DNA from: Cedecea neteri | GTDB lineage: Bacteria > Pseudomonadota > Gammaproteobacteria > Enterobacterales > Enterobacteriaceae | Length of the DNA: 64,000 nt | Assembly: GCF_000757825.1 (NCBI RefSeq) | Contig: NZ_CP009451.1 | Coordinates: forward strand, 2,232,001 to 2,296,000 | Direction: 5' to 3' | Part shown: one piece after another, positions 1 to 64,000 of the stretch | Numbering within the stretch: position 1 is the first letter of the stretch | Layout of the letters: each line of letters starts with the position of its first letter | Program-made: the position numbers and the translations under genes | The notes under the pieces: generated by a model | The model's input: only the letters and a program-made list of their open reading frames with translations | What the model was told of the DNA's origin: nothing | Databases searched by the model: none

Positions 1-284
1 TGCTCGATTTGTACGCCGACTGGTGCGTGGCGTGTAAAGAGTTCGAGAAATACACCTTTAGCGATCCGCAGGTGCAAAAAGCGCTGTCTGATACCGTTTT
101 ACTCCAGGCCGACGTCACGGCAAATAACGCCGATGACAAAGCCCTGTTGAAGCATCTGCAGGTGCTTGGCCTGCCGACCATTTTATTCTTTGATACTCAC
201 GGCCTCGAGCAGCCTGCAGCCCGCGTAACGGGCTTTATGGATGCCAGCGCGTTTAGCGAGCATTTGCGCAATCGCAGCCAGTAA
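1..284 (+). CDS. dsbD: DsbD C-terminal thioredoxin domain (partial)
   Basis: This is the 3' end of the thiol:disulfide interchange protein DsbD; the 5' part lies outside the window. DsbD carries electrons from cytoplasmic thioredoxin across the inner membrane to DsbC, DsbG and CcmG. What is seen is the periplasmic thioredoxin-fold gamma domain, with the redox motif [11 protein letters not shown] near the window edge and the cis-proline segment GLPTILFF. The stop is TAA at 282-284. yjdC follows 38 bases downstream with its own ribosome binding site, as in E. coli (dsbD-yjdC). The reading frame enters the window at base 3. The assignment rests on motif and neighbour order. Confidence 0.93.
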
Positions 285-322
285 ACAACACTTGATCCGT
301 TGGGAAACGTAAGGAGAAAACC

Positions 323-898
323 GTGCAACGCGAAGAAGTTTTAGAGCACGCCCTGCATGTCCTTGAACGTGAAGGCATTGCCAGCACGACGCTGGAGATG
401 GTGGCGCAAGAAGCCGATTACCCGCTCGCTGAGGTTCGACAGTTTTGGCCCGACAGCGAAGCCCTGCTGTACGACGCCCTGCGCTACTTAAGCTCGCAGG
501 TAGACGTCTGGCGGCGCCAGCTGATGCTGGATGAAGAGATGACGCCGGAGCAAAAGCTGCTGAAACGCTACCATGCCCTGACCGAATGCGTGAGTAACCA
601 GCGCTACCCCGGCTGCCTGTTTATTGCCGCCTGCACGTTCTACCCCGACGCCGCGCACCCGATTCATCAGCTTGCAGACCAGCAGAAAAAAGCGGCCTGG
701 GAGTACACTCACGAGCTGCTGACGCAGATGGAAGTGGATGACCCGACGATGGTCGCCCACCAAATGGAGCTGGTGCTGGAAGGCTGCCTGAGTAAGCTAT
801 TGGTGAAGCGCAGCCAGGCCGATATCGACACAGCCAGGACCCTTGCGGAAGATATTCTGCGCTTTGCGCTGTGCCGCACCGGCGGGGCATTAACCTGA
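323..898 (+). CDS. yjdC: TetR-family transcriptional regulator YjdC
   Basis: A 191-residue protein with an N-terminal helix-turn-helix (about residues 10-50, containing [16 protein letters not shown]) and a C-terminal ligand domain with [13 protein letters not shown] and [14 protein letters not shown], as in YjdC of E. coli, which has the same length. The start is GTG at 323, preceded by AAGGAG at 311-316. It lies directly behind dsbD and just before tRNA-Phe, the E. coli arrangement. The ligand and targets of YjdC are not known to me; the function call is family-level (TetR-type DNA-binding regulator). Confidence 0.92.
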
Positions 899-918
899 AG
901 CACGTCTTTTTGCTGCCC

Positions 919-947
919 TTGACTGAAAAGCAGGCAATCAGCATAGT
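919..947 (+). promoter_or_regulatory. Possible tRNA-Phe promoter
   Basis: A TTGACT -35 at 919-924 is followed after 17 bases by CATAGT at 942-947. It lies about 65 bases upstream of the mature tRNA 5' end, which leaves a short leader for RNase P processing. Seen by eye only. Confidence 0.4.
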
Positions 948-1012
948 TTTAGGGATTTTTTATGACAAAGCCGTTGACGCCTGGCGGCCTTTACGGTTTA
1001 ATGCGGCCCGTT

Positions 1013-1088
1013 GCCCGGATAGCTCAGTCGGTAGAGCAGGGGATTGAAAATCCCCGTGTCCTTGGTTCGATTCCGAGTCCGGGCACCA
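1013..1088 (+). tRNA. pheU: tRNA-Phe (GAA)
   Basis: A 76-base cloverleaf: acceptor GCCCGGA pairs with TCCGGGC before a genome-encoded ACCA end, D-arm with AGCTCAGTCGGTAGAGC, anticodon stem-loop GGGGATTGAAAATCCCC with anticodon GAA, and T-arm with GGTTCGATTCC. The position behind dsbD-yjdC corresponds to pheU of E. coli. The symbol is by synteny; the tRNA identity is certain from the anticodon. Confidence 0.97.
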
Positions 1089-1099
1089 CTATTTAGAAG

Positions 1100-1122
1100 A
1101 ACCCGCCTATGGCGGGTTTTTT
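1100..1122 (+). terminator. Rho-independent terminator of tRNA-Phe
   Basis: AACCCGCC (1100-1107), loop TAT, GGCGGGTT (1111-1118), then a run of T. It lies 11 bases after the tRNA CCA end. Confidence 0.85.
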
Positions 1123-1133
1123 GCTTTCTGGCG

Positions 1134-1161
1134 TCTGGACTCTGGACTCTGGACTCTGGAC
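1134..1161. repeat. 7-bp tandem repeat (TCTGGAC x4)
   Basis: Four exact head-to-tail copies of TCTGGAC directly behind the tRNA-Phe terminator, followed by a broken copy (TCTCCAT). The stretch 1123-1341 holds no gene I can support. Confidence 0.9.
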
Positions 1162-1341
1162 TCTCCATCGAACAAGTTCGATTATTCAGCTGCATCAACA
1201 TCACCCTCTTCCAGCCACCTTTCCAGTGCCAAATAAAAGCGACAGCGCTCATCTGCACAAATGTCCAAACGGGGATCTAACCTGGTTTTTTTGAGTGATG
1301 TGTAGGGCGGCGGTTCTTACGAACCCCAAAAAGCATTCAGC

Positions 1342-1425
1342 CTACTGAAGCCAAAAATTCAGCGTGATCAGGCCGCAGGTGAGCAGCGCGGTGAGGATTA
1401 ATTCGAAACTGTAGCGTCGCAACAT
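1342..1425 (-). CDS. ydgU: Small membrane protein YdgU
   Basis: A 27-residue reading frame starting MLRRYSFELILTALL and ending NFWLQ: two basic residues then one hydrophobic segment (about residues 8-24), typical of a single-pass small membrane protein. It lies directly downstream of asr on the same strand, where E. coli carries ydgU, and has the same length as I recall for YdgU. A GGAG-type ribosome binding site lies upstream of the ATG (around 1433-1437). A hairpin between asr and this gene suggests expression by read-through from the asr promoter. The function of YdgU is not established. Confidence 0.72.
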   Translation of the reverse strand: MLRRYSFELILTALLTCGLITLNFWLQ

Positions 1426-1443
1426 TATCTGAACTCCAGAAAG

Positions 1444-1467
1444 AAACACCCGGCAAGCCGGGTGTTT
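1444..1467. terminator. Hairpin between asr and ydgU
   Basis: A perfect 10-bp stem, AAACACCCGG / CCGGGTGTTT with loop CAAG. On the minus strand it follows asr and ends in AAA/TTT tracts, so it can act as a partial terminator (attenuator) ahead of ydgU. Confidence 0.75.
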
Positions 1468-1506
1468 GTGTTAACGCTTCAAGCTAACGGGGTAGCCCCG
1501 CCTGAC

Positions 1507-1935
1507 TTATGCTGCTGGCTGAACAGCTGGTTTTGCTGCAGCTTTATGGTGTTTTTTCACGTGTTTCTTAGCAGCCTGCGCTTTCTGAGCAACAGGTTTT
1601 ACTGCTTTTTTATGATGCTTTTTAGCCGCCTGAGCCTTCTGTGCTGCCGCAGGTTTTACTGCTTTTTTGTGGTGCTTTTTGGCAGCCTGAGCTTTCTGCT
1701 CGGTCGCTGGCTTAGCGGCTTTTTTATGATGCTTTTTAGCGGCCTGAGCTTTCTGAACGGCAGCTTTTTTGTGTTTCTTATGGTGCGTTACTTTTGCCGC
1801 TGGAACTTTAGCAGCAGGTGCAGCGGCGGTGGTTGCCGGAGCAGCGGCTGGTGCGGTAGCGGTAGTGTCAGCAGCGAAAGCAGCGGAAGACAGACCCATA
1901 GCAGCGGCAACAACCAGAGCTAATACTTTTTTCAT
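1507..1935 (-). CDS. asr: Acid shock protein Asr
   Basis: A 142-residue protein with a signal peptide ([21 protein letters not shown], cleavage expected after AFA), an Ala/Pro/Thr-rich linker, then a Lys/His/Ala-rich part built of repeated units of the type [12 protein letters not shown] (about residues 55-135). This is the make-up of Asr, a periplasmic, processed, intrinsically disordered protein induced at low pH and thought to protect periplasmic proteins by proton buffering and chaperoning. An RstA-box-like site lies upstream (see separate entry), matching control of asr by RstBA/PhoB in E. coli. The repeat region is prone to change in copy number; E. coli Asr is shorter (about 100 residues). 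Confidence 0.93.
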
Positions 1936-1991
1936 TTCGACATCCTCGAATTTGTTTTTGTGTGTACCCCACTGCGGGGCCGTTGAAATGA

Positions 1992-1997
1992 ACTATA
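1992..1997 (-). promoter_or_regulatory. asr -10 element
   Basis: On the minus strand this reads TATAGT, about 55 bases upstream of the asr ATG. A consensus -35 is not evident, as expected for an activated promoter. Confidence 0.5.
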
Positions 1998-2039
1998 GGC
2001 GTGTCGAATAAACTCTTCAGTGAGTGTTTGGTATCGGCG

Positions 2040-2053
2040 TGTAATGAAATGTA
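2040..2053 (-). promoter_or_regulatory. RstA-box-like site upstream of asr
   Basis: On the minus strand the sequence is TACATTTCATTACA, one mismatch from the known RstA consensus TACATNTNGTTACA. It is centred about 50 bases upstream of the -10 element. E. coli asr is a known RstA target. Confidence 0.65.
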
Positions 2054-2086
2054 CAACACACACGCTGCTGGCCTGCCAGGCTGTTT

Positions 2087-3766
2087 TCAGCCGTCATTCC
2101 CCGACACGTCCCGGTAAACCATCAGATTGTTACGCTTCTCACCGGGACGATTATCTTCCCAGAAAAATGTCATTCCCGCAGGCGCAGGCTGTAGCTTATC
2201 GCCGAGCACAATCAGCCAGCGGCAATTCTCAGGCCTGCTGAAGGTCTTTTGTGGCCGATGCAGAATGCCTGCAAAGTAGTAGAGCATCGGTGCTTCAGAT
2301 TCACCAATGCGGTAAGACGCCATACAGTCATTCGCCTGGTACTGCCCGGCAAGGTGACTTTTGAGATCGGTAAAGACGCCTTCGTAGCCTTTACTGTAAT
2401 CGAACCAGCCGACCATCAAGGTAAACGCCACGCTCCAGACAGAGACCGCGCCTAATCCCCAACTCAGAGCGGCACGCAATGCCGGGTTGAGCGCACCAGA
2501 TAAACGCGCGCGGCTAAACCACAGCGCAGTGATAGCCAGAGCAAACAGGCACAGCGGCCAGGAGAAATGCAGCTCGTAGCTCGTCGGCAGCCAACGCTCA
2601 AGAGGATCCAACCACCCTCTTTTATCGCCGCTAATCTTCAGCAGATAGACGCCCCACACCACCACCAGCAGGACTGACCAGAGCGCGGCGGCAAAATAAG
2701 AGAAATAACGTAGCGTTTTCTCTTTTATTAACGGCAGCAGCTGAGAGCCCAATATGGCCAGCGGGCCAACAAAGGGCATCAGATATAAAGCACGGCTGCT
2801 CGCCGACATCTGCAGAACAATAATCCCCAGCAGCGGAAACAGAGTAATAGCAAAGTCATCCTGACTCTTCAGGCGCTTAAGAGGGTGACGGAGAAAATAT
2901 AGCGTTGCCAGTATGCCGGACGGCAGTGCAAAAAGCACAATCGCCTCGGGGACTCGCATCAGATTGGCTTTAGCCCCGAGCTTTGCAACAGAAAACCCCA
3001 GGAAGCGGCCAATGTTATTTTCCCAGAACCACACTATAAACAGATCCGGATGCTTCATATAAAGCAGCACCGGCCAGGGAAGAATAAAGGCAAGTGAAAC
3101 GACTCCCGCAAGAATAACAGGCTTCCAAAAAGATTTTGTCCGGCATTGCGCGAAAAATAGAGAACTAAAAAATAGCGTCATCCACAGCACGCCGGGAATA
3201 AAAACGCCTTTCGATAACAGGGTGACCACCGTCCCCACGCAAACCCATACGGCCGAGGCGGCTATTTTTTCCTGACGGATAAGTCCTACAATGCCATAGA
3301 GCGCCACGGTTGCACCGGCAGTGAGGGCCGTATCGCTGAACATATCATGGCTGTGACGCAGAATGCCCGGAGCGCTGACATACACGGTGAAAGCTAGCCA
3401 AATACGGTAATCCGTCAGGCTTTCACTACGAAATACTCTCCTCGCCAGCAGAATAAAAAATGAAAAATTAATAACAGAAAACAATAACGTTGCGGTGCGA
3501 GCTGCATCATGCATCGGCAGTACGCCAGAGAATAAATGCACCATCAGCGTGGCCGTCCAGTAATAAAGCGGTGGTTTTTCCATAAAAGGCTCACCGGCAT
3601 TCACAGGCACCAACCAGTTGCCTGTTTCATACATGGTTTGAATCACGCCAAAAGTATAATTTTCATCCTGCTTCCACGGCGTATGCCCATATATTCCCGG
3701 CAACAAATAAATAAACAGAAAACCAATAAACAGAAGGAGTACTTTTCCATCCTTGCGCTGCAACAT
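2087..3766 (-). CDS. ArnT-like membrane glycosyltransferase
   Basis: A 559-residue protein with many hydrophobic segments and the N-terminal periplasmic-loop signature of the GT-39/GT-83 (PMT/ArnT) superfamily: LLPGIYGHTPWKQDENYT with the acidic DE pair (about residues 21-38), and EPFMEKPPLYYW (about 59-70). ArnT enzymes move a sugar from undecaprenyl phosphate to lipid A. Its length is close to ArnT (about 550), but it stands alone, without arn genes, so the donor and acceptor are open; it may modify lipid A, LPS core or another surface glycan. AAGGAG lies 10 bases before the ATG. It is convergent to nothing and divergent from the haem receptor gene. Confidence 0.75.
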   Translation of the reverse strand: MLQRKDGKVLLLFIGFLFIYLLPGIYGHTPWKQDENYTFGVIQTMYETGNWLVPVNAGEPFMEKPPLYYWTATLMVHLFSGVLPMHDAARTATLLFSVINFSFFILLARRVFRSESLTDYRIWLAFTVYVSAPGILRHSHDMFSDTALTAGATVALYGIVGLIRQEKIAASAVWVCVGTVVTLLSKGVFIPGVLWMTLFFSSLFFAQCRTKSFWKPVILAGVVSLAFILPWPVLLYMKHPDLFIVWFWENNIGRFLGFSVAKLGAKANLMRVPEAIVLFALPSGILATLYFLRHPLKRLKSQDDFAITLFPLLGIIVLQMSASSRALYLMPFVGPLAILGSQLLPLIKEKTLRYFSYFAAALWSVLLVVVWGVYLLKISGDKRGWLDPLERWLPTSYELHFSWPLCLFALAITALWFSRARLSGALNPALRAALSWGLGAVSVWSVAFTLMVGWFDYSKGYEGVFTDLKSHLAGQYQANDCMASYRIGESEAPMLYYFAGILHRPQKTFSRPENCRWLIVLGDKLQPAPAGMTFFWEDNRPGEKRNNLMVYRDVSGNDG

Positions 3767-4025
3767 AAAAACATCACTCCTTTACATGATTTGACTGATT
3801 ATTTCTGGCGGTAACTAACCAGGAGGCATTTGGAATTAAGGCATACCCTGCCGCAAGACATTACAAACCTGGAACACAACGGAAAATAAACAGCGTGCGT
3901 CATTCCAGGCTCATGGCAGCTTTTTGCGGGTTTGTTGATGAAATAAACAGGTTAGAAACATAAAAAGGATCGATCCTGCCATAGACATGGGACGCGCCCC
4001 CTCTTTTCAAAGACGCCGCGCAACT

Positions 4026-4039
4026 TTGACCAAAATCAA
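4026..4039. promoter_or_regulatory. FNR-like site upstream of the haem operon
   Basis: TTGAC-CAAA-ATCAA differs at one base from the FNR consensus TTGAT-N4-ATCAA. It lies inside a longer perfect inverted repeat (CAACTTTGA 4021-4029 / TCAAAGTTG 4036-4044). With the TATAAA at 4091-4096 as -10, its centre is near -70, a position used by class I activators. This would fit an operon whose ChuW-type enzyme works without oxygen. Inference from position and consensus only. Confidence 0.5.
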
Positions 4040-4090
4040 AGTTGCATCTGGTTAGCAGGTTAAACGGTGGATATGCGTGACCGGCCTGGA

Positions 4091-4096
4091 TATAAA
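4091..4096 (+). promoter_or_regulatory. Possible -10 of the haem operon
   Basis: TATAAA, seven bases before the Fur box, so that the predicted start point falls in the Fur site. No good -35 is seen. Confidence 0.4.
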
Positions 4097-4103
4097 GGCG
4101 AAC

Positions 4104-4122
4104 GATAATAACTATCATTACT
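4104..4122. promoter_or_regulatory. Fur box upstream of the haem operon
   Basis: GATAATAACTATCATTACT matches the 19-bp Fur consensus (GATAATGATAATCATTATC) at most positions. It is flanked by the inverted repeat GCGAAC (4098-4103) / GTTCGC (4123-4128) and lies 19 bases before the receptor ATG, so Fur-Fe would block transcription. Confidence 0.8.
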
Positions 4123-4140
4123 GTTCGCAAGGATGAGTTT

Positions 4141-6285
4141 ATGCCAGGGAAACGTAAAACCTACACGGCCTTTTCAGCCATACCTCTGTTTGTTGCGGGA
4201 GCCGTTGCCGCTCCCGCCGCTGCATTTGCCCAGGAAAATACCGCGCCTGAAGATACCATCATCGTCAGCGCCAGCCGCTCGGAAACCAACCTCTGGAACA
4301 GCCCGGTCACCGTCCAGGTCGTGGACAGAAAAACGCTTGAGAACTCAACCAGCGTCTCGATTGCCGACGATCTGCGTGACATTCCCGGCGTAGAAGTCAC
4401 GGATAATTCACTGGCGGGGCGAAAGCAGATCCGCATCCGCGGGGAAGCCTCGTCACGCGTGCTGGTTTTGATTGATGGCCAGCAGGTCACCTGGCAGCGT
4501 GCCGGCCAGGACTACGGCGCGGGCCTGCTTATCGATGAATCCGCCCTGGAGCGAATTGAAGTTATTAAAGGCCCCTACTCCGTTCTTTATGGCTCACAGG
4601 CCATCGGCGGGGTGGTGAATTTCATCACCAAAAAAGGCGGTGACAAGCCGCTGGGCGGGCTGGTAAAAGCCACCTGGAACTCGGCAACGGCAGGCTGGCA
4701 GGAATCCGCCGCCGCCTGGGGCAGCATCGGCCAGTTCGACTATCGCATTAACGGCAGCTACTCGGATCAGGGCAACAGAAAAACGCCAGATGGGCGGCTG
4801 GATAACACCCACTTTCGCAATAACGGCCAGGGCCTGTGGCTGGGCTACAACTTCGACCGCCAGAAAATCGGCCTGTCTCTCGACCGCTACCGCCTCTCCA
4901 CGCAAACCTGGTACAGCGATCCGGCTCACCAGTTCGATACTTTTAGCGTCAGGATCCCGGCAATGACGCGGGAAAAAATCGGGCTGTTTTACGATTATGA
5001 CGTCGACGGAAACTACCTGAAAAAAATCCACCTCGATGCCTATAACCAGACCGTCGAACGCCAGTTTGAAAATGAAGTCGCCACTACGCAGCCGATTCCC
5101 TCGCCCATCATCCAGGCGTTAAGCGTAAAAAATCAGACCCAAACCCACGATAAGCAGTACACCCAGGGCGTGACGCTGCAAACTAACTTCTCGCTGCCGG
5201 CCGGGAACGATCTGGTGCTTGGGGCGCAGTATCAGCACGACAAAGTGAACCAGAATTCCAGCGGCTACACGCGCCAGACGGCGAAAACCGGGTTCTTTGA
5301 TATCGAAACCCGCACCCGGTCGCAGGATAAATCAGAGCAAACTAATACCTCGCTGTTTGCTCAGAACGCCTGGCATCTGGCCGATGACTGGACCTGGACC
5401 GTGGGAGCCAGGCAATACTGGCTGGCCTCAAAGCTCATCAACAGCAGCTCGCAAACGGTTGAAGACGGTGTGGCAACCAGCAGCACCAAAGGCGACAAGT
5501 CGACCAGCGATAGCCAGTTTGTGGGTGCCACCAGCCTGAACTACTCCGGGTTTAAAGATATCGAGCTGCGCGCCGCCTTTGCCCAGGGCTACGTCTTCCC
5601 GACGCTGGTACAGCAATTTATGCAAACCTCCGCCGGCGGCGGCCTGACTTATGGCAACCAGAACCTGAGCCCTGAACATTCCAATAACTACGAAATCGGT
5701 GCCCGCTATAAGGGCAATCTGTGGTTGGTGGACGGCACGGCATACTACTCCGAAGCGAAAGATTACATCGCTTCGCGGGCCTGCGAAGGGCAAGCCGTTT
5801 GTCAGGGAAACAGCGGCAGCGCACGAGCCGACTACCGCTACTACGACAATATCAATCGAGCCAAAACCTACGGCATAGAGCTCAGCGCCGAGTATAACGG
5901 CTGGGCCATCTCCCCTTATCTGAGCGGTAACCTCCTACGTCGTCAGTATCAGAGCAGCACGTTGAAAACCTGGGATACCGGGGAACCCGCCGTTAACGGC
6001 CGCTTTGGGGTCAGGCATACGCTTATGCTCAACGCCATGAACCTCACCTCCGACGCCTTCATCCGCGCCGCTTCCCGAGCCAAAGAAAATACCGGCGACG
6101 GTGAAAGGCGCTACCCCGGCTGGGCTACGCTGAATCTGGCGGTAAATGCAGAATTTGGTGACAACGACCAGTACCAGGTCAACTTTGCGCTGAATAATCT
6201 GACCAACAAGCGCTACCAGACCGCCCACGAATCTATTCCGGAAGCGGGCTTCAATACGGCCCTCGGCTTTGGGTGGAAATTCTGA
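4141..6285 (+). CDS. TonB-dependent outer-membrane receptor, probably haem
   Basis: A 714-residue receptor: signal peptide ending near AFAQ (about residue 31), a TonB-box-like segment (EDTIIVSAS, about 38-46), a plug domain with RIRGEASSRVLVLIDG and GPYSVLYGSQAIGGVVNF, and a 22-strand barrel ending in GFGWKF with terminal Phe. The loop region FAQGYVFPTL...NQNLSPEHSNNYEIG resembles the FRAP/NPNL boxes of haem receptors. It is the first gene of the chuT-W-X-Y operon, behind a Fur box, which points to haem or haemoprotein uptake. It is longer than E. coli ChuA (660), so I give no symbol; HutA/HmuR-like receptors or another siderophore specificity are possible. The stop overlaps the next start (TGATG). 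Confidence 0.82.
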   Translation: MPGKRKTYTAFSAIPLFVAGAVAAPAAAFAQENTAPEDTIIVSASRSETNLWNSPVTVQVVDRKTLENSTSVSIADDLRDIPGVEVTDNSLAGRKQIRIRGEASSRVLVLIDGQQVTWQRAGQDYGAGLLIDESALERIEVIKGPYSVLYGSQAIGGVVNFITKKGGDKPLGGLVKATWNSATAGWQESAAAWGSIGQFDYRINGSYSDQGNRKTPDGRLDNTHFRNNGQGLWLGYNFDRQKIGLSLDRYRLSTQTWYSDPAHQFDTFSVRIPAMTREKIGLFYDYDVDGNYLKKIHLDAYNQTVERQFENEVATTQPIPSPIIQALSVKNQTQTHDKQYTQGVTLQTNFSLPAGNDLVLGAQYQHDKVNQNSSGYTRQTAKTGFFDIETRTRSQDKSEQTNTSLFAQNAWHLADDWTWTVGARQYWLASKLINSSSQTVEDGVATSSTKGDKSTSDSQFVGATSLNYSGFKDIELRAAFAQGYVFPTLVQQFMQTSAGGGLTYGNQNLSPEHSNNYEIGARYKGNLWLVDGTAYYSEAKDYIASRACEGQAVCQGNSGSARADYRYYDNINRAKTYGIELSAEYNGWAISPYLSGNLLRRQYQSSTLKTWDTGEPAVNGRFGVRHTLMLNAMNLTSDAFIRAASRAKENTGDGERRYPGWATLNLAVNAEFGDNDQYQVNFALNNLTNKRYQTAHESIPEAGFNTALGFGWKF

Positions 6286-7127
6286 TGAAGAAAAGTCATT
6301 TTGCCGTACTGCTGGCGCTGACGGCGTCATTTTCCACCGCTGCCGGCGAGCGGCTGGTTGTTGCCGGAGGTTCACTGACAGAACTCGTTTACGCGCTGGG
6401 CGCAGGCGCTCAGGTAGTTGGCGTAGACGAAACCACAGCCTGGCCGCCGGAAACGGAAAAATTGCCGCACACCGGCCCGTGGATGCAGCTCAGCAGCGAA
6501 GCCATATTGTCGCTGCGCCCTGAGCGCTTCATCACCTGGCAGGACGCTGGCCCACACATCGTCTTTGAACAGCTTAAAAAAACCAAAGTGAACGTGCTGT
6601 TGCTCCCACGAGTTCCCGCCACGGTCGAACAAATGTATGAAAATATTCAAACACTTGCTAATGCCCTGGGTAGCCCGCAGCAGGGCAAAGCACTGATTGC
6701 CAGCCTGCGCCAACGGCTGGAGGCCGTAGCCAAAAGCAGCGCCCTCAAACCCCATCCCGTCAGGGCGATGTTTATTCTCTCTGCAGGCGGCAGCCTGCCG
6801 CAGGTTGCCGGCGCGGGCAGCGTGGCCGACACCATCCTGAAAATGGCGGGAGCCAGCAATATCGCCGGGCATCGCCAGTATCAGAGCTACAGCACCGAAG
6901 CGATGATAGCTGCGAATCCGGACGTGATTGTCGCCACGACCCAAATGACGCAGGGCAACCCTGACGCGCTGAAGGCCATTCCCGGCATCACCCACACATC
7001 GGCCTGGAAAAATAAGCGGATAGTCATCATCGATCGGGCGCTGATCCTGGGCATGGGCCCGCGTATCGCAGAAGCCGTGGAACTACTGCATCACCAGTTT
7101 TGGCCTGATTCCGGGCAGAACGATTAA
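6285..7127 (+). CDS. chuT: Periplasmic haem-binding protein (ChuT/HmuT-like)
   Basis: A 280-residue class III solute-binding protein: signal peptide (MKKSHFAVLLALTASFSTAAG), then RLVVAGGSLTELVYALGAG, the ShuT/ChuT N-terminal block in this family, and the second lobe block FILSAGGSLPQVAGAGSVAD. It should carry haem from the receptor to an inner-membrane ABC importer. The ATG at 6285 overlaps the receptor stop; an in-frame ATG at 6273 would lie inside the receptor gene and is less likely. No cognate permease or ATPase gene (chuU, hmuV) follows here, so the importer must be encoded elsewhere, be another transporter, or be missing. Confidence 0.85.
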   Translation: MKKSHFAVLLALTASFSTAAGERLVVAGGSLTELVYALGAGAQVVGVDETTAWPPETEKLPHTGPWMQLSSEAILSLRPERFITWQDAGPHIVFEQLKKTKVNVLLLPRVPATVEQMYENIQTLANALGSPQQGKALIASLRQRLEAVAKSSALKPHPVRAMFILSAGGSLPQVAGAGSVADTILKMAGASNIAGHRQYQSYSTEAMIAANPDVIVATTQMTQGNPDALKAIPGITHTSAWKNKRIVIIDRALILGMGPRIAEAVELLHHQFWPDSGQND

Positions 7128-7156
7128 GGATTACTTCGAAATGAGCGACGCTGAAC

Positions 7157-8503
7157 ATGAAACCTGAACTGGATCTCCAGGCGCACTTCGCGCAACCCGG
7201 CGGGCAACCTTTTAAAGATCGTCACGCTACCATGCCGTGGCGCGGCGCTGCACCCGTTGCCAAAGAGCAGCTTGAGCAAACCTGGCAGCAGGTGATTGCC
7301 AGCCCGACGCCTCCCGGCAAAAGGCTGGTCTATCTGCATATTCCCTTCTGCGCAACGCACTGTACCTTCTGCGGTTTTTATCAGAATCGCTACGAAGAAG
7401 ACCACTGCGAGCGTTACACCCACGCGCTGCTCAGGGAAATTGAGCTGGAGGCCAGCAGCCCGCTGCACCAGTCCGCGCCCATTCACGCCATCTACTTTGG
7501 CGGGGGCACGCCTTCGGCGCTTTCGGCAAAAGATTTGGCGCGGATCATTACCGCCCTGCGCCGCAGCCTGCCGCTGGCGCCTGACTGCGAAATCACCATT
7601 GAAGGCCGGGTGCTGAATTTTGACGATGAGCGCATCGATGCCTGCCTCGACGCGGGAGCAAACCGTTTCTCCATCGGCATTCAGTCGTTTAACAGCAAAA
7701 TCCGCAAGAAAATGGCACGTACGTCCGACGGCCCCACCGCCCGGCGCTTTATGGAAAACCTCTGCAAACGCGATCGCGCCGCCGTGGTGTGTGACCTGCT
7801 GTTTGGCCTGCCGGGTCAGGATCGGCAACTGTGGGCAGAGGATCTGTCTATCGCGCGGGACATCGGCCTCGATGGCGTCGACCTTTATGCTCTGAACCTG
7901 CTGCCGCAAACGCCGCTGGGTAAAGCCGTGGAAAACGGACGTGTTGCGCTACCTTCACCGGCAGAACGCAGGGATCTGTACCTTCAGGGCTGCGACTTCA
8001 TGGACAGCGCGGGCTGGCGCTGCATCAGCAACAGCCACTGGGCGCGCACCACGCGAGAGCGCAACCTCTACAACCTGCTGATAAAACAAGGCGCAGACTG
8101 CCTGGCCTTTGGCTCAGGGGCGGGCGGCTCGGTCAACGGCTATTCCTGGATGGTTGAGCGTAACCTTGAAAACTGGCACACCGCCGTTGCCGCCGGGAAA
8201 AAGCCGCTGATGATGATGGCCCGCACCACCGACCCTGGCTACCGCTGGCGGCATCGGCTGCAGGCCGGGATTGAAACTGCACGCGTGCCGCTCGATGAAT
8301 TGACCGCTGATGCGCCTCTGCTCCAGCCGCTGCTCACCCAGTGGCATGAGTCCGGCCTGACGCGCGATGACTCTCTCTGCCTGCGCCTGACCGACGAAGG
8401 CCGCTTCTGGGCCAGTAATATCTTCCAGTCCCTGCAGACGCTGATTTCGACCCTGAATACCCCAATAACAACGGAAAACAATCCACAAGGAGCTCCCCTA
8501 TGA
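7157..8503 (+). CDS. chuW: Radical SAM anaerobilin synthase (ChuW/HutW)
   Basis: A 448-residue HemN-like radical SAM protein. The cluster motif is C65-ATH-C69-TF-C72 (CX3CX2C) in YLHIPFCATHCTFCGFY, followed by the SAM-binding block YFGGGTPSAL and RFSIGIQSFN. ChuW of E. coli O157:H7 opens the haem ring without oxygen by methyl transfer, freeing iron and making anaerobilin; it is a separate branch from coproporphyrinogen dehydrogenase HemN. The next two genes, chuX and chuY, are its usual partners, and its TGA overlaps the chuX ATG, so the three are translated together. Distinguishing it from HemN rests mainly on this context. Confidence 0.9.
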   Translation: MKPELDLQAHFAQPGGQPFKDRHATMPWRGAAPVAKEQLEQTWQQVIASPTPPGKRLVYLHIPFCATHCTFCGFYQNRYEEDHCERYTHALLREIELEASSPLHQSAPIHAIYFGGGTPSALSAKDLARIITALRRSLPLAPDCEITIEGRVLNFDDERIDACLDAGANRFSIGIQSFNSKIRKKMARTSDGPTARRFMENLCKRDRAAVVCDLLFGLPGQDRQLWAEDLSIARDIGLDGVDLYALNLLPQTPLGKAVENGRVALPSPAERRDLYLQGCDFMDSAGWRCISNSHWARTTRERNLYNLLIKQGADCLAFGSGAGGSVNGYSWMVERNLENWHTAVAAGKKPLMMMARTTDPGYRWRHRLQAGIETARVPLDELTADAPLLQPLLTQWHESGLTRDDSLCLRLTDEGRFWASNIFQSLQTLISTLNTPITTENNPQGAPL

Positions 8504-8997
8504 CTTCCGTTTCCCTCGCTGACTACTTAAAAACCCAGCCAGACGGCACGCTGGAATCCATCGCCGCACAATATAATGTCACCCTGCTGGACGTAGTGAC
8601 TCAGTTGCCTGCTCTGGCCCTGGTCAGCGGCGAGCGGTTTGACACAGTGTGGGATACCGTTGCCGAATGGGGCAGCGTCACCACGCTGGTGCATACCGCC
8701 GACCTGATTATTGAATTTTCCGGCGAGCTGCCTTCCGGCTTCCACCGCCACGGCTACTTCAACCTGCGCGGCAAGAAAGGCATGACGGGGCACATCAAGG
8801 CGAGCAACTGCACCCACATCGCGCTGATTGAGCGTAAATTTATGGGGATGGACACAGCCTCGATTCTGTTCTTCAATCAGGCGGGCAGCGCGATGCTGAA
8901 AATCTTCATCGGGCGCGACGATCATCGTCAGTTACTGGCAGACCAGCTCGAGGCTTTCCGGGCGCTGGCAGAGACACTTAAGGGAAATATTGCATGA
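8500..8997 (+). CDS. chuX: Haem utilisation cytosolic carrier HutX/ChuX
   Basis: A 165-residue protein of the ChuX/HutX family: an N-terminal helical part (LADYLKTQPDGTLESIAAQY, about 5-24) and a beta-sheet core with GSVTTLVHTADLIIEFSGELP and FNLRGKKGMTGHIKA. Family members bind haem in the cytoplasm and pass it to the degrading enzyme or buffer it. The start overlaps the chuW stop (ATGA) and the stop overlaps the chuY start. An AAGGAG (8488-8493) lies upstream. Confidence 0.9.
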   Translation: MTSVSLADYLKTQPDGTLESIAAQYNVTLLDVVTQLPALALVSGERFDTVWDTVAEWGSVTTLVHTADLIIEFSGELPSGFHRHGYFNLRGKKGMTGHIKASNCTHIALIERKFMGMDTASILFFNQAGSAMLKIFIGRDDHRQLLADQLEAFRALAETLKGNIA

Positions 8998-9617
8998 CGC
9001 CATGGTTAATTTTTGGAGCCGGGGGTAAAGGCGTAGGCGCGCTAACCGCGAAGCTGGCGCTGGCGGAAAGCCGCCGCGTTGTTGCGCTGGTGCGTAACGA
9101 AGAGGCTGCAGCAAAACTGCGCGAGGCTGGCGCTCAGGTGATTATCGGTGACGCCTGCGATGCAGACGCGGTCACAGAAGCCTGTCGCCTTGCGGGCCAG
9201 GACGCAACCGTCATCTCGACAATGGGCGGCGCGCAGGATTACCTGGCGCACCGCACCGTTATCGACTGCGCCGAAAAATCCGGGATCTCGCGGATGGTGC
9301 TGGTCACCTCTTTGGGCTGCGGAGAAAGCTGGGCTTACTTGTCCGACCGTGCAAAAGCTGGTTTCGGCCAGGCGGTGCGGGAAAAATCTCTCGCGGAAAG
9401 CTGGCTGCAAACCAGCACGCTGGACTTTGCCATCGTTCGCCCCGGCGGCCTGCTTCACGGCGAGCCAACCGGTAAGGCCGTTCTGAGCCAGGCCCCCGAA
9501 ATTCACGGCATGGTGATGCGTGCCGACGTCGCCGCGCACGTGGCCGAACTGGCAAGAGCCCCCCGCCGGAACCGCCAGGTTTATGGCCTCGTTGAACCGG
9601 GGCTGAAACCGGCATAA
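8994..9617 (+). CDS. chuY: NAD(P)-binding anaerobilin reductase-like protein ChuY
   Basis: A 207-residue short Rossmann protein with the nucleotide-binding start WLIFGAGGKGVGALTAKLAL (about residues 4-23) and the middle blocks VISTMGGAQDYLAHRTVIDCAE and MVLVTSLGCGESW. In E. coli O157:H7, ChuY reduces anaerobilin, the product of ChuW, with NADPH. It is the last gene of the operon and is followed by a terminator hairpin. Position and fold agree; the reaction is taken from the family. Confidence 0.87.
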   Translation: MTPWLIFGAGGKGVGALTAKLALAESRRVVALVRNEEAAAKLREAGAQVIIGDACDADAVTEACRLAGQDATVISTMGGAQDYLAHRTVIDCAEKSGISRMVLVTSLGCGESWAYLSDRAKAGFGQAVREKSLAESWLQTSTLDFAIVRPGGLLHGEPTGKAVLSQAPEIHGMVMRADVAAHVAELARAPRRNRQVYGLVEPGLKPA

Positions 9618-9632
9618 TGCTTCTTACTTATC

Positions 9633-9664
9633 TCACCTCGCCTTTTTTGGCGGGGTGATCTTTT
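9633..9664 (+). terminator. Terminator of the haem operon
   Basis: TCACCTCGCC / GGCGGGGTGA around a T6 loop, followed by TCTTTT. The stem has one G-T pair. Confidence 0.75.
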
Positions 9665-9710
9665 AACAATAAAACATTATTATCATTCCGTTCTAATTTT
9701 ATTATTTTCA

Positions 9711-10958
9711 ATGGAAATGCCTCTTGTGCAGAAAAATATTCAAAAACTGCTGAACAGCACGGCAATGCTTCACGAGGGCTATCGGCAGGCAAAAATTCGA
9801 TATGCCAGCCAGGTAGCGCCTGACTTCAAATTATTTAAATTTTTCAACATAAATGAAAACACATTATCCCGCGGCCTTGCCTACCTTCTGGATCCTCAGG
9901 AAGATCATGCTCAGGGAGATCTCTTTCTTTCGAGTTTCTATAATTCAACAGGACTCACTGAAAGTATATCCATTAATAAATCAACTCAGGTTTTTACTGA
10001 ATACACAATACTAAACAAAAGAAGAATAGACATATACATCGCCAGCAAAGAGATTCTTATAGGCATAGAAAACAAACCCTGGGCTGCCGACCAAATAGAC
10101 CAACTCTATGATTATTCAAATTGGCTAGCAAATGAAGCCAAGAAAAAAAACAGCAGTTGGTTAATGGTTTATCTTTGTAACAATGAGATCAATGACTTTA
10201 CACTTCGCCCTGAAACACCCCAGGATCTCAGAAGAAACATTATACAATTCACTTTTTATCAGTTAGCAGAATGGCTTGCTGCCTGCGCCCCACATATTAA
10301 AGCACCACAGGTTCGCTGTTTTGTTGATGCGCTAATACAATTTACTCGTGAAGATATAAACGGAGAGACAAACGTGGATTTTGAAAAAGAACTAACAGAG
10401 AACGTAATAGCCTCTCCACAGAATCTTAATGCTGCATTCCTTATTGCTCAAAGCATGAGAAAAGTAAAAGAACAACTTTGGATTGACTTCCTATCTTATT
10501 TAAAAAAAGAACTTCAACCTAAAGGCATTACCCTTGATTATAATAACCAACTTCTTACGGGAAGTAAGGAAGCTGATTTTCATTTTTACTTTTCAGGGGA
10601 AGATGATTTCACCCTGTGCTGGCAATTTGAGAAACCAAACTATTGCGGTTTCTGTTGGGGAATAAGCAGTTCGGATATCATGTCCAAAAAGAACCAGCGC
10701 CTCTATTTCCCTCTTATTTCTGAAGCGATGAATGTTATATACCCCGAGTTGGAAGCTCACACCCATAAAGAAGGATGGTGGCCATGGTGGACCTATACCG
10801 ACGAAAGCATGCATGTGCCACGTAACTGGGGCATGGATCCAGACGCATGGTCCCTCCTGGTCGAACGAGGAGAAGGCAGTTTTGCCCAGTCAGTCATCAA
10901 CATCGTGACTAAGGTTCAGGCCGAGATAAACTTAAATCTCTTTAGCGTATCGGCGTAG
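9711..10958 (+). CDS. Orphan PD-(D/E)XK nuclease-superfamily protein
   Basis: A 415-residue protein. The N-terminal third fits the PD-(D/E)XK nuclease family described as PDDEXK_4: NENTLSRGLAYLLDP (about 49-62), then active-site-like residues D107 (RRIDIYI), E120 and K122 (GIENKPW) and a QxxxY motif Q131-Y135. The C-terminal half, rich in Trp (HKEGWWPWWTYTDE near 360), is not recognised. The gene is clearly richer in A+T than both neighbours and uses codons such as ATA and AGA, a sign of transfer. No good ribosome binding site precedes the ATG at 9711; ATG at 9717 is an alternative. It stands alone, with no methylase, so a phage-defence or nucleic-acid repair role is only a guess. Confidence 0.75.
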   Translation: MEMPLVQKNIQKLLNSTAMLHEGYRQAKIRYASQVAPDFKLFKFFNINENTLSRGLAYLLDPQEDHAQGDLFLSSFYNSTGLTESISINKSTQVFTEYTILNKRRIDIYIASKEILIGIENKPWAADQIDQLYDYSNWLANEAKKKNSSWLMVYLCNNEINDFTLRPETPQDLRRNIIQFTFYQLAEWLAACAPHIKAPQVRCFVDALIQFTREDINGETNVDFEKELTENVIASPQNLNAAFLIAQSMRKVKEQLWIDFLSYLKKELQPKGITLDYNNQLLTGSKEADFHFYFSGEDDFTLCWQFEKPNYCGFCWGISSSDIMSKKNQRLYFPLISEAMNVIYPELEAHTHKEGWWPWWTYTDESMHVPRNWGMDPDAWSLLVERGEGSFAQSVINIVTKVQAEINLNLFSVSA

Positions 10959-10971
10959 CCTGTAATGCCGT

Positions 10972-11006
10972 GCCGGGCTTTCGCTTTTCTGGCGGTATAG
11001 CCCGGC
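10972..11006. terminator. Intergenic hairpin after the nuclease gene
   Basis: GCCGGGCT (10972-10979) pairs with AGCCCGGC (10999-11006) across a 19-base loop. There is no long T run, so termination is uncertain. Confidence 0.4.
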
Positions 11007-11079
11007 CAGCTCTTCCCTCTTGCTACACTTCCAGATAGTTTCATTAGATAACTAACCTGAGAAGAAGGCAGATAACGCT

Positions 11080-11925
11080 ATGTCCGAACACAACTACCAG
11101 CCACCAAAAGTCTGGACCTGGAACAAGACCGAAGCAGGCCAGTTCTCCAGCATCAACCGCCCGGTTTCCGGCCCAACCCACGAAAAAACGCTGCCGGTCG
11201 GCAAGCATCCGCTGCAGCTTTATTCCCTTGGCACGCCTAACGGGCAGAAGGTGACTATTCTGCTGGAAGAGCTGCTGGCGCTGGGCATCAGCGGGGCAGA
11301 ATACGACGCGCACCTGATTCGTATCGGTGAAGGCGATCAGTTCTCCAGCGGCTTTGTAGAAGTAAACCCGAACTCCAAGATCCCGGCGCTGTTTGACCAT
11401 TCCGTCACGCCGCCGCTGCGCGTATTTGAGTCCGGCAACATCCTGCTTTACCTCGCAGAAAAATTCGGCCACTTCCTGCCGAAGGACATCGCCGGGCGTA
11501 CCGAAGCGCTGAACTGGCTGTTCTGGCTGCAGGGTTCTGCGCCATATCTGGGCGGCGGTTTCGGTCACTTCTACCACTATGCGCCGGTCAAAATTGAGTA
11601 CGCCATCAACCGCTTTGCGATGGAAGCCAAGCGCCAGCTGGACGTGCTCGACAAACAGCTGGAGAATCATCGTTTTATCGCCGGAGATGAATACACCATC
11701 GCCGATATTGCGATCTTTACCTGGTACGGTGCGCTGGCAAAAGGCGGCCTGTACGAATCCGCCGAGTTCCTGGACGTGGCTTCTTATAAGCACTTTGGCC
11801 GCTGGGCCGATGAAGTGGCTAACCGCCCGGCGGTTAAACGCGGCCGCATCGTGAACCGCACCTGGGGCGATGTGCAGCTGGCCGAGCGCCATGATGCTTC
11901 AGATTTTGATGATTTAGGATTGTAG
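11080..11925 (+). CDS. yghU: Glutathione S-transferase-like YghU
   Basis: A 281-residue Nu-class GST homologue: thioredoxin fold with LYSLGTPNGQKVTILLEELL (about 47-66), NPNSKIPALFD (about 98-108) and ESGNILLYLAEKFG (about 117-130), then an all-helical C-terminal domain ending in a segment with ADEVANRPAVKRG. E. coli YghU has almost the same length and shows disulfide-bond reductase activity with two glutathiones bound. AGAAGGCAG precedes the ATG. In E. coli yghU lies elsewhere (near 67 min), so this is a local rearrangement or acquisition. Confidence 0.9.
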   Translation: MSEHNYQPPKVWTWNKTEAGQFSSINRPVSGPTHEKTLPVGKHPLQLYSLGTPNGQKVTILLEELLALGISGAEYDAHLIRIGEGDQFSSGFVEVNPNSKIPALFDHSVTPPLRVFESGNILLYLAEKFGHFLPKDIAGRTEALNWLFWLQGSAPYLGGGFGHFYHYAPVKIEYAINRFAMEAKRQLDVLDKQLENHRFIAGDEYTIADIAIFTWYGALAKGGLYESAEFLDVASYKHFGRWADEVANRPAVKRGRIVNRTWGDVQLAERHDASDFDDLGL

Positions 11926-11940
11926 GCCTTTCACGTCAAT

Positions 11941-11964
11941 CCTCTCTCTGGAAGGGAGAGGAGC
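11941..11964. repeat. Degenerate half of the REP-like repeat
   Basis: CTCTCTCTGGAAGGGAGAGGAG resembles one hairpin of the CCCTCTCCC...GGGAGAGGG family described for 12107-12210, without outer arms. The following stretch to 12106 holds nothing I recognise. Confidence 0.45.
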
Positions 11965-12106
11965 TATTCCTTTCCTACTCTCTCTTCCCCGTCTCTTATA
12001 CTTCGCGATTCGTTCCCGACGATCGCTCTCTTTCGCCGCTCCCGGCAGCTCAACCCCGCCTGAGTTGGGTCATAAACAGGGGCGATGAGAGCCGGGGAAA
12101 AATCTT

Positions 12107-12210
12107 CCCCTCACCCCAGCCCTCTCCCCAAAGGGGCGAGGGAGAAAACAAAAGCTATGGGAAACATTGTTTATCCCCTCTCCCTTCCAGGGAGAGGGTT
12201 AGGGTGAGGG
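12107..12210. repeat. BIME-like double REP (copy R2)
   Basis: Two inverted hairpins: CCCCTCACCCCAGCCCTCTCCCC... with GGGGCGAGGG, a spacer of about 35 bases (with GAAAACA and TTTATC), then CCCTCTCCC / GGGAGAGGG with outer arm GGTTAGGGTGAGGG. The first outer arm is of the (A/G)GCCC type and the second of the TAACCC type. The same structure recurs at 17435, 20631, 43649, 50451 and around both IS110 copies. Confidence 0.85.
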
Positions 12211-12435
12211 TAAACATAAGAAGCGAGGCTCGGTTCCGGCTTAAATCGCCTCCGTTTTCTCTCCGACTGGCCAGGGTCCGGACGTCGGGAACGGCCGGAG
12301 GCTGAGAGCGTCGGGAACGCATCTCAGCCGACCCAGGACTGGGAGATAAAACGGAGGTTTACCGCTTGCGGCGATTTATTTGGCCGGGAGTCCGGGGTCT
12401 CGGGGAAGTGACGGTGACTTCCCCGAGTCGTTCAC
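12211..12435. repeat. Structured composite repeat, inverted copy at 20480-20630
   Basis: Directly behind R2 lies a stretch (12218-12298) that is nearly identical to the reverse complement of about 20543-20626. It is followed by a part unique to this copy (about 12300-12395) and then by 12398-12436, which again matches the other copy. The unique part contains a hairpin GGCTGAGA..TCTCAGCC (12300-12307/12322-12329) and closes an outer palindrome (AAATCGCC near 12243 with GGCGATTT near 12370). The last part is a hairpin with an 11-bp stem (12399-12409/12417-12427) and loop GACGGTG. No protein is encoded convincingly. Confidence 0.7.
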
Positions 12436-12553
12436 TAGTGCAATGGCTGTATATAAAACAGGACAAGAGGTGAACGGAATATTAACCGTCTCGGCATACA
12501 GATTATTTGTGCCTAAAGAACAACCTGCTCTATCTCCACGTTTAAATCACACA

Positions 12554-12572
12554 AATGATAATTATTTGCATT
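12554..12572. promoter_or_regulatory. Possible Fur box upstream of sitA
   Basis: AATGATAATTATTTGCATT resembles the Fur consensus core GATAATNATTAT. sit operons in enterobacteria are known targets of both Fur and MntR. Confidence 0.5.
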
Positions 12573-12576
12573 TAAT

Positions 12577-12610
12577 TATAGCAACAGCTATGTTTTATAG
12601 CAGTTGCTAT
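12577..12610. promoter_or_regulatory. Two tandem MntR-like boxes upstream of sitA
   Basis: Box 1 is ATAGC-AACA-GCTAT at 12578-12591 and box 2 is ATAGC-AGTT-GCTAT at 12597-12610, with centres 19 bp apart. Both fit the known enterobacterial MntR palindrome (AACATAGC-N4-GCTATGTT). They lie 37-70 bases before the sitA ATG, so Mn-loaded MntR should repress. Confidence 0.8.
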
Positions 12611-12646
12611 AAACGCTGAATCTATAATCACTCGTGAGGGAAGACG

Positions 12647-13561
12647 ATGCCCGGGAAACTGAAGTTAACGCAGAGTATTGTGGCCGCTGTCGCCGCGCTG
12701 GCTATGCTATTGGGCGCCGCTCAGGCGCAGGCAAAATTTAAGGCGATCACCACCTTTACTATCATCGCCGATATGGCGCAGAACGTGGCCGGAGACGCCG
12801 CTGACGTGGAGTCCATCACCAAGCCGGGGGCTGAAATCCATGAATACCAGCCCACGCCAGGGGACATTCGTCGGGCGCAGGGTGCTCAGCTAATTTTGAC
12901 CAACGGGCTAAACCTCGAACTCTGGTTCGCGAAGTTTTATCAGCACCTGAAAGGCGTGCCTGAAGTCGTTGTCACCACCGGCATTCAACCCACGGGCATC
13001 ACCGAAGGCCCTTATAACGGCAAACCTAACCCTCACGCATGGATGTCGCCGCAAAACGCGCTGATCTACGTCGATAATATCCGGGATGCGTTTATTAAAT
13101 ACGATCCGGACAACGCCGCGACCTATACCCGCAACGCCGAAGCCTACAAGCAGAAAATCCAGCAAACCATCGAGCCCCTGCGCAACGAGCTGGCAAAAAT
13201 TCCGGCGGATAAGCGCTGGCTGGTCACCAGCGAAGGCGCATTCTCCTATCTCGCCAACGACTTTGGCCTGAAAGAACTCTATCTGTGGCCGATCAACGCC
13301 GATCAGCAGGGCACGCCGCAGCAGGTGCGCAAAGTGATCGACAGCATTCGGAAATACCAGATCCCGACGATTTTCAGCGAAAGTACCATTTCCGATAAGC
13401 CCGCTCGCCAGGCGGCCCGTGAGTCCGGCGCGCATTACGGCGGCGTGCTTTATGTCGACTCCCTGAGCGCGGCAAACGGCCCGGTTCCGACCTATCTTGA
13501 CCTGCTTCGCGTCACCACCAGCACCATCGTTAACGGCATCAATGAAGGGCTGAAAAAATGA
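12647..13561 (+). CDS. sitA: Mn2+/Fe2+ ABC transporter binding protein SitA
   Basis: A 304-residue cluster A-I metal-binding lipoprotein-like SBP: signal peptide ending near AQAQAK (about residue 28), first metal His in AEIHEYQPTPGDIRRA, second in NPHAWMSP, and the acidic ligands in the TSEGAFSYLANDFGL and ESTISDKPARQ regions. SitA takes Mn2+ (and Fe2+) from the periplasm to SitBCD. GAGGGAAG precedes the ATG. sitB starts within the last codon (ATGA overlap), so all four sit genes form one operon. Confidence 0.95.
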   Translation: MPGKLKLTQSIVAAVAALAMLLGAAQAQAKFKAITTFTIIADMAQNVAGDAADVESITKPGAEIHEYQPTPGDIRRAQGAQLILTNGLNLELWFAKFYQHLKGVPEVVVTTGIQPTGITEGPYNGKPNPHAWMSPQNALIYVDNIRDAFIKYDPDNAATYTRNAEAYKQKIQQTIEPLRNELAKIPADKRWLVTSEGAFSYLANDFGLKELYLWPINADQQGTPQQVRKVIDSIRKYQIPTIFSESTISDKPARQAARESGAHYGGVLYVDSLSAANGPVPTYLDLLRVTTSTIVNGINEGLKK

Positions 13562-14376
13562 GTCGTCGTCCCGGTATCGTCGTGCAGGACGCCAGCGTCA
13601 CCTATCGCAATGGCCATACGGCGCTGCGGGCGGCCAGCTTTGAAATTCCGACCGGCACCATTGCGGCGCTGGTTGGGGTCAACGGCTCAGGGAAATCGAC
13701 GCTGTTTAAAGCGATCATGGGCTTTGTGCGCCTGGCCAGCGGCAGCATCTCGATTCTGGATATGCCCACGCGCAAGGCGCTACGCAACAACCTGGTGGCC
13801 TATGTTCCGCAGTCAGAGGACGTGGACTGGACGTTCCCGGTGCTGGTCGAAGATGTGGTAATGATGGGGCGTTTCGGCCATATGGGGATGCTGCGGATTC
13901 CCGGTAAGGCAGACAAGCTGGCGGTAGACAACGCCCTCGCTCGCGTAGGGATGAGCGACTTCCGCAAGCGCCAAATCGGCGAACTGTCCGGCGGGCAGAA
14001 AAAGCGTGTATTTCTTGCCCGCGCGATTGCCCAGGACGGCCAGGTGATCCTGCTGGACGAACCGTTTACCGGGGTGGACGTGAAAACGGAAGAGCAGATC
14101 ATCAGCCTGCTGCGCGAGCTGCGGGACGAAGGCCGCACGATGCTGGTCTCGACCCACAACCTCGGCGCCGTAACCGACTACTGCGACTACACCGTGCTGG
14201 TGAAAGGCACAGTGCTGGCCTGCGGCCCGACCGACGTCACCTTTACCCAGGCAAACCTGGAGCTGGCCTTCAGCGGCGTGCTGCGCCACGTCACCTTAAC
14301 CGGCAAAGAAACCAGCGTGCTCACCGACGACGAAAGGCCGTTTATCCACGGCGCAGCGTTAAAAGGGGAGCCGTAA
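13558..14376 (+). CDS. sitB: Mn/Fe ABC transporter ATPase SitB
   Basis: A 272-residue ABC ATPase with Walker A GVNGSGKST (about 40-48), Q-loop YVPQSEDVDWTFP, signature LSGGQKKRVFLARA and Walker B VILLDEPFTGVD, H-loop STHNLG. It powers the SitCD channel. The start overlaps sitA, and the stop overlaps the sitC start (TAATG). Confidence 0.95.
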   Translation: MSRRPGIVVQDASVTYRNGHTALRAASFEIPTGTIAALVGVNGSGKSTLFKAIMGFVRLASGSISILDMPTRKALRNNLVAYVPQSEDVDWTFPVLVEDVVMMGRFGHMGMLRIPGKADKLAVDNALARVGMSDFRKRQIGELSGGQKKRVFLARAIAQDGQVILLDEPFTGVDVKTEEQIISLLRELRDEGRTMLVSTHNLGAVTDYCDYTVLVKGTVLACGPTDVTFTQANLELAFSGVLRHVTLTGKETSVLTDDERPFIHGAALKGEP

Positions 14377-15233
14377 TGTCCGTCCTGCTCGAGCCGTTTA
14401 GCTATGGTTATATGTTTAACGCCATCTGGGTTTCGGCGCTGGTCGGCGGGGTCTGCGCCTTTCTCTCCTGCTACCTGATGCTGAAAGGCTGGTCGCTCAT
14501 CGGCGATGCCCTTTCCCACTCCATCGTGCCCGGCGTTGCCGGCGCTTATATGCTCGGCCTGCCGTTTTCCATCGGCGCATTTTTCTCCGGCGGCCTCGCT
14601 GCAGGCACCATGCTGTTTTTAAACCAGCGCACGCGCCTGCGCGAAGACACCATTATTGGCCTTATCTTCTCGTCATTCTTTGGCCTTGGGCTGTTTATGG
14701 TGTCGCTCAACCCGACGTCAGTGAACATTCAGACCATCGTGCTCGGCAATATTCTGGCTATCGCCCCGTCGGATATCGTGCAGCTGGCAATTATCGGTTT
14801 TGTCTCGCTGGCGATTCTGCTGCTGAAGTGGAAAGACCTGATGGTGACCTTCTTCGACGAAAACCACGCCCGCTCCATCGGCCTTAATCCGCTGTGGCTC
14901 AAAGGATTGTTCTTCACCCTGCTTTCTGCCACCACCGTGGCAGCGCTGCAAACCGTTGGCGCTTTTCTGGTGATTTGCATGGTGGTGACGCCGGGCGCAA
15001 CGGCTTATCTGCTGACGGACCGCTTTCCTAAGCTGCTCATTATTTCCGTCACGTTAGGCACTTTTACCAGCGCATTCGGCACCTGGATAAGCTACTTCCT
15101 CGACGGCGCTACCGGCGGGATTATCGTAGTACTGCAAACGCTTATCTTCCTGCTGACCTTCGTGTTTGCGCCCAAACACGGCCTGCTGGCTAACCGTCGG
15201 CGCGCCCGCCTGAGCCTGGAGCAAACGCCATGA
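14376..15233 (+). CDS. sitC: Mn/Fe ABC transporter permease SitC
   Basis: A 285-residue ABC-3 family permease with about eight membrane segments. The family block LKGWSLIGDALSHSIVPGVAGAY lies near residues 33-55 and a PGATAYLLTDRF block near 205-220. It forms a heterodimeric channel with SitD. The stop overlaps the sitD ATG by four bases. Confidence 0.95.
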   Translation: MSVLLEPFSYGYMFNAIWVSALVGGVCAFLSCYLMLKGWSLIGDALSHSIVPGVAGAYMLGLPFSIGAFFSGGLAAGTMLFLNQRTRLREDTIIGLIFSSFFGLGLFMVSLNPTSVNIQTIVLGNILAIAPSDIVQLAIIGFVSLAILLLKWKDLMVTFFDENHARSIGLNPLWLKGLFFTLLSATTVAALQTVGAFLVICMVVTPGATAYLLTDRFPKLLIISVTLGTFTSAFGTWISYFLDGATGGIIVVLQTLIFLLTFVFAPKHGLLANRRRARLSLEQTP

Positions 15234-16078
15234 GCCTGTTAGATACCCTGCTTTCCCCCTTCCAGTTTGGCTTTATGATCAACGCCCTGACCATGACCAC
15301 GCTGGTCGCCATTCCCTGTGCGCTGCTTTCCTGCTTCCTGGTGCTAAAAGGCTGGGCGCTGATGGGCGATGCCATGAGCCACGCGGTCTTCCCCGGCGTG
15401 GTGATCGCCTGGATGGTCGGCCTGCCGCTGGGCCTCGGTGCCTTCGTGGCCGGGCTGTTTTGTGCCTTTGCCACCGGCTATCTGCAGGACAACAGCCGTA
15501 TCAAGCGCGACACGGTGATGGGCATCGTCTTCTCCGGCATGTTTGGCGCGGGGCTGGTACTGTACGTTTACCTGAAGCCGGATATCCACCTCGACCACAT
15601 TCTGTTTGGCGACATGCTGGGCGTAAGCTACAGCGACATTCTGCAAACAGGCGCTATCGTGCTGCTAACGGTGGTAGTAGTGGGGCTAAAATGGCGGGAT
15701 TTGCTGCTGCATGCCTTCGATCCCATTCAGGCACAGGTTTCCGGCCTGAACGTTAAGCTGCTGAACTACGGCCTGCTCTGCCTGGTGTCGCTGACCATCG
15801 TCGCGGCGCTAAAGGCGGTGGGGATTATCCTCGCAATATCCCTGCTTATCGCACCAGGCGCTATCGCGTCGCTGCTTACGCGCACGTTCAAAGGCATGAT
15901 GCTGGTCGCGCTTGTGCAGGCTATCGTGACGTCGTTTCTTGGCGTTTACCTTTCATTCTTTATCGACAGCGCGCCCGCGCCTACTATCGTCGTGCTCTCT
16001 GCGCTGGTATTTATCGCCGCGTTTATTCGAGCCACGATCGGGCAGCGGCGAATGGAAGCGATAAGCGAGCCATCCTGA
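15230..16078 (+). CDS. sitD: Mn/Fe ABC transporter permease SitD
   Basis: A 282-residue ABC-3 permease, paralogue of SitC: LKGWALMGDAMSHAVFPGVV near residues 40-59 and LLIAPGAIASLLT near 205-217. It is the last sit gene. No terminator hairpin with a T run is seen in the 79 bases before the next gene, so some read-through into the RpiR gene is possible. Confidence 0.95.
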   Translation: MSLLDTLLSPFQFGFMINALTMTTLVAIPCALLSCFLVLKGWALMGDAMSHAVFPGVVIAWMVGLPLGLGAFVAGLFCAFATGYLQDNSRIKRDTVMGIVFSGMFGAGLVLYVYLKPDIHLDHILFGDMLGVSYSDILQTGAIVLLTVVVVGLKWRDLLLHAFDPIQAQVSGLNVKLLNYGLLCLVSLTIVAALKAVGIILAISLLIAPGAIASLLTRTFKGMMLVALVQAIVTSFLGVYLSFFIDSAPAPTIVVLSALVFIAAFIRATIGQRRMEAISEPS

Positions 16079-16111
16079 ACCCGCCTGAAGCGACCCGGGT
16101 AACGATTTTAT

Positions 16112-16124
16112 GGTACAAAGTACC
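16112..16124. promoter_or_regulatory. Inverted repeat before the RpiR-type gene
   Basis: GGTAC-AAA-GTACC, 34 bases before the likely ATG. It could be an autoregulatory operator; no other support. Confidence 0.3.
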
Positions 16125-16157
16125 TTCTGTTTTTTGCACAAGTACCAGGGTCGCGCC

Positions 16158-17021
16158 ATGAGCTACACCATCGATATTATCTCCTGCATCACCGACCGTT
16201 TCGTTGAGCTGACCGCCACCGAAAAGCGCATCGCGCAGTTTATTCTGGACGATGTGCAGGCCGCCGCCGCGCTGCCGATTTCGGAAATGGCGCGTCAGAC
16301 GCAAACCAGCCAGGCCTCCATTACCCGCTTTGCCCGCGCCATCGGCTGCAAAGACGTGCGAGAACTCAAGGTCAAACTGGCCCAGTCGCTGGCGGTGGGC
16401 CAAAGATTTATTCTCGATGTGCCGGACCTTGAGGGCGTGCAGGGCATCTACGAAACCATCATCAACGTGCTGGATATCAATCGCCGTGCGCTAAACCCGG
16501 AATCGTTAAACAAGGCTGTGACCTGGCTGAGTAATGCGCGGCAAATCCTGGCGCTGGGCATGGGCGGCGGATCGACGATTTGTGCGCAGGAGTTGCAGTT
16601 CCGTCTGTTTCGCCTCGGCCTGCCGGTGGTGAGCCAAAGCGACGGTCTTCTGGCTAGAATGATGGCGGCGTCGGTGGCCTCTAACGATGTTGTTGTGGCC
16701 CTGTCGTTGGGAGGCTATACGCCAGAAGTAGTGGAAAGCGCGGCTATTGCGCGCCAGTACGGCGCAAAAATCGTCGCCATTACCCCGCAGGGTACGCCGC
16801 TGGCTGAACAGGCAGACATCGTACTGCCGCTGATTATTCGCGAGAACGACTACATTTTTAAGCCGAGCACCTCGCGCTACGCGATGCTGGCGATGATTGA
16901 CGTGCTGGCCACCGAACTGGCGATGGCCAACAAAAGCCAGGCGAAGGACCGCCTGCGCCGCATCAAGCTGGCGCTGGACAGCCATCGCGGCGGGGCAGAC
17001 AGGCAGCCGCTGGGCGATTAA
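16158..17021 (+). CDS. RpiR/MurR-family regulator of the D-amino-acid cluster
   Basis: A 287-residue protein with an N-terminal HTH_6 domain (LTATEKRIAQFILDD...MARQTQTSQASITRFARAIG, about 14-70) and a C-terminal SIS domain (LALGMGGGSTICAQELQFRL, VALSLGGYTPEVVESA). RpiR regulators usually sense phosphosugars, but ones beside RidA and D-amino-acid genes are common. The frame is open from 16110; I choose the ATG at 16158 because the protein then starts as family members do. It is convergent with the RidA gene, the stops overlapping by four bases. Confidence 0.8.
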   Translation: MSYTIDIISCITDRFVELTATEKRIAQFILDDVQAAAALPISEMARQTQTSQASITRFARAIGCKDVRELKVKLAQSLAVGQRFILDVPDLEGVQGIYETIINVLDINRRALNPESLNKAVTWLSNARQILALGMGGGSTICAQELQFRLFRLGLPVVSQSDGLLARMMAASVASNDVVVALSLGGYTPEVVESAAIARQYGAKIVAITPQGTPLAEQADIVLPLIIRENDYIFKPSTSRYAMLAMIDVLATELAMANKSQAKDRLRRIKLALDSHRGGADRQPLGD

Positions 17022-17410
17022 CCCCGATCGGCGCGGTAGCAGGTCACGTCCACTTCCACTTTGCAGTCCACCACCAGGTCAGCCACGCAGCACACGCGGG
17101 CCGGTGGGTGGTCGCCGAAGAAGTCGCGGAACACTTTATTGAAGGACTGGAAATAGCGGGCATCGGTCAGGTACACCTTCACGTGCACCACGTCGGCCAG
17201 GGTGTAACCCGCTTCCGTCATGATATCCACGCAGTTTTGAATCGCCAGCCGTGACTGGTCGATAATTCCGCCCTCAACCACTTCGCCGTCCTTCATCGGC
17301 GTCTGGCCGGACACATACAGCCATCCGGCCGCTTCGACAGCTTTAGCAAAAGGCAGCGGCTGCCCGCCGGTGCCGGTACTGCCGCCAACGCCATAACGTT
17401 TAATGCTCAT
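17018..17410 (-). CDS. RidA-family enamine/imine deaminase
   Basis: A 130-residue RidA (YjgF/YER057c) protein: PLPFAKAVEAAGWLYVSGQTP, then GEVVEGGIIDQSRLAIQNCVDIMTEAG and the catalytic-site Arg in HPPARVCCVADL (family: R105). It hydrolyses reactive enamines/imines made by PLP-dependent dehydratases to keto acids. Beside a D-serine-dehydratase-like gene this role makes sense. The second ATG (17410) is chosen since AAGGAG stands five bases before it. It is upstream-spaced from the deacylase gene by a REP element, so both minus-strand genes may or may not share a transcript. Confidence 0.88.
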   Translation of the reverse strand: MSIKRYGVGGSTGTGGQPLPFAKAVEAAGWLYVSGQTPMKDGEVVEGGIIDQSRLAIQNCVDIMTEAGYTLADVVHVKVYLTDARYFQSFNKVFRDFFGDHPPARVCCVADLVVDCKVEVDVTCYRADRG

Positions 17411-17434
17411 CATTGCTCCTTGTGGATTAGTTTA

Positions 17435-17551
17435 CCCTCACCCTAACCCTCTCCCTGGAAGGGAGAGGGGACGAAGGTACATATTCCCCCTCACCAGATT
17501 TTATCTCGTTTTACCCCCTCTCCTCTCTGGGGAGAGGGCCGGGGTGAGGGG
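17435..17551. repeat. BIME-like double REP (copy R3)
   Basis: CCCTCACCCTAACCCTCTCCC / GGGAGAGGGG, a spacer of about 45 bases, then CCCCTCTCC.. / GGGGAGAGGGCCGGGGTGAGGGG. Here the TAACCC arm is first and the GGCCC arm last, so it is inverted relative to R2. It fills the gap between the RidA and deacylase genes. Confidence 0.85.
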
Positions 17552-17561
17552 AACGTTATAT

Positions 17562-18998
17562 TCACTTCTGCCGACGCAGGAACCGCCCCGCCCGGCCAAT
17601 CACTTTCTGCTCGAGTCCGTAGCTCATCACCCCGTTCACCATCACCGCTTCAATGCCGGCGGCGGGCTGTTTAGGGTTACTGAAGCTCGCCACATCCCGC
17701 ACCGTCGCCGGGTCGAACAACACCAGATCGGCATAATAGCCGCGCTTCACCAGGCCACGTTCGGGCAGTTGGAACCGCGCCGCCGACATCCCCGTCATCT
17801 TATGCACCGCCTGCGTCAGCGGGAAAAGCTTTTCGTCGCGGCTGTAGTGCCCCAGCACGCGTGGGAACGCCCCCCACAGGCGAGGATGCGGCATCGGGTC
17901 GTTCGGCAGCCCGTCTGACCCTACCATCGTTGCCGGGTAGCGCAGCACGCGCCGCACGTCCTGCTCGTCCATGTTGTAATAAATCGCGCCTGCGGGCATC
18001 AGTAATTTTCCCGCTTCGTGAAGTGACATCGACCAGCCCTCGGCAATTTGCTTCAGCGACTGCCCGGCGACCTCCGGATGCGGCTCGGACCAGGTGATCA
18101 CGATGTCGAACTCATCGGTGATCTGCTTCATATCCAGCGTCGAAGAGCTGGCGGAATAAGGGTAACAGTCGCAGGAAACGTCCTGCTGCTCGCGCACCTT
18201 ATCGAACAGCTTCAGCGTTTCGACCGTGCGCCCCCAGTTCTTCGCCCCGGCGCATTTATGGTGCGAGACCACCACCGGCACGTTTCCGTGGCGGCCAATG
18301 CGAAACGCTTCATCCAACGCGTCGAGAATCGGCTCAAACTCAGAGCGCAAATGAGTGGTGTAAATCCCCTTCTCCGCCGCCAGTTCCTCCGCCAGCGCCA
18401 TCACCTCTTCGGTGGTGGACTGGAACGCGCTGGCATAGGCAAGCCCGGTGCTTAATCCCAGCGCACCCTGCTGCAGGGCCAGCTTAAGCTGCTCGCGCAT
18501 GGCGAGGATCTCTTCGTGCGTCGCCGGGCGGAACAGGTCATCCATCTGGTTATTACGCAGCGCGGTATGGCCGACAAGCGTGCCGACGTTGATAGCCGGG
18601 CGTGCCTGCTCCACGGCATGCGCATACGCCTCAACGGTGGGATAGACAAACTGATGCGCCTCGCCCAACAGGTTCATCGGGTCGGGCACCTGCGAGTTAA
18701 TCGTTGCCCCCGCCGCACTGATGCCGCAGTTGCCGACGATAACCGTGGTTACGCCCTGGCTTATCTTCGGTAGATACTCAGGGAAGCGGAGCACGTTGAT
18801 GTCATCGTGCGTGTGAACATCAATAAATCCCGGGGCTAACACGCGTCCGCGGCCGTCGATTTCATGCGTGGCCTCACCGGAGATATACGGCGCAATATCG
18901 GCAATACGCTCGCCCTGCACCGCCACATCAGCCAGATATTCCGCACCGCCTGAACCGTCCATCACGGTGACATTCCTGAAGAGATAATCGAACTTCAT
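17562..18998 (-). CDS. N-acyl-D-amino-acid deacylase
   Basis: A 478-residue amidohydrolase of the D-aminoacylase family. Seen: APGFIDVHTHDD with the HxH metal ligands (about residues 58-69), GNCGIS with the metal Cys near residue 90, HTHLRSEFE-type block TTHLRSEFEPI, VSHHKCAG, and the late Asp in MVGSDGLPNDP. It frees D-amino acids from N-acyl-D-amino acids. The start is set at 18998 because GAGG stands before that ATG; the frame is open to 19040 without a ribosome site. It is divergent from the D-serine-dehydratase-like gene and probably shares control with it. Confidence 0.87.
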   Translation of the reverse strand: MKFDYLFRNVTVMDGSGGAEYLADVAVQGERIADIAPYISGEATHEIDGRGRVLAPGFIDVHTHDDINVLRFPEYLPKISQGVTTVIVGNCGISAAGATINSQVPDPMNLLGEAHQFVYPTVEAYAHAVEQARPAINVGTLVGHTALRNNQMDDLFRPATHEEILAMREQLKLALQQGALGLSTGLAYASAFQSTTEEVMALAEELAAEKGIYTTHLRSEFEPILDALDEAFRIGRHGNVPVVVSHHKCAGAKNWGRTVETLKLFDKVREQQDVSCDCYPYSASSSTLDMKQITDEFDIVITWSEPHPEVAGQSLKQIAEGWSMSLHEAGKLLMPAGAIYYNMDEQDVRRVLRYPATMVGSDGLPNDPMPHPRLWGAFPRVLGHYSRDEKLFPLTQAVHKMTGMSAARFQLPERGLVKRGYYADLVLFDPATVRDVASFSNPKQPAAGIEAVMVNGVMSYGLEQKVIGRAGRFLRRQK

Positions 18999-19088
18999 CT
19001 GCGCCTCACGCCAGTCATAATCTGCGTGCAAGTTAACCATTTACAAGCCATAAAAACAGTGAAAAACTAAACAAAACCCTTGCAAATC

Positions 19089-19161
19089 AATGATACTTTT
19101 ATTCATTAAATTTAAGATATTTGAATAATTAATATAAATAACATCAAGTTAAAAATGATAC
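19089..19161. promoter_or_regulatory. AT-rich divergent promoter with repeated motifs
   Basis: Between the deacylase and the deaminase genes. It holds two direct copies of AATGATAC (19089-19096, 19154-19161) and an inverted repeat TTATTCA/TGAATAA (19099-19105/19122-19128). These are candidates for binding of the neighbouring RpiR-type regulator. Confidence 0.4.
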
Positions 19162-19200
19162 CCAATATGAAAGATAGAATAACCCCGGAGATAATACGTT

Positions 19201-20421
19201 ATGAAATACCAGGAGATTAACCTCGTCCCCCATAAGTCAGCCCTGATGCATTCCCCGGCCAACGTCCTCAATGAAGATGTCTGCCTGCCCGCCGCCCTGA
19301 TCAAAAAATCTGCTCTGAAAAACAACATCAGGTGGATGCAAGACTATGCCAACGCGCGCGCCGTTTCGCTGGCACCGCATGGGAAAACGACCATGACGCC
19401 GTGGATCTTCCAGCAGCAGCAAAAAGCGGGGGCGTGGGCCATCGGCGTAGGCAGCGCATGGCAGGCCAGCATCGCGATGTCCGCCGGCATCGAGCGCGTG
19501 CTGATGGTGAATCAGCTGGTAGGGAAAGCGAACATGGCGCTGGTGTCGAAACTGAAGCATAAACACGCTTCGGTCGACTACATCTGCTGCGTAGACAGCG
19601 AGACGAACGCCCGCGCCCTGTCAGACTTCTTTAGCCAACAGGGCCAAACTCTTGACGTGCTGATTGAACTGGGCGTGCCCGGTGGCCGCTGCGGCTGTCG
19701 CAGCACGGAACAGGCGTTGACGCTGGCAGAACATGTGGCTGAGTTACCCGGTTTGAATTTACGCGGCCTGGAGCTGTACGAAGGCGTGCTGCACGGCGAA
19801 AATCCACAGCCAAAAATAGAATCGTTGCTGCAAGACGCGGCGGCATTAGCCTGCCAGATGGCGCGCTATGTTGACGGCGAATTTCTGTTAACCGGCGCAG
19901 GCTCGGTCTGGTATGACGTAGTGTGCAATATCTGGCTCGCCGCAGAGAAACCGGCCAACTGCCGCATTGCGATCCGCCCCGGCTGCTACATCACCCACGA
20001 CGGCGGTATCTATCAGGAAGCTCAGGAGCAGCTGATCGCGCGCGATCGGATCGCCTGCGATCTTGGTGGCGATCTGGTTTCCGCGCTGGAGCTGGTGGCC
20101 ATGGTGCAGTCAGTGCCGGAAAGCGACCGGGCAATCGTGAATTTTGGCAAGCGAGACAGCGCGTTTGATGCAGGCCTGCCGCAGCCGATAGCCCACTACC
20201 GCCAGGGCAAGCCGCTGGCATCGCCGTCCGAAACCCTCGAAACCACCGGAATTATGGATCAGCACGCTATGCTGAAACTCAAGCCGGGCGCGGATGTGCA
20301 GGTCGGCGATATTCTGGTGTTCAGCACCTCGCATCCGTGCCTGACGTTTGATAAGTGGAAAGCGCTGCTGCTGGTGGACGACGAGTATAACGTGCTGGAT
20401 GAGTTAGAGACGGCGTTCTAG
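19201..20421 (+). CDS. D-serine-dehydratase-like PLP enzyme (amino-acid deaminase)
   Basis: A 406-residue fold-III PLP enzyme: the alanine-racemase-type N-terminal barrel has the PLP lysine K62 in LAPHGKTTM, and the C-terminal D-serine-dehydratase-like domain has the metal pair H378 and C380 in STSHPCLTFDKW. Members (DSD1, D-threonine aldolase and bacterial 'amino acid deaminases') act on D-hydroxy amino acids and need PLP plus a divalent metal. With the deacylase and RidA it makes a logical path: N-acyl-D-amino acid, D-amino acid, enamine, keto acid. CCGGAG lies before the ATG. Substrate is not proven; D-serine or D-threonine is my best guess. Confidence 0.83.
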   Translation: MKYQEINLVPHKSALMHSPANVLNEDVCLPAALIKKSALKNNIRWMQDYANARAVSLAPHGKTTMTPWIFQQQQKAGAWAIGVGSAWQASIAMSAGIERVLMVNQLVGKANMALVSKLKHKHASVDYICCVDSETNARALSDFFSQQGQTLDVLIELGVPGGRCGCRSTEQALTLAEHVAELPGLNLRGLELYEGVLHGENPQPKIESLLQDAAALACQMARYVDGEFLLTGAGSVWYDVVCNIWLAAEKPANCRIAIRPGCYITHDGGIYQEAQEQLIARDRIACDLGGDLVSALELVAMVQSVPESDRAIVNFGKRDSAFDAGLPQPIAHYRQGKPLASPSETLETTGIMDQHAMLKLKPGADVQVGDILVFSTSHPCLTFDKWKALLLVDDEYNVLDELETAF

Positions 20422-20479
20422 GTTGCTTTCTTCCACGATGATGCAGGGCCAGCGGAGGTTCCGTTCACTTCCAGCTCTG

Positions 20480-20630
20480 TTTCATATGTCACCCCCGCAC
20501 TGGTGAACGTCTCGGGAGAATCACCGTCATTCCCCCGAGCCTCCGGCCGTTCCCGACGTCCGGCCCCTGGCCAGTCGGAGAGAAAACGGAGGCGATTTAA
20601 GCCGGAACCGTGCCTCGCTTCTTATTTTTA
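20480..20630. repeat. Structured composite repeat, second (inverted) copy
   Basis: The reverse complement of this stretch matches 12211-12298 and 12398-12436 but lacks the approximately 97-base middle part of that copy. Its hairpin near 20498-20529 keeps the loop GACGGTG (as reverse complement), while the stem differs from the other copy in paired positions. With R4 it makes an inverted pair spanning 8.3 kb with 12107-12435. The gap 20422-20743 holds no gene. Confidence 0.7.
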
Positions 20631-20732
20631 CCCTCACCCTAACCCTCTCCCTGGAAGGGCGAGGGGATAAACAATGTTTCCCATAGCTTTTGTTTTCCCC
20701 CTCTCCCTCCGGGAGAGGGCCGGGGTGAGGGG
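20631..20732. repeat. BIME-like double REP (copy R4)
   Basis: CCCTCACCCTAACCCTCTCCC / GGAAGGGCGAGGGG, spacer with GATAAACAATGTTTCCCATAGC, then CCCCTCTCCC / GGGAGAGGGCCGGGGTGAGGGG. The spacer is the reverse complement of that in R2, so R2 and R4 are sister copies. It ends just before the EIIC stop. Confidence 0.85.
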
Positions 20733-20743
20733 CACTAGCAAAT

Positions 20744-22072
20744 TTATTTCGCCTCAGCCAGCGCCTTAGCCTGCTCCTCTTCTTCCTTCTGCTGAAGCTC
20801 GGTTTCCAGCATCTTCTTCTCGTACGCCTTGAAGAACGGATAATAGATAGCCAGCGAGATAAAGAAGCAGATAAACACCAGCCCACAGGCAATCAGGTTC
20901 CAGTTAGTGGTGATCAGCGCCCCCAGCGGGGCCGGGAGGGTAAACGGCGGCTTCACCATCATGCGCGGGATCAGGCCGCTAATCGTGAACAGATACACCA
21001 CCACGGTATTCACCATCGGCGCCAGAATAAACGGGATCGCGAGGATCGGATTCATCACGATCGGCGCGCCGAAAATCATTGGCTCATTGATGTTGAACAG
21101 CCCCGGAATAAACGACAGCTTGCCCAACTGCTTCAGGTAGATAACGCGGGAGCGAATAAACAGCACCACCAGCGCAAGCGTTGAGCCGGTGCCGCCCATC
21201 TGGGCGTACCACTGGAAGAATTGCTCGGTGAAAATATTCGGCAGCTCATAGGCGCTCACGCCGGACTGGAACAGCTCCATATTCTGCACGATTGCCTGAT
21301 CCCACAGCGGGCGGATCAGCGGCCCCATCACCGCATGACCGTGGATACCCAGCACCCAGAACACGTCGATAAAGAACTGGGTGACAATCCCGCCAAACAG
21401 GTTGGTGCCGGTCATAAAGCCCTTCAGCGGCATAATGATGTAGCTGATGATGGCGTTAATATCGATGTTCAGGAAGTGGCGAGGTATCCAGAACACCAGC
21501 ACCACGGCAAGCGTCGGGAACAGCGCCGAAAACGAGCTGGCGACCACCGGCGGCACGCCCGCAGGCATTTTGATTTCGATGTTGCGGACTTTGATAAAGC
21601 GGTAAATCTCAATGGCAATCAGCGAGGAGATAATCGCCCCAAACAGCCCCTGAGAGCTTAGCGACGTAATAGGAATATAGCGCCCCGCCACCGCTTCACC
21701 CGCCACGGTCACGCCCTGCTTGATATTTACCGGCACAATCATTAGCAACGTCGCCAGCATCGCCAGCAGGCCGCTGGTGATATCGTTCAGCTTGTAGCTT
21801 TTACCGAGGAACGAGCCGATGGTAAACGCGGCGTACAGCGACATCAGCCCGACGGTAAAGCGGAACGGCACGTCCAGCATATCGCGCCACGGCGCAATAA
21901 AGTCCATGTAGCCCTTAATCGGGATATTCAGCAGGATCACGAAGAAAGAGCCGACGATGGTCAGCGGCAAAATAGAGATAAGCCCGTTGCGTATCGCCTG
22001 CATATGGCGCTGGTTGCCGATAGCGTTCGCCACCGGCATCAGCTTGTCGGCTAACTTATCAAAGGTCGACAT
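20744..22072 (-). CDS. PTS EIIC, cellobiose/beta-glucoside type
   Basis: A 442-residue lactose/cellobiose-family EIIC with about ten membrane segments; family blocks are MPVANAIGNQRHMQAIRNGLI (start), FWVLGIHGHAVMGP (about 235) and FNINEPMIFGAPIVMNP, the conserved sugar-binding NEP-type motif. The C-terminal tail is charged (LETELQQKEEEEQAKA). The ATG at 22072 has AGGAGG seven bases before it; an ATG at 22087 lacks one. It overlaps the end of the GH1 gene by 14 bases. With EIIB upstream it imports and phosphorylates a beta-glucoside such as cellobiose; no EIIA gene is present in the operon. Confidence 0.9.
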   Translation of the reverse strand: MSTFDKLADKLMPVANAIGNQRHMQAIRNGLISILPLTIVGSFFVILLNIPIKGYMDFIAPWRDMLDVPFRFTVGLMSLYAAFTIGSFLGKSYKLNDITSGLLAMLATLLMIVPVNIKQGVTVAGEAVAGRYIPITSLSSQGLFGAIISSLIAIEIYRFIKVRNIEIKMPAGVPPVVASSFSALFPTLAVVLVFWIPRHFLNIDINAIISYIIMPLKGFMTGTNLFGGIVTQFFIDVFWVLGIHGHAVMGPLIRPLWDQAIVQNMELFQSGVSAYELPNIFTEQFFQWYAQMGGTGSTLALVVLFIRSRVIYLKQLGKLSFIPGLFNINEPMIFGAPIVMNPILAIPFILAPMVNTVVVYLFTISGLIPRMMVKPPFTLPAPLGALITTNWNLIACGLVFICFFISLAIYYPFFKAYEKKMLETELQQKEEEEQAKALAEAK

Positions 22073-23462
22073 GGTCAGCCTCCTCAAACCCGTTGTTCTC
22101 GATCACGCCACAGAACCAGCGCCCGGACTTTTTCAGCGAACGCTGCTGCGTCGCTAAATCAAGCCGGTAGAAACCGTAGCGATTTTTATAGGCGTTCTGC
22201 CACGACCAGCAGTCGATAAAGGTCCACATCTGGTAGCCCAGGCACCGGCTGCCTTCCGCCATCGCTTTATGCAGCCAGGTTAAGTGCTCCCGAAGAAACT
22301 CGATGCGGTAATCGTCCTGCACTTCGCCGTCCACCATGAACTGCTCTTCGTCCATGATGCCAATGCCATTTTCCGAGACGAACCACGGCAGGTTGCCGTA
22401 GCGCTCTTTCACCAGCATGGCGATGTCGTACAGCGCGGGCGGGTAAATCTCGATGCCACGCGAGGTATTCATGCGCCGCCCCGGCATCACGTACTCTTCA
22501 AAAAAACGCTCCGGCACAAACCCGTGAGGCTCTTCAAGCAGAGTTTCACGCGCCTTAACCCGGCGTGGGCGATAGTAATTGATGCCCAGCAAATCAACGC
22601 GGGTCGCGGCAATCAGCTCACAGTCACCCGGCAATACCTTCGGCAGCACATCGTATTCTTTCAGCAGTGCCACCAGCTCGTCGGGGTAGCGCCCAAGCAG
22701 CATCGGTTCGTTAATGCTGCGCGTGTAGAACAGGTCAGCCATTTCCGCAGCCCGCAGATCTTCCGGGCTGTCGCTGCGCGGATAAACGGGGATGACGTCC
22801 ATGATGATGCCAATCTGCCCGTCCAGGTTCATTTCTCGCCAGGCGGCCACCGCCTTACAGTGGGCGATAACAATGTGGTGCAGCACCTGGGCCGCACGGC
22901 GAAAATCCGTCACGTAAGGATAATGGCGTGGATGTAAATAACCTGCCTCGGCGGGGATAAGCGGCTCGTTGAAGGTAAACCAGTAACGCACGCGGTCGCC
23001 AAACAGCCGGTAGCAAATTCCCGCATAGCGAGCGAAAGCGTCCACCACCTCGCGGTTCTCAAATCCGCCCTTTGCCTGCAGCGCCATCGGCATATCAAAA
23101 TGGTAGAGATTGATAAAAGGCTCTATCCCCTGGCGAATCAGCTCATCAATCACGTCGCTATAAAACTGCTCGGCCTGAGGATTAACTTCCCCGTCGCCGT
23201 CAGGGATCAGCCGGGACCAGGAAATCGACGTGCGGAATGAATTCAGGCCAATGTTTTTCGCCAGCTGAATGTCTTCCCGCCAGCGCTGGTAAAACGTAGA
23301 GGTATCGTCAGCGGTGACGCCGTTGTAAAAACGGCTGTTAAACTCGTGCGAGGCGTAATCCCAGATATTATCGCCCTTGCCATCACCCTCAACTCGTCCC
23401 TCAGACTGCGTGGCGCTGGTCGCCGTGCCCCACCAGAATTTGTCGGGAAAACGGTATTTCAT
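22059..23462 (-). CDS. 6-phospho-beta-glucosidase (GH1)
   Basis: A 467-residue glycoside hydrolase family 1 protein: N-terminal signature FPDKFWWGTATSATQSEG, acid/base Glu in TFNEPLI (about residue 168) and nucleophile Glu in VSENGIG (about 370). The C-terminal part has QMWTFIDCWSWQNAYKNRYGFY. Lying between EIIB and EIIC, it should cleave the phosphorylated disaccharide in the cytoplasm to glucose and glucose-6-phosphate or the aglycone. The start overlaps the end of the EIIB gene (ATGA), so it is co-translated. Confidence 0.92.
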   Translation of the reverse strand: MKYRFPDKFWWGTATSATQSEGRVEGDGKGDNIWDYASHEFNSRFYNGVTADDTSTFYQRWREDIQLAKNIGLNSFRTSISWSRLIPDGDGEVNPQAEQFYSDVIDELIRQGIEPFINLYHFDMPMALQAKGGFENREVVDAFARYAGICYRLFGDRVRYWFTFNEPLIPAEAGYLHPRHYPYVTDFRRAAQVLHHIVIAHCKAVAAWREMNLDGQIGIIMDVIPVYPRSDSPEDLRAAEMADLFYTRSINEPMLLGRYPDELVALLKEYDVLPKVLPGDCELIAATRVDLLGINYYRPRRVKARETLLEEPHGFVPERFFEEYVMPGRRMNTSRGIEIYPPALYDIAMLVKERYGNLPWFVSENGIGIMDEEQFMVDGEVQDDYRIEFLREHLTWLHKAMAEGSRCLGYQMWTFIDCWSWQNAYKNRYGFYRLDLATQQRSLKKSGRWFCGVIENNGFEEADHVDL

Positions 23463-23785
23463 ACGGACCCCTGGTCAGCATTTTTCAGCAGCGAAAGCGC
23501 GTGATCCAGCACCTTATCACCCTGCATTGAGCCGTAATGCATCATGTCGATGGCCGCCACCGGAACGCCGTGAGGTGCCGCCGCCGCGCTCAGGTTTTGC
23601 AGCTGGAACTTCACCTGCGGCCCGAGCAGGACGACGTCGGCTTCATCAATAATCTGGTCGAAATCTGACACCGGAACGGCGGTAATTTCCACCGCCACAT
23701 CGCGGCTGTGCGCGGACTGCTTCATTCTTTCCACTAACATGCTGGTGGACATTCCCGCAGCACAGCATAAGAAGATTTTTTTCAT
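23459..23785 (-). CDS. PTS EIIB, cellobiose/chitobiose type
   Basis: A 108-residue EIIB of the lactose/chitobiose family. The phosphorylated cysteine is C8 in LCCAAGMSTSMLVERM; GPQVKFQLQNL is the second family block. It passes phosphate from EIIA to the sugar at EIIC. It is the first gene of the EIIB-GH1-EIIC operon. GAGGGAAAAACG precedes the ATG. EIIA and a dedicated regulator are not seen here; the IS110 copy lies about 290 bases upstream. Confidence 0.92.
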   Translation of the reverse strand: MKKIFLCCAAGMSTSMLVERMKQSAHSRDVAVEITAVPVSDFDQIIDEADVVLLGPQVKFQLQNLSAAAAPHGVPVAAIDMMHYGSMQGDKVLDHALSLLKNADQGSV

Positions 23786-23928
23786 CGTTTTTCCCTCAGA
23801 GAATCAATGCAGTGTCCGCGGTATGCGGCCAAATATATTCTGGGTAGCGGCGAAAAAAGCCACAAGTGAGGGGTGGCACAGATTTGCTTTTAACGGCTGG
23901 TACTTTTGGCGAAATAAATGATTAAACC

Positions 23929-23947
23929 TTATTAAATCCATTAATAA
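23929..23947. promoter_or_regulatory. Palindrome upstream of the beta-glucoside PTS operon
   Basis: TTATTAA-ATCCA-TTAATAA, a perfect 7-bp inverted repeat about 145 bases upstream of the EIIB ATG. It is a possible operator. The rest of 23786-24060 is AT-rich and without a gene. Confidence 0.4.
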
Positions 23948-24057
23948 ACAGACGGATAAGAGTGTTACTTTTCTGACGATGTTCGCCTTCAGGTGTCGTT
24001 TTATTGACGGGAATGGTGCAGCGGTCACAGCCAGAAGCTCGTTTGAATATTGCGCCA

Positions 24058-24075
24058 CACCCTCACCCCGGCCCT
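24058..24075. repeat. Left part of the REP repeat split by IS110 copy A (R5)
   Basis: CACCCTCACCCCGGCC-CT, the GGCCC-type outer arm. It continues at 25274 on the other side of the element. Confidence 0.85.
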
Positions 24076-24298
24076 TATGTCTTGAACTTCCCCGCCAGTG
24101 CGGGGAAGATCCCCGACTGATCATCGGGAGGTTGCCGGTGAGCATCCCCTGGCCCTGGTGCTTCCGAGCCCGTGGGAGAGATTATGCCCCGGCAACCTTA
24201 TTCCCTGTCGCCTCAAGACCGAACGGTATCCTGTGCCTCTGAGCACCCACATATAAGGATGGTCTGGCGATATTATTCATAAGGTTACGGAGAATCAG
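24076..24298 (+). ncRNA. Likely IS110 bridge RNA (copy A)
   Basis: The 223-base non-coding left end folds by eye into a 5' hairpin (CTTCCCCGC 24087-24095/GCGGGGAAG 24100-24108), a target-type loop closed by GTTGCCGG/CCGGCAAC (24131-24138/24189-24196), and a donor-type loop closed by AGACC/GGTCT (24216-24220/24261-24265). In the first loop CTGGCCCT (24149-24156) equals the left target CCGGCCCT except one G-U position, and GTGGGAGAG (24172-24180) is complementary to CTCTCCCAC, the right target. In the second, ACGGTATC (24223-24230) equals the element's right end and ATAAG (24253-24257) is complementary to its left end CTTAT. This is the layout known for IS621 bridge RNAs. Confidence 0.75.
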
Positions 24299-25258
24299 AT
24301 GACCCTCACTTCTGTCGGCGTTGATATTGCTAAGCTAAAATTTGATGTCGCTGTCCTGCTGCCTGGTCAGAAATACAAAACTAAAAAGTTTGCTAACACG
24401 CCTGCGGGATGTCGTGAGTTTATTCACTGGCTGACCCGCTTTGGGGACTGTCATGTCTGTATGGAAGCGACGGGCAGCTACAGCACGGAACTCGCCACGG
24501 CATTGTCCGATGGCGGCTATCGCGTCAGCCTGGAAAACCCTGCCCGCATTCATGCCTTCAGTAACACCGAACTGACCCGAAACAAAACGGATAAAAGCGA
24601 TGCCGCCCTGATAGCACGGTATTGTGCCCTGTATCAGCCAGCCCAATGGCATCCGGCTCCTCTCAGCCAGCGACAGCTGACCGCGCTGGTGCGGCATCTT
24701 AAAAATCTTGAAGAGATGCGTCAGATGGAAGAGAACAGGCTGGAGGCCGCAGATGAGGTCATCACTGGCTCGTTAAAAGAGCACATCGCCACGCTGGATG
24801 AACTGATAAAAGAAACCAAAAAGAAAATCAGACAGCACATTGATGATGACCCGGACCTGAGAAAAGACAAAGCGCTGCTGGAGAGTATCCCGGGAGTGGG
24901 AGATGTGCTGAGTACGAGTCTTCTGGCCTTCGCAGGAAACCTGAGGCGGTTCAGGAGCAGTAAGGCTCTGGTGGCTTATGCAGGGCTGAACCCACGACGT
25001 TGTGAGTCCGGGATGTGGAAGGGAAAGAGCAGGTTGTCAAAAGTGGGGAGCCGTGAGCTGCGTAGCGTGCTGTATATGCCTACGGTAGTGGCGGGAAGAT
25101 GTAATGAAGTGGTGAAAGACCTGATGACCCGGATGGCGAGCAGGGGGAAGACAGGCAAAGAACGCGTGTGTGCAGGAATGAGAAAGCTGCTACAGCTGGC
25201 TTATGGGGTGGTGAAATCAGGGCGTGAATTTAACGCTGAAATACCGCTTGCCGGATAA
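24299..25258 (+). CDS. IS110-family transposase, copy A
   Basis: A 319-residue DEDD-type recombinase: N-terminal RuvC-like domain starting GVDIAKLKFDVAVL (first Asp) with CMEATGSYSTELA (Glu) and KTDKSDAALIARY (Asp pair), a coiled-coil middle (LKNLEEMRQMEENRLEAADE), and the C-terminal Tnp-2 domain with the catalytic-serine region LLESIPGVGDVLSTSLLAF and GLNPRRCESGMWKGKSRLSKVGS. IS110 enzymes recombine donor and target under guidance of the element's own RNA. AAGG/GGAG lies before the ATG. It is intact and identical in protein to copy B, which suggests recent movement. Confidence 0.95.
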   Translation: MTLTSVGVDIAKLKFDVAVLLPGQKYKTKKFANTPAGCREFIHWLTRFGDCHVCMEATGSYSTELATALSDGGYRVSLENPARIHAFSNTELTRNKTDKSDAALIARYCALYQPAQWHPAPLSQRQLTALVRHLKNLEEMRQMEENRLEAADEVITGSLKEHIATLDELIKETKKKIRQHIDDDPDLRKDKALLESIPGVGDVLSTSLLAFAGNLRRFRSSKALVAYAGLNPRRCESGMWKGKSRLSKVGSRELRSVLYMPTVVAGRCNEVVKDLMTRMASRGKTGKERVCAGMRKLLQLAYGVVKSGREFNAEIPLAG

Positions 25259-25273
25259 CCGACAAGACGGTAT

Positions 25274-25382
25274 CTCTCCCAGAGGGAGAGGGGGAAAACA
25301 GGTGGCGGGGAACATGGTTTATCCCCTCTCCCTTCCAGGGAGAGGGTTAGGGTTAGGGTGAGGGAGAGGGTGAGGGTGAGGG
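25274..25382. repeat. Right part of the REP repeat split by IS110 copy A (R5)
   Basis: CTCTCCCAGAGGGAGAGGGG, spacer, CCCCTCTCCCTTCCAGGGAG, then an enlarged TAACCC-type arm in which GGTTAGG occurs twice and GTGAGGG-like units recur. With 24058-24075 it forms one double REP. Confidence 0.85.
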
Positions 25383-25389
25383 TAAAAAG

Positions 25390-26136
25390 CTATAAATTCC
25401 CTACGCCGCCGTCGACCAGCAGATCGGTGCCGACCACGAAAGCCGACTCGTCAGACGCCAGGAACACGGCGGCTTTGGCCAGCTCCAGCGCGGTGCCGAG
25501 GCGGCCAATCGGCACCAGCTCGCGGATGGCTTCACGCAGCGCGTCAGCCTCAACGCCATTGCCTAATTTTCCTAATGCCGGGGTTTCCGTCGGGCCAGGG
25601 CTAAGTCCGTTGACCCGAATACCGCGAGGATGCAGCTCGCCAGACAGCGTGCGCGCCAGCGAAAGAATACCCGCCTTGCTGGCCGCGTAGGCATTGGTCT
25701 GCGGCAGGCCGATGCGGGCGCTGACGGAACCGCAAACAATCACCGAGGAAGGGTTAGCCAACAGAGGCAGCAGCGCCTGGATCAGGAAGAACGGGCCTTT
25801 AAGGTTAATGTTCATCAGCCGGTCATACGCCTGCTCATCCCAGTCCTCCAGCGAGTGATGCGTCACGTCTCCCGCGTTGAGATAAAGCACATCAAGCTGC
25901 GGCCAAAGCTGCTCTAACTCCGCGGCCACTTCGCGCTGCCCGGCAACGTCACCGGCATCGCTTTTAATCAGGTGTACATTACCCAAAACTGTTTTGGCTT
26001 CTCGTAGCCCCTGCTCGCTGCGCCCGGTGATCGCCACCGTCGCGCCTTCAGCCATAAACTGCCGCGCGGTTTCCAGGCCGATGCCGCTGGTGCCGCCGGT
26101 AATTAAGGCGTATTTGCCGTTAAGTCTGCCCATCAT
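25390..26136 (-). CDS. SDR-family oxidoreductase
   Basis: A 248-residue classical short-chain dehydrogenase: cofactor motif TGGTSGIGLETA (TGxxxGxG, about 12-23), NAGD(V) block, catalytic Ser-Tyr-Lys with YAASKAG, and a C-terminal FLASDESAFVVGTDLLVDGG. An arginine-bearing GRSEQGL after beta-2 favours NADP(H). The ATG at 26136 has GAGGAAAC before it. It is divergent from an HxlR regulator, a frequent pairing in which the regulator controls the enzyme in response to electrophiles. The substrate cannot be told. Confidence 0.88.
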   Translation of the reverse strand: MMGRLNGKYALITGGTSGIGLETARQFMAEGATVAITGRSEQGLREAKTVLGNVHLIKSDAGDVAGQREVAAELEQLWPQLDVLYLNAGDVTHHSLEDWDEQAYDRLMNINLKGPFFLIQALLPLLANPSSVIVCGSVSARIGLPQTNAYAASKAGILSLARTLSGELHPRGIRVNGLSPGPTETPALGKLGNGVEADALREAIRELVPIGRLGTALELAKAAVFLASDESAFVVGTDLLVDGGVGNL

Positions 26137-26177
26137 CGTTTCCTCGTAAATCTCTGGTGAGGGCATTATTTCCGCTA

Positions 26178-26217
26178 TAGTATCCTTTAGATAGTAGGCA
26201 CCAATAAGATACTAAAG
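26178..26217. promoter_or_regulatory. Operator-like repeats between SDR and HxlR genes
   Basis: TAGTATC (26178-26184) pairs with GATACTA (26208-26214); CTTTAG (26185-26190) pairs with CTAAAG (26212-26217). These nested repeats lie in the shared divergent promoter and probably bind the HxlR protein. Confidence 0.55.
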
Positions 26218-26255
26218 CACCACATTGAGCGCATTGGCGTAAGCCGGGAGTTGGC

Positions 26256-26615
26256 ATGACAAAAAATATTTCGCGGCTGCCCGAGGCCGGAAGCAGCTGT
26301 CCGATGGTGAGCTTCGTCAATCTCATTTCGGGGAAGTGGGCGATCCCTATCCTTTACCGCCTGATCGTAATTGACGAGGCGGTGCGTTTCAGCGATCTGC
26401 AGCGAGCGGTTAACCCCATCACTCAGAAAGAGTTAACGCGCCAGCTGCGCCAGTTTGAGGCTCGCGGGCTGGTCGTCAGGCAGGTGTTTGCCGAGGTTCC
26501 GCCGCGAGTGGAATACCAGATAACGGCGCTGGGAAAGTCTCTGCGGCCGACGCTGGATTCACTTGCCGAGTGGATGCGGCAAAATGCCGCTGAGATGGAA
26601 CAATCTCTTCCCTGA
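26256..26615 (+). CDS. HxlR-family transcriptional regulator
   Basis: A 119-residue winged-helix protein of the HxlR type: an N-terminal Cys (SSCPMVSFVNLISGKWAIPILYRL, Cys at residue 15), then FSDLQRAVNPITQKELTRQLRQFEARGLVVR and the wing VPPRVEYQITALGKSL. Related proteins (HypR, YodB) sense electrophiles or oxidants through this cysteine. It is divergent from the SDR gene with 119 bases between. Confidence 0.88.
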   Translation: MTKNISRLPEAGSSCPMVSFVNLISGKWAIPILYRLIVIDEAVRFSDLQRAVNPITQKELTRQLRQFEARGLVVRQVFAEVPPRVEYQITALGKSLRPTLDSLAEWMRQNAAEMEQSLP

Positions 26616-26629
26616 GAACGTTCAATCAC

Positions 26630-27505
26630 CTAACCAAAAACTTCGTCGACCAGCGCGCTACCAAGGCGCATGGCCGAGCAGATTCGCGGCATACCCAACG
26701 CCACGCCCTGCCAGCTTTGCGTGACCGAGTAGCTGACCGGCTGACGCTCGATATTGCAGCCATCGCCGAGCCAGGTCAGCGCGTCTTTGTGCTCCAGCAG
26801 GCCCGGTGAAGTCGGCGTGGCCAGCCACTCATGGAAATAGTGACGGGTGCGCGGGGAAGCATCAACCTCCTCCGCCAGGCGGCTGATGGCCAGAGCGCGC
26901 ACATGCTCAATCAGCTGCTCTGCCTGCTGCGGACTGCCTAAGCGTACGGCATCGCCGAAGGTGCCCCAGCGCAGCTCTTCGAGCGCGACATAGCAACGTG
27001 CAGCAGGAGAGAAGGAAAAATAGTGCCCGCTGCGCCAGCGGGAGAAAATCTGTTCGCTGTGCACCATCCCCTGCCTGAGAAGATCGCTATGCTCCAGGTC
27101 CGCTTCTATCCGCGACAGTCGCTGAGATATTTGCTGGCGCAGGGCCAGCAGCCGCCCACGAGCCGCATCGGAGTGATGCGCCGTTCGCGCGGAAACCGGC
27201 TCGAGCTGGGCAATTCTCTCGCTTATCTGGCTGTTGGCGAGGTAGCTTTTCGCCAGGTCAGCCGACAGCAGGCCGAGCCTCACCAGCGACGCCTCCAGGT
27301 CGTCCTGCGGTGCCATAGCGGCCAGTACTGAATTCCGCCTGGCGCCCACGACAAACACTTCCACAAGCTGCTCGTAAAACTCTTTGCTTTGCTGGCTGCT
27401 CCACGGCTGGCGGGCAACATCAATGCCCATCGCAAAATCGACGACAAATTTTTCGCTAAGACTGCTGAGGGTTCTAACCGGCCCTTCCATTAATACACCG
27501 CTCAT
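26630..27505 (-). CDS. yjcZ: YjcZ-family protein, partner of CrfC
   Basis: A 291-residue protein without a domain I can name; E. coli YjcZ has 292 residues and lies directly behind crfC, as here. Seen: LSSLSEKFVVDFAMGIDVARQPWSSQQSK near the start and CNIERQPVSYSVTQSWQGVALGMPRICSA near the end; no signal peptide or membrane segment. Its first codons overlap the crfC stop (27502-27505), so it is co-translated and probably works with CrfC. In E. coli overexpressed YjcZ has been linked to motility in c-di-GMP mutants; the mechanism is not known to me. Confidence 0.85.
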   Translation of the reverse strand: MSGVLMEGPVRTLSSLSEKFVVDFAMGIDVARQPWSSQQSKEFYEQLVEVFVVGARRNSVLAAMAPQDDLEASLVRLGLLSADLAKSYLANSQISERIAQLEPVSARTAHHSDAARGRLLALRQQISQRLSRIEADLEHSDLLRQGMVHSEQIFSRWRSGHYFSFSPAARCYVALEELRWGTFGDAVRLGSPQQAEQLIEHVRALAISRLAEEVDASPRTRHYFHEWLATPTSPGLLEHKDALTWLGDGCNIERQPVSYSVTQSWQGVALGMPRICSAMRLGSALVDEVFG

Positions 27506-29868
27506 TGTTGCTCCGCTGAGAAAAGCGTCTGGATATCGTCGCGCAACAGGCGGGTATCCTCGTGAATGTAACGTGCCGTTCTGACACTTTGTTCCAGCTG
27601 GCTCTGGAGGGAAAACAGCACGGTGTCATTCTGCTGTTTAGCGGCAAGACTTTGCTGCAGATTGCTGCGAATAGCGTCCAGGGCCCGAGAGTAATCGGCG
27701 AAAAAGGTCGCCATACCGGCCGTGACCGAAACATCAACCTGCGCGGTAATAGCCTGGTTTATCTGGGCCAGGAAAGTTGCCACGTGGTCGTGCAGCTTCT
27801 GCTGAAGCTTCTCCAGGTCGATAACGTAGCGGCTGTGCGTGGCCGCATAGTCTTCCCAGCCCCAGTCCACGCTATTAAGCCAACGCGCCAGCACGCCACG
27901 CATGCCGTTTTGCGGCTGCATTTGCGACATCGGCACCTCCTGGCTTTCGATAACGTTGGTGAACGCCTGCCGGATATTAAAGTTAAGCTGGCTGGCCTGG
28001 AATGCAGGCAGGCTTATCTGGGCGCGGAACCCTGCCACCTTCAGGCCATCACTCACCCGCTGCTCGATGGGTTTTAACGCGGACTGCAGCGTATAGCCCA
28101 GGCTCGCCTCAAGGTTGCTGAGTAGCGAACCAAGTTCTCCGGTCAGCGTCTCCTGGGCGGAAAATAAAATGCCTTCGCTGGAAGCGCGGACCTTGTGCAG
28201 CAGCGTGCGGGCCGTCGCCTCATCCTCCCCCAGCAGCTTGTCGCTTCCCGGGGCAAAATCTACGCTGCGCGTTAACGCATGAGGGTAAAGCGGATGCAGC
28301 TTCTCTTCGCCTAACCTTCCTTCACGGAAATAGGCGCTCAGGTCGTTATGAATCTGAGCTTCAAAGCGCCGCACAAAGGAGCCAATACCTTCCAGCGCCT
28401 CGCTAACCTGCCGCTGAATCATCGTACTGACCAGCTGCTGCGAAGTTTGTAGCAGCTGAATATCCTGTTCCAACTGCTGGATATTCTCCTGCAGGCTGTC
28501 GTTGGTCACCTGCAGCCCCTGGCAACGGAAGCTCAGGTAGCGCTCGGCGCCCTCGGCATAGTCCAGCAGCTTATGGCACGCCGCACGTAGGGTATACAAC
28601 GAAGCATTGGCGTGAGCGGCATGCAGGATAGCCTCAATCGGCGACTCAAACATGGAGTCTTCCCACAGCAGATCCGCCGCGTGCCGCAGGTGTTCAATAT
28701 CGGCTAAATCCGCACTGCGCCAGCGCCTGCCCAATGCCGCTTCGGCAAAATCCTGCACCCACCGCTGCTGTTCGGGATCGGGCAGGCGGCCATGCGTTGC
28801 CAGCTCATAGCGGGCGCGGTTAGCAAGATAACCCCACATGCTCGACACCGGGAAAACGTGGTCCGGCTCAATGCTGCCTTTCATCAGCGTGCCGGCAATC
28901 ATCGCTTTCACCTGGGTTTCATCGTCGCCATTGCGGTCCTTCTGGTCGAACTTATTCACCAGCGCATAAAGCGGCACGGATTTGCTGACGCCAAGCACCG
29001 CCTCGCGCACCTCTTCGTCAGAAATAGATTTGAGCTGCGTATAGTCCATCACGGCCAGCACGGCGGAGGCCTGGGCCAGCTGCTCTTTCAGCATCTTTTG
29101 CAGGTGCGGCTGCCCCGCTTCGTTTGGCCCCGGCGTGTCCAGCAACGTCAGCTGCCCGTGGCCATTTTTGAGGCCCGCAAGATGCACAAACTCCACCTCA
29201 ATGACCGGCACGTGTTCAATCGCAGCGTAGGCCTTGAAGGGGAAGGCAACGTCCAGCACGCGGCATAAGCGCACCAGATCGTTCAGGCTCTTCAGGCAGT
29301 GAAAAATAGGCTGCGCGCCCAGATAGTGACGTTCAAAGCCGGTGCCGTTGGCGATACGGGCAATCAGCGCCTCCATATCCCGGTCCATTTCCAGCCTGCT
29401 GGTCAGCGTTTCCCGCTGGGTGGTCAGCAGCTTTTCCTGCAGCGTCCCCATCAGGCTTTCTATCGGCTGCACATACGGGAAATGCAGCACCGGCTCGCGC
29501 TGGCCGGGCGTGTGGCGAATCAGCGTCGGCAGCGCCGTCATCGGCCGGTTGCGGTTAGGCAATACCTCAGTGCCCACGATGGCATTGATGGTGGTCGATT
29601 TCCCTGCCTTCATGGTGCCGACAATCGCCAGCACCATTTCATGTTGGGTTATTTTACGCCTTTCGTTTTGCAGCATGTCTTTCTGCAATTCGATCCCGCG
29701 TGGGCTAAATTTTAATGGATGTACCGAGGCCACGGGGTTCGCCAAAGCGCTATTTTGTTCATGCTGTAAAGCCAGCGGAGCGACTTTTAAAGCGTTAAGA
29801 TTTTGCAACGCTAATTGCAATAGCCGCTCGGCTTCCTGACTCAGTTCAAAAATGGTTTGTGTGTGCAT
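27502..29868 (-). CDS. crfC: Dynamin-like GTPase CrfC (clamp-binding)
   Basis: A 788-residue dynamin-type GTPase: Walker A GTMKAGKST (residues 84-92), NRPMTALPT switch region, DTPGPNEAGQPHLQ (G3) and NKFDQ (G4), followed by long helical parts with coiled-coil character (LQENIQQLEQDIQLL). E. coli CrfC (YjdA, 742 residues) binds the sliding clamp and helps keep sister replicated regions together for equal segregation. The N-terminus HTQTIFELSQEAERLLQLAL contains the part where E. coli has its clamp-binding motif. It forms an operon with yjcZ. It is about 45 residues longer than in E. coli. Confidence 0.92.
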   Translation of the reverse strand: MHTQTIFELSQEAERLLQLALQNLNALKVAPLALQHEQNSALANPVASVHPLKFSPRGIELQKDMLQNERRKITQHEMVLAIVGTMKAGKSTTINAIVGTEVLPNRNRPMTALPTLIRHTPGQREPVLHFPYVQPIESLMGTLQEKLLTTQRETLTSRLEMDRDMEALIARIANGTGFERHYLGAQPIFHCLKSLNDLVRLCRVLDVAFPFKAYAAIEHVPVIEVEFVHLAGLKNGHGQLTLLDTPGPNEAGQPHLQKMLKEQLAQASAVLAVMDYTQLKSISDEEVREAVLGVSKSVPLYALVNKFDQKDRNGDDETQVKAMIAGTLMKGSIEPDHVFPVSSMWGYLANRARYELATHGRLPDPEQQRWVQDFAEAALGRRWRSADLADIEHLRHAADLLWEDSMFESPIEAILHAAHANASLYTLRAACHKLLDYAEGAERYLSFRCQGLQVTNDSLQENIQQLEQDIQLLQTSQQLVSTMIQRQVSEALEGIGSFVRRFEAQIHNDLSAYFREGRLGEEKLHPLYPHALTRSVDFAPGSDKLLGEDEATARTLLHKVRASSEGILFSAQETLTGELGSLLSNLEASLGYTLQSALKPIEQRVSDGLKVAGFRAQISLPAFQASQLNFNIRQAFTNVIESQEVPMSQMQPQNGMRGVLARWLNSVDWGWEDYAATHSRYVIDLEKLQQKLHDHVATFLAQINQAITAQVDVSVTAGMATFFADYSRALDAIRSNLQQSLAAKQQNDTVLFSLQSQLEQSVRTARYIHEDTRLLRDDIQTLFSAEQQ

Positions 29869-29972
29869 AAAAAATCTTTCCTTAACTCAAATTATCCGGT
29901 TTTATCTCCGCCATCGTTTAGTTGTAATCATGGCAATACCGGTTTTTATAATTACGTGAGGAAAATAATTTA

Positions 29973-30647
29973 TTAATTAACATTACACCATGCCGCGATC
30001 CTGGCTTTTAAGTCACTCTGCCAGACCTGCGGGGAAATAATGGTGAGATGCGGTATCCAATACTGCACCAGCGGAAACAATTGCTCAGGCGAAGCAATAT
30101 GGCTTGCCAGAAGCAACTCTCCGTTATCAAGCTCTCTGATGGTTTTTTGAAAAGGTAATAGTTTGCGCTGTTTAAAATGTTCGGCTGCCTGCGCCGAAAC
30201 TTGTAACAGCACCTCCGTTTTCACCCTTTCCCCGCCAGGATCATCCCGATCGTCAAATAATGGATAAAAAATAGCTTTACGCTGCGGACTATTTTCATAT
30301 TCATACCCTACAACCAATAAATCTGGAATAGCCCGTAAGGTAATATATTGATTATGGCTCTTTATGTCGTACCACGGATAAAACGCAGCAAGCCCTACGC
30401 GTTTGGTAATGCGTAACAGGTCGTTTACGTTAAACTGTCCTTTTAAATGCGAAGAGAGACGCTTTTTCCCCTCGCCGACATCCTCCAGAATAGCACCAAG
30501 CCGGTTCAAATCACGATACGCAGTTCGCATATCTACATCAAAACGCTGGCGGATAATATCAGCGGAAAGGGTTTCCCCCTGATAAAGACTTAAGACGATT
30601 TCGGCCAGTCGATCTGCAACTTTTACTTTTGCGCCTTTCATTCTCAT
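29973..30647 (-). CDS. HTH-WYL transcriptional regulator
   Basis: A 224-residue protein: N-terminal winged helix (ADRLAEIVLSLYQGETLSADIIRQRFDVDMRTAYRDLNRL, DeoR-like) and a WYL-type domain (RITKRVGLAAFYPWYDIKS...LRAIPDLLVVGYEYENSPQRKAIFYPLF). Related BrxR/CapW proteins repress defence genes and respond to DNA-damage or phage signals; others serve housekeeping genes. The ATG at 30647 has AGGCAGGA before it; upstream ATGs lack such a site. Two overlapping inverted repeats lie just upstream. It reads towards crfC with 104 bases between, so it could control crfC-yjcZ, but this is inference. Confidence 0.78.
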   Translation of the reverse strand: MRMKGAKVKVADRLAEIVLSLYQGETLSADIIRQRFDVDMRTAYRDLNRLGAILEDVGEGKKRLSSHLKGQFNVNDLLRITKRVGLAAFYPWYDIKSHNQYITLRAIPDLLVVGYEYENSPQRKAIFYPLFDDRDDPGGERVKTEVLLQVSAQAAEHFKQRKLLPFQKTIRELDNGELLLASHIASPEQLFPLVQYWIPHLTIISPQVWQSDLKARIAAWCNVN

Positions 30648-30692
30648 CGGTTCCTGCCTCTGTATCGGTACATCCATAGGCCCAACCATACC

Positions 30693-30716
30693 CCTGTCAA
30701 GTGACAGGAGGTGTCA
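30693..30716. promoter_or_regulatory. Operator-like palindromes upstream of the WYL gene
   Basis: CCTGTCA-AG-TGACAGG (30693-30708) is a perfect palindrome; TGACA-GGAGG-TGTCA (30702-30716) overlaps it. Together they give three TGTCA/TGACA half-sites in 24 bases, 46 bases before the likely ATG. Autoregulation is likely. Confidence 0.6.
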
Positions 30717-30961
30717 GCGCAATACGCTTTTTTTTATTTTTTCAAACAGGTATAGCGCAGTGGCCCATGCTGGCAGACTTGCTTGAAGCGAAGTGAAACT
30801 AAGTTAAATTAGCCTTATTTAACGGCAATTAAAGCCTGAACTTTAAGTTAAATTTGAGGCTTATTTCTCTGAATGAAAGAATTTTTGCGATTTAAGGCTG
30901 GCGGGGAGGCCGCCGGGCACTGGCTTGCGGCAATAATCCCTGCAAATGTAGGGATTTGATG

Positions 30962-30967
30962 TATAAT
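30962..30967 (+). promoter_or_regulatory. -10 element of yjdM
   Basis: TATAAT, 84 bases before the yjdM ATG. The -35 is weak. The rest of 30717-30960 is AT-rich with two copies of AAGTTAAATT (near 30801 and 30846) and no gene I can support. Confidence 0.5.
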
Positions 30968-30981
30968 CTCAGCACTTTTTC

Positions 30982-31019
30982 GCGACTCAGCATGCTTTTG
31001 CTGCCAAGTCGCTATTTTT
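30982..31019 (+). terminator. Hairpin in the yjdM leader (possible attenuator)
   Basis: GCGACT (30982-30987) pairs with AGTCGC (31007-31012), with an inner CAGC/GCTG pairing, followed by TATTTTTC. It lies between the -10 and the start codon, so it would stop transcription before the gene unless opened. Confidence 0.5.
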
Positions 31020-31050
31020 CATTACTTTATCTCACCTTGAGGATCAGATA

Positions 31051-31386
31051 ATGCAACTCCCTCATTGCCCGCAGTGCAATTCCGAATACACCTATGAAGA
31101 CAACGGCATGCTGATTTGCCCGGAGTGCGCTCATGAATGGAACCCGGCCGCCGCGAGCGAAGAAGACGCTCAATTAGTGGTAAAAGACGCCAACGGTAAC
31201 CTGCTGGTCGACGGCGACAGCGTCACCGTGGTGAAAGATTTGAAGGTCAAAGGCAGCTCTTCAATGCTGAAGATCGGCACAAAAGTGAAGAATATCCGCC
31301 TGGTTGAAGGCGATCACAACATTGATTGTAAAATCGACGGTTTTGGCCCAATGAAGCTGAAATCTGAGTTTGTGAAAAAGAACTGA
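31051..31386 (+). CDS. yjdM: Zinc-ribbon protein YjdM (PhnA family)
   Basis: A 111-residue protein: N-terminal zinc ribbon with two CxxC pairs ([15 protein letters not shown]...[10 protein letters not shown]) and a C-terminal PhnA/YjdM domain ([24 protein letters not shown]). Same length as E. coli YjdM. The old name PhnA is misleading, as it is not phosphonoacetate hydrolase. Its role is unclear. GAGGATCAG stands before the ATG. Confidence 0.93.
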
Positions 31387-31485
31387 TGACTCCCCCGGCA
31401 GGTGGCCTGGCCGCCTGCCCCGCCTGGCTTACCTTTCCCGCACAATCTACACTTCCTCTGCACTCTCCTTACAGAGGATTCGGTT

Positions 31486-31914
31486 ATGCCTTTAGGACCC
31501 TACATTTCATTAAACGGCCGCTGCGCCGAGGCTATTGCCTTTTACCAGCAGGCGTTGGGCGCCGAACTGACGTTCAAAATCACCTTCGGTGAAATGCCCA
31601 AAGAAGCGACGAATACCGAAGGCTGCAGCGGCGCCGTTGCCTACGCAGACGACAGCATTATGCACGCCAGCCTGCGGGTGGCCGGCAACGATTTGATGAT
31701 GACCGACGCCAGCATGAGCGGAGACAAACCGCAGCACAGCGGCTTTTCACTCTGCCTGGCAAGCCACGATACGGCAGAGGGTAAACGCTGGTTTGAAGGG
31801 CTTTCGGCAGGCGGCACCGTCACCATGCCGTGGAGCGAAACCTTTTGGGCAAAAGGGTATGGCTCGCTGACGGATAAGTTCGGCATTCCGTGGATGGTCA
31901 ACGTCGAAAGATAA
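31486..31914 (+). CDS. yjdN: Glyoxalase/VOC-fold protein YjdN (PhnB family)
   Basis: A 142-residue PhnB-like VOC-superfamily protein starting MPLGPYISLNGRCAEAIAFY, with GDKPQHSGFSLCLAS and the C-terminal FWAKGYGSLTDKFGIPWMV. ATG at 31486 is chosen from the family start and AGAGGA just before it. In E. coli it sits next to yjdM, as here. No catalytic role is proven. Confidence 0.9.
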   Translation: MPLGPYISLNGRCAEAIAFYQQALGAELTFKITFGEMPKEATNTEGCSGAVAYADDSIMHASLRVAGNDLMMTDASMSGDKPQHSGFSLCLASHDTAEGKRWFEGLSAGGTVTMPWSETFWAKGYGSLTDKFGIPWMVNVER

Positions 31915-31937
31915 AGCCTGTGTTCTATTATTCATTC

Positions 31938-31967
31938 AGGGCCCATTCTGCCGGGCCCTTTATTTTT
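31938..31967 (+). terminator. Terminator of yjdN
   Basis: AGGGCCC (31938-31944) / GGGCCCT (31953-31959) followed by TTATTTTT. Confidence 0.85.
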
Positions 31968-32411
31968 CCTGGTGATTAAAAAACTAAGGAAATCAAAGCG
32001 ACGGGTATATTCATTTTTTTGATGTTATTTAATTATTCCTTTTTACAAAATTTATTCCAGACAAAAATGAATAAACCTGCGAGGGTAATGATCAAAGAGG
32101 AGATAAATTAAAACCACGGCACGGCATTCATTATTTCAGCGATAAGACAATAATAAAAAGGCAAAACGTGATTAGGATATAGAATATATTTAATGCTTGC
32201 GCACAGCATTTTTCCCTCGCCACATACCCACATTATCAATATGCCTTTATCCCTCTCTCTGTCAGTTTTTTCGGTAAAACGAGCCAACTGTCTGATTCCA
32301 CGATAAACCCGCCACTTCCCCGGCCTCAGACTTCAACTCTTCATCGTACAGAAACCAATCATTAACAAAACCGTCACTTTTCCCCGGCACCATGAGGCAA
32401 CTTTTGAAGGA
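31968..32411. other. AT-rich region upstream of the phn operon
   Basis: About 440 bases with no gene I can support. A single CTGTCAG half-site (32259-32265) resembles half a PHO box, followed by T-rich sequence; a full CTGTCAT-N4-CTGTCAT pair is not seen. E. coli phn is PhoB-controlled, so this should be the promoter region, but I cannot place the box with confidence. Confidence 0.4.
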
Positions 32412-32419
32412 GGCCCGTG

Positions 32420-32491
32420 ATGCAAACGACTCTTCACCTCATCAAGCAAACCCCCTGCACAGCCCTGCCGCTGCGTATTTGCTTTATCTGA
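32420..32491 (+). CDS. Possible 23-residue leader peptide before phnF
   Basis: A short frame beginning MQTTLHLIKQ and ending RICFI, with a strong AAGGAGG seven bases before its ATG. It ends 20 bases before the phnF ATG. It is not similar to the end of PhnE, which precedes phnF in E. coli. It could be a leader that couples translation to phnF, or chance. Confidence 0.35.
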   Translation: MQTTLHLIKQTPCTALPLRICFI

Positions 32492-32511
32492 TTCGAGAGG
32501 CTTTGACTGTT

Positions 32512-33237
32512 ATGCACTTGTCCAGACATCCGACCAGCTATCCAACCCGCTATCAGGAGATAGCCGCCCGGCTCGAACAGGAGCTGCGGAACAACTACCG
32601 CTGCGGCGACTACCTGCCCGCTGAAACCCAGCTTGCCGCCTACTATGAGGTTAATCGCCACACGCTCCGCCGCGCCATTGACGAGCTGGTCAACAAAGGC
32701 TGGGTGCAGCGCCGCCAGGGCGTTGGCGTGCTGGTGCTGATGCGCCCGTTTGACTACCCGCTTAACGCGCAGGCTCGCTTTAGCCAAAACCTTCTCGATC
32801 AGGGCAGCCACCCGACCAGCGAACGCCTGCTGGCGGTGATCCGCCCGGCCTCGCAGGATGTCGCAGATGCGCTGGGGCTGGCCGAGGGAGATAACGTTAT
32901 TCACCTGCGCACCCTGCGCCGGGTCAACGGCATCGCGGTGTGCATCATCGACCACTATTTTTCCGAACAGAGCTGGTGGCCGACGCTGCAAACTTTCGGC
33001 AACGGATCGCTGCACGATTTTCTTCAGGCGGAATTAGGCATTGCCCTGACCCGCGCCCAAACCCGTATCAGCGCCCGCCGTTCTCAGGCCAAAGAGAGCC
33101 GCCTGCTGGAAATTCCCAACATGGCACCGCTGCTCTGTGTACGCACCCTTAATCACCGTGAAGGCGAGGCCAGAGCGACGGAATACTCCGTCAGCCTGAC
33201 CCGTGCCGACATGATTGAATTCACCATGGAGCACTAA
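32512..33237 (+). CDS. phnF: GntR-family phosphonate regulator PhnF
   Basis: A 241-residue GntR/HutC protein, the same length as E. coli PhnF: starts MHLSRHPTSYPTRYQEIAAR, with the winged helix (DYLPAETQLAAYYEVNRHTLRRAIDEL) and a UTRA effector domain (VADALGLAEGDNVIHLRTLRRVNG...TEYSVSLTRADMIEFTMEH). The start follows the E. coli protein; the frame is open to 32392. Here it is the first gene of the phn operon because phnC, phnD and phnE are absent. The stop touches the phnG ATG. Confidence 0.95.
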   Translation: MHLSRHPTSYPTRYQEIAARLEQELRNNYRCGDYLPAETQLAAYYEVNRHTLRRAIDELVNKGWVQRRQGVGVLVLMRPFDYPLNAQARFSQNLLDQGSHPTSERLLAVIRPASQDVADALGLAEGDNVIHLRTLRRVNGIAVCIIDHYFSEQSWWPTLQTFGNGSLHDFLQAELGIALTRAQTRISARRSQAKESRLLEIPNMAPLLCVRTLNHREGEARATEYSVSLTRADMIEFTMEH

Positions 33238-33699
33238 ATGGACACCAGCCATTTCAACACCGAACAGCGCCGCGAGTGGATGGCGGTGCTGTCACACAGC
33301 CAACCGCAGGAGCTTCTCGAGCGCTGGAACAGCCTGAACATTAGCGCGGATTACACGCTGATTCGCGCGCCAGAAATCGGCCTGGTTCAGGTGCAAGCCC
33401 GCATGGGCGGCACCGGCCAGCGCTTCTTTACCGGTGACGCCACGCTGACCCGCTCGGTGGTCAAACTGGCGAGCGGAACCTACGGCTACAGCTACCTGCT
33501 TGGCCGGGATAAGCAGCACGCCGAATGCTGCGCGGTGATCGACGCCCTGATGCAGGAAACCGCGCATTTTCAAACGCTACAAGAAACCTTAATTGCACCG
33601 CTGGCGGCCAACCGTGAACAACGCCTTGCCGCTCGCCGTGCGGAAGTTAACAGCAGCCGCGTGGACTTCTTCACGCTGGTACGCGGAGACAACGCATGA
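33238..33699 (+). CDS. phnG: C-P lyase core subunit PhnG
   Basis: A 153-residue PhnG: blocks [37 protein letters not shown] and [14 protein letters not shown]. With PhnH, PhnI and PhnJ it makes the C-P lyase core complex; with PhnI and PhnH/L it helps load phosphonate onto ATP. The ATG directly follows the phnF stop and the end overlaps phnH by four bases. Confidence 0.95.
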
Positions 33700-34280
33700 C
33701 ACTAATGACCGCTTTTACCCTTCCGGTGCAGGACGCCCAGCAGAGTTTCCGTCGCCTGCTTAAAGCCATGAGCGAGCCGGGCGTGATTGTCGCGCTGACC
33801 TCGCTACAACAGGGCTGGCTGCCGCTGAACGTCGCCACCACCAGCGTACTGCTGACGCTGGCCGATAACGACACGCCGGTGTGGGTAGACGGCACGTTGG
33901 GCAACGATATTGCCGCACAGAATATTCGTTTTCACACCAATGCGCCGCTGTGCGAGCAGCCTGAACACGCGCAGTTTGCCGTCGCCAGCGATGCTATTTC
34001 TTCTGAACAGCTGAACCTGCTGGCCCAGGGCTGCGACATTGCCCCTGATACCAGCGCGACGCTGATCCTGCAGGTTTCCAGCCTGAGCGGCGGGCGCATG
34101 CTTCGCCTGACCGGCGCCGGGATCAACGAAGAACGCATGATTGCCCCACAGCTGCCGGAATGCGTGCTGCACGAACTGACCGAACGCCCGCATCCGTTCC
34201 CGCTGGGCATTGACCTGATTTTGACCTGTGGCGATCGCCTGCTGGCTATCCCACGGACCACCCACGTGGAGGTGTGCTGA
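33696..34280 (+). CDS. phnH: C-P lyase core subunit PhnH
   Basis: A 194-residue Phn[24 protein letters not shown] at the start, [13 protein letters not shown] and [17 protein letters not shown] at the end. Overlaps phnG (ATGA) and phnI (TGATG), so translation is coupled along the operon. Confidence 0.95.
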
Positions 34281-35344
34281 TGTACGTTGCCGTCAAAGGG
34301 GGCGAGAAGGCAATCTCCGCCGCCCACGCCCTGCAGGAGCGCAACCGACGCGGCGATGAAACGCTGAAGGAGCTGAGCGTCGCGCAAATAGAACAGCAGC
34401 TTGGCCTGGCGGTTGACCGCGTGATGACGGAAGGCGGCATCGCCGACCGGGAACTCGCCGCGCTGGCTATCAAGCAGGCCAGCGGCGACATGATTGAAGC
34501 CATTTTCCTGCTGCGCGCCTACCGCACAACCCTGCCGCGCCTGGCCGTTAGCGAGCCGCTGAACACCGCTGAGATGCGCCTCGAGCGCCGTATCTCCGCC
34601 GTTTATAAAGACGTCCCTGGCGGCCAGCTGCTGGGCCCAACCTATGACTACACGCACCGCCTGCTGGACTTCACGCTGCTGGCCAATGGCGAAGTGCCTG
34701 ATGCAGAACCTGCCGACGAGCAAAGCGCCCCTTCTCCGCACGTGTTCAGCATGCTGGCAAAGCAGGGCCTGGCGAAAGTCGAAGAAGACGACGGCGCGCA
34801 GCCGGACGACATCACCCGCAACCCGCCGGTTTACCCGTGCTCGCGCTCTTCGCGCCTGCAGCAGCTGGTGCGCGGCGACGAAGGCTACCTGCTGGCGCTG
34901 GCTTACTCCACCCAGCGTGGCTACGGGCGTAACCACCCGTTTGCTGCCGAGATCCGCAGCGGCTACGTGGATATCGAAATTGTGCCGGAAGAGCTGGGTT
35001 TTGCGGTGAACATCGGCGAACTGCTGATGACAGAATGCGAAATGGTGAACGGCTTTGTCGCTCCCGAAGATGAAGCCCCGCACTTCACGCGCGGCTACGG
35101 TCTGGCATTCGGCATGAGCGAGCGCAAAACCATGGCGATGGCGCTGGTTGACCGCGCGCTCCAGGCTCCCGACTACGACGAAACCGTCGCAGGCCCGGCG
35201 CAGGACGAAGAATTTGTGTTATCCCACGCGGATAACGTGGAAGCGGCCGGCTTTGTGTCCCACCTCAAGCTGCCGCATTACGTAGATTTCCAGGCCGAAC
35301 TGGAGCTGCTTAACCGCCTGATAAAGGAGCGAGCAAATGGCTAA
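34280..35344 (+). CDS. phnI: C-P lyase core subunit PhnI (nucleosidase)
   Basis: A 354-residue PhnI starting [20 protein letters not shown], as in E. coli. PhnI with PhnG, PhnH and PhnL replaces adenine of ATP by the phosphonate, giving 5-triphosphoribosyl-1-phosphonate. Seen blocks: DRVMTEGGIADRELAALA, RSSRLQQLVRGDEGYLLALA, HFTRGYGLAFGMSERK. The ATG at 34280 overlaps the phnH stop; the ATG two codons earlier is less likely. The end overlaps phnJ. Confidence 0.95.
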   Translation: MYVAVKGGEKAISAAHALQERNRRGDETLKELSVAQIEQQLGLAVDRVMTEGGIADRELAALAIKQASGDMIEAIFLLRAYRTTLPRLAVSEPLNTAEMRLERRISAVYKDVPGGQLLGPTYDYTHRLLDFTLLANGEVPDAEPADEQSAPSPHVFSMLAKQGLAKVEEDDGAQPDDITRNPPVYPCSRSSRLQQLVRGDEGYLLALAYSTQRGYGRNHPFAAEIRSGYVDIEIVPEELGFAVNIGELLMTECEMVNGFVAPEDEAPHFTRGYGLAFGMSERKTMAMALVDRALQAPDYDETVAGPAQDEEFVLSHADNVEAAGFVSHLKLPHYVDFQAELELLNRLIKERANG

Positions 35345-36182
35345 CCTGAGCGGCTATAACTTTGCCTATCTGGACGAGCAAACCAAACGCATGATCCGCC
35401 GCGCGATGCTGAAAGCCGTGGCGATCCCAGGTTACCAGGTGCCGTTTGGCGGCCGCGAAATGCCGATGCCTTACGGCTGGGGCACCGGCGGCATTCAGCT
35501 CACCGCCAGCCTGATTGGCGAGTCTGACGTGCTGAAGGTGATTGACCAGGGCGCGGACGACACCACTAACGCCGTCTCGATTCGTAACTTCTTCAAGCGC
35601 GTGACCGGCGTGAACACCACCGAGCGCACCGAAGACGCAACGCTGGTGCAGACCCGCCACCGCATCCCGGAAACGCCGCTGGTTGAAGACCAGATCCTGA
35701 TATATCAGGTGCCGATCCCTGAACCGCTGCGCTTTATCGAGCCACGCGAAACGGAAACCCGCACCATGCACGCGCTGGAAGAGTACGGCGTGATGCAGGT
35801 GAAGCTGTACGAAGATATCGCCCGCTTCGGCCACATATCCACTACCTACGCGTACCCGGTGAAGGTGAACGATCGCTACGTGATGGACCCGTCGCCAATC
35901 CCGAAATTTGATAACCCGAAAATGCACATGTCCCCTGCGCTGCAGCTGTTTGGCGCCGGGCGCGAAAAACGTATTTACGCCGTGCCGCCGTTTACCCGCG
36001 TAGAGAGCCTCGACTTCGACGACCATCCTTTCCAGGTCCAGGAATGGGAAGAGCCGTGCGCAATCTGCGGGTCACGCCACAGCTACCTTGATGAAGTGGT
36101 GCTCGACGACGCGGGCAACCGCATGTTCGTCTGCTCCGATACCGACTACTGCCGCCAGAACAGTGAGGCCTCTCAGTCATGA
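35337..36182 (+). CDS. phnJ: C-P lyase radical SAM subunit PhnJ
   Basis: A 281-residue PhnJ, the same length as in E. coli. The cluster and radical cysteines are kept: C241 and C244 (EEPCAICGS), C266 and C272 (FVCSDTDYCRQ). It cleaves the C-P bond of 5-phosphoribosyl-1-phosphonate, releasing the alkane and the cyclic phosphate. Overlaps phnI and phnK. Confidence 0.97.
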   Translation: MANLSGYNFAYLDEQTKRMIRRAMLKAVAIPGYQVPFGGREMPMPYGWGTGGIQLTASLIGESDVLKVIDQGADDTTNAVSIRNFFKRVTGVNTTERTEDATLVQTRHRIPETPLVEDQILIYQVPIPEPLRFIEPRETETRTMHALEEYGVMQVKLYEDIARFGHISTTYAYPVKVNDRYVMDPSPIPKFDNPKMHMSPALQLFGAGREKRIYAVPPFTRVESLDFDDHPFQVQEWEEPCAICGSRHSYLDEVVLDDAGNRMFVCSDTDYCRQNSEASQS

Positions 36183-36937
36183 CCAGTCCGCTACTTTCGG
36201 TGAATAACCTCACCCACCTCTATGCGCCCGGTAAAGGCTTTATGGACGTGTCGTTCGACCTCTGGCCCGGTGAAGTGCTGGGCATCGTGGGCGAGTCCGG
36301 CTCCGGTAAAACGACGCTGCTGAAGGCGATTTCCGCCCGCCTTGCGCCGCAGGAAGGGGAAGTGATTTACCTCGACAGCTCGCTGTACGGGATGTCGGAA
36401 GGCGAACGCCGCCGCCTGCTGCGCACCGAATGGGGTGTGGTACACCAGCATCCGATGGACGGCCTGCGCCGCCACGTTTCTGCCGGCGGTAACATCGGCG
36501 AGCGCCTGATGGCAACCGGGGCGCGCCACTACGGCGACATTCGCGCCACCGCCCAGCGCTGGCTGGAAGAAGTCGAAATCCCTGCATCACGCATCGACGA
36601 CCTGCCGACCACGTTTTCCGGCGGGATGCAGCAGCGCCTGCAGATCGCCCGCAACCTGGTGACCCATCCGAAGCTGGTATTTATGGATGAGCCCACCGGC
36701 GGGCTGGATGTTTCAGTGCAGGCGCGCCTGCTCGACCTGCTGCGCGGCCTGGTAGTGGAGCTGAACCTGGCCGTGGTGATTGTCACCCACGATCTGGGCG
36801 TGGCTCGCCTGCTGGCCGACCGCCTGCTGGTGATGAAACAGGGCAAAGTGGTGGAAAGTGGGCTGACCGACCGCGTACTGGACGACCCGCATCACCCGTA
36901 TACCCAGCTTTTGGTGTCCTCCGTCCTTCAGAATTAG
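36179..36937 (+). CDS. phnK: C-P lyase ABC-type ATPase PhnK
   Basis: A 252-residue ABC ATPase of the oligopeptide-transporter type: Walker A GESGSGKTT (about 37-45), signature TFSGGMQQRLQIARNL, Walker B LVFMDEPTGGLDVS, H-loop THDLG. PhnK binds the C-P lyase core and, as a dimer with PhnL, uses ATP to open it. It is not a membrane transporter part. Confidence 0.95.
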   Translation: MTSPLLSVNNLTHLYAPGKGFMDVSFDLWPGEVLGIVGESGSGKTTLLKAISARLAPQEGEVIYLDSSLYGMSEGERRRLLRTEWGVVHQHPMDGLRRHVSAGGNIGERLMATGARHYGDIRATAQRWLEEVEIPASRIDDLPTTFSGGMQQRLQIARNLVTHPKLVFMDEPTGGLDVSVQARLLDLLRGLVVELNLAVVIVTHDLGVARLLADRLLVMKQGKVVESGLTDRVLDDPHHPYTQLLVSSVLQN

Positions 36938-36946
36938 GTACTCGCT

Positions 36947-37651
36947 ATGACCAGAATACGGGTTGAAAACCTGAGCAAAACCTTTGTCCTGCACCACCAG
37001 CACGGTATTCGCCTGCCGGTGCTGGCGGACGCTTCGCTGGAAGTTAAAGGCGGAGAATGCGTGGTGCTGCACGGCCACTCCGGCAGCGGGAAATCCACCC
37101 TGCTGCGCTCGCTGTACGCCAACTACCTGCCGGATGAAGGACACATCTGGGTTAAGCACAACGACGAATGGCTCGACATCGTGCAGGCTCCGGCGCGTGA
37201 AGTGCTGGCGGTGCGTCGCCAGACCATCGGCTGGGTAAGCCAGTTCCTGCGCGTTATTCCGCGAATTTCCGCGCTCGAAGTCGTCATGCAGCCGCTGCTT
37301 GATTTGGGCGTGCCGCGTGAAGAGTGCGAGAAAAAAGCCGCCAGCCTGCTGACCCGCCTCAACGTGCCTGAACGCCTGTGGCACCTGGCGCCGTCGACCT
37401 TTTCCGGCGGCGAACAGCAGCGCGTGAACATCGCTCGCGGCTTTATTGTCGACTACCCGATTTTACTGCTGGACGAGCCAACCGCCTCGCTGGACGCCAG
37501 GAACAGCGCCGCCGTGGTGGCTTTGATTCAGGAAGCAAAAGCACGTGGAGCGGCCATCGTCGGCATCTTCCACGATGAAGCAGTACGTGAACAGGTGGCC
37601 GACCGCCTGCATACGATGTCCGCGATGGAGCCCCAACATGATAATCAATAA
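36947..37651 (+). CDS. phnL: C-P lyase ABC-type ATPase PhnL
   Basis: A 234-residue ABC ATPase: Walker [10 protein letters not shown], signature [15 protein letters not shown], Walker [13 protein letters not shown], and HDEAV. PhnL joins PhnK on the core complex. It starts nine bases after phnK and overlaps phnM by 14 bases. Confidence 0.95.
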
Positions 37652-38774
37652 CGTTCGCCTCGTACTGGAAGAAGAAGTAGTCAGTGGCTCGCTGGAAGTG
37701 GCCGACGGTTTGATTCGCAACTTTGCCGAGACCCAAAGCCAGCTGCCGGGCGCACACGACGGCGGCGGCGGCTGGCTGCTGCCGGGGCTGATTGAGCTGC
37801 ACACGGATAACCTGGATAAATTCTTCACCCCACGGCCAAAGGTTGACTGGCCGGCGCACTCCGCCATGAGCAGCCACGACGCGCTGATGGTAGCGAGCGG
37901 CATCACCACCGTGCTGGACGCCGTTGCCATCGGCGACGTGCGCGACGGCGGCGACCGCCTGGAAAACCTCGAAAAAATGATCAACGCCGTGGAGGATACG
38001 CAAAAACGCGGCCTCAACCGCGCCGAACACCGCCTGCACCTGCGCTGCGAGCTGCCGCACCACACCACGCTGCCGCTGTTCGACAAGCTGGTAGACCGCG
38101 AACTGGTGTCCCTCGTTTCGCTGATGGACCACTCGCCGGGCCAGCGCCAGTACGCGGAACTCTCGAAATACCGCGACTATTATCAGGGCAAATACCATCT
38201 CACCAACGAGCAGATGGATCGGTTTGAGGAAGAGCAGCTGACGCTGGCGGCGCGCTGGTCACAGCCAAACCGCCAGGCCATTGCCGCCCGCTGTCGCGAC
38301 CGCAATATTGCCCTCGCCAGCCATGACGATGCCACCTCCGCCCACGTTGTAGAATCCCACGAAATCGGCAGCGTGATCGCCGAGTTCCCGACCACGCTGG
38401 AAGCCGCGGAAGCTTCTCGTCGCCACGGCATGAGCGTGCTGATGGGCGCACCGAACATCGTGCGCGGCGGCTCTCACTCCGGCAACGTGGCGGCCAGCCA
38501 TCTGGCCCAGGCCGGGCTGCTGGATATTCTCTCCTCGGATTACTATCCGGCGAGCCTGCTGGATGCGGCCTTCCGCGTGGCGCACGACGACAGCAACAGC
38601 TTCACGCTGGCTCAGGCGGTAAACCTTGTGACGCGCAACCCTGCAAGGGCGCTGAACCTGGCCGACCGTGGGACGCTGGCGGAAGGTAAACGAGCGGATC
38701 TGGTGCTGGCACATATGCACGGCGACCATATCCACGTCGATCACGTCTGGCGCCAGGGAACGCGGGTGTTCTGA
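37638..38774 (+). CDS. phnM: RPnTP hydrolase PhnM
   Basis: A 378-residue amidohydrolase, same length as in E. coli, starting [15 protein letters not shown]. It removes pyrophosphate from the triphosphoribosyl phosphonate. Seen: [16 protein letters not shown] with a metal His, [18 protein letters not shown] and [12 protein letters not shown]. The start at 37638 follows the E. coli protein; the frame is open further up inside phnL. The TGA overlaps the phnN ATG. Confidence 0.95.
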
Positions 38775-39358
38775 TGAGTAAATTAATCTGGCTGATGGGC
38801 CCATCCGGCTCCGGTAAAGACAGCCTGCTGAGCGCCCTGCGCCAGCAGGAGCATGCCAGACTGCTGGTGGCGCACCGCTATATAACCCGCGCCGCCGACG
38901 CAGGCTGCGAGAACCACATTGCGCTGAGCGCAAAAGAGTTTGAACAGCGTCAGCAACTGGGGCTGTTCGCCCTGAGCTGGCAGGCGCACGAGCAGTCCTA
39001 CGGCGTCGGCGTGGAAATGGATATATGGCTCGAGACCGGATTTGACGTGGTGGTTAACGGCTCGCGCCAGCACCTGAAGCAGGCGCGGGAACGCTATGGC
39101 GATGGGCTGGTGCCCATCTGCCTGCAGGTTTCTGCCAGTGTGCTGCGCCAACGGCTGGAGCAGCGCGGCAGGGAAAATGCGGAACAGATCGAGCAGCGGC
39201 TGCAGCGCGCGGCGCTCTATGCGCCAGAGGGCGGAGATTGTCTGGTACTCAACAACGACGGGAGTCTGCTACAGTCAGCCGAATTATTTATGCGGCTGTT
39301 AGCCCAGCACCGCTCGAACGTTATCCCTCTTCACCGCAAGGAGCCCCGCCATGTCTGA
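38774..39358 (+). CDS. phnN: Ribose 1,5-bisphosphokinase PhnN
   Basis: A 194-residue P-loop kinase: Walker [17 protein letters not shown] (about 9-24), guanylate-kinase-like fold. It turns ribose 1,5-bisphosphate, the end product of the C-P lyase path, into PRPP with ATP. Overlaps phnM (TGATG) and phnO (eight bases). Confidence 0.94.
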
Positions 39359-39818
39359 TGTTGTTAAGTTAAAAGCCGCCGCTATCGAAGACAGCGATAC
39401 CGTTTACCGCATGATTTGCGAGCTAAAGCAGGCTCAGGCCGACCGCCCAGGCTTTAACGCCTGTTTTACCGAGAACCTGCGCGACCCGAATATCTTTTAT
39501 CAGCTGGCATGGCTGGGGAATAAAGCCGTAGGGATGATTAGCCTGCACCTGCAATACCATCTACACCACGGCCGCCGCATTGGCGAGATCCAGGAGCTGG
39601 TAGTGCTGGAAGAAGCCCGCGGCCACGGCGTCGGCAAACAGCTGCTTGCCTGGGCCGAAGAGCAGGCACGTAAAGCCGATGCCGAGCTGACGGAGCTGTC
39701 GACCAGCACCGGGCGCAAAGACGCTCACCGCTTCTACGAGCGTGAAGGCTACCGCGCCACCCATATCCGCTTTACCAAACCGGTGGAGACACCTGATGAC
39801 GCTCACGCTAACGCTTAG
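39351..39818 (+). CDS. phnO: Aminoalkylphosphonate N-acetyltransferase PhnO
   Basis: A 155-residue GNAT protein with the acetyl-CoA block [23 protein letters not shown] and IGEIQEL; it matches E. coli PhnO (144) in [21 protein letters not shown] and TELSTS. It acetylates 1-aminoalkylphosphonates for use by C-P lyase. The C-terminus ([10 protein letters not shown]) runs over the phnP start by 23 bases. Confidence 0.92.
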
Positions 39819-40554
39819 CGGCACCGGCGGGGCGCAGCTTGTTCCCGCCTGGGGCTGCGGCTGCGCGGCCTGTGCACGGGCGTGCAGCAACCCCGCTCAT
39901 CGCCGCCGTCCGTGCAGCGCGGTAATCAGGTATAACGACGCGGTTACGCTGGTGGATGCGGGGCTACCCGATCTGATGGAGAGCTGGCAGCCCGGTGATT
40001 TTCAGCAGTTTTTGCTCACCCACTACCATATGGATCACGTCCAGGGGTTGTTCCCGCTGCGCTGGGGCGTGGGCGAGAAAATCCCGGTTTACGGCCCGCC
40101 GGATGAACAGGGCTGCGACGATCTGTTTAAACATCCTGGCCTGCTGGATTTTAGCCATACCGTGGAGCCGTTTGTTGCCTTTACCCTTCAGGCGCTGCGC
40201 GTCACGCCGCTGCCGCTGCTGCACTCAAAGCTGACGTTTGGTTATCTGTTTGAAACGGCCTACAGCAGGCTGGCGTGGCTGAGCGATACGGCGGGGCTGC
40301 CGGACAAAACCCTGAAGTTTCTGGCCGCCAACCGCCCGGAAGTGGTGGTGATAGATTGCAGCCGCGAACCCTGGCCAGAAACGCCAAAAAATCACTGTGA
40401 CTTAACGACCGTCATCGCGCTGAACGAACAGATTGGTAGCCCCCGAGTCGTGCTGACGCACATCAGCCACCAGTTTGATGAATGGCTGATGCACAACTCG
40501 CTTCCCGCTGGCTTTGAAGCTGGTTTTGACGGCATGGAAATCGTGCTGGATTAA
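39796..40554 (+). CDS. phnP: Cyclic phosphate phosphodiesterase PhnP
   Basis: A 252-residue metallo-beta-lactamase-fold enzyme, same length as in E. coli. Motif [11 protein letters not shown] (HxHxDH) and an N-terminal zinc site ([12 protein letters not shown]). It opens 5-phosphoribosyl 1,2-cyclic phosphate to ribose 1,5-bisphosphate for PhnN. The start is inside the end of phnO. It is the last gene of the operon and its stop meets that of yjdP on the other strand. Confidence 0.95.
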
Positions 40555-40871
40555 CGGTCGTCGTCGTCCTGCAGGCGCCGCTCATCGTCATCCAACTGCT
40601 GGCGTTCACGGTCAAGCTGGTTCTGGCGGTCATCAAGGCTGCGACGCCTGTCTTCCAGCTGGCGGTAGCGCGCTTCATCCTGGCGGCTGAGCCTGCGCTG
40701 AGCCGCTTCGTCATCGCTATCGTCATGATAAACGCGGTCGTCGCCGGGTTTATAAGCATCGCTAAACGCCTGCTGGATATTGCCAATGGCGTCATCAATC
40801 ACGTCGGCCTGCGCGAACTGCGAGGCCAGGTACAGCGTGCCGAGCAGCAGCGCGGCGGCATAAGGTTTCAT
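40551..40871 (-). CDS. yjdP: Periplasmic charged protein YjdP
   Basis: A 106-residue protein with a signal peptide ([22 protein letters not shown]), [18 protein letters not shown] as in E. coli YjdP, then a highly charged Asp/Arg/Gln coiled-coil-like tail ([20 protein letters not shown]). Convergent with phnP, the stops overlapping by four bases, as in E. coli order. Function unknown. Confidence 0.87.
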
Positions 40872-40939
40872 CGGTCAGTCTCCGGAATGGACTGGCCTCA
40901 GCGTAGTCAGCCGGCCTCACGCGCAGTAGCGGAGGAATC

Positions 40940-41389
40940 TCAAATTCCCGGCGATTCCAGCGCGCTTATAGCCTCGACCCTCGCCTGATGTCGTCCGCCT
41001 TCAAACTGCCCGCTTAACCACGCGTCGACGATCATTTTGGCCAAATCCAGCCCGACGACTCGTGAGCCGAAGGCCAGCACGTTGGTGTTATTGTGCTGGC
41101 GGGAAAGCAACGCAGAATAAGGCTCGCTGCACACCACCGCCCGGATGCCGGGAAACTTGTTGGCGGTGATAGATATGCCCACGCCGGTGCCGCAAATCAA
41201 AATGCCGCCCTCGGCTTCGCCGTTTACCACGGCCTGCGCTACGGCGCTGGCGTAAAGCGGGTAATCTGTACGCTCCCCGGACCAGGTCCCTTTGTCCAGC
41301 ACCTCAATCCCTTTTTCCTCAAGATGCGCCACAATTTCTGCCTTCAGCAGGAAGCCGACGTGATCGCAGCCAAATGCAATTTTTTTCAT
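40940..41389 (-). CDS. rpiB: Ribose-5-phosphate isomerase B (RpiB)
   Basis: A 149-residue LacA/RpiB protein, same length as in E. coli: KKIAFGCDHVGFLLKAEI at the start, the active-site block GILICGTGVGISITANKFPGIRAV with the catalytic Cys, and SRQHNNTNVLAFGSRVVG. It interconverts ribose-5-phosphate and ribulose-5-phosphate and also allose-6-phosphate and allulose-6-phosphate, which links it to the als genes. Divergent from rpiR with a strong palindrome between. Confidence 0.96.
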   Translation of the reverse strand: MKKIAFGCDHVGFLLKAEIVAHLEEKGIEVLDKGTWSGERTDYPLYASAVAQAVVNGEAEGGILICGTGVGISITANKFPGIRAVVCSEPYSALLSRQHNNTNVLAFGSRVVGLDLAKMIVDAWLSGQFEGGRHQARVEAISALESPGI

Positions 41390-41627
41390 TTTATCCTCAC
41401 CGTAACCGTCACTTTACGAACCCGGCGACTTTTGTGATTTAAGACCGGTTCACTGCCCAATTAATCGGCAAAATCGCCGGGTTCGTGGCTATTTCTACAC
41501 CGTTCAGCTTCACAACACAATGTCGATTACGGCTAATTACCTAACAGTAGCCAGCATCACACAACGAAAGGCAAGCAATAAACCTATTGCTTTTCAAATG
41601 GATAACTCATTAAGGCCAAAAACAAAA

Positions 41628-41671
41628 CTTCACAAAAAATAAAACTTTATGAATTAATTATTTTTGTGAAG
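41628..41671. promoter_or_regulatory. Operator-like inverted repeat between rpiB and rpiR
   Basis: CTTCACAAAAAATAA (41628-41642) pairs with TTATTTTTGTGAAG (41658-41671), 13 of 14 positions. It lies 70-115 bases before the rpiR ATG and in the shared promoter region; RpiR (AlsR) is the likely ligand. The rest of 41390-41743 is AT-rich and gene-free; TATAGT near 41705 may be the rpiR -10. Confidence 0.6.
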
Positions 41672-41743
41672 TTGTCAGCATATTTTCTGCTCACGCTGTG
41701 ATGTTATAGTGGCGTCTTCACTCTACGGACACGAGAGAACAGG

Positions 41744-42634
41744 ATGAGTCAGTCAGATATTGATTCACAACAGCCGTTCGGCATCGGCCTTGCCCCCTGG
41801 CTGCGCATGAAGCAGGAGGGGATGACGGACAACGAAAGCCGTATCGTCGACTGGTTGTTAAAGCCCGGTAATCTGAGCGATGCCCCGGCGATTAAAGACG
41901 TTGCCGAAGCCCTTGCGGTGTCGGAAGCGATGATTGTGAAGGTGTCGAAACTGCTGGGTTTCAGCGGTTTTCGTAACCTGCGCAGCGCGCTGGTCGCCTA
42001 CTTTTCCGAGTCAGAGCAGGTGCTGCCGACCGAGCTGGCGTTCGACGAAGCGCCGCAGGACGTGGTCAATAAGGTGTTTAACATTACCTTACGCACCATT
42101 ATGGAAGGTCAGTCGATCGTTAACGTCGACGAGATTCATCGCGCGGCACGCTATTTCGCGCAGGCAAAACAGCGTGATTTGTACGGCGTTGGCGGCTCGA
42201 ACTCCATATGTAACGACATCCAGCACAAGTTCCTGCGCATCGGCGTGCGCTGCCAGGCCTATCAGGATGCGCACATCATGATGATGTCGGCCTCGCTGCT
42301 TAAAGAAGGTGACGTGGTGCTGGTGGTTTCCCACTCAGGGCGCACCGGCGATTTAAAAGCGGCGGTTGAGCTGGCGAAAAAGAACGGCGCAAAAATAATT
42401 TGCATTACCCATAGCTATCATTCACCTATAGCACGGCTGGCCGATTTTATTATTTGTTCGCCAGCCCCAGAGACGCCTTTATTAGGCCGCAACGCCTCCG
42501 CGCGTATATTACAATTAACGTTACTCGATGCTTTATTTGTTTCAGTCGCACAGCAAAACATTGAACAGGCAACATTAAATATGCAAAAAACCGGCGCTAT
42601 TGTGGATTTCTTTTCACCTGGCGCGCTGAAGTAA
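41744..42634 (+). CDS. rpiR: Allose/ribose regulator RpiR (AlsR)
   Basis: A 296-residue RpiR protein, same length as in E. coli: HTH domain (MTDNESRIVDWLLKP...AEALAVSEAMIVKVSKLLGFSGFRNLRSALV) and SIS domain (GVGGSNSICNDIQHKFLRIG, VVSHSGRTGDLKAAVELA). It represses rpiB and the als operon in E. coli until allose is present. It is the first gene before alsB, with a hairpin between. Confidence 0.95.
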   Translation: MSQSDIDSQQPFGIGLAPWLRMKQEGMTDNESRIVDWLLKPGNLSDAPAIKDVAEALAVSEAMIVKVSKLLGFSGFRNLRSALVAYFSESEQVLPTELAFDEAPQDVVNKVFNITLRTIMEGQSIVNVDEIHRAARYFAQAKQRDLYGVGGSNSICNDIQHKFLRIGVRCQAYQDAHIMMMSASLLKEGDVVLVVSHSGRTGDLKAAVELAKKNGAKIICITHSYHSPIARLADFIICSPAPETPLLGRNASARILQLTLLDALFVSVAQQNIEQATLNMQKTGAIVDFFSPGALK

Positions 42635-42639
42635 AAAAG

Positions 42640-42661
42640 AGATCCCGTGTGAGCGGGATCT
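42640..42661. terminator. Hairpin between rpiR and alsB
   Basis: AGATCCCG (42640-42647) / CGGGATCT (42654-42661) with loop TGTGAG. No T run follows on the plus strand, so it is more likely an RNA-processing or stability element than a full terminator. Confidence 0.5.
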
Positions 42662-42689
42662 GACTGCACCCTACACTGAGAATATGATT

Positions 42690-43625
42690 ATGAATAAATA
42701 TCTGAAAATATTCAGCGGCGCTGCTATGGGCCTGATGTTATCCACCAGCGCTTTTGCCGCTGCCGATTACGCGGTGGTATTAAAAACATTATCCAACCCT
42801 TATTGGGTGGATATGAAAAAAGGTATTGAAGATGAAGCCAAAACGCTGGGCGTTAGCGTTGATATTTTTGCTTCACCTTCGGAGGGTGATTTCCAGTCGC
42901 AATTACAGCTTTTTGAAGATTTAACGAATAAAAAATACAAAGGCATCGCTTTTGCGCCGCTTTCCTCGGTAAATCTCGTGGTGCCCGTGGCGAACGCCTG
43001 GAAGAAAGGCATTTACCTGGTCAACCTCGATGAAAAAATCGATATGGATAACCTGAAAAAAGCCGGCGGTAACGTCGAAGCCTTTGTTACCACCGATAAC
43101 GTCGCGGTCGGCGCGAAGGGCGCAGGCTTCATCATCGATAAGCTTGGTGCCGCGGGCGGTGAAGTGGCAATTATCGAAGGGAAAGCAGGTAATGCCTCCG
43201 GCGAAGCCCGCCGCGTGGGAGCCAGCGGTGCGTTTAAAAAAGCCAGCCAGATTAAGCTCGTCGCCAGCCAACCCGCAGACTGGGACCGCATCAAGGCGCT
43301 CGACGTGGCGACCAACGTACTGCAGCGTAACCCAAACCTGAAAGCCTTCTATTGTGCGAACGACACGATGGCAATGGGCGTAGCGCAGGCGGTAGCCAAC
43401 GCCGGTAAAAACGGAAAAGTGCTGGTCGTCGGCACCGACGGTATTCCGGAAGCACGCAAAATGGTTGATGCAGGGCAGATGACCGCCACCGTTGCCCAAA
43501 ATCCGGGTGACATCGGTGCGACCGGCCTGAAGCTACTGGTTGACGCGGCAAAAACCGGCAAGGTGATTGCGCTGGATAAAGCGCCGCAGTTCAGCCTGGT
43601 GGATTCGGTGCTGGTGACGAAATAG
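42690..43625 (+). CDS. alsB: D-allose-binding periplasmic protein AlsB
   Basis: A 311-residue sugar SBP, same length as E. coli AlsB: signal peptide (MNKYLKIFSGAAMGLMLSTSAFA), DYAVVLKTLSNPYWVDMKKGIEDEA and the sugar-contact blocks FVTTDNVAVGAKGAGFI and CANDTMAMGVAQAV. It hands D-allose to AlsAC. The ATG at 42690 corresponds to the E. coli start. Confidence 0.96.
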   Translation: MNKYLKIFSGAAMGLMLSTSAFAAADYAVVLKTLSNPYWVDMKKGIEDEAKTLGVSVDIFASPSEGDFQSQLQLFEDLTNKKYKGIAFAPLSSVNLVVPVANAWKKGIYLVNLDEKIDMDNLKKAGGNVEAFVTTDNVAVGAKGAGFIIDKLGAAGGEVAIIEGKAGNASGEARRVGASGAFKKASQIKLVASQPADWDRIKALDVATNVLQRNPNLKAFYCANDTMAMGVAQAVANAGKNGKVLVVGTDGIPEARKMVDAGQMTATVAQNPGDIGATGLKLLVDAAKTGKVIALDKAPQFSLVDSVLVTK

Positions 43626-43648
43626 TTTCTGGTCTGAGTGGCCTGATG

Positions 43649-43756
43649 CCCTCACCCCGGCCCTCTCCCACAGGGAGAGGGGAAAAGAGTACTAAAAGAA
43701 AAGCGGTGGCAGTAGTTATTCCCTCTCCCCTATGGGGAGAGGGTTAGGGTGAGGGG
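43649..43756. repeat. BIME-like double REP between alsB and alsA (R6)
   Basis: CCCTCACCCCGGCCCTCTCCC / GGGAGAGGGG, spacer of about 40 bases, CCCTCTCCCC / GGGGAGAGGGTTAGGGTGAGGG. It shows the uninterrupted IS110 target (GGCC-CT-CTCCCAC). Inside an operon such hairpins often protect the upstream mRNA, which would favour the binding protein over the ATPase. Confidence 0.88.
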
Positions 43757-43787
43757 AAACCTTCGCTAAAAATGATTGAGGCTCGTC

Positions 43788-45320
43788 ATGGTCACGCCAT
43801 ACATTGCAATGGCGGGGATCGGCAAATCCTTTGGTCCGGTTCACGCATTAAAATCGGTTGATTTAACAATATTCCCCGGCGAAATTCACGCCCTTCTCGG
43901 GGAAAATGGTGCAGGTAAATCAACCCTGATGAAAGTCCTGTCGGGTATTCATGAACCGACCAAAGGCACCATTACGATTAATAATGTTAATTATGAAAAG
44001 CTCGATCATAAATTAGCGGCTCAGCTCGGCATTGGCATTATTTATCAAGAACTCAGCGTCATTGATGAATTAACCGTTTTAGAAAACCTTTATATTGGTC
44101 GCCATACAACAAAAAAAGTCTTCGGGATTAATATTGTTGACTGGAAAGAGATGCGTATTCGCGCCGCGATGATGCTTTTACGTGTCGGTTTAAAAGTGGA
44201 TCTCGATGAAAAGGTGGGTAATTTATCCATCAGTCACAAGCAAATGCTAGAAATTGCCAAAACATTAATGCTGGACGCCAAAGTTATTATTATGGATGAA
44301 CCCACCTCTTCTTTAACCAATAAAGAAGTGGATTATCTTTTTCTCATCATGAACCAGCTGCGTAAAGAAGGCACGGCGATGGTGTATATCTCCCATAAGC
44401 TTGCCGAAATCCGCCGTATCTGCGACCGCTACACGGTGATGAAGGACGGCAGCAGCGTCTGCAGCGGCCTGGTCGGCGACGTCTCCAACGACGACATTGT
44501 GCGCCTGATGGTTGGCCGCGAGCTGCAAAACCGCTTTAGCGCGATGAAAGAGAGCGCCGGGAACGTGGAGCGTGACGTGGTGTTTGAGGTGAAGAATGTC
44601 ACCAGCCGCGACCGCAAAAAGGTGAAAGGCATTTCGTTCAGCGTCAACCGTGGCGAGATCCTGGGCTTTTCCGGCCTCGTAGGCTCCGGGCGCACCGAGC
44701 TGATGGACTGCCTGTTCGGCGTCGACAAACGCTCATCAGGGGAAATTCTGCTTAACGGCAAGAACATTTCACCCCGCTCGCCGATGGATGCGCTGAAAAA
44801 AGGCATGGGCTACATCACCGAAAGCCGCCGGGATAACGGCTTCTTCGCCAACTTCTCCATTGCGCAGAACATGGCCGTCAGCCAGAGCCTCAAGCGCGGC
44901 GGCTACAAAGGCGCGATGGGGCTGTTTAACGAAGCCGAAGAACGAAAAATTGCCGAAGCTCAGCGCCAGCTGCTGGCGCTCAAATGCCACAGCGTCGATC
45001 AGAACATTACCGAGCTTTCCGGCGGCAACCAGCAGAAGGTACTGATTTCTAAGTGGCTGTGCTGCAACCCGGAAGTGCTTATCTTCGATGAGCCTACGCG
45101 TGGGATCGACGTCGGCGCTAAGGCCGAAATTTACAAAGTAATGAGGCAGCTGGCGGATGACGGAAAGGTCATTCTGATGGTGTCGTCTGAGCTTCCCGAA
45201 ATTATCGCCGTCTGCGACCGCATTGCCGTGTTCTGCGAAGGGCGGCTGACGCAAATCCTGACCAATCGCGACGATATCAGCGAAGAGGAGATTATGGCAT
45301 GGGCATTACCACAAGAATGA
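43788..45320 (+). CDS. alsA: D-allose ABC transporter ATPase AlsA
   Basis: A 510-residue double ABC protein, same length as E. coli AlsA. First domain: Walker [10 protein letters not shown], signature LSISHKQMLEIAKTL (degenerate), Walker B VIIMDEPTSSL. Second: degenerate Walker A GLVGSGRTE, signature [15 protein letters not shown], Walker B LIFDEPTRGIDVGA. Drives import through AlsC. The ATG at 43788 has TGAG before it and matches the E. coli start. Confidence 0.95.
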   Translation: MVTPYIAMAGIGKSFGPVHALKSVDLTIFPGEIHALLGENGAGKSTLMKVLSGIHEPTKGTITINNVNYEKLDHKLAAQLGIGIIYQELSVIDELTVLENLYIGRHTTKKVFGINIVDWKEMRIRAAMMLLRVGLKVDLDEKVGNLSISHKQMLEIAKTLMLDAKVIIMDEPTSSLTNKEVDYLFLIMNQLRKEGTAMVYISHKLAEIRRICDRYTVMKDGSSVCSGLVGDVSNDDIVRLMVGRELQNRFSAMKESAGNVERDVVFEVKNVTSRDRKKVKGISFSVNRGEILGFSGLVGSGRTELMDCLFGVDKRSSGEILLNGKNISPRSPMDALKKGMGYITESRRDNGFFANFSIAQNMAVSQSLKRGGYKGAMGLFNEAEERKIAEAQRQLLALKCHSVDQNITELSGGNQQKVLISKWLCCNPEVLIFDEPTRGIDVGAKAEIYKVMRQLADDGKVILMVSSELPEIIAVCDRIAVFCEGRLTQILTNRDDISEEEIMAWALPQE

Positions 45321-46279
45321 AACGCGAAGAAAGTGAGAAAAAGCCGTTCAATTTCGCCCAGTTCTGGGACAAATACGGCACCTTTTTCATCCTCGCGATT
45401 ATCGTCGCCATCTTCGGCACGCTCTCCGCCGAGTACTTCCTGACGGCCAGCAACATCAGCGCCATCTTCGTGCAAAGCTCGGTGACCGTGCTTATCGGCA
45501 TGGGGGAGTTCTTCGCCATTCTGGTAGCGGGAATCGATCTGTCGGTTGGGGCGATTCTGGCACTTTCCGGCATGGTGACCGCCAAACTGATGCTGGCTGG
45601 CGTGGATCCGTTCCTCGCGGCGCTGATTGGCGGCGTGATTGTCGGCGGGCTGCTCGGGGCGATTAACGGCTGCCTGGTAAACTGGACAGGGCTGCATCCG
45701 TTCATCATCACGCTTGGCACCAACGCCATCTTCCGGGGCATCACGCTGGTTATTTCCGACGCCAACTCGGTGTACGGCTTCTCGTTCGACTTCGTGAATT
45801 TCTTCGCCGCCACGCCGTTAGGCATTCCGGTGCCGGTGATCTTCTCGCTGATTGTCGCCGGGATACTATGGTTCTTGACCACCCGCACGCGCCTGGGCCG
45901 CAACATTTACGCCCTCGGCGGCAATAAGAACTCGGCGTTCTACTCCGGCATCGACGTGAAGTTCCACATGCTGGTGGTGTTCATCATCTCCGGCATCTGC
46001 GCCGGGCTGGCGGGCGTGGTCTCTACCGCGCGTCTTGGGGCGGCAGAACCCCTTGCGGGCATGGGGTTTGAAACCTACGCCATCGCCAGCGCGATCATCG
46101 GCGGCACCAGCTTCTTCGGCGGCAAAGGCCGAATTTTCTCGGTGGTGATTGGCGGCCTGATTATCGGCACCATCAACAACGGGCTCAACATTCTCCAGGT
46201 ACAAACCTATTACCAGCTGGTGGTGATGGGCGGGCTGATCATCGCCGCGGTGGCCCTGGATAGACTAATTAGCAAATAA
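45299..46279 (+). CDS. alsC: D-allose ABC transporter permease AlsC
   Basis: A 326-residue RbsC-family permease with about eight to ten membrane segments, with ILVAGIDLSVGAILALSGMV and IIGGTSFFGGKGRI as family blocks. It overlaps the alsA end by 22 bases and is followed by alsE. Confidence 0.94.
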   Translation: MGITTRMKREESEKKPFNFAQFWDKYGTFFILAIIVAIFGTLSAEYFLTASNISAIFVQSSVTVLIGMGEFFAILVAGIDLSVGAILALSGMVTAKLMLAGVDPFLAALIGGVIVGGLLGAINGCLVNWTGLHPFIITLGTNAIFRGITLVISDANSVYGFSFDFVNFFAATPLGIPVPVIFSLIVAGILWFLTTRTRLGRNIYALGGNKNSAFYSGIDVKFHMLVVFIISGICAGLAGVVSTARLGAAEPLAGMGFETYAIASAIIGGTSFFGGKGRIFSVVIGGLIIGTINNGLNILQVQTYYQLVVMGGLIIAAVALDRLISK

Positions 46280-46289
46280 GGATCTCATG

Positions 46290-46985
46290 ATGAAAATTTC
46301 CCCCTCTTTGATGTGCATGGATCTGGCAAAATTCCAGGAACAGATTGCGTTTATCGACCAGCACGCCGACTACTTCCATATCGACATTATGGACGGCCAC
46401 TTTGTGCCGAACCTGACGCTGTCCCCGTTCTTCGTCGGCCAGGTCAGGAAGCTTGCCAGCAAGCCGCTGGACTGCCACCTGATGGTCACCCGCCCGCAGG
46501 ATTACATCGTCCCGCTGGCGCAGGCCGGGGCGGACATCATTACCCTGCATCCGGAAACTATTAACGGCCAGGCCTTCCGCCTCATAGAAGAGATTCGCCG
46601 CCACGGCATGAAAGTCGGCCTGATTTTGAACCCGGAGACCCCGGTTGAGGCGATGAAGTACTACATTCATAAGGCAGACAAGGTGACGGTGATGACCGTT
46701 GACCCAGGGTTTGCCGGCCAGCCGTTTATTCCAGAAATGCTGGAAAAAGTGGCGGAGCTGAAAGCCTGGCGCGAGCGCGAAGGGCTGAGCTACGAAATCG
46801 AAATTGACGGCTCCTGCAACGCGGCAACCTATGAACGACTCATGGCCGCCGGGGCAGATGTGTTTATCGTTGGCACTTCCGGGCTGTTTAACCACGCCCG
46901 GGATATCGACGAGGCCTGGCAGGTGATGAGCGAACAGATCCTGACGGCTAAAAACGAGGTTATCCCCCATGCCAAAACCGCTTAA
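46290..46985 (+). CDS. alsE: D-allulose-6-phosphate 3-epimerase AlsE
   Basis: A 231-residue RPE-family TIM barrel, same length as in E. coli: [25 protein letters not shown] (metal Asp/His), [20 protein letters not shown] and EIDGSCN. Converts D-allulose-6-phosphate to fructose-6-phosphate. A second in-frame ATG at 46287 is also possible. It overlaps alsK by 17 bases. Confidence 0.95.
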
Positions 46986-47913
46986 CGTGGTGGCCGGAGT
47001 GGATATGGGCGCCACCCATATCCGCCTGTGTTTGCAGGATGAGTCCGGCGCGGTGCTGCACTGTGAAAAACAGCGCACCGCAGAGATTATCTCCGGGGGC
47101 GTGGTCTGCGGGATCGCCCGTCTGTTAAACGATCGGCTGGATCGCTTTAACGCCCGCTGCCGCGGCATGGTGATGGGGTTCCCGGCGCTGGTCGGCAAAG
47201 ACAAGCGCACGATTATCTCCACGCCAAATTTGCCGCTTGCCGCCGCAGAGCTTAACGAACTGGCGGGCAAGCTGGAGGATGCGCTCGGCTGCCCGGTCGA
47301 GTTTTCACGTGACGTCAATCTGCAGCTCTCGTTCGACGTCGCGCAAAACGGCCTGCAGCCCCAGCAGGTGCTGGGGGCTTATCTCGGCACCGGCATGGGT
47401 TTTGCCGTCTGGCTGAACGGGGCACCCTGGACCGGCGCCCACGGCGTTGCCGGTGAACTGGGCCATATTCCACAAGGCGATATGCACCTGACCTGCGGCT
47501 GCGGAAATGCGGGGTGCCTGGAAACGGTGTGCTCGGGGATTGCCCTGAAACGCTGGTACGACGCCAGCCCGCGGGCGTATGAAATTGGCGAGCTGTTCAG
47601 CGTTGCCGCGCAGGAGCCGTTTGTCGTTGCCCTGCTCGACCACGCGGCGCGCGCCATCGCCACCAGCGTGAACCTGTTTGACCCGGATGCGGTAATCCTC
47701 GGCGGTGGAGTGATGGACATGGTCGATTTTCCGCGTGAAGCGCTGATTGCGCAGACTAAACGCTATCTTCGCCGCCCGCTTCCTCACGATGCCGTGCGCT
47801 TTATCGACGCGTCTTCATCCGCGTTTAACGGCGCACAAGGTGCGGCTACGCTGGCCCGCGCCTGCTTCCTGCCCGCGCTTTACGTAGCGCCTCAGCAAGC
47901 TGCGCTCGGGTAA
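46969..47913 (+). CDS. alsK: D-allose kinase AlsK
   Basis: A 314-residue ROK kinase: [16 protein letters not shown] (phosphate loop), [13 protein letters not shown], the zinc motif [13 protein letters not shown] and [10 protein letters not shown]. Phosphorylates D-allose; AlsE/RpiB then lead to fructose-6-phosphate. Its 3' end runs 68 bases into the end of the sensor-kinase gene on the other strand. Confidence 0.94.
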
Positions 47914-50428
47914 ACGGTTTGCGCAGCAGCTCCACCTCCGGCAGGTGTTGCTCGCTGCGACGTAAATCCTGCCCGCTTACCAGCAGCAAATCCAGCTGAG
48001 GATGATGGCGGCGGGCCTGCTGGAGCACGTCCGCGCCGCTTAGCTCGCCGGGCAGCATCAGGTCGCTGATAACGAGGCTGATGTCCGGCACCTCGCGCAT
48101 CAGCAGCAGCGCCTGCTGGCTGTCGCTGGCTTCCAGCGTCAGGTAACCCAGCTGATGCAGCTGTTCGCAGAGCGTCTGGCGCACGTCCGGCTCATCTTCG
48201 AGTACCAGCACAAGCTGGTCAGAAATATCGGCCTGTTCATCGACCAGCGGCAAGGCCTCCGGCTGCGCCTCCGCAGACGCCCGAGGCAGTTGAAGTATGA
48301 CCCGAGTCCCTGTGCCCGGCTCGCTTTCAATCTGCACCCGCCCGCCCGACTGGCGTACAAAGCCATAAACCATCGACAGCCCAAGCCCGCTGCCGCTGCC
48401 GGTCTGTTTGGTGGTGAAGAACGGTTCAAACACCTGCGCCTTTACCTCGTCCGTCATACCGTGCCCGGTGTCGGCCACCTCAACCACCACCATATCCTGT
48501 TTGCGCCCTTCGCCGCGCACCACGCGCTGGTTCCAGGTGCGGATCTTAATTTCACCGCTGCGCCCTTCCATCGCGTCTCGGGCGTTCATCACCAGGTTAA
48601 TGATCGCGTTCTCCAACTGATTGACGTCGATCCAGGCGGGCCAGGCGGGCTGCTGGGCTTCAACGACAAGCGTGAGATGGGCGGGCAAAGAATGGCGCAT
48701 CAGCGGGTCGAGGTTTTCAAGCAGGCTTTTCATCGCCACCGCCCTCGGGTGTAACGATTGCTTGCGGGAAAACGCGAGCAGCCGCTGAGTGAGCTGTGCG
48801 CCACGCTCGGCGGCCTTAAGCGCGCGCTGAATGCGCACGGCGTCCGGCGAGTCTGTCGCGGTCAGCTCAAGACTGCCGATGATCACCGCCAGCAGGTTAT
48901 TGAAGTCGTGCGCCAGACCGCCGGTAAGCTGCCCCACCGCCTTCATTTTTTGGCTGTGCACCAGCGCTTCTTCCAGCGCTTTGCGTTCGCTACGCTCCAG
49001 CACTACGTTCACCATGCCCCGCCCAGGCACCGGGCTAAAACGCAGCTCGATGGTACGGCCGTCCGCCAGCCTCAACTCCTGCGGCTTAGGCAAGGGTCTG
49101 GAGAGATTACCCAACATATGCTCCTGCAGCGGCGTAACCTGCTTGAGCAACCCGAGATAGTGCTGACCACGCTGCAGGCGCTGCGGCTCAAGCCCCAGCA
49201 GCAGCGGATATTGCTGATTCCACACCACCAGGAAACCGTCGCTGTCGAACAGCGCAAAGCCGTCGCGCATGGCGTGAAAAGTGGTTTCCAGCAGGGTGCT
49301 TTTCTCTTTCAGCAGGCGTGAGGTATGCTCCAGCGAAGCGGTATTACGGGCAAAGACGTTGAATGCCCTGGCCAGCTCGCCCAGCTCATCACGCCTCTGC
49401 TGTGCGGGCACGCTGACCTCTTTTTCGCCTTTCGCCAGCCGCGTCATCGCCTGGGAAATCGCCGTTAAGTTTGAGCCCAGGTTGCGGTAAATATACAGCC
49501 CGGCAAACCCGGTGATCACCAGCGCCAGCAGGGCAAACAGGCCGATAAAAGCGATGATGGACTGCAAATCCCGGTGGCTTTGCTGGCTGCGCTGCCGGGA
49601 TTCTTCCCCGACTTTTTGCACGTACAGGTTGATGTCCTGATTCAGAAAAGCCACCAGCGCTTTGATGTGGTACATGTGCCAGGCGATGCCCAGGTCGCTT
49701 TCCTCAAGCTGTGCAGAAAGCGGCGGCAGCTGGCGCAGGCCGTTTCTGAACTGCTGCAAAATGCTGTCCGATAACGGCGACGGCGCCCGCTCGGGGAGAA
49801 ACTGCATCACTTCGCTAAGCTGGCGCACCGCCGGCCTCGGAGAGGAGGACTGAATCGCCACCAGAATCAGGCGATCCATCTCTTTGAGCAGCCCGGCATC
49901 CGGCACGTTAAGCCCTTCGCGGGCGTTAACTTCCTGCAGGTGTTCAAGGTAGCTCTGATTCTGGTACAGGGCGCTCAGCAGCAGGTTACGCTGCAGGTGG
50001 CGACGGTGCCCCATCACCAGCATATTGGTGACGCTGCTTTCCAGCTCGTTGCTGCGGTCGATGATCCGGCTGACCAGCTGCGGCTCACGGCTCGCCAGCG
50101 GCGCTTTGGCCAGGTGAGAAAGCGAGTTTTGCAGCGAAAGCTGGGTTTGCTTCAGGCTTGCCGCCTCGCTCTGGTATTCCAGCGCGCCCACAACCTGAGA
50201 AAGTCTGACCGCTGCCGTCGCCACGTTCGAGGTGTCGCGCGCCAGCTCCATGCTACCGGACATGTCGAGCAGCGTTTGCCCCTGAACCTGCTCCTGCAGA
50301 CGGCTGGCGTGCTTAAAGCCGAGCACCGCCACGCCGCAGACCATCAGCGTGACCGCCACCACCAGCAGATTGAAAAACAGCAGGCGGCCTCGGGCGCTGG
50401 CGAAAAAGGAGGGACGAGGCTGGGTCAT
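47846..50428 (-). CDS. Hybrid sensor histidine kinase
   Basis: An 860-residue protein: first membrane segment (about 17-37), a long helical periplasmic domain (about 38-285), second membrane segment (about 287-312), HAMP, a PAS-like part ([21 protein letters not shown]), HisKA with the phospho-His in [14 protein letters not shown], HATPase ([25 protein letters not shown]) and a C-terminal receiver ([12 protein letters not shown]; Asp in VISDLMLPG). No Hpt domain is seen, so transfer to the OmpR-type partner at 54995 is either direct or by a separate Hpt protein. It is divergent from the sugar ABC operon, which it likely controls. Confidence 0.9.
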
Positions 50429-50450
50429 AGAGGCTCCGTGGTTGTTTGTG

Positions 50451-50556
50451 CCCCCTCACCCTAACCCTCTCCCCCAGGGGAGAGGGGAAAAAAAGGACAA
50501 CGAATAGCGCGCCGCTTTTCCCCCTCTCCCTTCCAGGGAGCGGGCCGGGGTGAGGG
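50451..50556. repeat. BIME-like double REP upstream of the kinase gene (R7)
   Basis: CCCCCTCACCCTAACCCTCTCCC / GGGGAGAGGGG, spacer, CCCCTCTCCC / GGGAGCGGGCCGGGGTGAGGG: TAACCC arm first, GGCCC arm last. Unusually for REPs it lies between two divergent genes, upstream of both. Confidence 0.85.
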
Positions 50557-50731
50557 TGAAGCATTCACTCCAGTTAAGCATTGCATGGATTTTGATAAAT
50601 ATTTCCACACCGGGAATGTGATCCAGGTTAACTATTCAACTCTATGACAAATATGAACGGCGGCTGACATTTTGCATTTATCGGCGTGTGGTTGACTGGC
50701 GCTTATTGATACCCACCACAGGCGCCGCACC
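50557..50731. promoter_or_regulatory. Promoter region of the sugar ABC operon
   Basis: AT-rich sequence with a TGTGATCCAGGTTAAC stretch near 50618-50633 that resembles one half of a CRP site (TGTGA) with a poor second half. No consensus -10/-35 pair stands out. Confidence 0.3.
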
Positions 50732-52255
50732 ATGAGCAGAGTCCCCATTCTGGAAATGCGCAATATTGCCAAGTCATTTGGCAAGTTTTATGCGCTAAAA
50801 GGCGTCGATTTAACGGTATTTCCCGGTGAGATCCATGCCCTGATGGGCGAGAACGGGGCGGGTAAAAGCACCCTGATGAAGATCCTCGCGGGGGCTTACA
50901 TCGCCACCAGCGGCGAAGTGCTGATTGACGGCGAACCCTATGCCATCAAAGGCCCCAAAGATGCCCTCAACGCGGGCATTACCCTGATTTACCAGGAAAT
51001 GCAGCTCGCGCCAAACCTTACCGTGGCCGAAAACATTTTCCTCGGCAGCGAACTGGCGCGCGGCGGCCTGGTGCAGCGTAAAGAGATGGTGCAGCAGGCG
51101 CAGGCGGTGATTGACCGCCTCGGGGCGCAGTTTAAAGCAACCGACCTCGTCATGAAGCTGACCATTGCCGAGCAGCAGCAGGTTGAGATTGCCCGCGCGC
51201 TCCAGCGCAACAGCCGTATTCTGGTGATGGATGAACCCACCGCCGCCCTCTCATCTCGCGAAACGCATCGCCTGTTTGAGCTGATTTTCCGCCTGCGTGA
51301 TGAAGGCATGGCGATTATCTACATCAGCCACCGCATGGCGGAAATTTATGAGCTGTCTGACCGGGTCAGTGTGCTGCGCGACGGCCAGTACGTCGGCAGC
51401 CTGACGCGGGAAAACCTTAACGCCAGCGAACTGGTCAAAATGATGGTTGGCCGGCCCCTTAGCGACCTGTTTAACAAAGAGCGTGATATCCCGCTCGGCA
51501 GCCCTCGCCTCAACGTTCATCACCTGACCGACAGCGGCAAGGTGCAGCCCGTCAGCCTGCACGTGCGTTCCGGGGAAATTGTCGGCCTGGCCGGGCTGGT
51601 TGGCGCGGGGCGTTCGGAGCTGGCGCAGCTTATCTTCGGCGTGCGTAAGGCCACGGGCGGTACGGTTGAGATCGACGGCGAGCCGGTGACGCTGCACTCC
51701 CCCCGCGAGGCGATTCAACACGGCATCGGCTTCCTGACGGAAAACCGCAAAGAGCAAGGGCTGTTCCTCGAGCTTGCCGCGCAGGACAACATCACCATGG
51801 CCACGCTGGAGCGTGACGCTCATTTCGGCATGCTCGACCGCAAAAAAGCCCAGACCATTTCTGACGATGCTATCAGCCTGCTGAATATCCGCGTGCCGCA
51901 CGCTCAGGTTCGCGCCGGGGGCCTGTCCGGTGGTAACCAGCAAAAGTTGCTGATTTCCCGCTGGGTTGCTATTGGCCCACGCATTCTGATCCTCGACGAG
52001 CCTACGCGCGGCGTGGACGTCGGCGCTAAAAGCGAAATTTACCGCATCATGAACCAGCTGGCCCGCCAGGGCGTGGCCATTTTAATGATTTCCAGCGAGC
52101 TGCCCGAAGTGGTGGGCATGAGCGACCGGGTGTACGTCATGCGCGAAGGCAGCATTGCCGGCGAGCTGCTGCGCCACGACATTACGCAAGAGAATATTAT
52201 GACCCTGGCTACCGGCGTGACCGAGGCCCATAAGAAAGAGGTGCACCATGACTAA
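50732..52255 (+). CDS. Sugar ABC transporter ATPase (RbsA-like)
   Basis: A 507-residue double ABC protein: Walker [10 protein letters not shown], signature [15 protein letters not shown], Walker [11 protein letters not shown]; second half [24 protein letters not shown] and [14 protein letters not shown]. It belongs to the CUT2 (ribose/xylose/galactofuranose) group. Followed by a permease, an SBP and a lyxose-isomerase-like gene in one operon; the substrate is probably a pentose. Confidence 0.92.
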
Positions 52256-53240
52256 CTCAGGCACGCAACCGGTGGCAAAATCCGCCTCACTTAAAAAAGC
52301 CCTGTTCGGCGATTTACTACAAACCGTCGGCATTTTGCCGATTTTGATACTGATCGTCGCCGTATTTGGCTTTGTCGCGCCCAACTTCTTCACCGAGTCT
52401 AACCTGCTCAATATCGCCCGGCAGTCGTCGATCAACATCGTGCTGGCGGCTGGGATGACCTTCATCATTCTGACCGGCGGTATTGACCTTTCCGTGGGCT
52501 CTATCCTCGGCACCACCGCCGTGACGGCAATGGTCGTGTCGCTGATGCCCGGCTGGGAAGGCCTGTCGATTCCGGCAGCGCTGCTGATGGGCACCGGGCT
52601 GGGGCTGTTTAACGGCATGCTGGTCGCCTGGGCTGGGCTGCCGCCGTTTATCGTCACGCTCGGCACCTATACCGCGCTGCGCGGTGCGGCGTATCTGCTG
52701 GCCGACGGCACAACGGTGATTAACTCCAACATCAACTTTGAATGGATTGGTAACGCCTATCTCGGCCCGGTGCCGTGGCTGGTGGTTATCGCCCTGCTGG
52801 TGATTGCGGTGTGCTGGTTCATCCTGCGCCGTACCACGCTGGGCGTTCATATCTATGCGGTGGGCGGCAACATGCAGGCGGCACGCCTGACCGGCATCAA
52901 AGTGTGGATGGTGCTGCTGTTCGTGTACGGCATGAGCGGCCTGCTTTCCGGGCTCGGCGGCATCATGAGCGCGTCGCGCCTTTATAGCGCCAACGGTAAC
53001 CTCGGCGTGGGCTATGAGCTGGACGCCATCGCCGCCGTTATTCTCGGCGGGACCAGCTTCGTGGGCGGGATTGGTACCATCACCGGCACGCTGGTGGGGG
53101 CGCTGATTATCGCCACGCTCAACAACGGCATGACGCTAATGGGCGTCTCCTACTTCTGGCAATTGGTGATCAAAGGGGCGGTGATCATCATAGCGGTGCT
53201 GATCGACAAATACCGTACCCGTCACCATCAAAGTGCATAA
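52248..53240 (+). CDS. Sugar ABC transporter permease (RbsC-like)
   Basis: A 330-residue CUT2 permease: [37 protein letters not shown] and [17 protein letters not shown]. About ten membrane segments. Overlaps the ATPase end by eight bases. Confidence 0.92.
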
Positions 53241-53275
53241 CAACAAAACCCTACCCTACGAGTGAGGAAAACAGC

Positions 53276-54220
53276 ATGCGTTTGAAACCCATAGTTACTG
53301 CGTTACTGGCTGGTGCAATGATCGCAGGCGCGCCGTTTGCCCAGGCGAAAGAGTTAAAGTCTATCGGCGTGACGGTGGGCGACCTCGCCAACCCGTTCTT
53401 CGTGCAGATAACCAAAGGCGCCGAGCTGGAAGCCCGCAAGCTCGCTGGCGACAACGTGAAGGTGACGCTGGTCTCCAGCGGCTACGATCTCGGCCAGCAG
53501 GTGGCGCAGATCGATAACTTTATCGCCGCCAAGGTGGACATGATCATCCTCAACGCCGCAGATTCCAAAGGGATCGGCCCGGCGGTAAAACGCGCGAAAG
53601 ACGCCGGGATCGTCGTGGTGGCGGTGGACGTCGCGGCTGACGGCGCCGATGCCACGATCACCTCAGACAACACCCAGGCCGGGCAAATGGCCTGTAAGTA
53701 CATTTCCGACCGCCTGAAAGATAAAGGCAACGTGGTTATCATCAACGGGCCGCCGGTTTCCGCCGTGCAGAACCGCGTTGAGGGCTGCGAAACCGAATTC
53801 AAAAAGCACCCGGACATTAAGATCCTATCCTCTAATCAGAATGCTAAGGGCAGCCGTGAAGGCGGCCTGGAAGTAATGACCTCGCTGCTGGCGGCGAATC
53901 CGAAGATCGACGGCGTGTTTGCGATCAACGATCCGACGGCGATCGGGGCCGATCTGGCGGCAAAACAGGCCCAGCGTAATGAGTTCTTTATTGTCGGCGT
54001 GGACGGCAGCCCGGACGGTGAGGAGGCCCTGAAGCGCGGCGGCAGCTCGCTGTTTGTGGCGACGCCGGCGCAGGATCCGCAGGTAATGGCGGCGAAAGCG
54101 GTCGAGATTGGCTACGACATTTTGCAGGGTAAACCCGCGCCGAAAGGCCCGGTGCTGATCCCGGTGACGATGATCGATAAGAACAATATTGGCAGCTACA
54201 AAGGGTGGACGGTGAAGTAG
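53276..54220 (+). CDS. Sugar ABC transporter binding protein (RbsB-like)
   Basis: A 314-residue periplasmic SBP: signal peptide (MRLKPIVTALLAGAMIAGAPFAQA), KSIGVTVGDLANPFFVQITKGAE, VDMIILNAADSKGIGPAV and AINDPTAIGADLAAKQA. GAGTGAGGA stands before the ATG. Ligand unknown; D-lyxose or a related sugar is suggested by the next gene. Confidence 0.92.
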   Translation: MRLKPIVTALLAGAMIAGAPFAQAKELKSIGVTVGDLANPFFVQITKGAELEARKLAGDNVKVTLVSSGYDLGQQVAQIDNFIAAKVDMIILNAADSKGIGPAVKRAKDAGIVVVAVDVAADGADATITSDNTQAGQMACKYISDRLKDKGNVVIINGPPVSAVQNRVEGCETEFKKHPDIKILSSNQNAKGSREGGLEVMTSLLAANPKIDGVFAINDPTAIGADLAAKQAQRNEFFIVGVDGSPDGEEALKRGGSSLFVATPAQDPQVMAAKAVEIGYDILQGKPAPKGPVLIPVTMIDKNNIGSYKGWTVK

Positions 54221-54224
54221 TTTT

Positions 54225-54293
54225 CCCCTCACCCAGTCGAGTCAGAACGCCGTCAGTCCCCTCTCCCTTCCAGGGAGAGGGCCAGGGTGAGGG
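54225..54293. repeat. Shortened REP element (R8)
   Basis: CCCCTCACCCA, a short remnant, then CCCCTCTCCC / GGGAGAGGGCCAGGGTGAGGG. The first hairpin is largely lost. It lies between the SBP and isomerase genes. Confidence 0.75.
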
Positions 54294-54314
54294 TCCACGT
54301 CAAAGGGAGGCCAG

Positions 54315-54998
54315 ATGAAACGCTCCGAGGTTAATCAGTACCTGAATGAAACCCGCCAGTTCTTTGCCCGCCACGATATCCAGCTGCCGCCGTTCGCCGG
54401 GTTCTCGCCGCAAACATGGCAGCAGCTTGATTCCCACAGCTGGCAGGAAGTGTTTGATCTGAAGCTAGGATGGGATATTACCGACTTCGGCGGCAGCGAT
54501 TTTCTTATCATGGGCCTCACGCTGTTTACCCTGCGCAACGGCTCACCTGAAGGTGCGCCCTACGCCAAAACTTACGCCGAAAAAGTCATGCACGTGCGTG
54601 AAAATCAGATGACGCCGATGCATTTTCACTGGAGCAAACAGGAAGACATTATCAACCGCGGCGGCGGTAATTTGATTGTTGAACTGTGGCATTCAGATCC
54701 GTTTGAACAGCCCGATGAATCGGACATTACGGTGGTGATTGACGGCTGCCGCCAGACGCACGCAGCAGGCAGCCAGCTGCGCCTTTCTCCGGGGGAAAGT
54801 ATCAGCCTGGTGCCGGAGATGTACCACAGCTTCTGGGGCGAGCCCGGCTACGGCGACGTGCTGGTCGGTGAGGTTTCGATGGTGAACGATGACGATCACG
54901 ACAACCGTTTTTTAAAGCCTCTCGAGCGCTTCAGCACCCTTACCGAAGACGCCGGGCCGGAGCTGCTTTTGTGTCATGAGTACCGCCGGTTTATCTAA
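54315..54998 (+). CDS. D-lyxose isomerase-like protein
   Basis: A 227-residue cupin of the D-lyxose isomerase (LyxE/EcSI) family. Metal ligands are expected in MHFHWSKQEDIINRGGG (H-x-H...E) and in PEMYHSFWG (His). Characterised members interconvert D-lyxose and D-xylulose and D-mannose and D-fructose. Last gene of the operon, AGGGAGG before the ATG. Its stop nearly meets the stop of the response-regulator gene. Confidence 0.88.
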   Translation: MKRSEVNQYLNETRQFFARHDIQLPPFAGFSPQTWQQLDSHSWQEVFDLKLGWDITDFGGSDFLIMGLTLFTLRNGSPEGAPYAKTYAEKVMHVRENQMTPMHFHWSKQEDIINRGGGNLIVELWHSDPFEQPDESDITVVIDGCRQTHAAGSQLRLSPGESISLVPEMYHSFWGEPGYGDVLVGEVSMVNDDDHDNRFLKPLERFSTLTEDAGPELLLCHEYRRFI

Positions 54999-55729
54999 AC
55001 CGCATTATTTTCGCCGTGGGTGACATCCGCGGCAAAGACGTAGCCCACGCCGCGGATGGTGCGGATAAGCGTGGGCTGGTGCGGATTGACCTCGATTTTG
55101 CGCCGCAGCCGCATAATCAGCACGTCGATAGTCCGGTCAAACACTTCGAGGCTTTCGCTGTGGGTTAGCTCAAGCAGTTTTTCCCGCGACAGCACCTTTC
55201 TGGCGTGCTGCACCAGGGAAAGCAGCAGACCATATTCCCCCTGGGTGAGATCAACCTGCTGCTGCCGGGCGTTCATCAGCTGGCAGCGGTCGGTGTCCAG
55301 CCGCCAGCCGTTAAACTGCAGCGCGCTGGTTTTCGTCGGGCTGGTTTCTACGGCCAGCGCCCCGCTGCGCCTCAGCACCGCTTTCACCCTCGCGACGACC
55401 ACGCGGCCGTTAAACGGTTTGGCGATGTAGTCATCGGCGCCCATTTCCAGCCCCACCACCACGTCAGACTCGCTGCCCATGCCGGTCAGCATCACCACCG
55501 GCAGCGCCGGACGTAGCTTTTGCACCTGCTGAAGCACCAGCAGGCCGTTGGTATCCGGCAGCATCATATCCAGCAGGATAAGCGCGATGGAGGGCTCTGC
55601 CGCCACAATCTGCAGCGCTTCATTGCCGCTATGGCACACCAGCACGTCGAAGACGTGTTCGCTGAGCACATCGCGCAGCACGTCGCAAATGGCCTTGTCG
55701 TCATCCACCACCAGGATTGCAGGTTTCAT
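54995..55729 (-). CDS. OmpR-family response regulator
   Basis: A 244-residue regulator: receiver with DDD near the start, phospho-Asp in LILLDMMLPDTNG, Thr in VMLTGMGSESD and Lys in YIAKPF; C-terminal winged helix (DLTQGEYGLLLSLV, VLSREKLLE, VLIMRLRRKIE, IRTIRGVGYVFA). The ATG at 55729 has GGAGA before it; the frame runs open further up to 55831. Convergent with the lyxose isomerase gene, overlapping by four bases. It is the probable partner of the hybrid kinase at 47846-50428. Confidence 0.9.
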   Translation of the reverse strand: MKPAILVVDDDKAICDVLRDVLSEHVFDVLVCHSGNEALQIVAAEPSIALILLDMMLPDTNGLLVLQQVQKLRPALPVVMLTGMGSESDVVVGLEMGADDYIAKPFNGRVVVARVKAVLRRSGALAVETSPTKTSALQFNGWRLDTDRCQLMNARQQQVDLTQGEYGLLLSLVQHARKVLSREKLLELTHSESLEVFDRTIDVLIMRLRRKIEVNPHQPTLIRTIRGVGYVFAADVTHGENNAV

Positions 55730-55854
55730 TATTGTCTCCGGAGGGGAGGAGGTTCTTTTTAGTGTGAGCGATTGTTGATTGCGCGCCGCAGAAAGAACAC
55801 AGATCCGTGCGGAATTTTCTATCACTGTCACAAATGCCCGTCAGTTCGACACGT

Positions 55855-55870
55855 CATTTATGACGAAATC
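55855..55870. promoter_or_regulatory. FhlA-like upstream activator site 1 of fdhF
   Basis: CATTTATGACGAAATC resembles the FhlA motif (CATTTCGTACGAAATG type). About 75-90 bases upstream of the sigma-54 promoter. Confidence 0.5.
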
Positions 55871-55877
55871 CCCGGCC

Positions 55878-55897
55878 TTTCGTCAGCCCGTGCGAAA
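55878..55897. promoter_or_regulatory. FhlA-like upstream activator site 2 of fdhF
   Basis: TTTCG-TCAGCCCGTG-CGAAA is a second imperfect palindrome of the same type. fdhF is known to be activated by FhlA-formate in E. coli. Confidence 0.5.
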
Positions 55898-55937
55898 GAT
55901 GCCCGCCAAACCCGCGCCAATACCCACTCACTCTATG

Positions 55938-55954
55938 TGGCATAGATAATGCAT
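55938..55954 (+). promoter_or_regulatory. Sigma-54 promoter of fdhF
   Basis: TGGCATAGATAATGCAT: GG at -24 (55939-55940) and GC at -12 (55951-55952) with exactly 10 bases between, the sigma-54 rule. It is about 70 bases before the fdhF ATG. Confidence 0.75.
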
Positions 55955-56023
55955 TGAGTGGCGCAGCAAGGCGGTTTGCATTTATCGCCGCACTTAAATG
56001 ACAGCATTGACTGGAGCAACATG

Positions 56024-58171
56024 ATGAAAAAAGTCGTCACGGTTTGCCCCTATTGCGCCTCGGGTTGCAAGATAAACCTGGTGGTGGATAACGGCAAAAT
56101 CGTCAAGGCGGAAGGCGCACAGGGTAAAACCAACCAGGGCGACCTGTGCCTGAAGGGTTATTACGGGTGGGACTTTATCACCGACACCAAAATCCTTACT
56201 CCGCGTTTGAAATCCCCGATGATTCGCCGCGAGCGCGGCGGCAAGCTGGAAGCGGTTTCCTGGGATGAAGCGCTGGACTATGTCAGCTCTCGTCTGAGCG
56301 AGATCAAAGCCAAGTATGGCCCTAACGCCATTCAAACCACCGGCTCCTCACGCGGGACCGGCAATGAAACCAACTATGTAATGCAAAAATTTGCGCGCGC
56401 CGTTATTGGAACCAATAACGTCGATTGCTGCGCACGTGTCTGACACGGCCCATCGGTTGCAGGTCTGCACCAGTCGGTCGGTAATGGCGCGATGAGTAAC
56501 TCTATCGTCGAGATTGAGGATACTGATTTAGTCTTTGTGTTCGGGTACAACCCGGCAGATTCACACCCTATCGTGGCTAATCGCGTGATTAAAGCGAAGC
56601 AGAAAGGGGCACAGATTATCGTTGTCGATCCGCGCAAAATTGAAACCGCGCGCATTGCCGACATGCATTTGAGGTTACGAAACGGCTCTAACATCGCGCT
56701 TCTGAACGCGATTGGCCACGTCATTATTGAAGAGAACCTTTACGACCACGCTTTCGTAGCGGCTCGTACCGAAGGCTTCGAGGAGTATCGCAAAATCGTT
56801 GAAGGCTACACGCCGGAGTCCGTCGAAGAAATCACTGGCGTCAGCGCCGGGGAGATCCGTGCGGCCGCGCGTATGTATGCCAAAGCCAAAACGGCCACCA
56901 TCCTGTGGGGCATGGGCGTGACCCAGTTCTACCAGGGCGTGGAAACCGTGCGCTCGCTCACCAGCCTGGCGCTGATGACCGGCAACCTTGGCAAACCTAA
57001 CGTGGGCGTGAACCCGGTTCGCGGCCAGAACAACGTGCAGGGCGCCTGCGATATGGGCGCACTGCCGGATATGTTCCCCGGTAACCAGTACGTTCGTGAC
57101 GCGGAAACCCGCAGCAAATTTGCTACTGCCTGGGGCGTTGACGCGCTGCCGGAAGCCAACGGTTACCGCATCAGCGAACTGCCTCACCGCGTAGAACATG
57201 GTGAAGTCCGTGCCGCCTATATTATGGGTGAAGATCCGCTGCAAACCGATGCCGAGCTTTCTGCGGTGCGCAAAGCGTTTGCCGGACTTGAGCTGGTGAT
57301 TGTGCAGGACATCTTCATGACCAAAACCGCCGCCGAGGCAGACGTTATCTTACCGTCAACCTCCTGGGGCGAGCATGAAGGGGTCTTCACCGCCGCCGAC
57401 CGTGGCTTCCAGCGCTTCTTTAAGGCGGTTGAGCCGAAGTGGGATCTCAAAACGGACTGGCAGATTATCAGCGAAATCGCCACCCGCATGGGCTACCCGA
57501 TGCGCTACAGCAACACCCAGGAAATTTGGGACGAGCTGCGTCATCTGTGCCCGGACTTCTACGGCGCGACCTACGAGAAGATGGGCGAGCTGGGCTATAT
57601 CCAGTGGCCTTGCCGGGACACTTCCGACGCGGACCTGGGCACCTCTTATCTTTATGAGAGCAAGTTCGAGCGCCCTAACGGCCTGGGGCAGTTCTTCACC
57701 TGCGACTGGGCACCGCCTATCGATCGCATCACCGACGAGTACCCGATGGTGCTTTCCACGGTGCGTGAAGTCGGCCACTACTCCTGCCGTTCAATGACCG
57801 GCAACTGTGCCGCCCTGGCCGCGCTGGCCGATGAGCCGGGTTATGCACAAATCCACGTCGAAGATGCCGCCCGGCTGGGCATTGAAGATGAAGCGTTGAT
57901 TTGGGTGAATTCGCGTAAAGGCCGGGTTATCACCCGGGCTGCGGTCAGCGAGCGTCCGAATAAAGGCGCGGTGTACATGACCTATCAGTGGTGGATTGGT
58001 GCCTGTAATGAGCTGGTGACGGAGAACCTTAGCCCGATAACCAAAACGCCGGAGTACAAGTACTGCGCCGTGCGCGTCGAGCCGATTGCCGATCAGCAGG
58101 CCGCCGAGCAGTATGTGATTGATGAGTACAGCAAGCTGAAGGCCCGTCTGCGCGAGAGCGCGAGAGGATAA
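56024..58171 (+). CDS. fdhF: Formate dehydrogenase H, selenoprotein
   Basis: A 715-residue molybdopterin enzyme whose reading frame runs through an in-frame TGA at 56441-56443, giving selenocysteine at residue 140 (NNVDCCARV-U-HGPSVAGL), as in E. coli FdhF of equal length. The N-terminal 4Fe-4S cysteines are C8, C11, C15 and C42 (VCPYCASGCK; DLCLKGYYGW). It oxidises formate to CO2 within formate hydrogenlyase on the cytoplasmic side. A SECIS hairpin follows the TGA. The start at 56024 has GGAG seven bases before it; a plain ORF finder would split the gene at the TGA. It is not a pseudogene. Confidence 0.96.
56441..56482 (+). promoter_or_regulatory. SECIS element of fdhF
   Basis: The bases from the TGA on (with CGGTTGCAGGTCTGCACC in the loop part, including the SelB-contact GGTCT) match the known bacterial fdhF SECIS. 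It directs SelB-tRNA-Sec to the TGA. Confidence 0.88.
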
Positions 58172-58176
58172 TACAT

Positions 58177-58253
58177 CCCCTCACCCTAACCCTCTCCCCA
58201 TAGGGGAGAGGGGATAAAGAACATGTTTTCCTCCCTCGCCCCTTTGGGGAGAG
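58177..58253. repeat. REP repeat split by IS110 copy B (R9, left part)
   Basis: CCCCTCACCCTAACCCTCTCCCC / GGGGAGAGGGG, spacer, then CCCTCGCCCCTTTGGGGAGAG up to the element border. The TAACCC arm is intact and faces fdhF; the GGCCC arm is on the far side of the element at 59452-59468. Confidence 0.85.
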
Positions 58254-58268
58254 ATACCGTCTTGTCGG

Positions 58269-59228
58269 TTATCCGGCAAGCGGTATTTCAGCGTTAAATT
58301 CACGCCCTGATTTCACCACCCCATAAGCCAGCTGTAGCAGCTTTCTCATTCCTGCACACACGCGTTCTTTGCCTGTCTTCCCCCTGCTCGCCATCCGGGT
58401 CATCAGGTCTTTCACCACTTCATTACATCTTCCCGCCACTACCGTAGGCATATACAGCACGCTACGCAGCTCACGGCTCCCCACTTTTGACAACCTGCTC
58501 TTTCCCTTCCACATCCCGGACTCACAACGTCGTGGGTTCAGCCCTGCATAAGCCACCAGAGCCTTACTGCTCCTGAACCGCCTCAGGTTTCCCGCGAAGG
58601 CCAGAAGACTCGTACTCAGCACATCTCCCACTCCCGGGATACTCTCCAGCAGCGCTTTGTCTTTTCTCAGGTCCGGGTCATCATCAATGTGCTGTCTGAT
58701 TTTCTTTTTGGTTTCTTTTATCAGTTCATCCAGCGTGGCGATGTGCTCTTTTAACGAGCCAGTGATGACCTCATCTGCGGCCTCCAGCCTGTTCTCTTCC
58801 ATCTGACGCATCTCTTCAAGATTTTTAAGATGCCGCACCAGCGCGGTCAGCTGTCGCTGGCTGAGAGGAGCCGGATGCCATTGGGCTGGCTGATACAGGG
58901 CACAATACCGTGCTATCAGGGCGGCATCGCTTTTATCCGTTTTGTTTCGGGTCAGTTCGGTGTTACTGAAGGCATGAATGCGGGCAGGGTTTTCCAGGCT
59001 GACGCGATAGCCGCCATCGGACAATGCCGTGGCGAGTTCCGTGCTGTAGCTGCCCGTCGCTTCCATACAGACATGACAGTCCCCAAAGCGGGTCAGCCAG
59101 TGAATAAACTCACGACATCCCGCAGGCGTGTTAGCAAACTTTTTAGTTTTGTATTTCTGACCAGGCAGCAGGACAGCGACATCAAATTTTAGCTTAGCAA
59201 TATCAACGCCGACAGAAGTGAGGGTCAT
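58269..59228 (-). CDS. IS110-family transposase, copy B
   Basis: A 319-residue DEDD recombinase identical in protein to copy A (24299-25258); see there for domains. The one base difference seen (GCG against GCA for Ala in SLLAFAGNL) is silent. The gene is intact. Confidence 0.95.
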   Translation of the reverse strand: MTLTSVGVDIAKLKFDVAVLLPGQKYKTKKFANTPAGCREFIHWLTRFGDCHVCMEATGSYSTELATALSDGGYRVSLENPARIHAFSNTELTRNKTDKSDAALIARYCALYQPAQWHPAPLSQRQLTALVRHLKNLEEMRQMEENRLEAADEVITGSLKEHIATLDELIKETKKKIRQHIDDDPDLRKDKALLESIPGVGDVLSTSLLAFAGNLRRFRSSKALVAYAGLNPRRCESGMWKGKSRLSKVGSRELRSVLYMPTVVAGRCNEVVKDLMTRMASRGKTGKERVCAGMRKLLQLAYGVVKSGREFNAEIPLAG

Positions 59229-59451
59229 CTGATTCTCCGTAACCTTATGAATAATATCGCCAGACCATCCTTATATGTGGGTGCTCAGAGGCACAGGATA
59301 CCGTTCGGTCTTGAGGCGACAGGGAATAAGGTTGCCGGGGCATAATCTCTCCCACGGGCTCGGAAGCACCAGGGCCAGGGGATGCTCACCGGCAACCTCC
59401 CGATGATCAGTCGGGGATCTTCCCCGCACTGGCGGGGAAGTTCAAGACATA
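59229..59451 (-). ncRNA. Likely IS110 bridge RNA (copy B)
   Basis: Same sequence as copy A by eye. The target-type loop is at 59331-59396, with guide-like CTGGCCCT at 59371-59378 and GTGGGAGAG at 59347-59355 (minus strand). The target used here reads CTCTCCCCA, pairing with seven of the nine right-guide bases next to the core. Confidence 0.72.
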
Positions 59452-59468
59452 AGGGCCGGGGTGAGGGG
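59452..59468. repeat. REP repeat split by IS110 copy B (R9, right part)
   Basis: AGGGCCGGGGTGAGGGG, the GGCCC-type outer arm, directly before the gltP stop. Confidence 0.85.
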
Positions 59469-59474
59469 CTTTAC

Positions 59475-60788
59475 TTAACTGCTCGCTTTACTGTCAAATT
59501 TCCCAAAAAGCTCACGCTCATAGGCCTGGGCTTTTTTATGGTCGAATTTGTGTTCCCACTTGGCGATAACCAGCACCGCCAGCGCGTTGCCAACTACGTT
59601 TAGCGCGGTACGCGCCATATCCAGAATACGGTCAACACCGGCAATAAACGCCAGTCCTTCCAGCGGAATACCGACGCTGCCAAGCGTTGCCAGCAGCACC
59701 ACGAAGGAGACGCCCGGCACGCCGGCAATCCCTTTTGAGGTCACCATCAGCGTCAGCACCAGGATGATTTCCTGCCACAGCGACAGCTCGATGCCGTACA
59801 GCTGTGCGATGAAAATCGCCGCAATACTCTGGTACAGCGTGGAGCCATCGAGGTTAAACGAATAACCCGTCGGCACCACAAAGCTGGTGATCGACGCCGG
59901 AGCGCCATAGGCTTCCATCTTCTCGATGATGCGCGGCAGTACGCTTTCAGAGCTGGCGGTAGAGAACGCCAGGATCAGTTCATCTTTCAGAATGCGCATC
60001 AGGATAGTGATTTTCAGCCCGCACAGCCGCGCCACGGCGCCCAGCACTACAAATGCGAAGAAGGCAATCGCCACGTACACCAGCACCACCAGCTTCAGCA
60101 GCGGCCAAAGCGAGGCAAAGCCAAAGTTCGCCACGGTCACCGAGATAAGCGCAAAGACGCCAACCGGCGCATAGCGCATCACCATGTGCGTCACTTTGAA
60201 CATGGTTTCAGAGATGGAGCGGAAAACGGTCACCAGCGGTTCACGATGCGTGGCCGGCAGCGACGACAGCCCAAGGCCAAACAGCACCGAGAAGAAGATG
60301 ATCGGCAGCATCTCGCCCTTCGCCATCGACGCGACGATGTTGGTGGGCACGAGGGACAGAATGGTGCCCATCAGGCCGTGAGAATGGCTTTGAACATCCT
60401 GGGCAGTATGCTGGTATTTCGAAATATCCACGGTAGCAAGCTGCGACATATCTATGCCGTGGCCCGGCTGGAACACATTCGCGAGCGTAATGCCCAGAAT
60501 GATGGCAACCGTCGTGATCACTTCGAAATAAATGATGGTTTTTGCCCCGATGCGGCCGAGCTGTTTGGCGTCGCCAACGCCGGCGATCCCAACCACCAGG
60601 GTGGAAATCACAATCGGCACGACGATCATTTTGATCAGGTGGATAAAGATATCGCCCGCCGGTGAAAGCAGGTTAGCGACCAGCCACTCACGGCTATCAC
60701 TTTGATAATGAAGAAAACTTCCCAGGATAATGCCCAGCACCAGCGCCAGCAAAATTTGCCAGGCCAGGCTGATTTTAAAGTTTTTCAT
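59475..60788 (-). CDS. gltP: Glutamate/aspartate:proton symporter GltP
   Basis: A 437-residue DAACS-family symporter, same length as E. coli GltP: starts MKNFKISLAWQILLALVLG; family motifs STASSESVLPRIIEKME (serine-rich loop), VVPTGYSFNLDGSTLYQSIA and GVDRILDMARTALNVVGNALA. About eight membrane segments with two re-entrant loops. Imports glutamate and aspartate with protons, independent of sodium. Divergent from acs, as in E. coli where nrf genes lie between. Confidence 0.96.
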   Translation of the reverse strand: MKNFKISLAWQILLALVLGIILGSFLHYQSDSREWLVANLLSPAGDIFIHLIKMIVVPIVISTLVVGIAGVGDAKQLGRIGAKTIIYFEVITTVAIILGITLANVFQPGHGIDMSQLATVDISKYQHTAQDVQSHSHGLMGTILSLVPTNIVASMAKGEMLPIIFFSVLFGLGLSSLPATHREPLVTVFRSISETMFKVTHMVMRYAPVGVFALISVTVANFGFASLWPLLKLVVLVYVAIAFFAFVVLGAVARLCGLKITILMRILKDELILAFSTASSESVLPRIIEKMEAYGAPASITSFVVPTGYSFNLDGSTLYQSIAAIFIAQLYGIELSLWQEIILVLTLMVTSKGIAGVPGVSFVVLLATLGSVGIPLEGLAFIAGVDRILDMARTALNVVGNALAVLVIAKWEHKFDHKKAQAYERELFGKFDSKASS

Positions 60789-61214
60789 AACGACTACAGT
60801 TCCTCAAAAAAACGCCATTCCCATGCTGTTGACTCAGGAGAAGGTCACAAACTGAAAGGGGGTATGACAAACGTCAGGTGTTAAGCGGGGTTTTTTAAAG
60901 CGCCGTATGAGTACCATCCCGATAGCCTGCTGCGCAACTCTTCATTTTCAAGGTTATGCACTGACTTAACGCTGATAAGCAGGATTTTCATCACATCCGT
61001 GGATATAACTTATTGTTATGGAAAAAATTTCATTATTTGTTTTTAGAATTAAGTCACTCCGGTAATTATTTCTTATGATTCATCTGTTTGAACATTTTTT
61101 GCGCGATTATTTTAATGCGTGATCTGCCGCCCAAAAAGTAAACAAAGCTGCCTATACCCCTACAATTAACGTTTGTGTGACATATTATTAACATCCTAAA
61201 GGAGAAAAAAAGCC
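60789..61214. promoter_or_regulatory. Divergent gltP/acs regulatory region
   Basis: About 425 AT-rich bases with no gene. A TGTGA (61176-61180) in GTTTGTGTGACATATTATT is a possible CRP half-site, and TACAAT (61161-61166) a possible -10. E. coli acs is CRP-activated with Fis/IHF input; I cannot place full sites here. The nrf operon found between in E. coli is absent. Confidence 0.4.
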
Positions 61215-63173
61215 ATGAGCCAAATACACAAACACGCTATTCCCGCAAACATTGCGGACCGTTGCCTGATAAACCCGGAGCAGTACCAGGCCCTGTATCA
61301 GCAGTCGATACAGGATCCCGATGCGTTTTGGGGCGAGCAGGGAAAAATCCTCGACTGGATAAAACCCTACAAAAAGGTGAAAAACACCTCTTTCGCGCCG
61401 GGAAACATCTCTATTAAGTGGTATGAGGACGGCACGCTGAATTTAGCCGCAAACTGCCTCGACCGACACCTGGAAGAACGAGGCGATCAAACCGCCATTA
61501 TCTGGGAAGGCGATGACGCAACCCAGAGCAAACACATCACCTACCGCGAGCTGCACCGCGATGTCTGCCGTTTTGCCAATACGCTGGTCGAGCTGGGGAT
61601 TAAAAAAGGGGATGTTGTCGCCATTTATATGCCGATGGTGCCTGAGGCCGCCGTCGCCATGCTCGCCTGCGCGCGCATTGGGGCCGTGCATTCCGTCATC
61701 TTTGGCGGTTTCTCGCCGGAAGCCGTGGCCGGGCGCATCATCGATTCCAGCTCCCGGCTGGTGATCACCGCCGACGAAGGCGTACGCGCCGGGCGTTCCA
61801 TCCCGCTGAAAAAGAACGTGGATGACGCGCTTAAAAATCCAAATGTGAAAACCGTCGAGCACGTTATCGTGCTGAAACGCACCGGCGGCAAAATCGACTG
61901 GCACCAGAACCGTGACCTGTGGTGGAGCGAGCTGGTGGAGAAAGCCAGCGACCAGCATCAGCCGGTCGAAATGAGCGCCGAAGATCCGCTGTTCATCCTC
62001 TATACCTCCGGCTCTACCGGCAAGCCTAAAGGCGTGCTGCACACCACCGGTGGCTATCTCGTTTACGCCGCCAGCACCTTTAAATACGTCTTCGATTACC
62101 ATCCGGGTGACGTCTACTGGTGTACGGCGGACGTGGGCTGGGTCACCGGGCACAGCTACCTGCTTTATGGCCCGCTGGCCTGCGGCGCGATCACGCTGAT
62201 GTTTGAGGGCGTGCCTAACTGGCCGAAGCCAAACCGCATGGCGCAGGTGGTCGACAAACATAAGGTGAATATTCTCTACACCGCGCCAACCGCCATCCGC
62301 GCGCTGATGGCCGAAGGGGATAAGGCCACCGAAGGCACAGACCGCTCTTCGCTGCGCATTCTTGGCTCCGTGGGCGAGCCTATCAACCCGGAAGCCTGGG
62401 AGTGGTACTGGAAGCACATCGGCAATGAGAAATGCCCGGTGATGGACACCTGGTGGCAGACGGAAACCGGCGGCTTTATGATCACCCCGCTGCCTGGCGC
62501 AACCGAGCTGAAAGCCGGTTCCGCTACCCAGCCGTTCTTTGGCGTTCAGCCCGCGCTGGTCGATAATGAAGGCAACCCGCAACCGGGCGCCACCGAAGGC
62601 AATCTGACCATTACCGATTCCTGGCCGGGCCAGGCGCGCACGCTGTTTGGCGACCATGAGCGCTTCGAGCAGACCTACTTCTCCACCTTCAAAAATATGT
62701 ATTTCAGCGGTGACGGCGCGCGCCGGGACGAAGACGGCTATTACTGGATAACCGGCCGCGTGGACGACGTGCTGAACGTGTCCGGCCACCGCCTTGGTAC
62801 CGCAGAGATCGAGTCGGCGCTGGTGTCCCATCCGAAGATTGCCGAGGCCGCCGTGGTGGGCATTCCACACAACATTAAAGGCCAGGCGATTTACGCCTAC
62901 GTGACGCTGAACCACGGCGAAGAGCCGACGCCGGAGCTGTACGCCGAGGTGCGCAACTGGGTACGTAAAGAGATTGGCCCGCTCGCCACGCCGGATGTAC
63001 TGCACTGGACCGACTCGCTGCCGAAAACCCGCTCCGGCAAGATCATGCGTCGCATCCTGCGCAAGATTGCCTCCGGTGACACCAGCAATCTGGGCGATAC
63101 CTCCACCCTCGCCGATCCTGGCGTGGTAGAAAAACTGCTGGAAGAAAAACAGGCGTTAACCATACCTTCGTAA
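61215..63173 (+). CDS. acs: Acetyl-CoA synthetase Acs
   Basis: A 652-residue AMP-forming ligase, same length as in E. coli: P-loop-like [26 protein letters not shown], the hinge region [35 protein letters not shown] and the acetylation-site motif [14 protein letters not shown]. Converts acetate, ATP and CoA to acetyl-CoA; the following yjcH-actP supply acetate uptake. AAAGGAGAAA precedes the ATG. Confidence 0.97.
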
Positions 63174-63182
63174 CCTTGTTCT

Positions 63183-63207
63183 CCCCCTCTCCCTTCCGGG
63201 AGAGGGA
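63183..63207. repeat. Solo REP-type hairpin between acs and yjcH (R10)
   Basis: CCCCCTCTCCCTTCCGGGAGAGGG: a single hairpin without the outer TAACCC or GGCCC arms. Confidence 0.75.
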
Positions 63208-63252
63208 ATAACTACAAATACCTACCCTACAAAAACCTCTGGAGATTCTGTG

Positions 63253-63567
63253 ATGAATGACACCATTTATCAGCGGATAGAAAGCAGTGCGCATTTCAGG
63301 GAGTTGGTTTCCAAAAGGCAACGGTTTGCCGCCATTCTGTCACTGATTATGTTAGTGATTTACGTTGGTTTTATTTTGCTGATTGCCTTCGCGCCCGCGT
63401 GGCTTGGCACCCCGCTTCACGCCGGTACCAGCGTCACGCGAGGCATCCCTATCGGCATCGGCGTTATCGTTATTTCCTTCCTGCTCACCGGGATTTATGT
63501 CTGGCGTGCTAACGGCGAATTTGACCGCCTGAACAACGAAGTGCTGCGTGAAGTGGGGGTTAAATGA
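63253..63567 (+). CDS. yjcH: Inner-membrane protein YjcH (DUF485)
   Basis: A 104-residue DUF485 protein with two membrane segments (about 27-47 and 66-86): [22 protein letters not shown], then [31 protein letters not shown]. It stands between acs and actP in E. coli also and is thought to assist ActP. The ATG at 63253 has GGAGA before it. Its stop overlaps the actP ATG. Confidence 0.94.
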
Positions 63568-64000
63568 AACGTTTTCTTGCGGTTTTTGCCGCTCTGCTGC
63601 CGGCCGGAGCCTTCGCCGCCGATGCGATAACCGGCGACGTGCAGCGCCAGCCAACCAACTGGCAGGCGATCATCATGTTCCTGATTTTCGTCGCTCTGAC
63701 GCTGTATATCACTTACTGGGCGTCCAAACGCGTTCGCTCCCGCAACGACTATTACACCGCAGGCGGCAATATCACCGGCTTCCAGAATGGCCTGGCCATT
63801 GCCGGTGATTTTATGTCGGCCGCCTCGTTCCTCGGGATTTCCGCGCTGGTGTATACCTCGGGTTATGACGGCCTGATTTATTCGCTGGGCTTCCTGGTCG
63901 GCTGGCCGATTATCCTGTTCCTGATAGCCGAACGCCTGCGTAACCTGGGCCGTTATACTTTCGCCGACGTGGCGTCTTATCGCCTCAAGCAGGGCCCAAT
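63564..64000 (+). CDS. actP: Acetate permease ActP (5' part)
   Basis: The first about 145 residues of the sodium:solute symporter ActP: signal-like N-terminus ([18 protein letters not shown]), then [23 protein letters not shown], the SSF block [40 protein letters not shown] and the start of the next membrane segments. It imports acetate and glycolate. The gene runs out of the window. Confidence 0.95.

Follow-up and report, generated by a model that had tools for sequence, protein, structure and literature searches.

An IS621-type element of Cedecea neteri whose predicted bridge RNA may read both common flavours of a REP-like repeat through wobble pairs

How does a mobile element that lies in many copies of one host repeat recognize its sites, and can a single RNA guide serve repeats that differ from one another? 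The question is raised by an element in a 64,000-nucleotide stretch of the Cedecea neteri genome (contig NZ_CP009451.1, positions 2,232,001 to 2,296,000, hereafter the window). Elsewhere in the window there are a tRNA (1013-1085) and a SECIS_2 match of 85.8 bits (56436-56490), so that a selenoprotein gene is likely nearby. The element and its immediate surroundings comprise the following features.

24076-25275, plus strand: IS110-group element, 1,200 bp with one CT core included; ends defined by 14 copies that differ in their flanks.
24074-24075, plus strand: left CT core, derived from the target (flank alignment).
25274-25275, plus strand: right CT core (flank alignment).
24066-24075, plus strand: left target half CCCCGGCCCT, in the flank of the window copy.
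25276-25282, plus strand: right target half beyond the core, CTCCCAG, in the flank of the window copy.
24076-24298, plus strand: left non-coding end, encoding the predicted bridge RNA (fold, aligned left ends).
24299-25258, plus strand: recombinase, 319 aa, PF01548 and PF02371 (domain search, alignment of nine proteins).
24079-24084, plus strand: left subterminal inverted repeat, GTCTTG.
25263-25268, plus strand: right subterminal inverted repeat, CAAGAC.
58252-59451, minus strand: another copy of the element, identical at 1,199 of 1,200 positions and likewise inserted in a REP-like site.

The recombinase contains a DEDD_Tnp_IS110 domain (PF01548, E 1.5e-27) and a Transposase_20 domain (PF02371, E 4e-23). 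When it is aligned with eight relatives, residues D9, E56, D98, D101 and S237 are invariant; by analogy with IS621, we take them to be the catalytic set. Two related chains are found in the PDB, those of ISCro4 (9t56, 256 bits) and of E. coli IS621 (8wt6, 252 bits). In the host genome, a single contig of 4.88 Mb, the element end occurs 14 times at 99-100% identity, and all of these copies share the CT core and a fixed insertion point, with no longer duplication. The non-coding ends measure 223 nt on the left and 17 nt on the right, the long-left, short-right layout of the IS110 group, and the domains, the end lengths and the fixed site with its shared dinucleotide core are all those of a member of this group. 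The 17-nt right end and the 6-bp repeat do not fit the IS1111 group. The E. coli collection gave no match to the element at megablast sensitivity, the plasmid collection gave matches of 64% identity in two Fukatsuia plasmids only, and the family search found no match at E 1e-30 in four congeners. The element is another IS621-type, bridge-RNA member of the IS110 group, and the mechanism itself has been known since the work on IS621 in 2024.

The predicted RNA of the left end is laid out as follows.

24087-24108, plus strand: 5' stem-loop, CUUCCCCGC-CAGU-GCGGGGAAG (fold).
24130-24197, plus strand: target-binding stem-loop, outer stem GGUUGCCGG/CCGGCAACC with compensatory changes.
24147-24156, plus strand: left target guide CCCUGGCCCU (also as CCCTGGCCCT), predicted to pair with the left target in 14 of 14 copies.
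24172-24180, plus strand: right target guide GUGGGAGAG (also as GTGGGAGAG), predicted to pair with the right target.
24208-24270, plus strand: donor-binding stem-loop (fold, aligned left ends).
24223-24230, plus strand: left donor guide ACGGUAUC (also as ACGGTATC), same letters as the right end at 25267-25274.
24249-24257, plus strand: right donor guide ACAUAUAAG (also as ACATATAAG), discontiguous pairing with CT+TATGT.

Each loop therefore holds two segments, the target loop CCCUGGCCCU and GUGGGAGAG and the donor loop ACGGUAUC and ACAUAUAAG. The left target guide repeats the letters of the left target up to wobble, and the left donor guide those of the right end of the element; the right target guide is complementary to the right target and the right donor guide to the left end of the element. 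The original prediction, made from the letters of the window, had placed guide-like loops in this end, and the segments are found where it put them. The right half of the target is CTCTCCCAG and not CTCTCCCAC as it had claimed, so that at the window copy the right guide pairs at eight of nine positions. The identity that it saw between the left donor guide and the right end is exact, and the complementarity of ATAAG to the left end is real, but the match is longer than proposed: ACAT-AT-AAG against CTTATGT, nine nucleotides to seven bases with interruptions. None of 20,000 first-order Markov simulations of the 223-nt end contained all four segments in any order, although single segments did arise (left target 9-mer with at most one mismatch, 2,144; right target 8-mer, 197; left donor 8-mer, 35; right donor 5-mer, 2,900).

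The strand folds into the 5' stem-loop and further stem-loops, with a z score of -3.04 against shuffles, 2 of 200 of which were equal or better. The structure was scored on 13 aligned left ends, the window included, and was drawn from the window copy, which biases the counts in its favour; 72.5% of cells are paired, against 60.1% in shuffles. Cells changed on both sides numbered 50; shuffles gave 21.3, none of the 500 reaching 50, and sliding the structure gave 8-31. The 14 pairs that show such a double change and the 33 pair types are less unusual, their numbers being reached by 50 and 49 of 500 shuffles, respectively. Changes on both sides occur in seven of the nine pairs of the outer target stem across the 13 aligned sequences. 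Of the six helices, four are well supported (74-100% paired), namely the outer and inner stems of the target loop and two stems of the donor loop; support is poor for the upper target stem, with 41% of its cells paired, and for the lowest donor stem, with 52%. The automatic consensus fold recovered 9 pairs only, and no Rfam family reached its gathering score on the left-end RNA; a covariance model (R1) was set aside, the outer target stem being poorly aligned in its alignment. Several stems of the predicted bridge RNA are in this way conserved through compensatory changes, and its target and donor loops are predicted to be able to pair with both halves of the site and with both ends of the element. 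Might the left end be only a regulatory 5' region, or an antisense RNA for the transposase? Small RNAs are described as regulators of the ISPpu9 transposase in the portion of that work available to us, but such a function predicts neither matches to the target and to both element ends nor their covariation, and we consider it scarcely credible here.

All 14 copies are located at one point of a REP-like repeat, CCC[Y][R][R]CCC-CT^CTC[C/T]C, each copy being flanked by ...CCC[C/T][G/A][G/A]CCCT on the left and CTC[C/T]C on the right with a CT core on each side. As had been proposed, then, the target is REP-like; it is the 5' arm of a high-copy repeat. With its flanks joined, the window copy reads CACCCTCACCCCGGCCCTCTCCCAGAGGGAGAGGG, the inner 24-mer of which is intact in 3 of 30 fetched host repeat loci. 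Intact host sites that fit CCCYRRCCCTCTCYC, with a YRR middle, number 153, and the pattern read backwards gives none; the YRR pattern was chosen only after the occupied sites had been seen. With any middle triplet there are 170 sites, 17 of them non-YRR, and the absence of non-YRR sites among the 14 insertions is a count too small to tell. Next to the window copy the inverted partner of the occupied arm is preserved.

25338-25352, minus strand: inverted partner REP-like arm CCCTAACCCTCTCCC, intact (genome 2257338-2257352).

Such inverted pairing is common, with 21 pair sightings in the 30 fetched loci (most pairs seen twice) at a spacing of 33-147 bp, and 13 of the 21 sightings combine a TAA arm with a CGG arm. 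The window itself contains 12 intact CCC-YRR-CCCTCTCYC repeats between 12114 and 58198, for example at 43655 and 43735; eight of them form four inverted pairs, and two adjoin occupied sites. Across the 23 genomes searched, the pattern has 81-212 matches in each of eight of the genus (our host included), 20 in one other and none in 14. The repeat is unlike the GTAGG-type REPs of enterobacteria, as far as these are described in the accessible part of PMC2817692, and a full-text literature search with one 21-base form of it returned, from the text that it covers, one paper only, which treats a different subject.

Measured against the 10 nt of CCCUGGCCCU, the left target of every one of the 14 copies can pair through Watson-Crick or wobble pairs with no true mismatch; nine copies have one wobble, five have two, and none is exact. 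On the right, the core plus five bases can pair in all 14, in one case with a G-T (L012), the outermost base pairs in none, and the last two both fail in seven. The guide letters U, G and G stand at the variable repeat positions Y, R and R, so that both common flavours, CCCCGG and CCCTAA, would be readable through one or two wobbles. The alleles were typed by hand at the first 100 sites listed of the 153, a set that is no random sample: TAA 42, CGG 30, CAG 11, CGA 5, TGA 4, TAG 3, CAA 3 and TGG 2. UGG alone of the 64 triplets reads all 100 by Watson-Crick or wobble pairs, being exact for two, and it is the sole triplet that covers all eight YRR alleles. Compared with this background, neither the wobble count of the insertions (at most one versus at least two, P 0.09) nor their split between CGG and TAA (P 0.10) differs significantly.

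A relative in another host (G337), whose protein is 80% identical, provides a comparison. Its left guide, CCCUAACCCU, has UAA at the variable triplet, and six of its six targets are CCC[T/C]AACCCT (TAA in four, exact; CAA in two, with one U-dG). In G337 most of the variation of the repeat falls on the first position: of its 269 sites, the 100 listed first, again hand-typed and not a random sample, are CAA 47, TAA 41, CAG 7, CGA 3, CGG 1 and TAG 1, and the UAA guide fits the TAA and CAA flavours. Judged by pairing potential, each guide thus fits the common flavours of its own host. UGG would also read 100 of the 100 listed G337 sites, and the contrast between UGG and UAA is therefore consistent with adaptation and no proof of it. 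Wobble pairing would be what makes sites of the CGG and TAA flavours usable, and selection for guide degeneracy is plausible. The more general proposal, that the guides of natural bridge RNAs become wobble-degenerate in evolution, following the polymorphism of a host repeat family and not one single target, with U for C/T and G for A/G, we put forward tentatively, as somewhat short of an even chance.

To what extent guides follow targets can be seen among relatives. The set comprised 201 loci whose recombinases are related, among them the element's own copies and places that were fetched twice. The left boundary was taken as a CT core followed by T[AG]T[AG]T, with the best-matching 9-nt stretch sought 60-111 nt downstream; an automatic search for the two ends jointly had returned chance solutions among the true ones and was dropped. 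This rule excluded 40 loci and kept 161 with an IS621-type left boundary; from 68 viral loci fetched, 62 of them with a protein hit, it excluded 53 and added nine boundaries. The 89 distinct guide-target pairs match at seven of the seven non-core positions in 34 cases, at six in 25, at five in 17, at four in nine and at three in four. With the register as found and related elements treated as independent, 55 of the 80 distinct guides agree with their own target at six or more of the seven non-core positions, against 7.0% of swapped pairs (same scanning rule, one locus each). The original prediction had looked to such covariation across homologues for support, and it is present; together with the layout and the compensated stems, it bears out the reading as an IS621-type bridge RNA. 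The same prediction had counted identical loops at unrelated targets as evidence against itself; poor pairs, below five of seven, are a minority (13 of 89). Its suggestion that the target code could be new holds for the target sequence, which differs from that of IS621, and fails for the pairing code, which is the known one with more wobble.

The covariation also bears on whether the recombinase recognizes the REP palindrome itself, the loop matches being incidental. A 2006 study suggested, in the part accessible to us, that transposases recognize palindromic REPs (PMC1525189), but relatives whose guides differ are inserted at different sequences, which match their own guides, and IS621 has been reprogrammed experimentally through its loop; recognition of the palindrome is accordingly most improbable. 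The poor pairs include one Rickettsia guide with mismatched targets at L019, L020 and L045 and matched ones at L033, L036 and L054, and the G147 copies L084, L163 and L164, where the left flank of L163 resembles the right end of the element itself. Some of these may be rearranged or decayed flanks, and one could suppose that the guide-target differences in general are mutations of the flanks after insertion. However, the alleles found at occupied sites are ones that intact repeats of this genome ordinarily carry, and decay predicts target T opposite guide C to be as frequent as target A opposite guide G, which were seen in 2 of 191 and 11 of 120 cells, respectively, at the five-of-seven cut. 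We therefore regard flank mutation as very unlikely to be the general cause. Two further observations concern the relatives. In L016, L073, L074, L077, L080 and L128 the final letter of the left target guide is A instead of the T of the CT core, so that the second core base would stay unpaired, and in L060 and L162 (G147) the left end is partly duplicated in tandem, the guide loop included.

A more serious alternative is that the guide is merely inherited or has drifted, that the recombinase accepts one or two mismatches whatever their kind, and that the degeneracy is accidental. We counted the kinds of mismatch in the 89 pairs after the register of L047-L049 had been moved by hand to that of their sibling L046. 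At six or more matches of seven there are 13 wobbles against one reverse transition, which speaks for wobble, and 11 transversions, which speak for general tolerance. Without the window element and G337, 10 wobbles to one reverse remain (P 0.017), and without position -9 as well, seven to one (P 0.07). At five or more matches the ratio is 18:5 (P 0.02), falling to 14:5 without these two elements (P 0.09) and to 10:5 when position -9 is also removed (P 0.29), and in the full set transversions (32) outnumber wobbles (18); the excess outside the clade is thus weak at this cut. The viral loci contribute 0:0 at the stricter cut and 1:1 at the looser one. These P values use a swapped baseline of 119 wobbles to 93 reverse transitions and ignore the kinship of the elements, and they are approximate, since a rescanned swapped null (62 to 56 at six or more matches, 752 to 509 at five or more) differs from that baseline. 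That insertions resemble the background in their wobble count, as described above, is also what indifference to the kind of mismatch would give. Against it stands the rarity of the guide-exact allele, which occupies 3 of the 153 intact YRR sites of the host and 4/168, 4/84, 6/137, 3/142, 4/94, 5/81 and 7/212 sites in seven congeners. A second such case is G069, whose guide GGUAAGUCCU has the targets GGCAAGTCCT and GATAAGTCCT, neither of them exact.

IS621 itself argues in the same direction. We fetched 18 E. coli loci out of 60 rows listed, and 17 of them carry the IS621 guide AUCGGGCCU. Opposite the guide G at position -6 the target has A in 16 of these 17 copies and G in one, the latter with a transversion at -7; two of the 17, in the same gene, show a difference of the reverse type (C to T) at -3. 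The 18th locus is another element, with one wobble. In the parts of the sources open to us, the IS621 loop is reported to encode ATCGGGCCTAC, whereas ATCAGGCCTAC is the sequence matched by 129 of 173 insertion sites, which gives an rG:dT pair (Durrant et al., PMC11208160), and the structure paper names the pair G53-T11* (PMC11208158), so that a single rG:dT pair in IS621 was already known. For guides with wobbles at several positions, or for rU:dG, we found no statement in the accessible parts of PMC11208160, PMC11208158 and PMC11187229, subscription literature being mostly outside this scope; the word 'wobble' is absent from these three papers, and 'G-U wobble' from the related literature searched. 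Taking both sides together, we judge indiscriminate tolerance to be the less probable account of the mismatches, though by no means a remote one.

The reading that we consider very probable, on the strength of the letters, is that of an IS621-type element whose predicted bridge RNA can pair with the target and with the element's own ends, whose target is the 5' arm of the REP-like repeat and whose guide can read both flavours by wobble. By analogy with IS621, the element would be excised as a circle, the junction of which would rebuild a promoter from which the bridge RNA is made. The RNA-bound recombinase, four subunits with RNA in the synaptic complex, would then recombine the circle with a chromosomal repeat, the two being joined at the CT core. 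The element is assumed to follow the IS621 pattern in its transcription, in RNA binding and in recombination. One part of a split promoter may lie at the right end.

25248-25253, plus strand: TTGCCG, a -35-like box, candidate part of a split promoter.

Across the junction, this box would be followed by a 17-base spacer and TATCTT (25271-25275 plus 24076). The best junction match is 8 of 12, and an unrelated match at the integrated left end also scores 8 of 12, which makes the junction promoter match weak evidence.

The element offers a case of REP targeting by a bridge RNA with 14 natural insertions, from which pairing rules can be read as they occur in nature. The less expected part is a wobble-degenerate guide that fits a dimorphic host repeat. 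If this degeneracy has been selected, guides could be designed to cover families of related sites, the prediction of off-targets of bridge recombinases would have to count rG:dT and rU:dG as near-matches, and the element would be an example of a mobile element adapting its guide to the repeat repertoire of its host.

Among known systems, IS621 is like the window element in its DEDD/Tnp recombinase, the left-end bridge RNA with target and donor loops, the CT core, the REP target and an rG:dT guide-target pair. The right donor pairing is also shared: in IS621, too, nine nucleotides of the bridge RNA are paired, with interruptions, to seven donor bases (PMC11208160, in the part available to us). 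The two differ in the target, which here is CCCYRRCCC-CT-CTCCC; in the right guide, which in IS621 is described, in the part of the source we could consult, as pairing over 4 nt, compared with the core plus five bases in all 14 copies here; and in the use of both repeat flavours with up to two simultaneous wobbles, rU:dG included. ISCro4 has the same layout and a recombinase 44% identical to ours, and the G355 element encodes the same 326 residues as ISCro4; its guide AUCAGGCCU, unlike ours, is exact for four of the five G355 places read, the fifth having target C opposite guide A. The IS110-like element of G337, of the same family, shares the donor ends and the repeat family and differs in the left guide, CCCUAACCCU instead of CCCUGGCCCU, matching the flavours of its own host. 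The elements of the IS1111 group, with their seekRNAs, likewise combine a DEDD transposase with an RNA guide and subterminal inverted repeats, but there the RNA is in the right end and the repeats are 7-17 bp, whereas the window element has its RNA in the left end and a 6-bp repeat. Repeats of 2-3 bp, shorter than these 6 bp, have been reported for the IS110 group; 7-9 bp were found in L018, L126, L127, L128 and L226, five of 42 rows, a tally that is only indicative, as the right end is probably misplaced for several. The repeats of the window element lie 3 bp from the end that encodes the RNA and 7 bp from the opposite end if the core is counted, which mirrors the 7/3 extensions described for IS1111 in the accessible part of PMC11187229.
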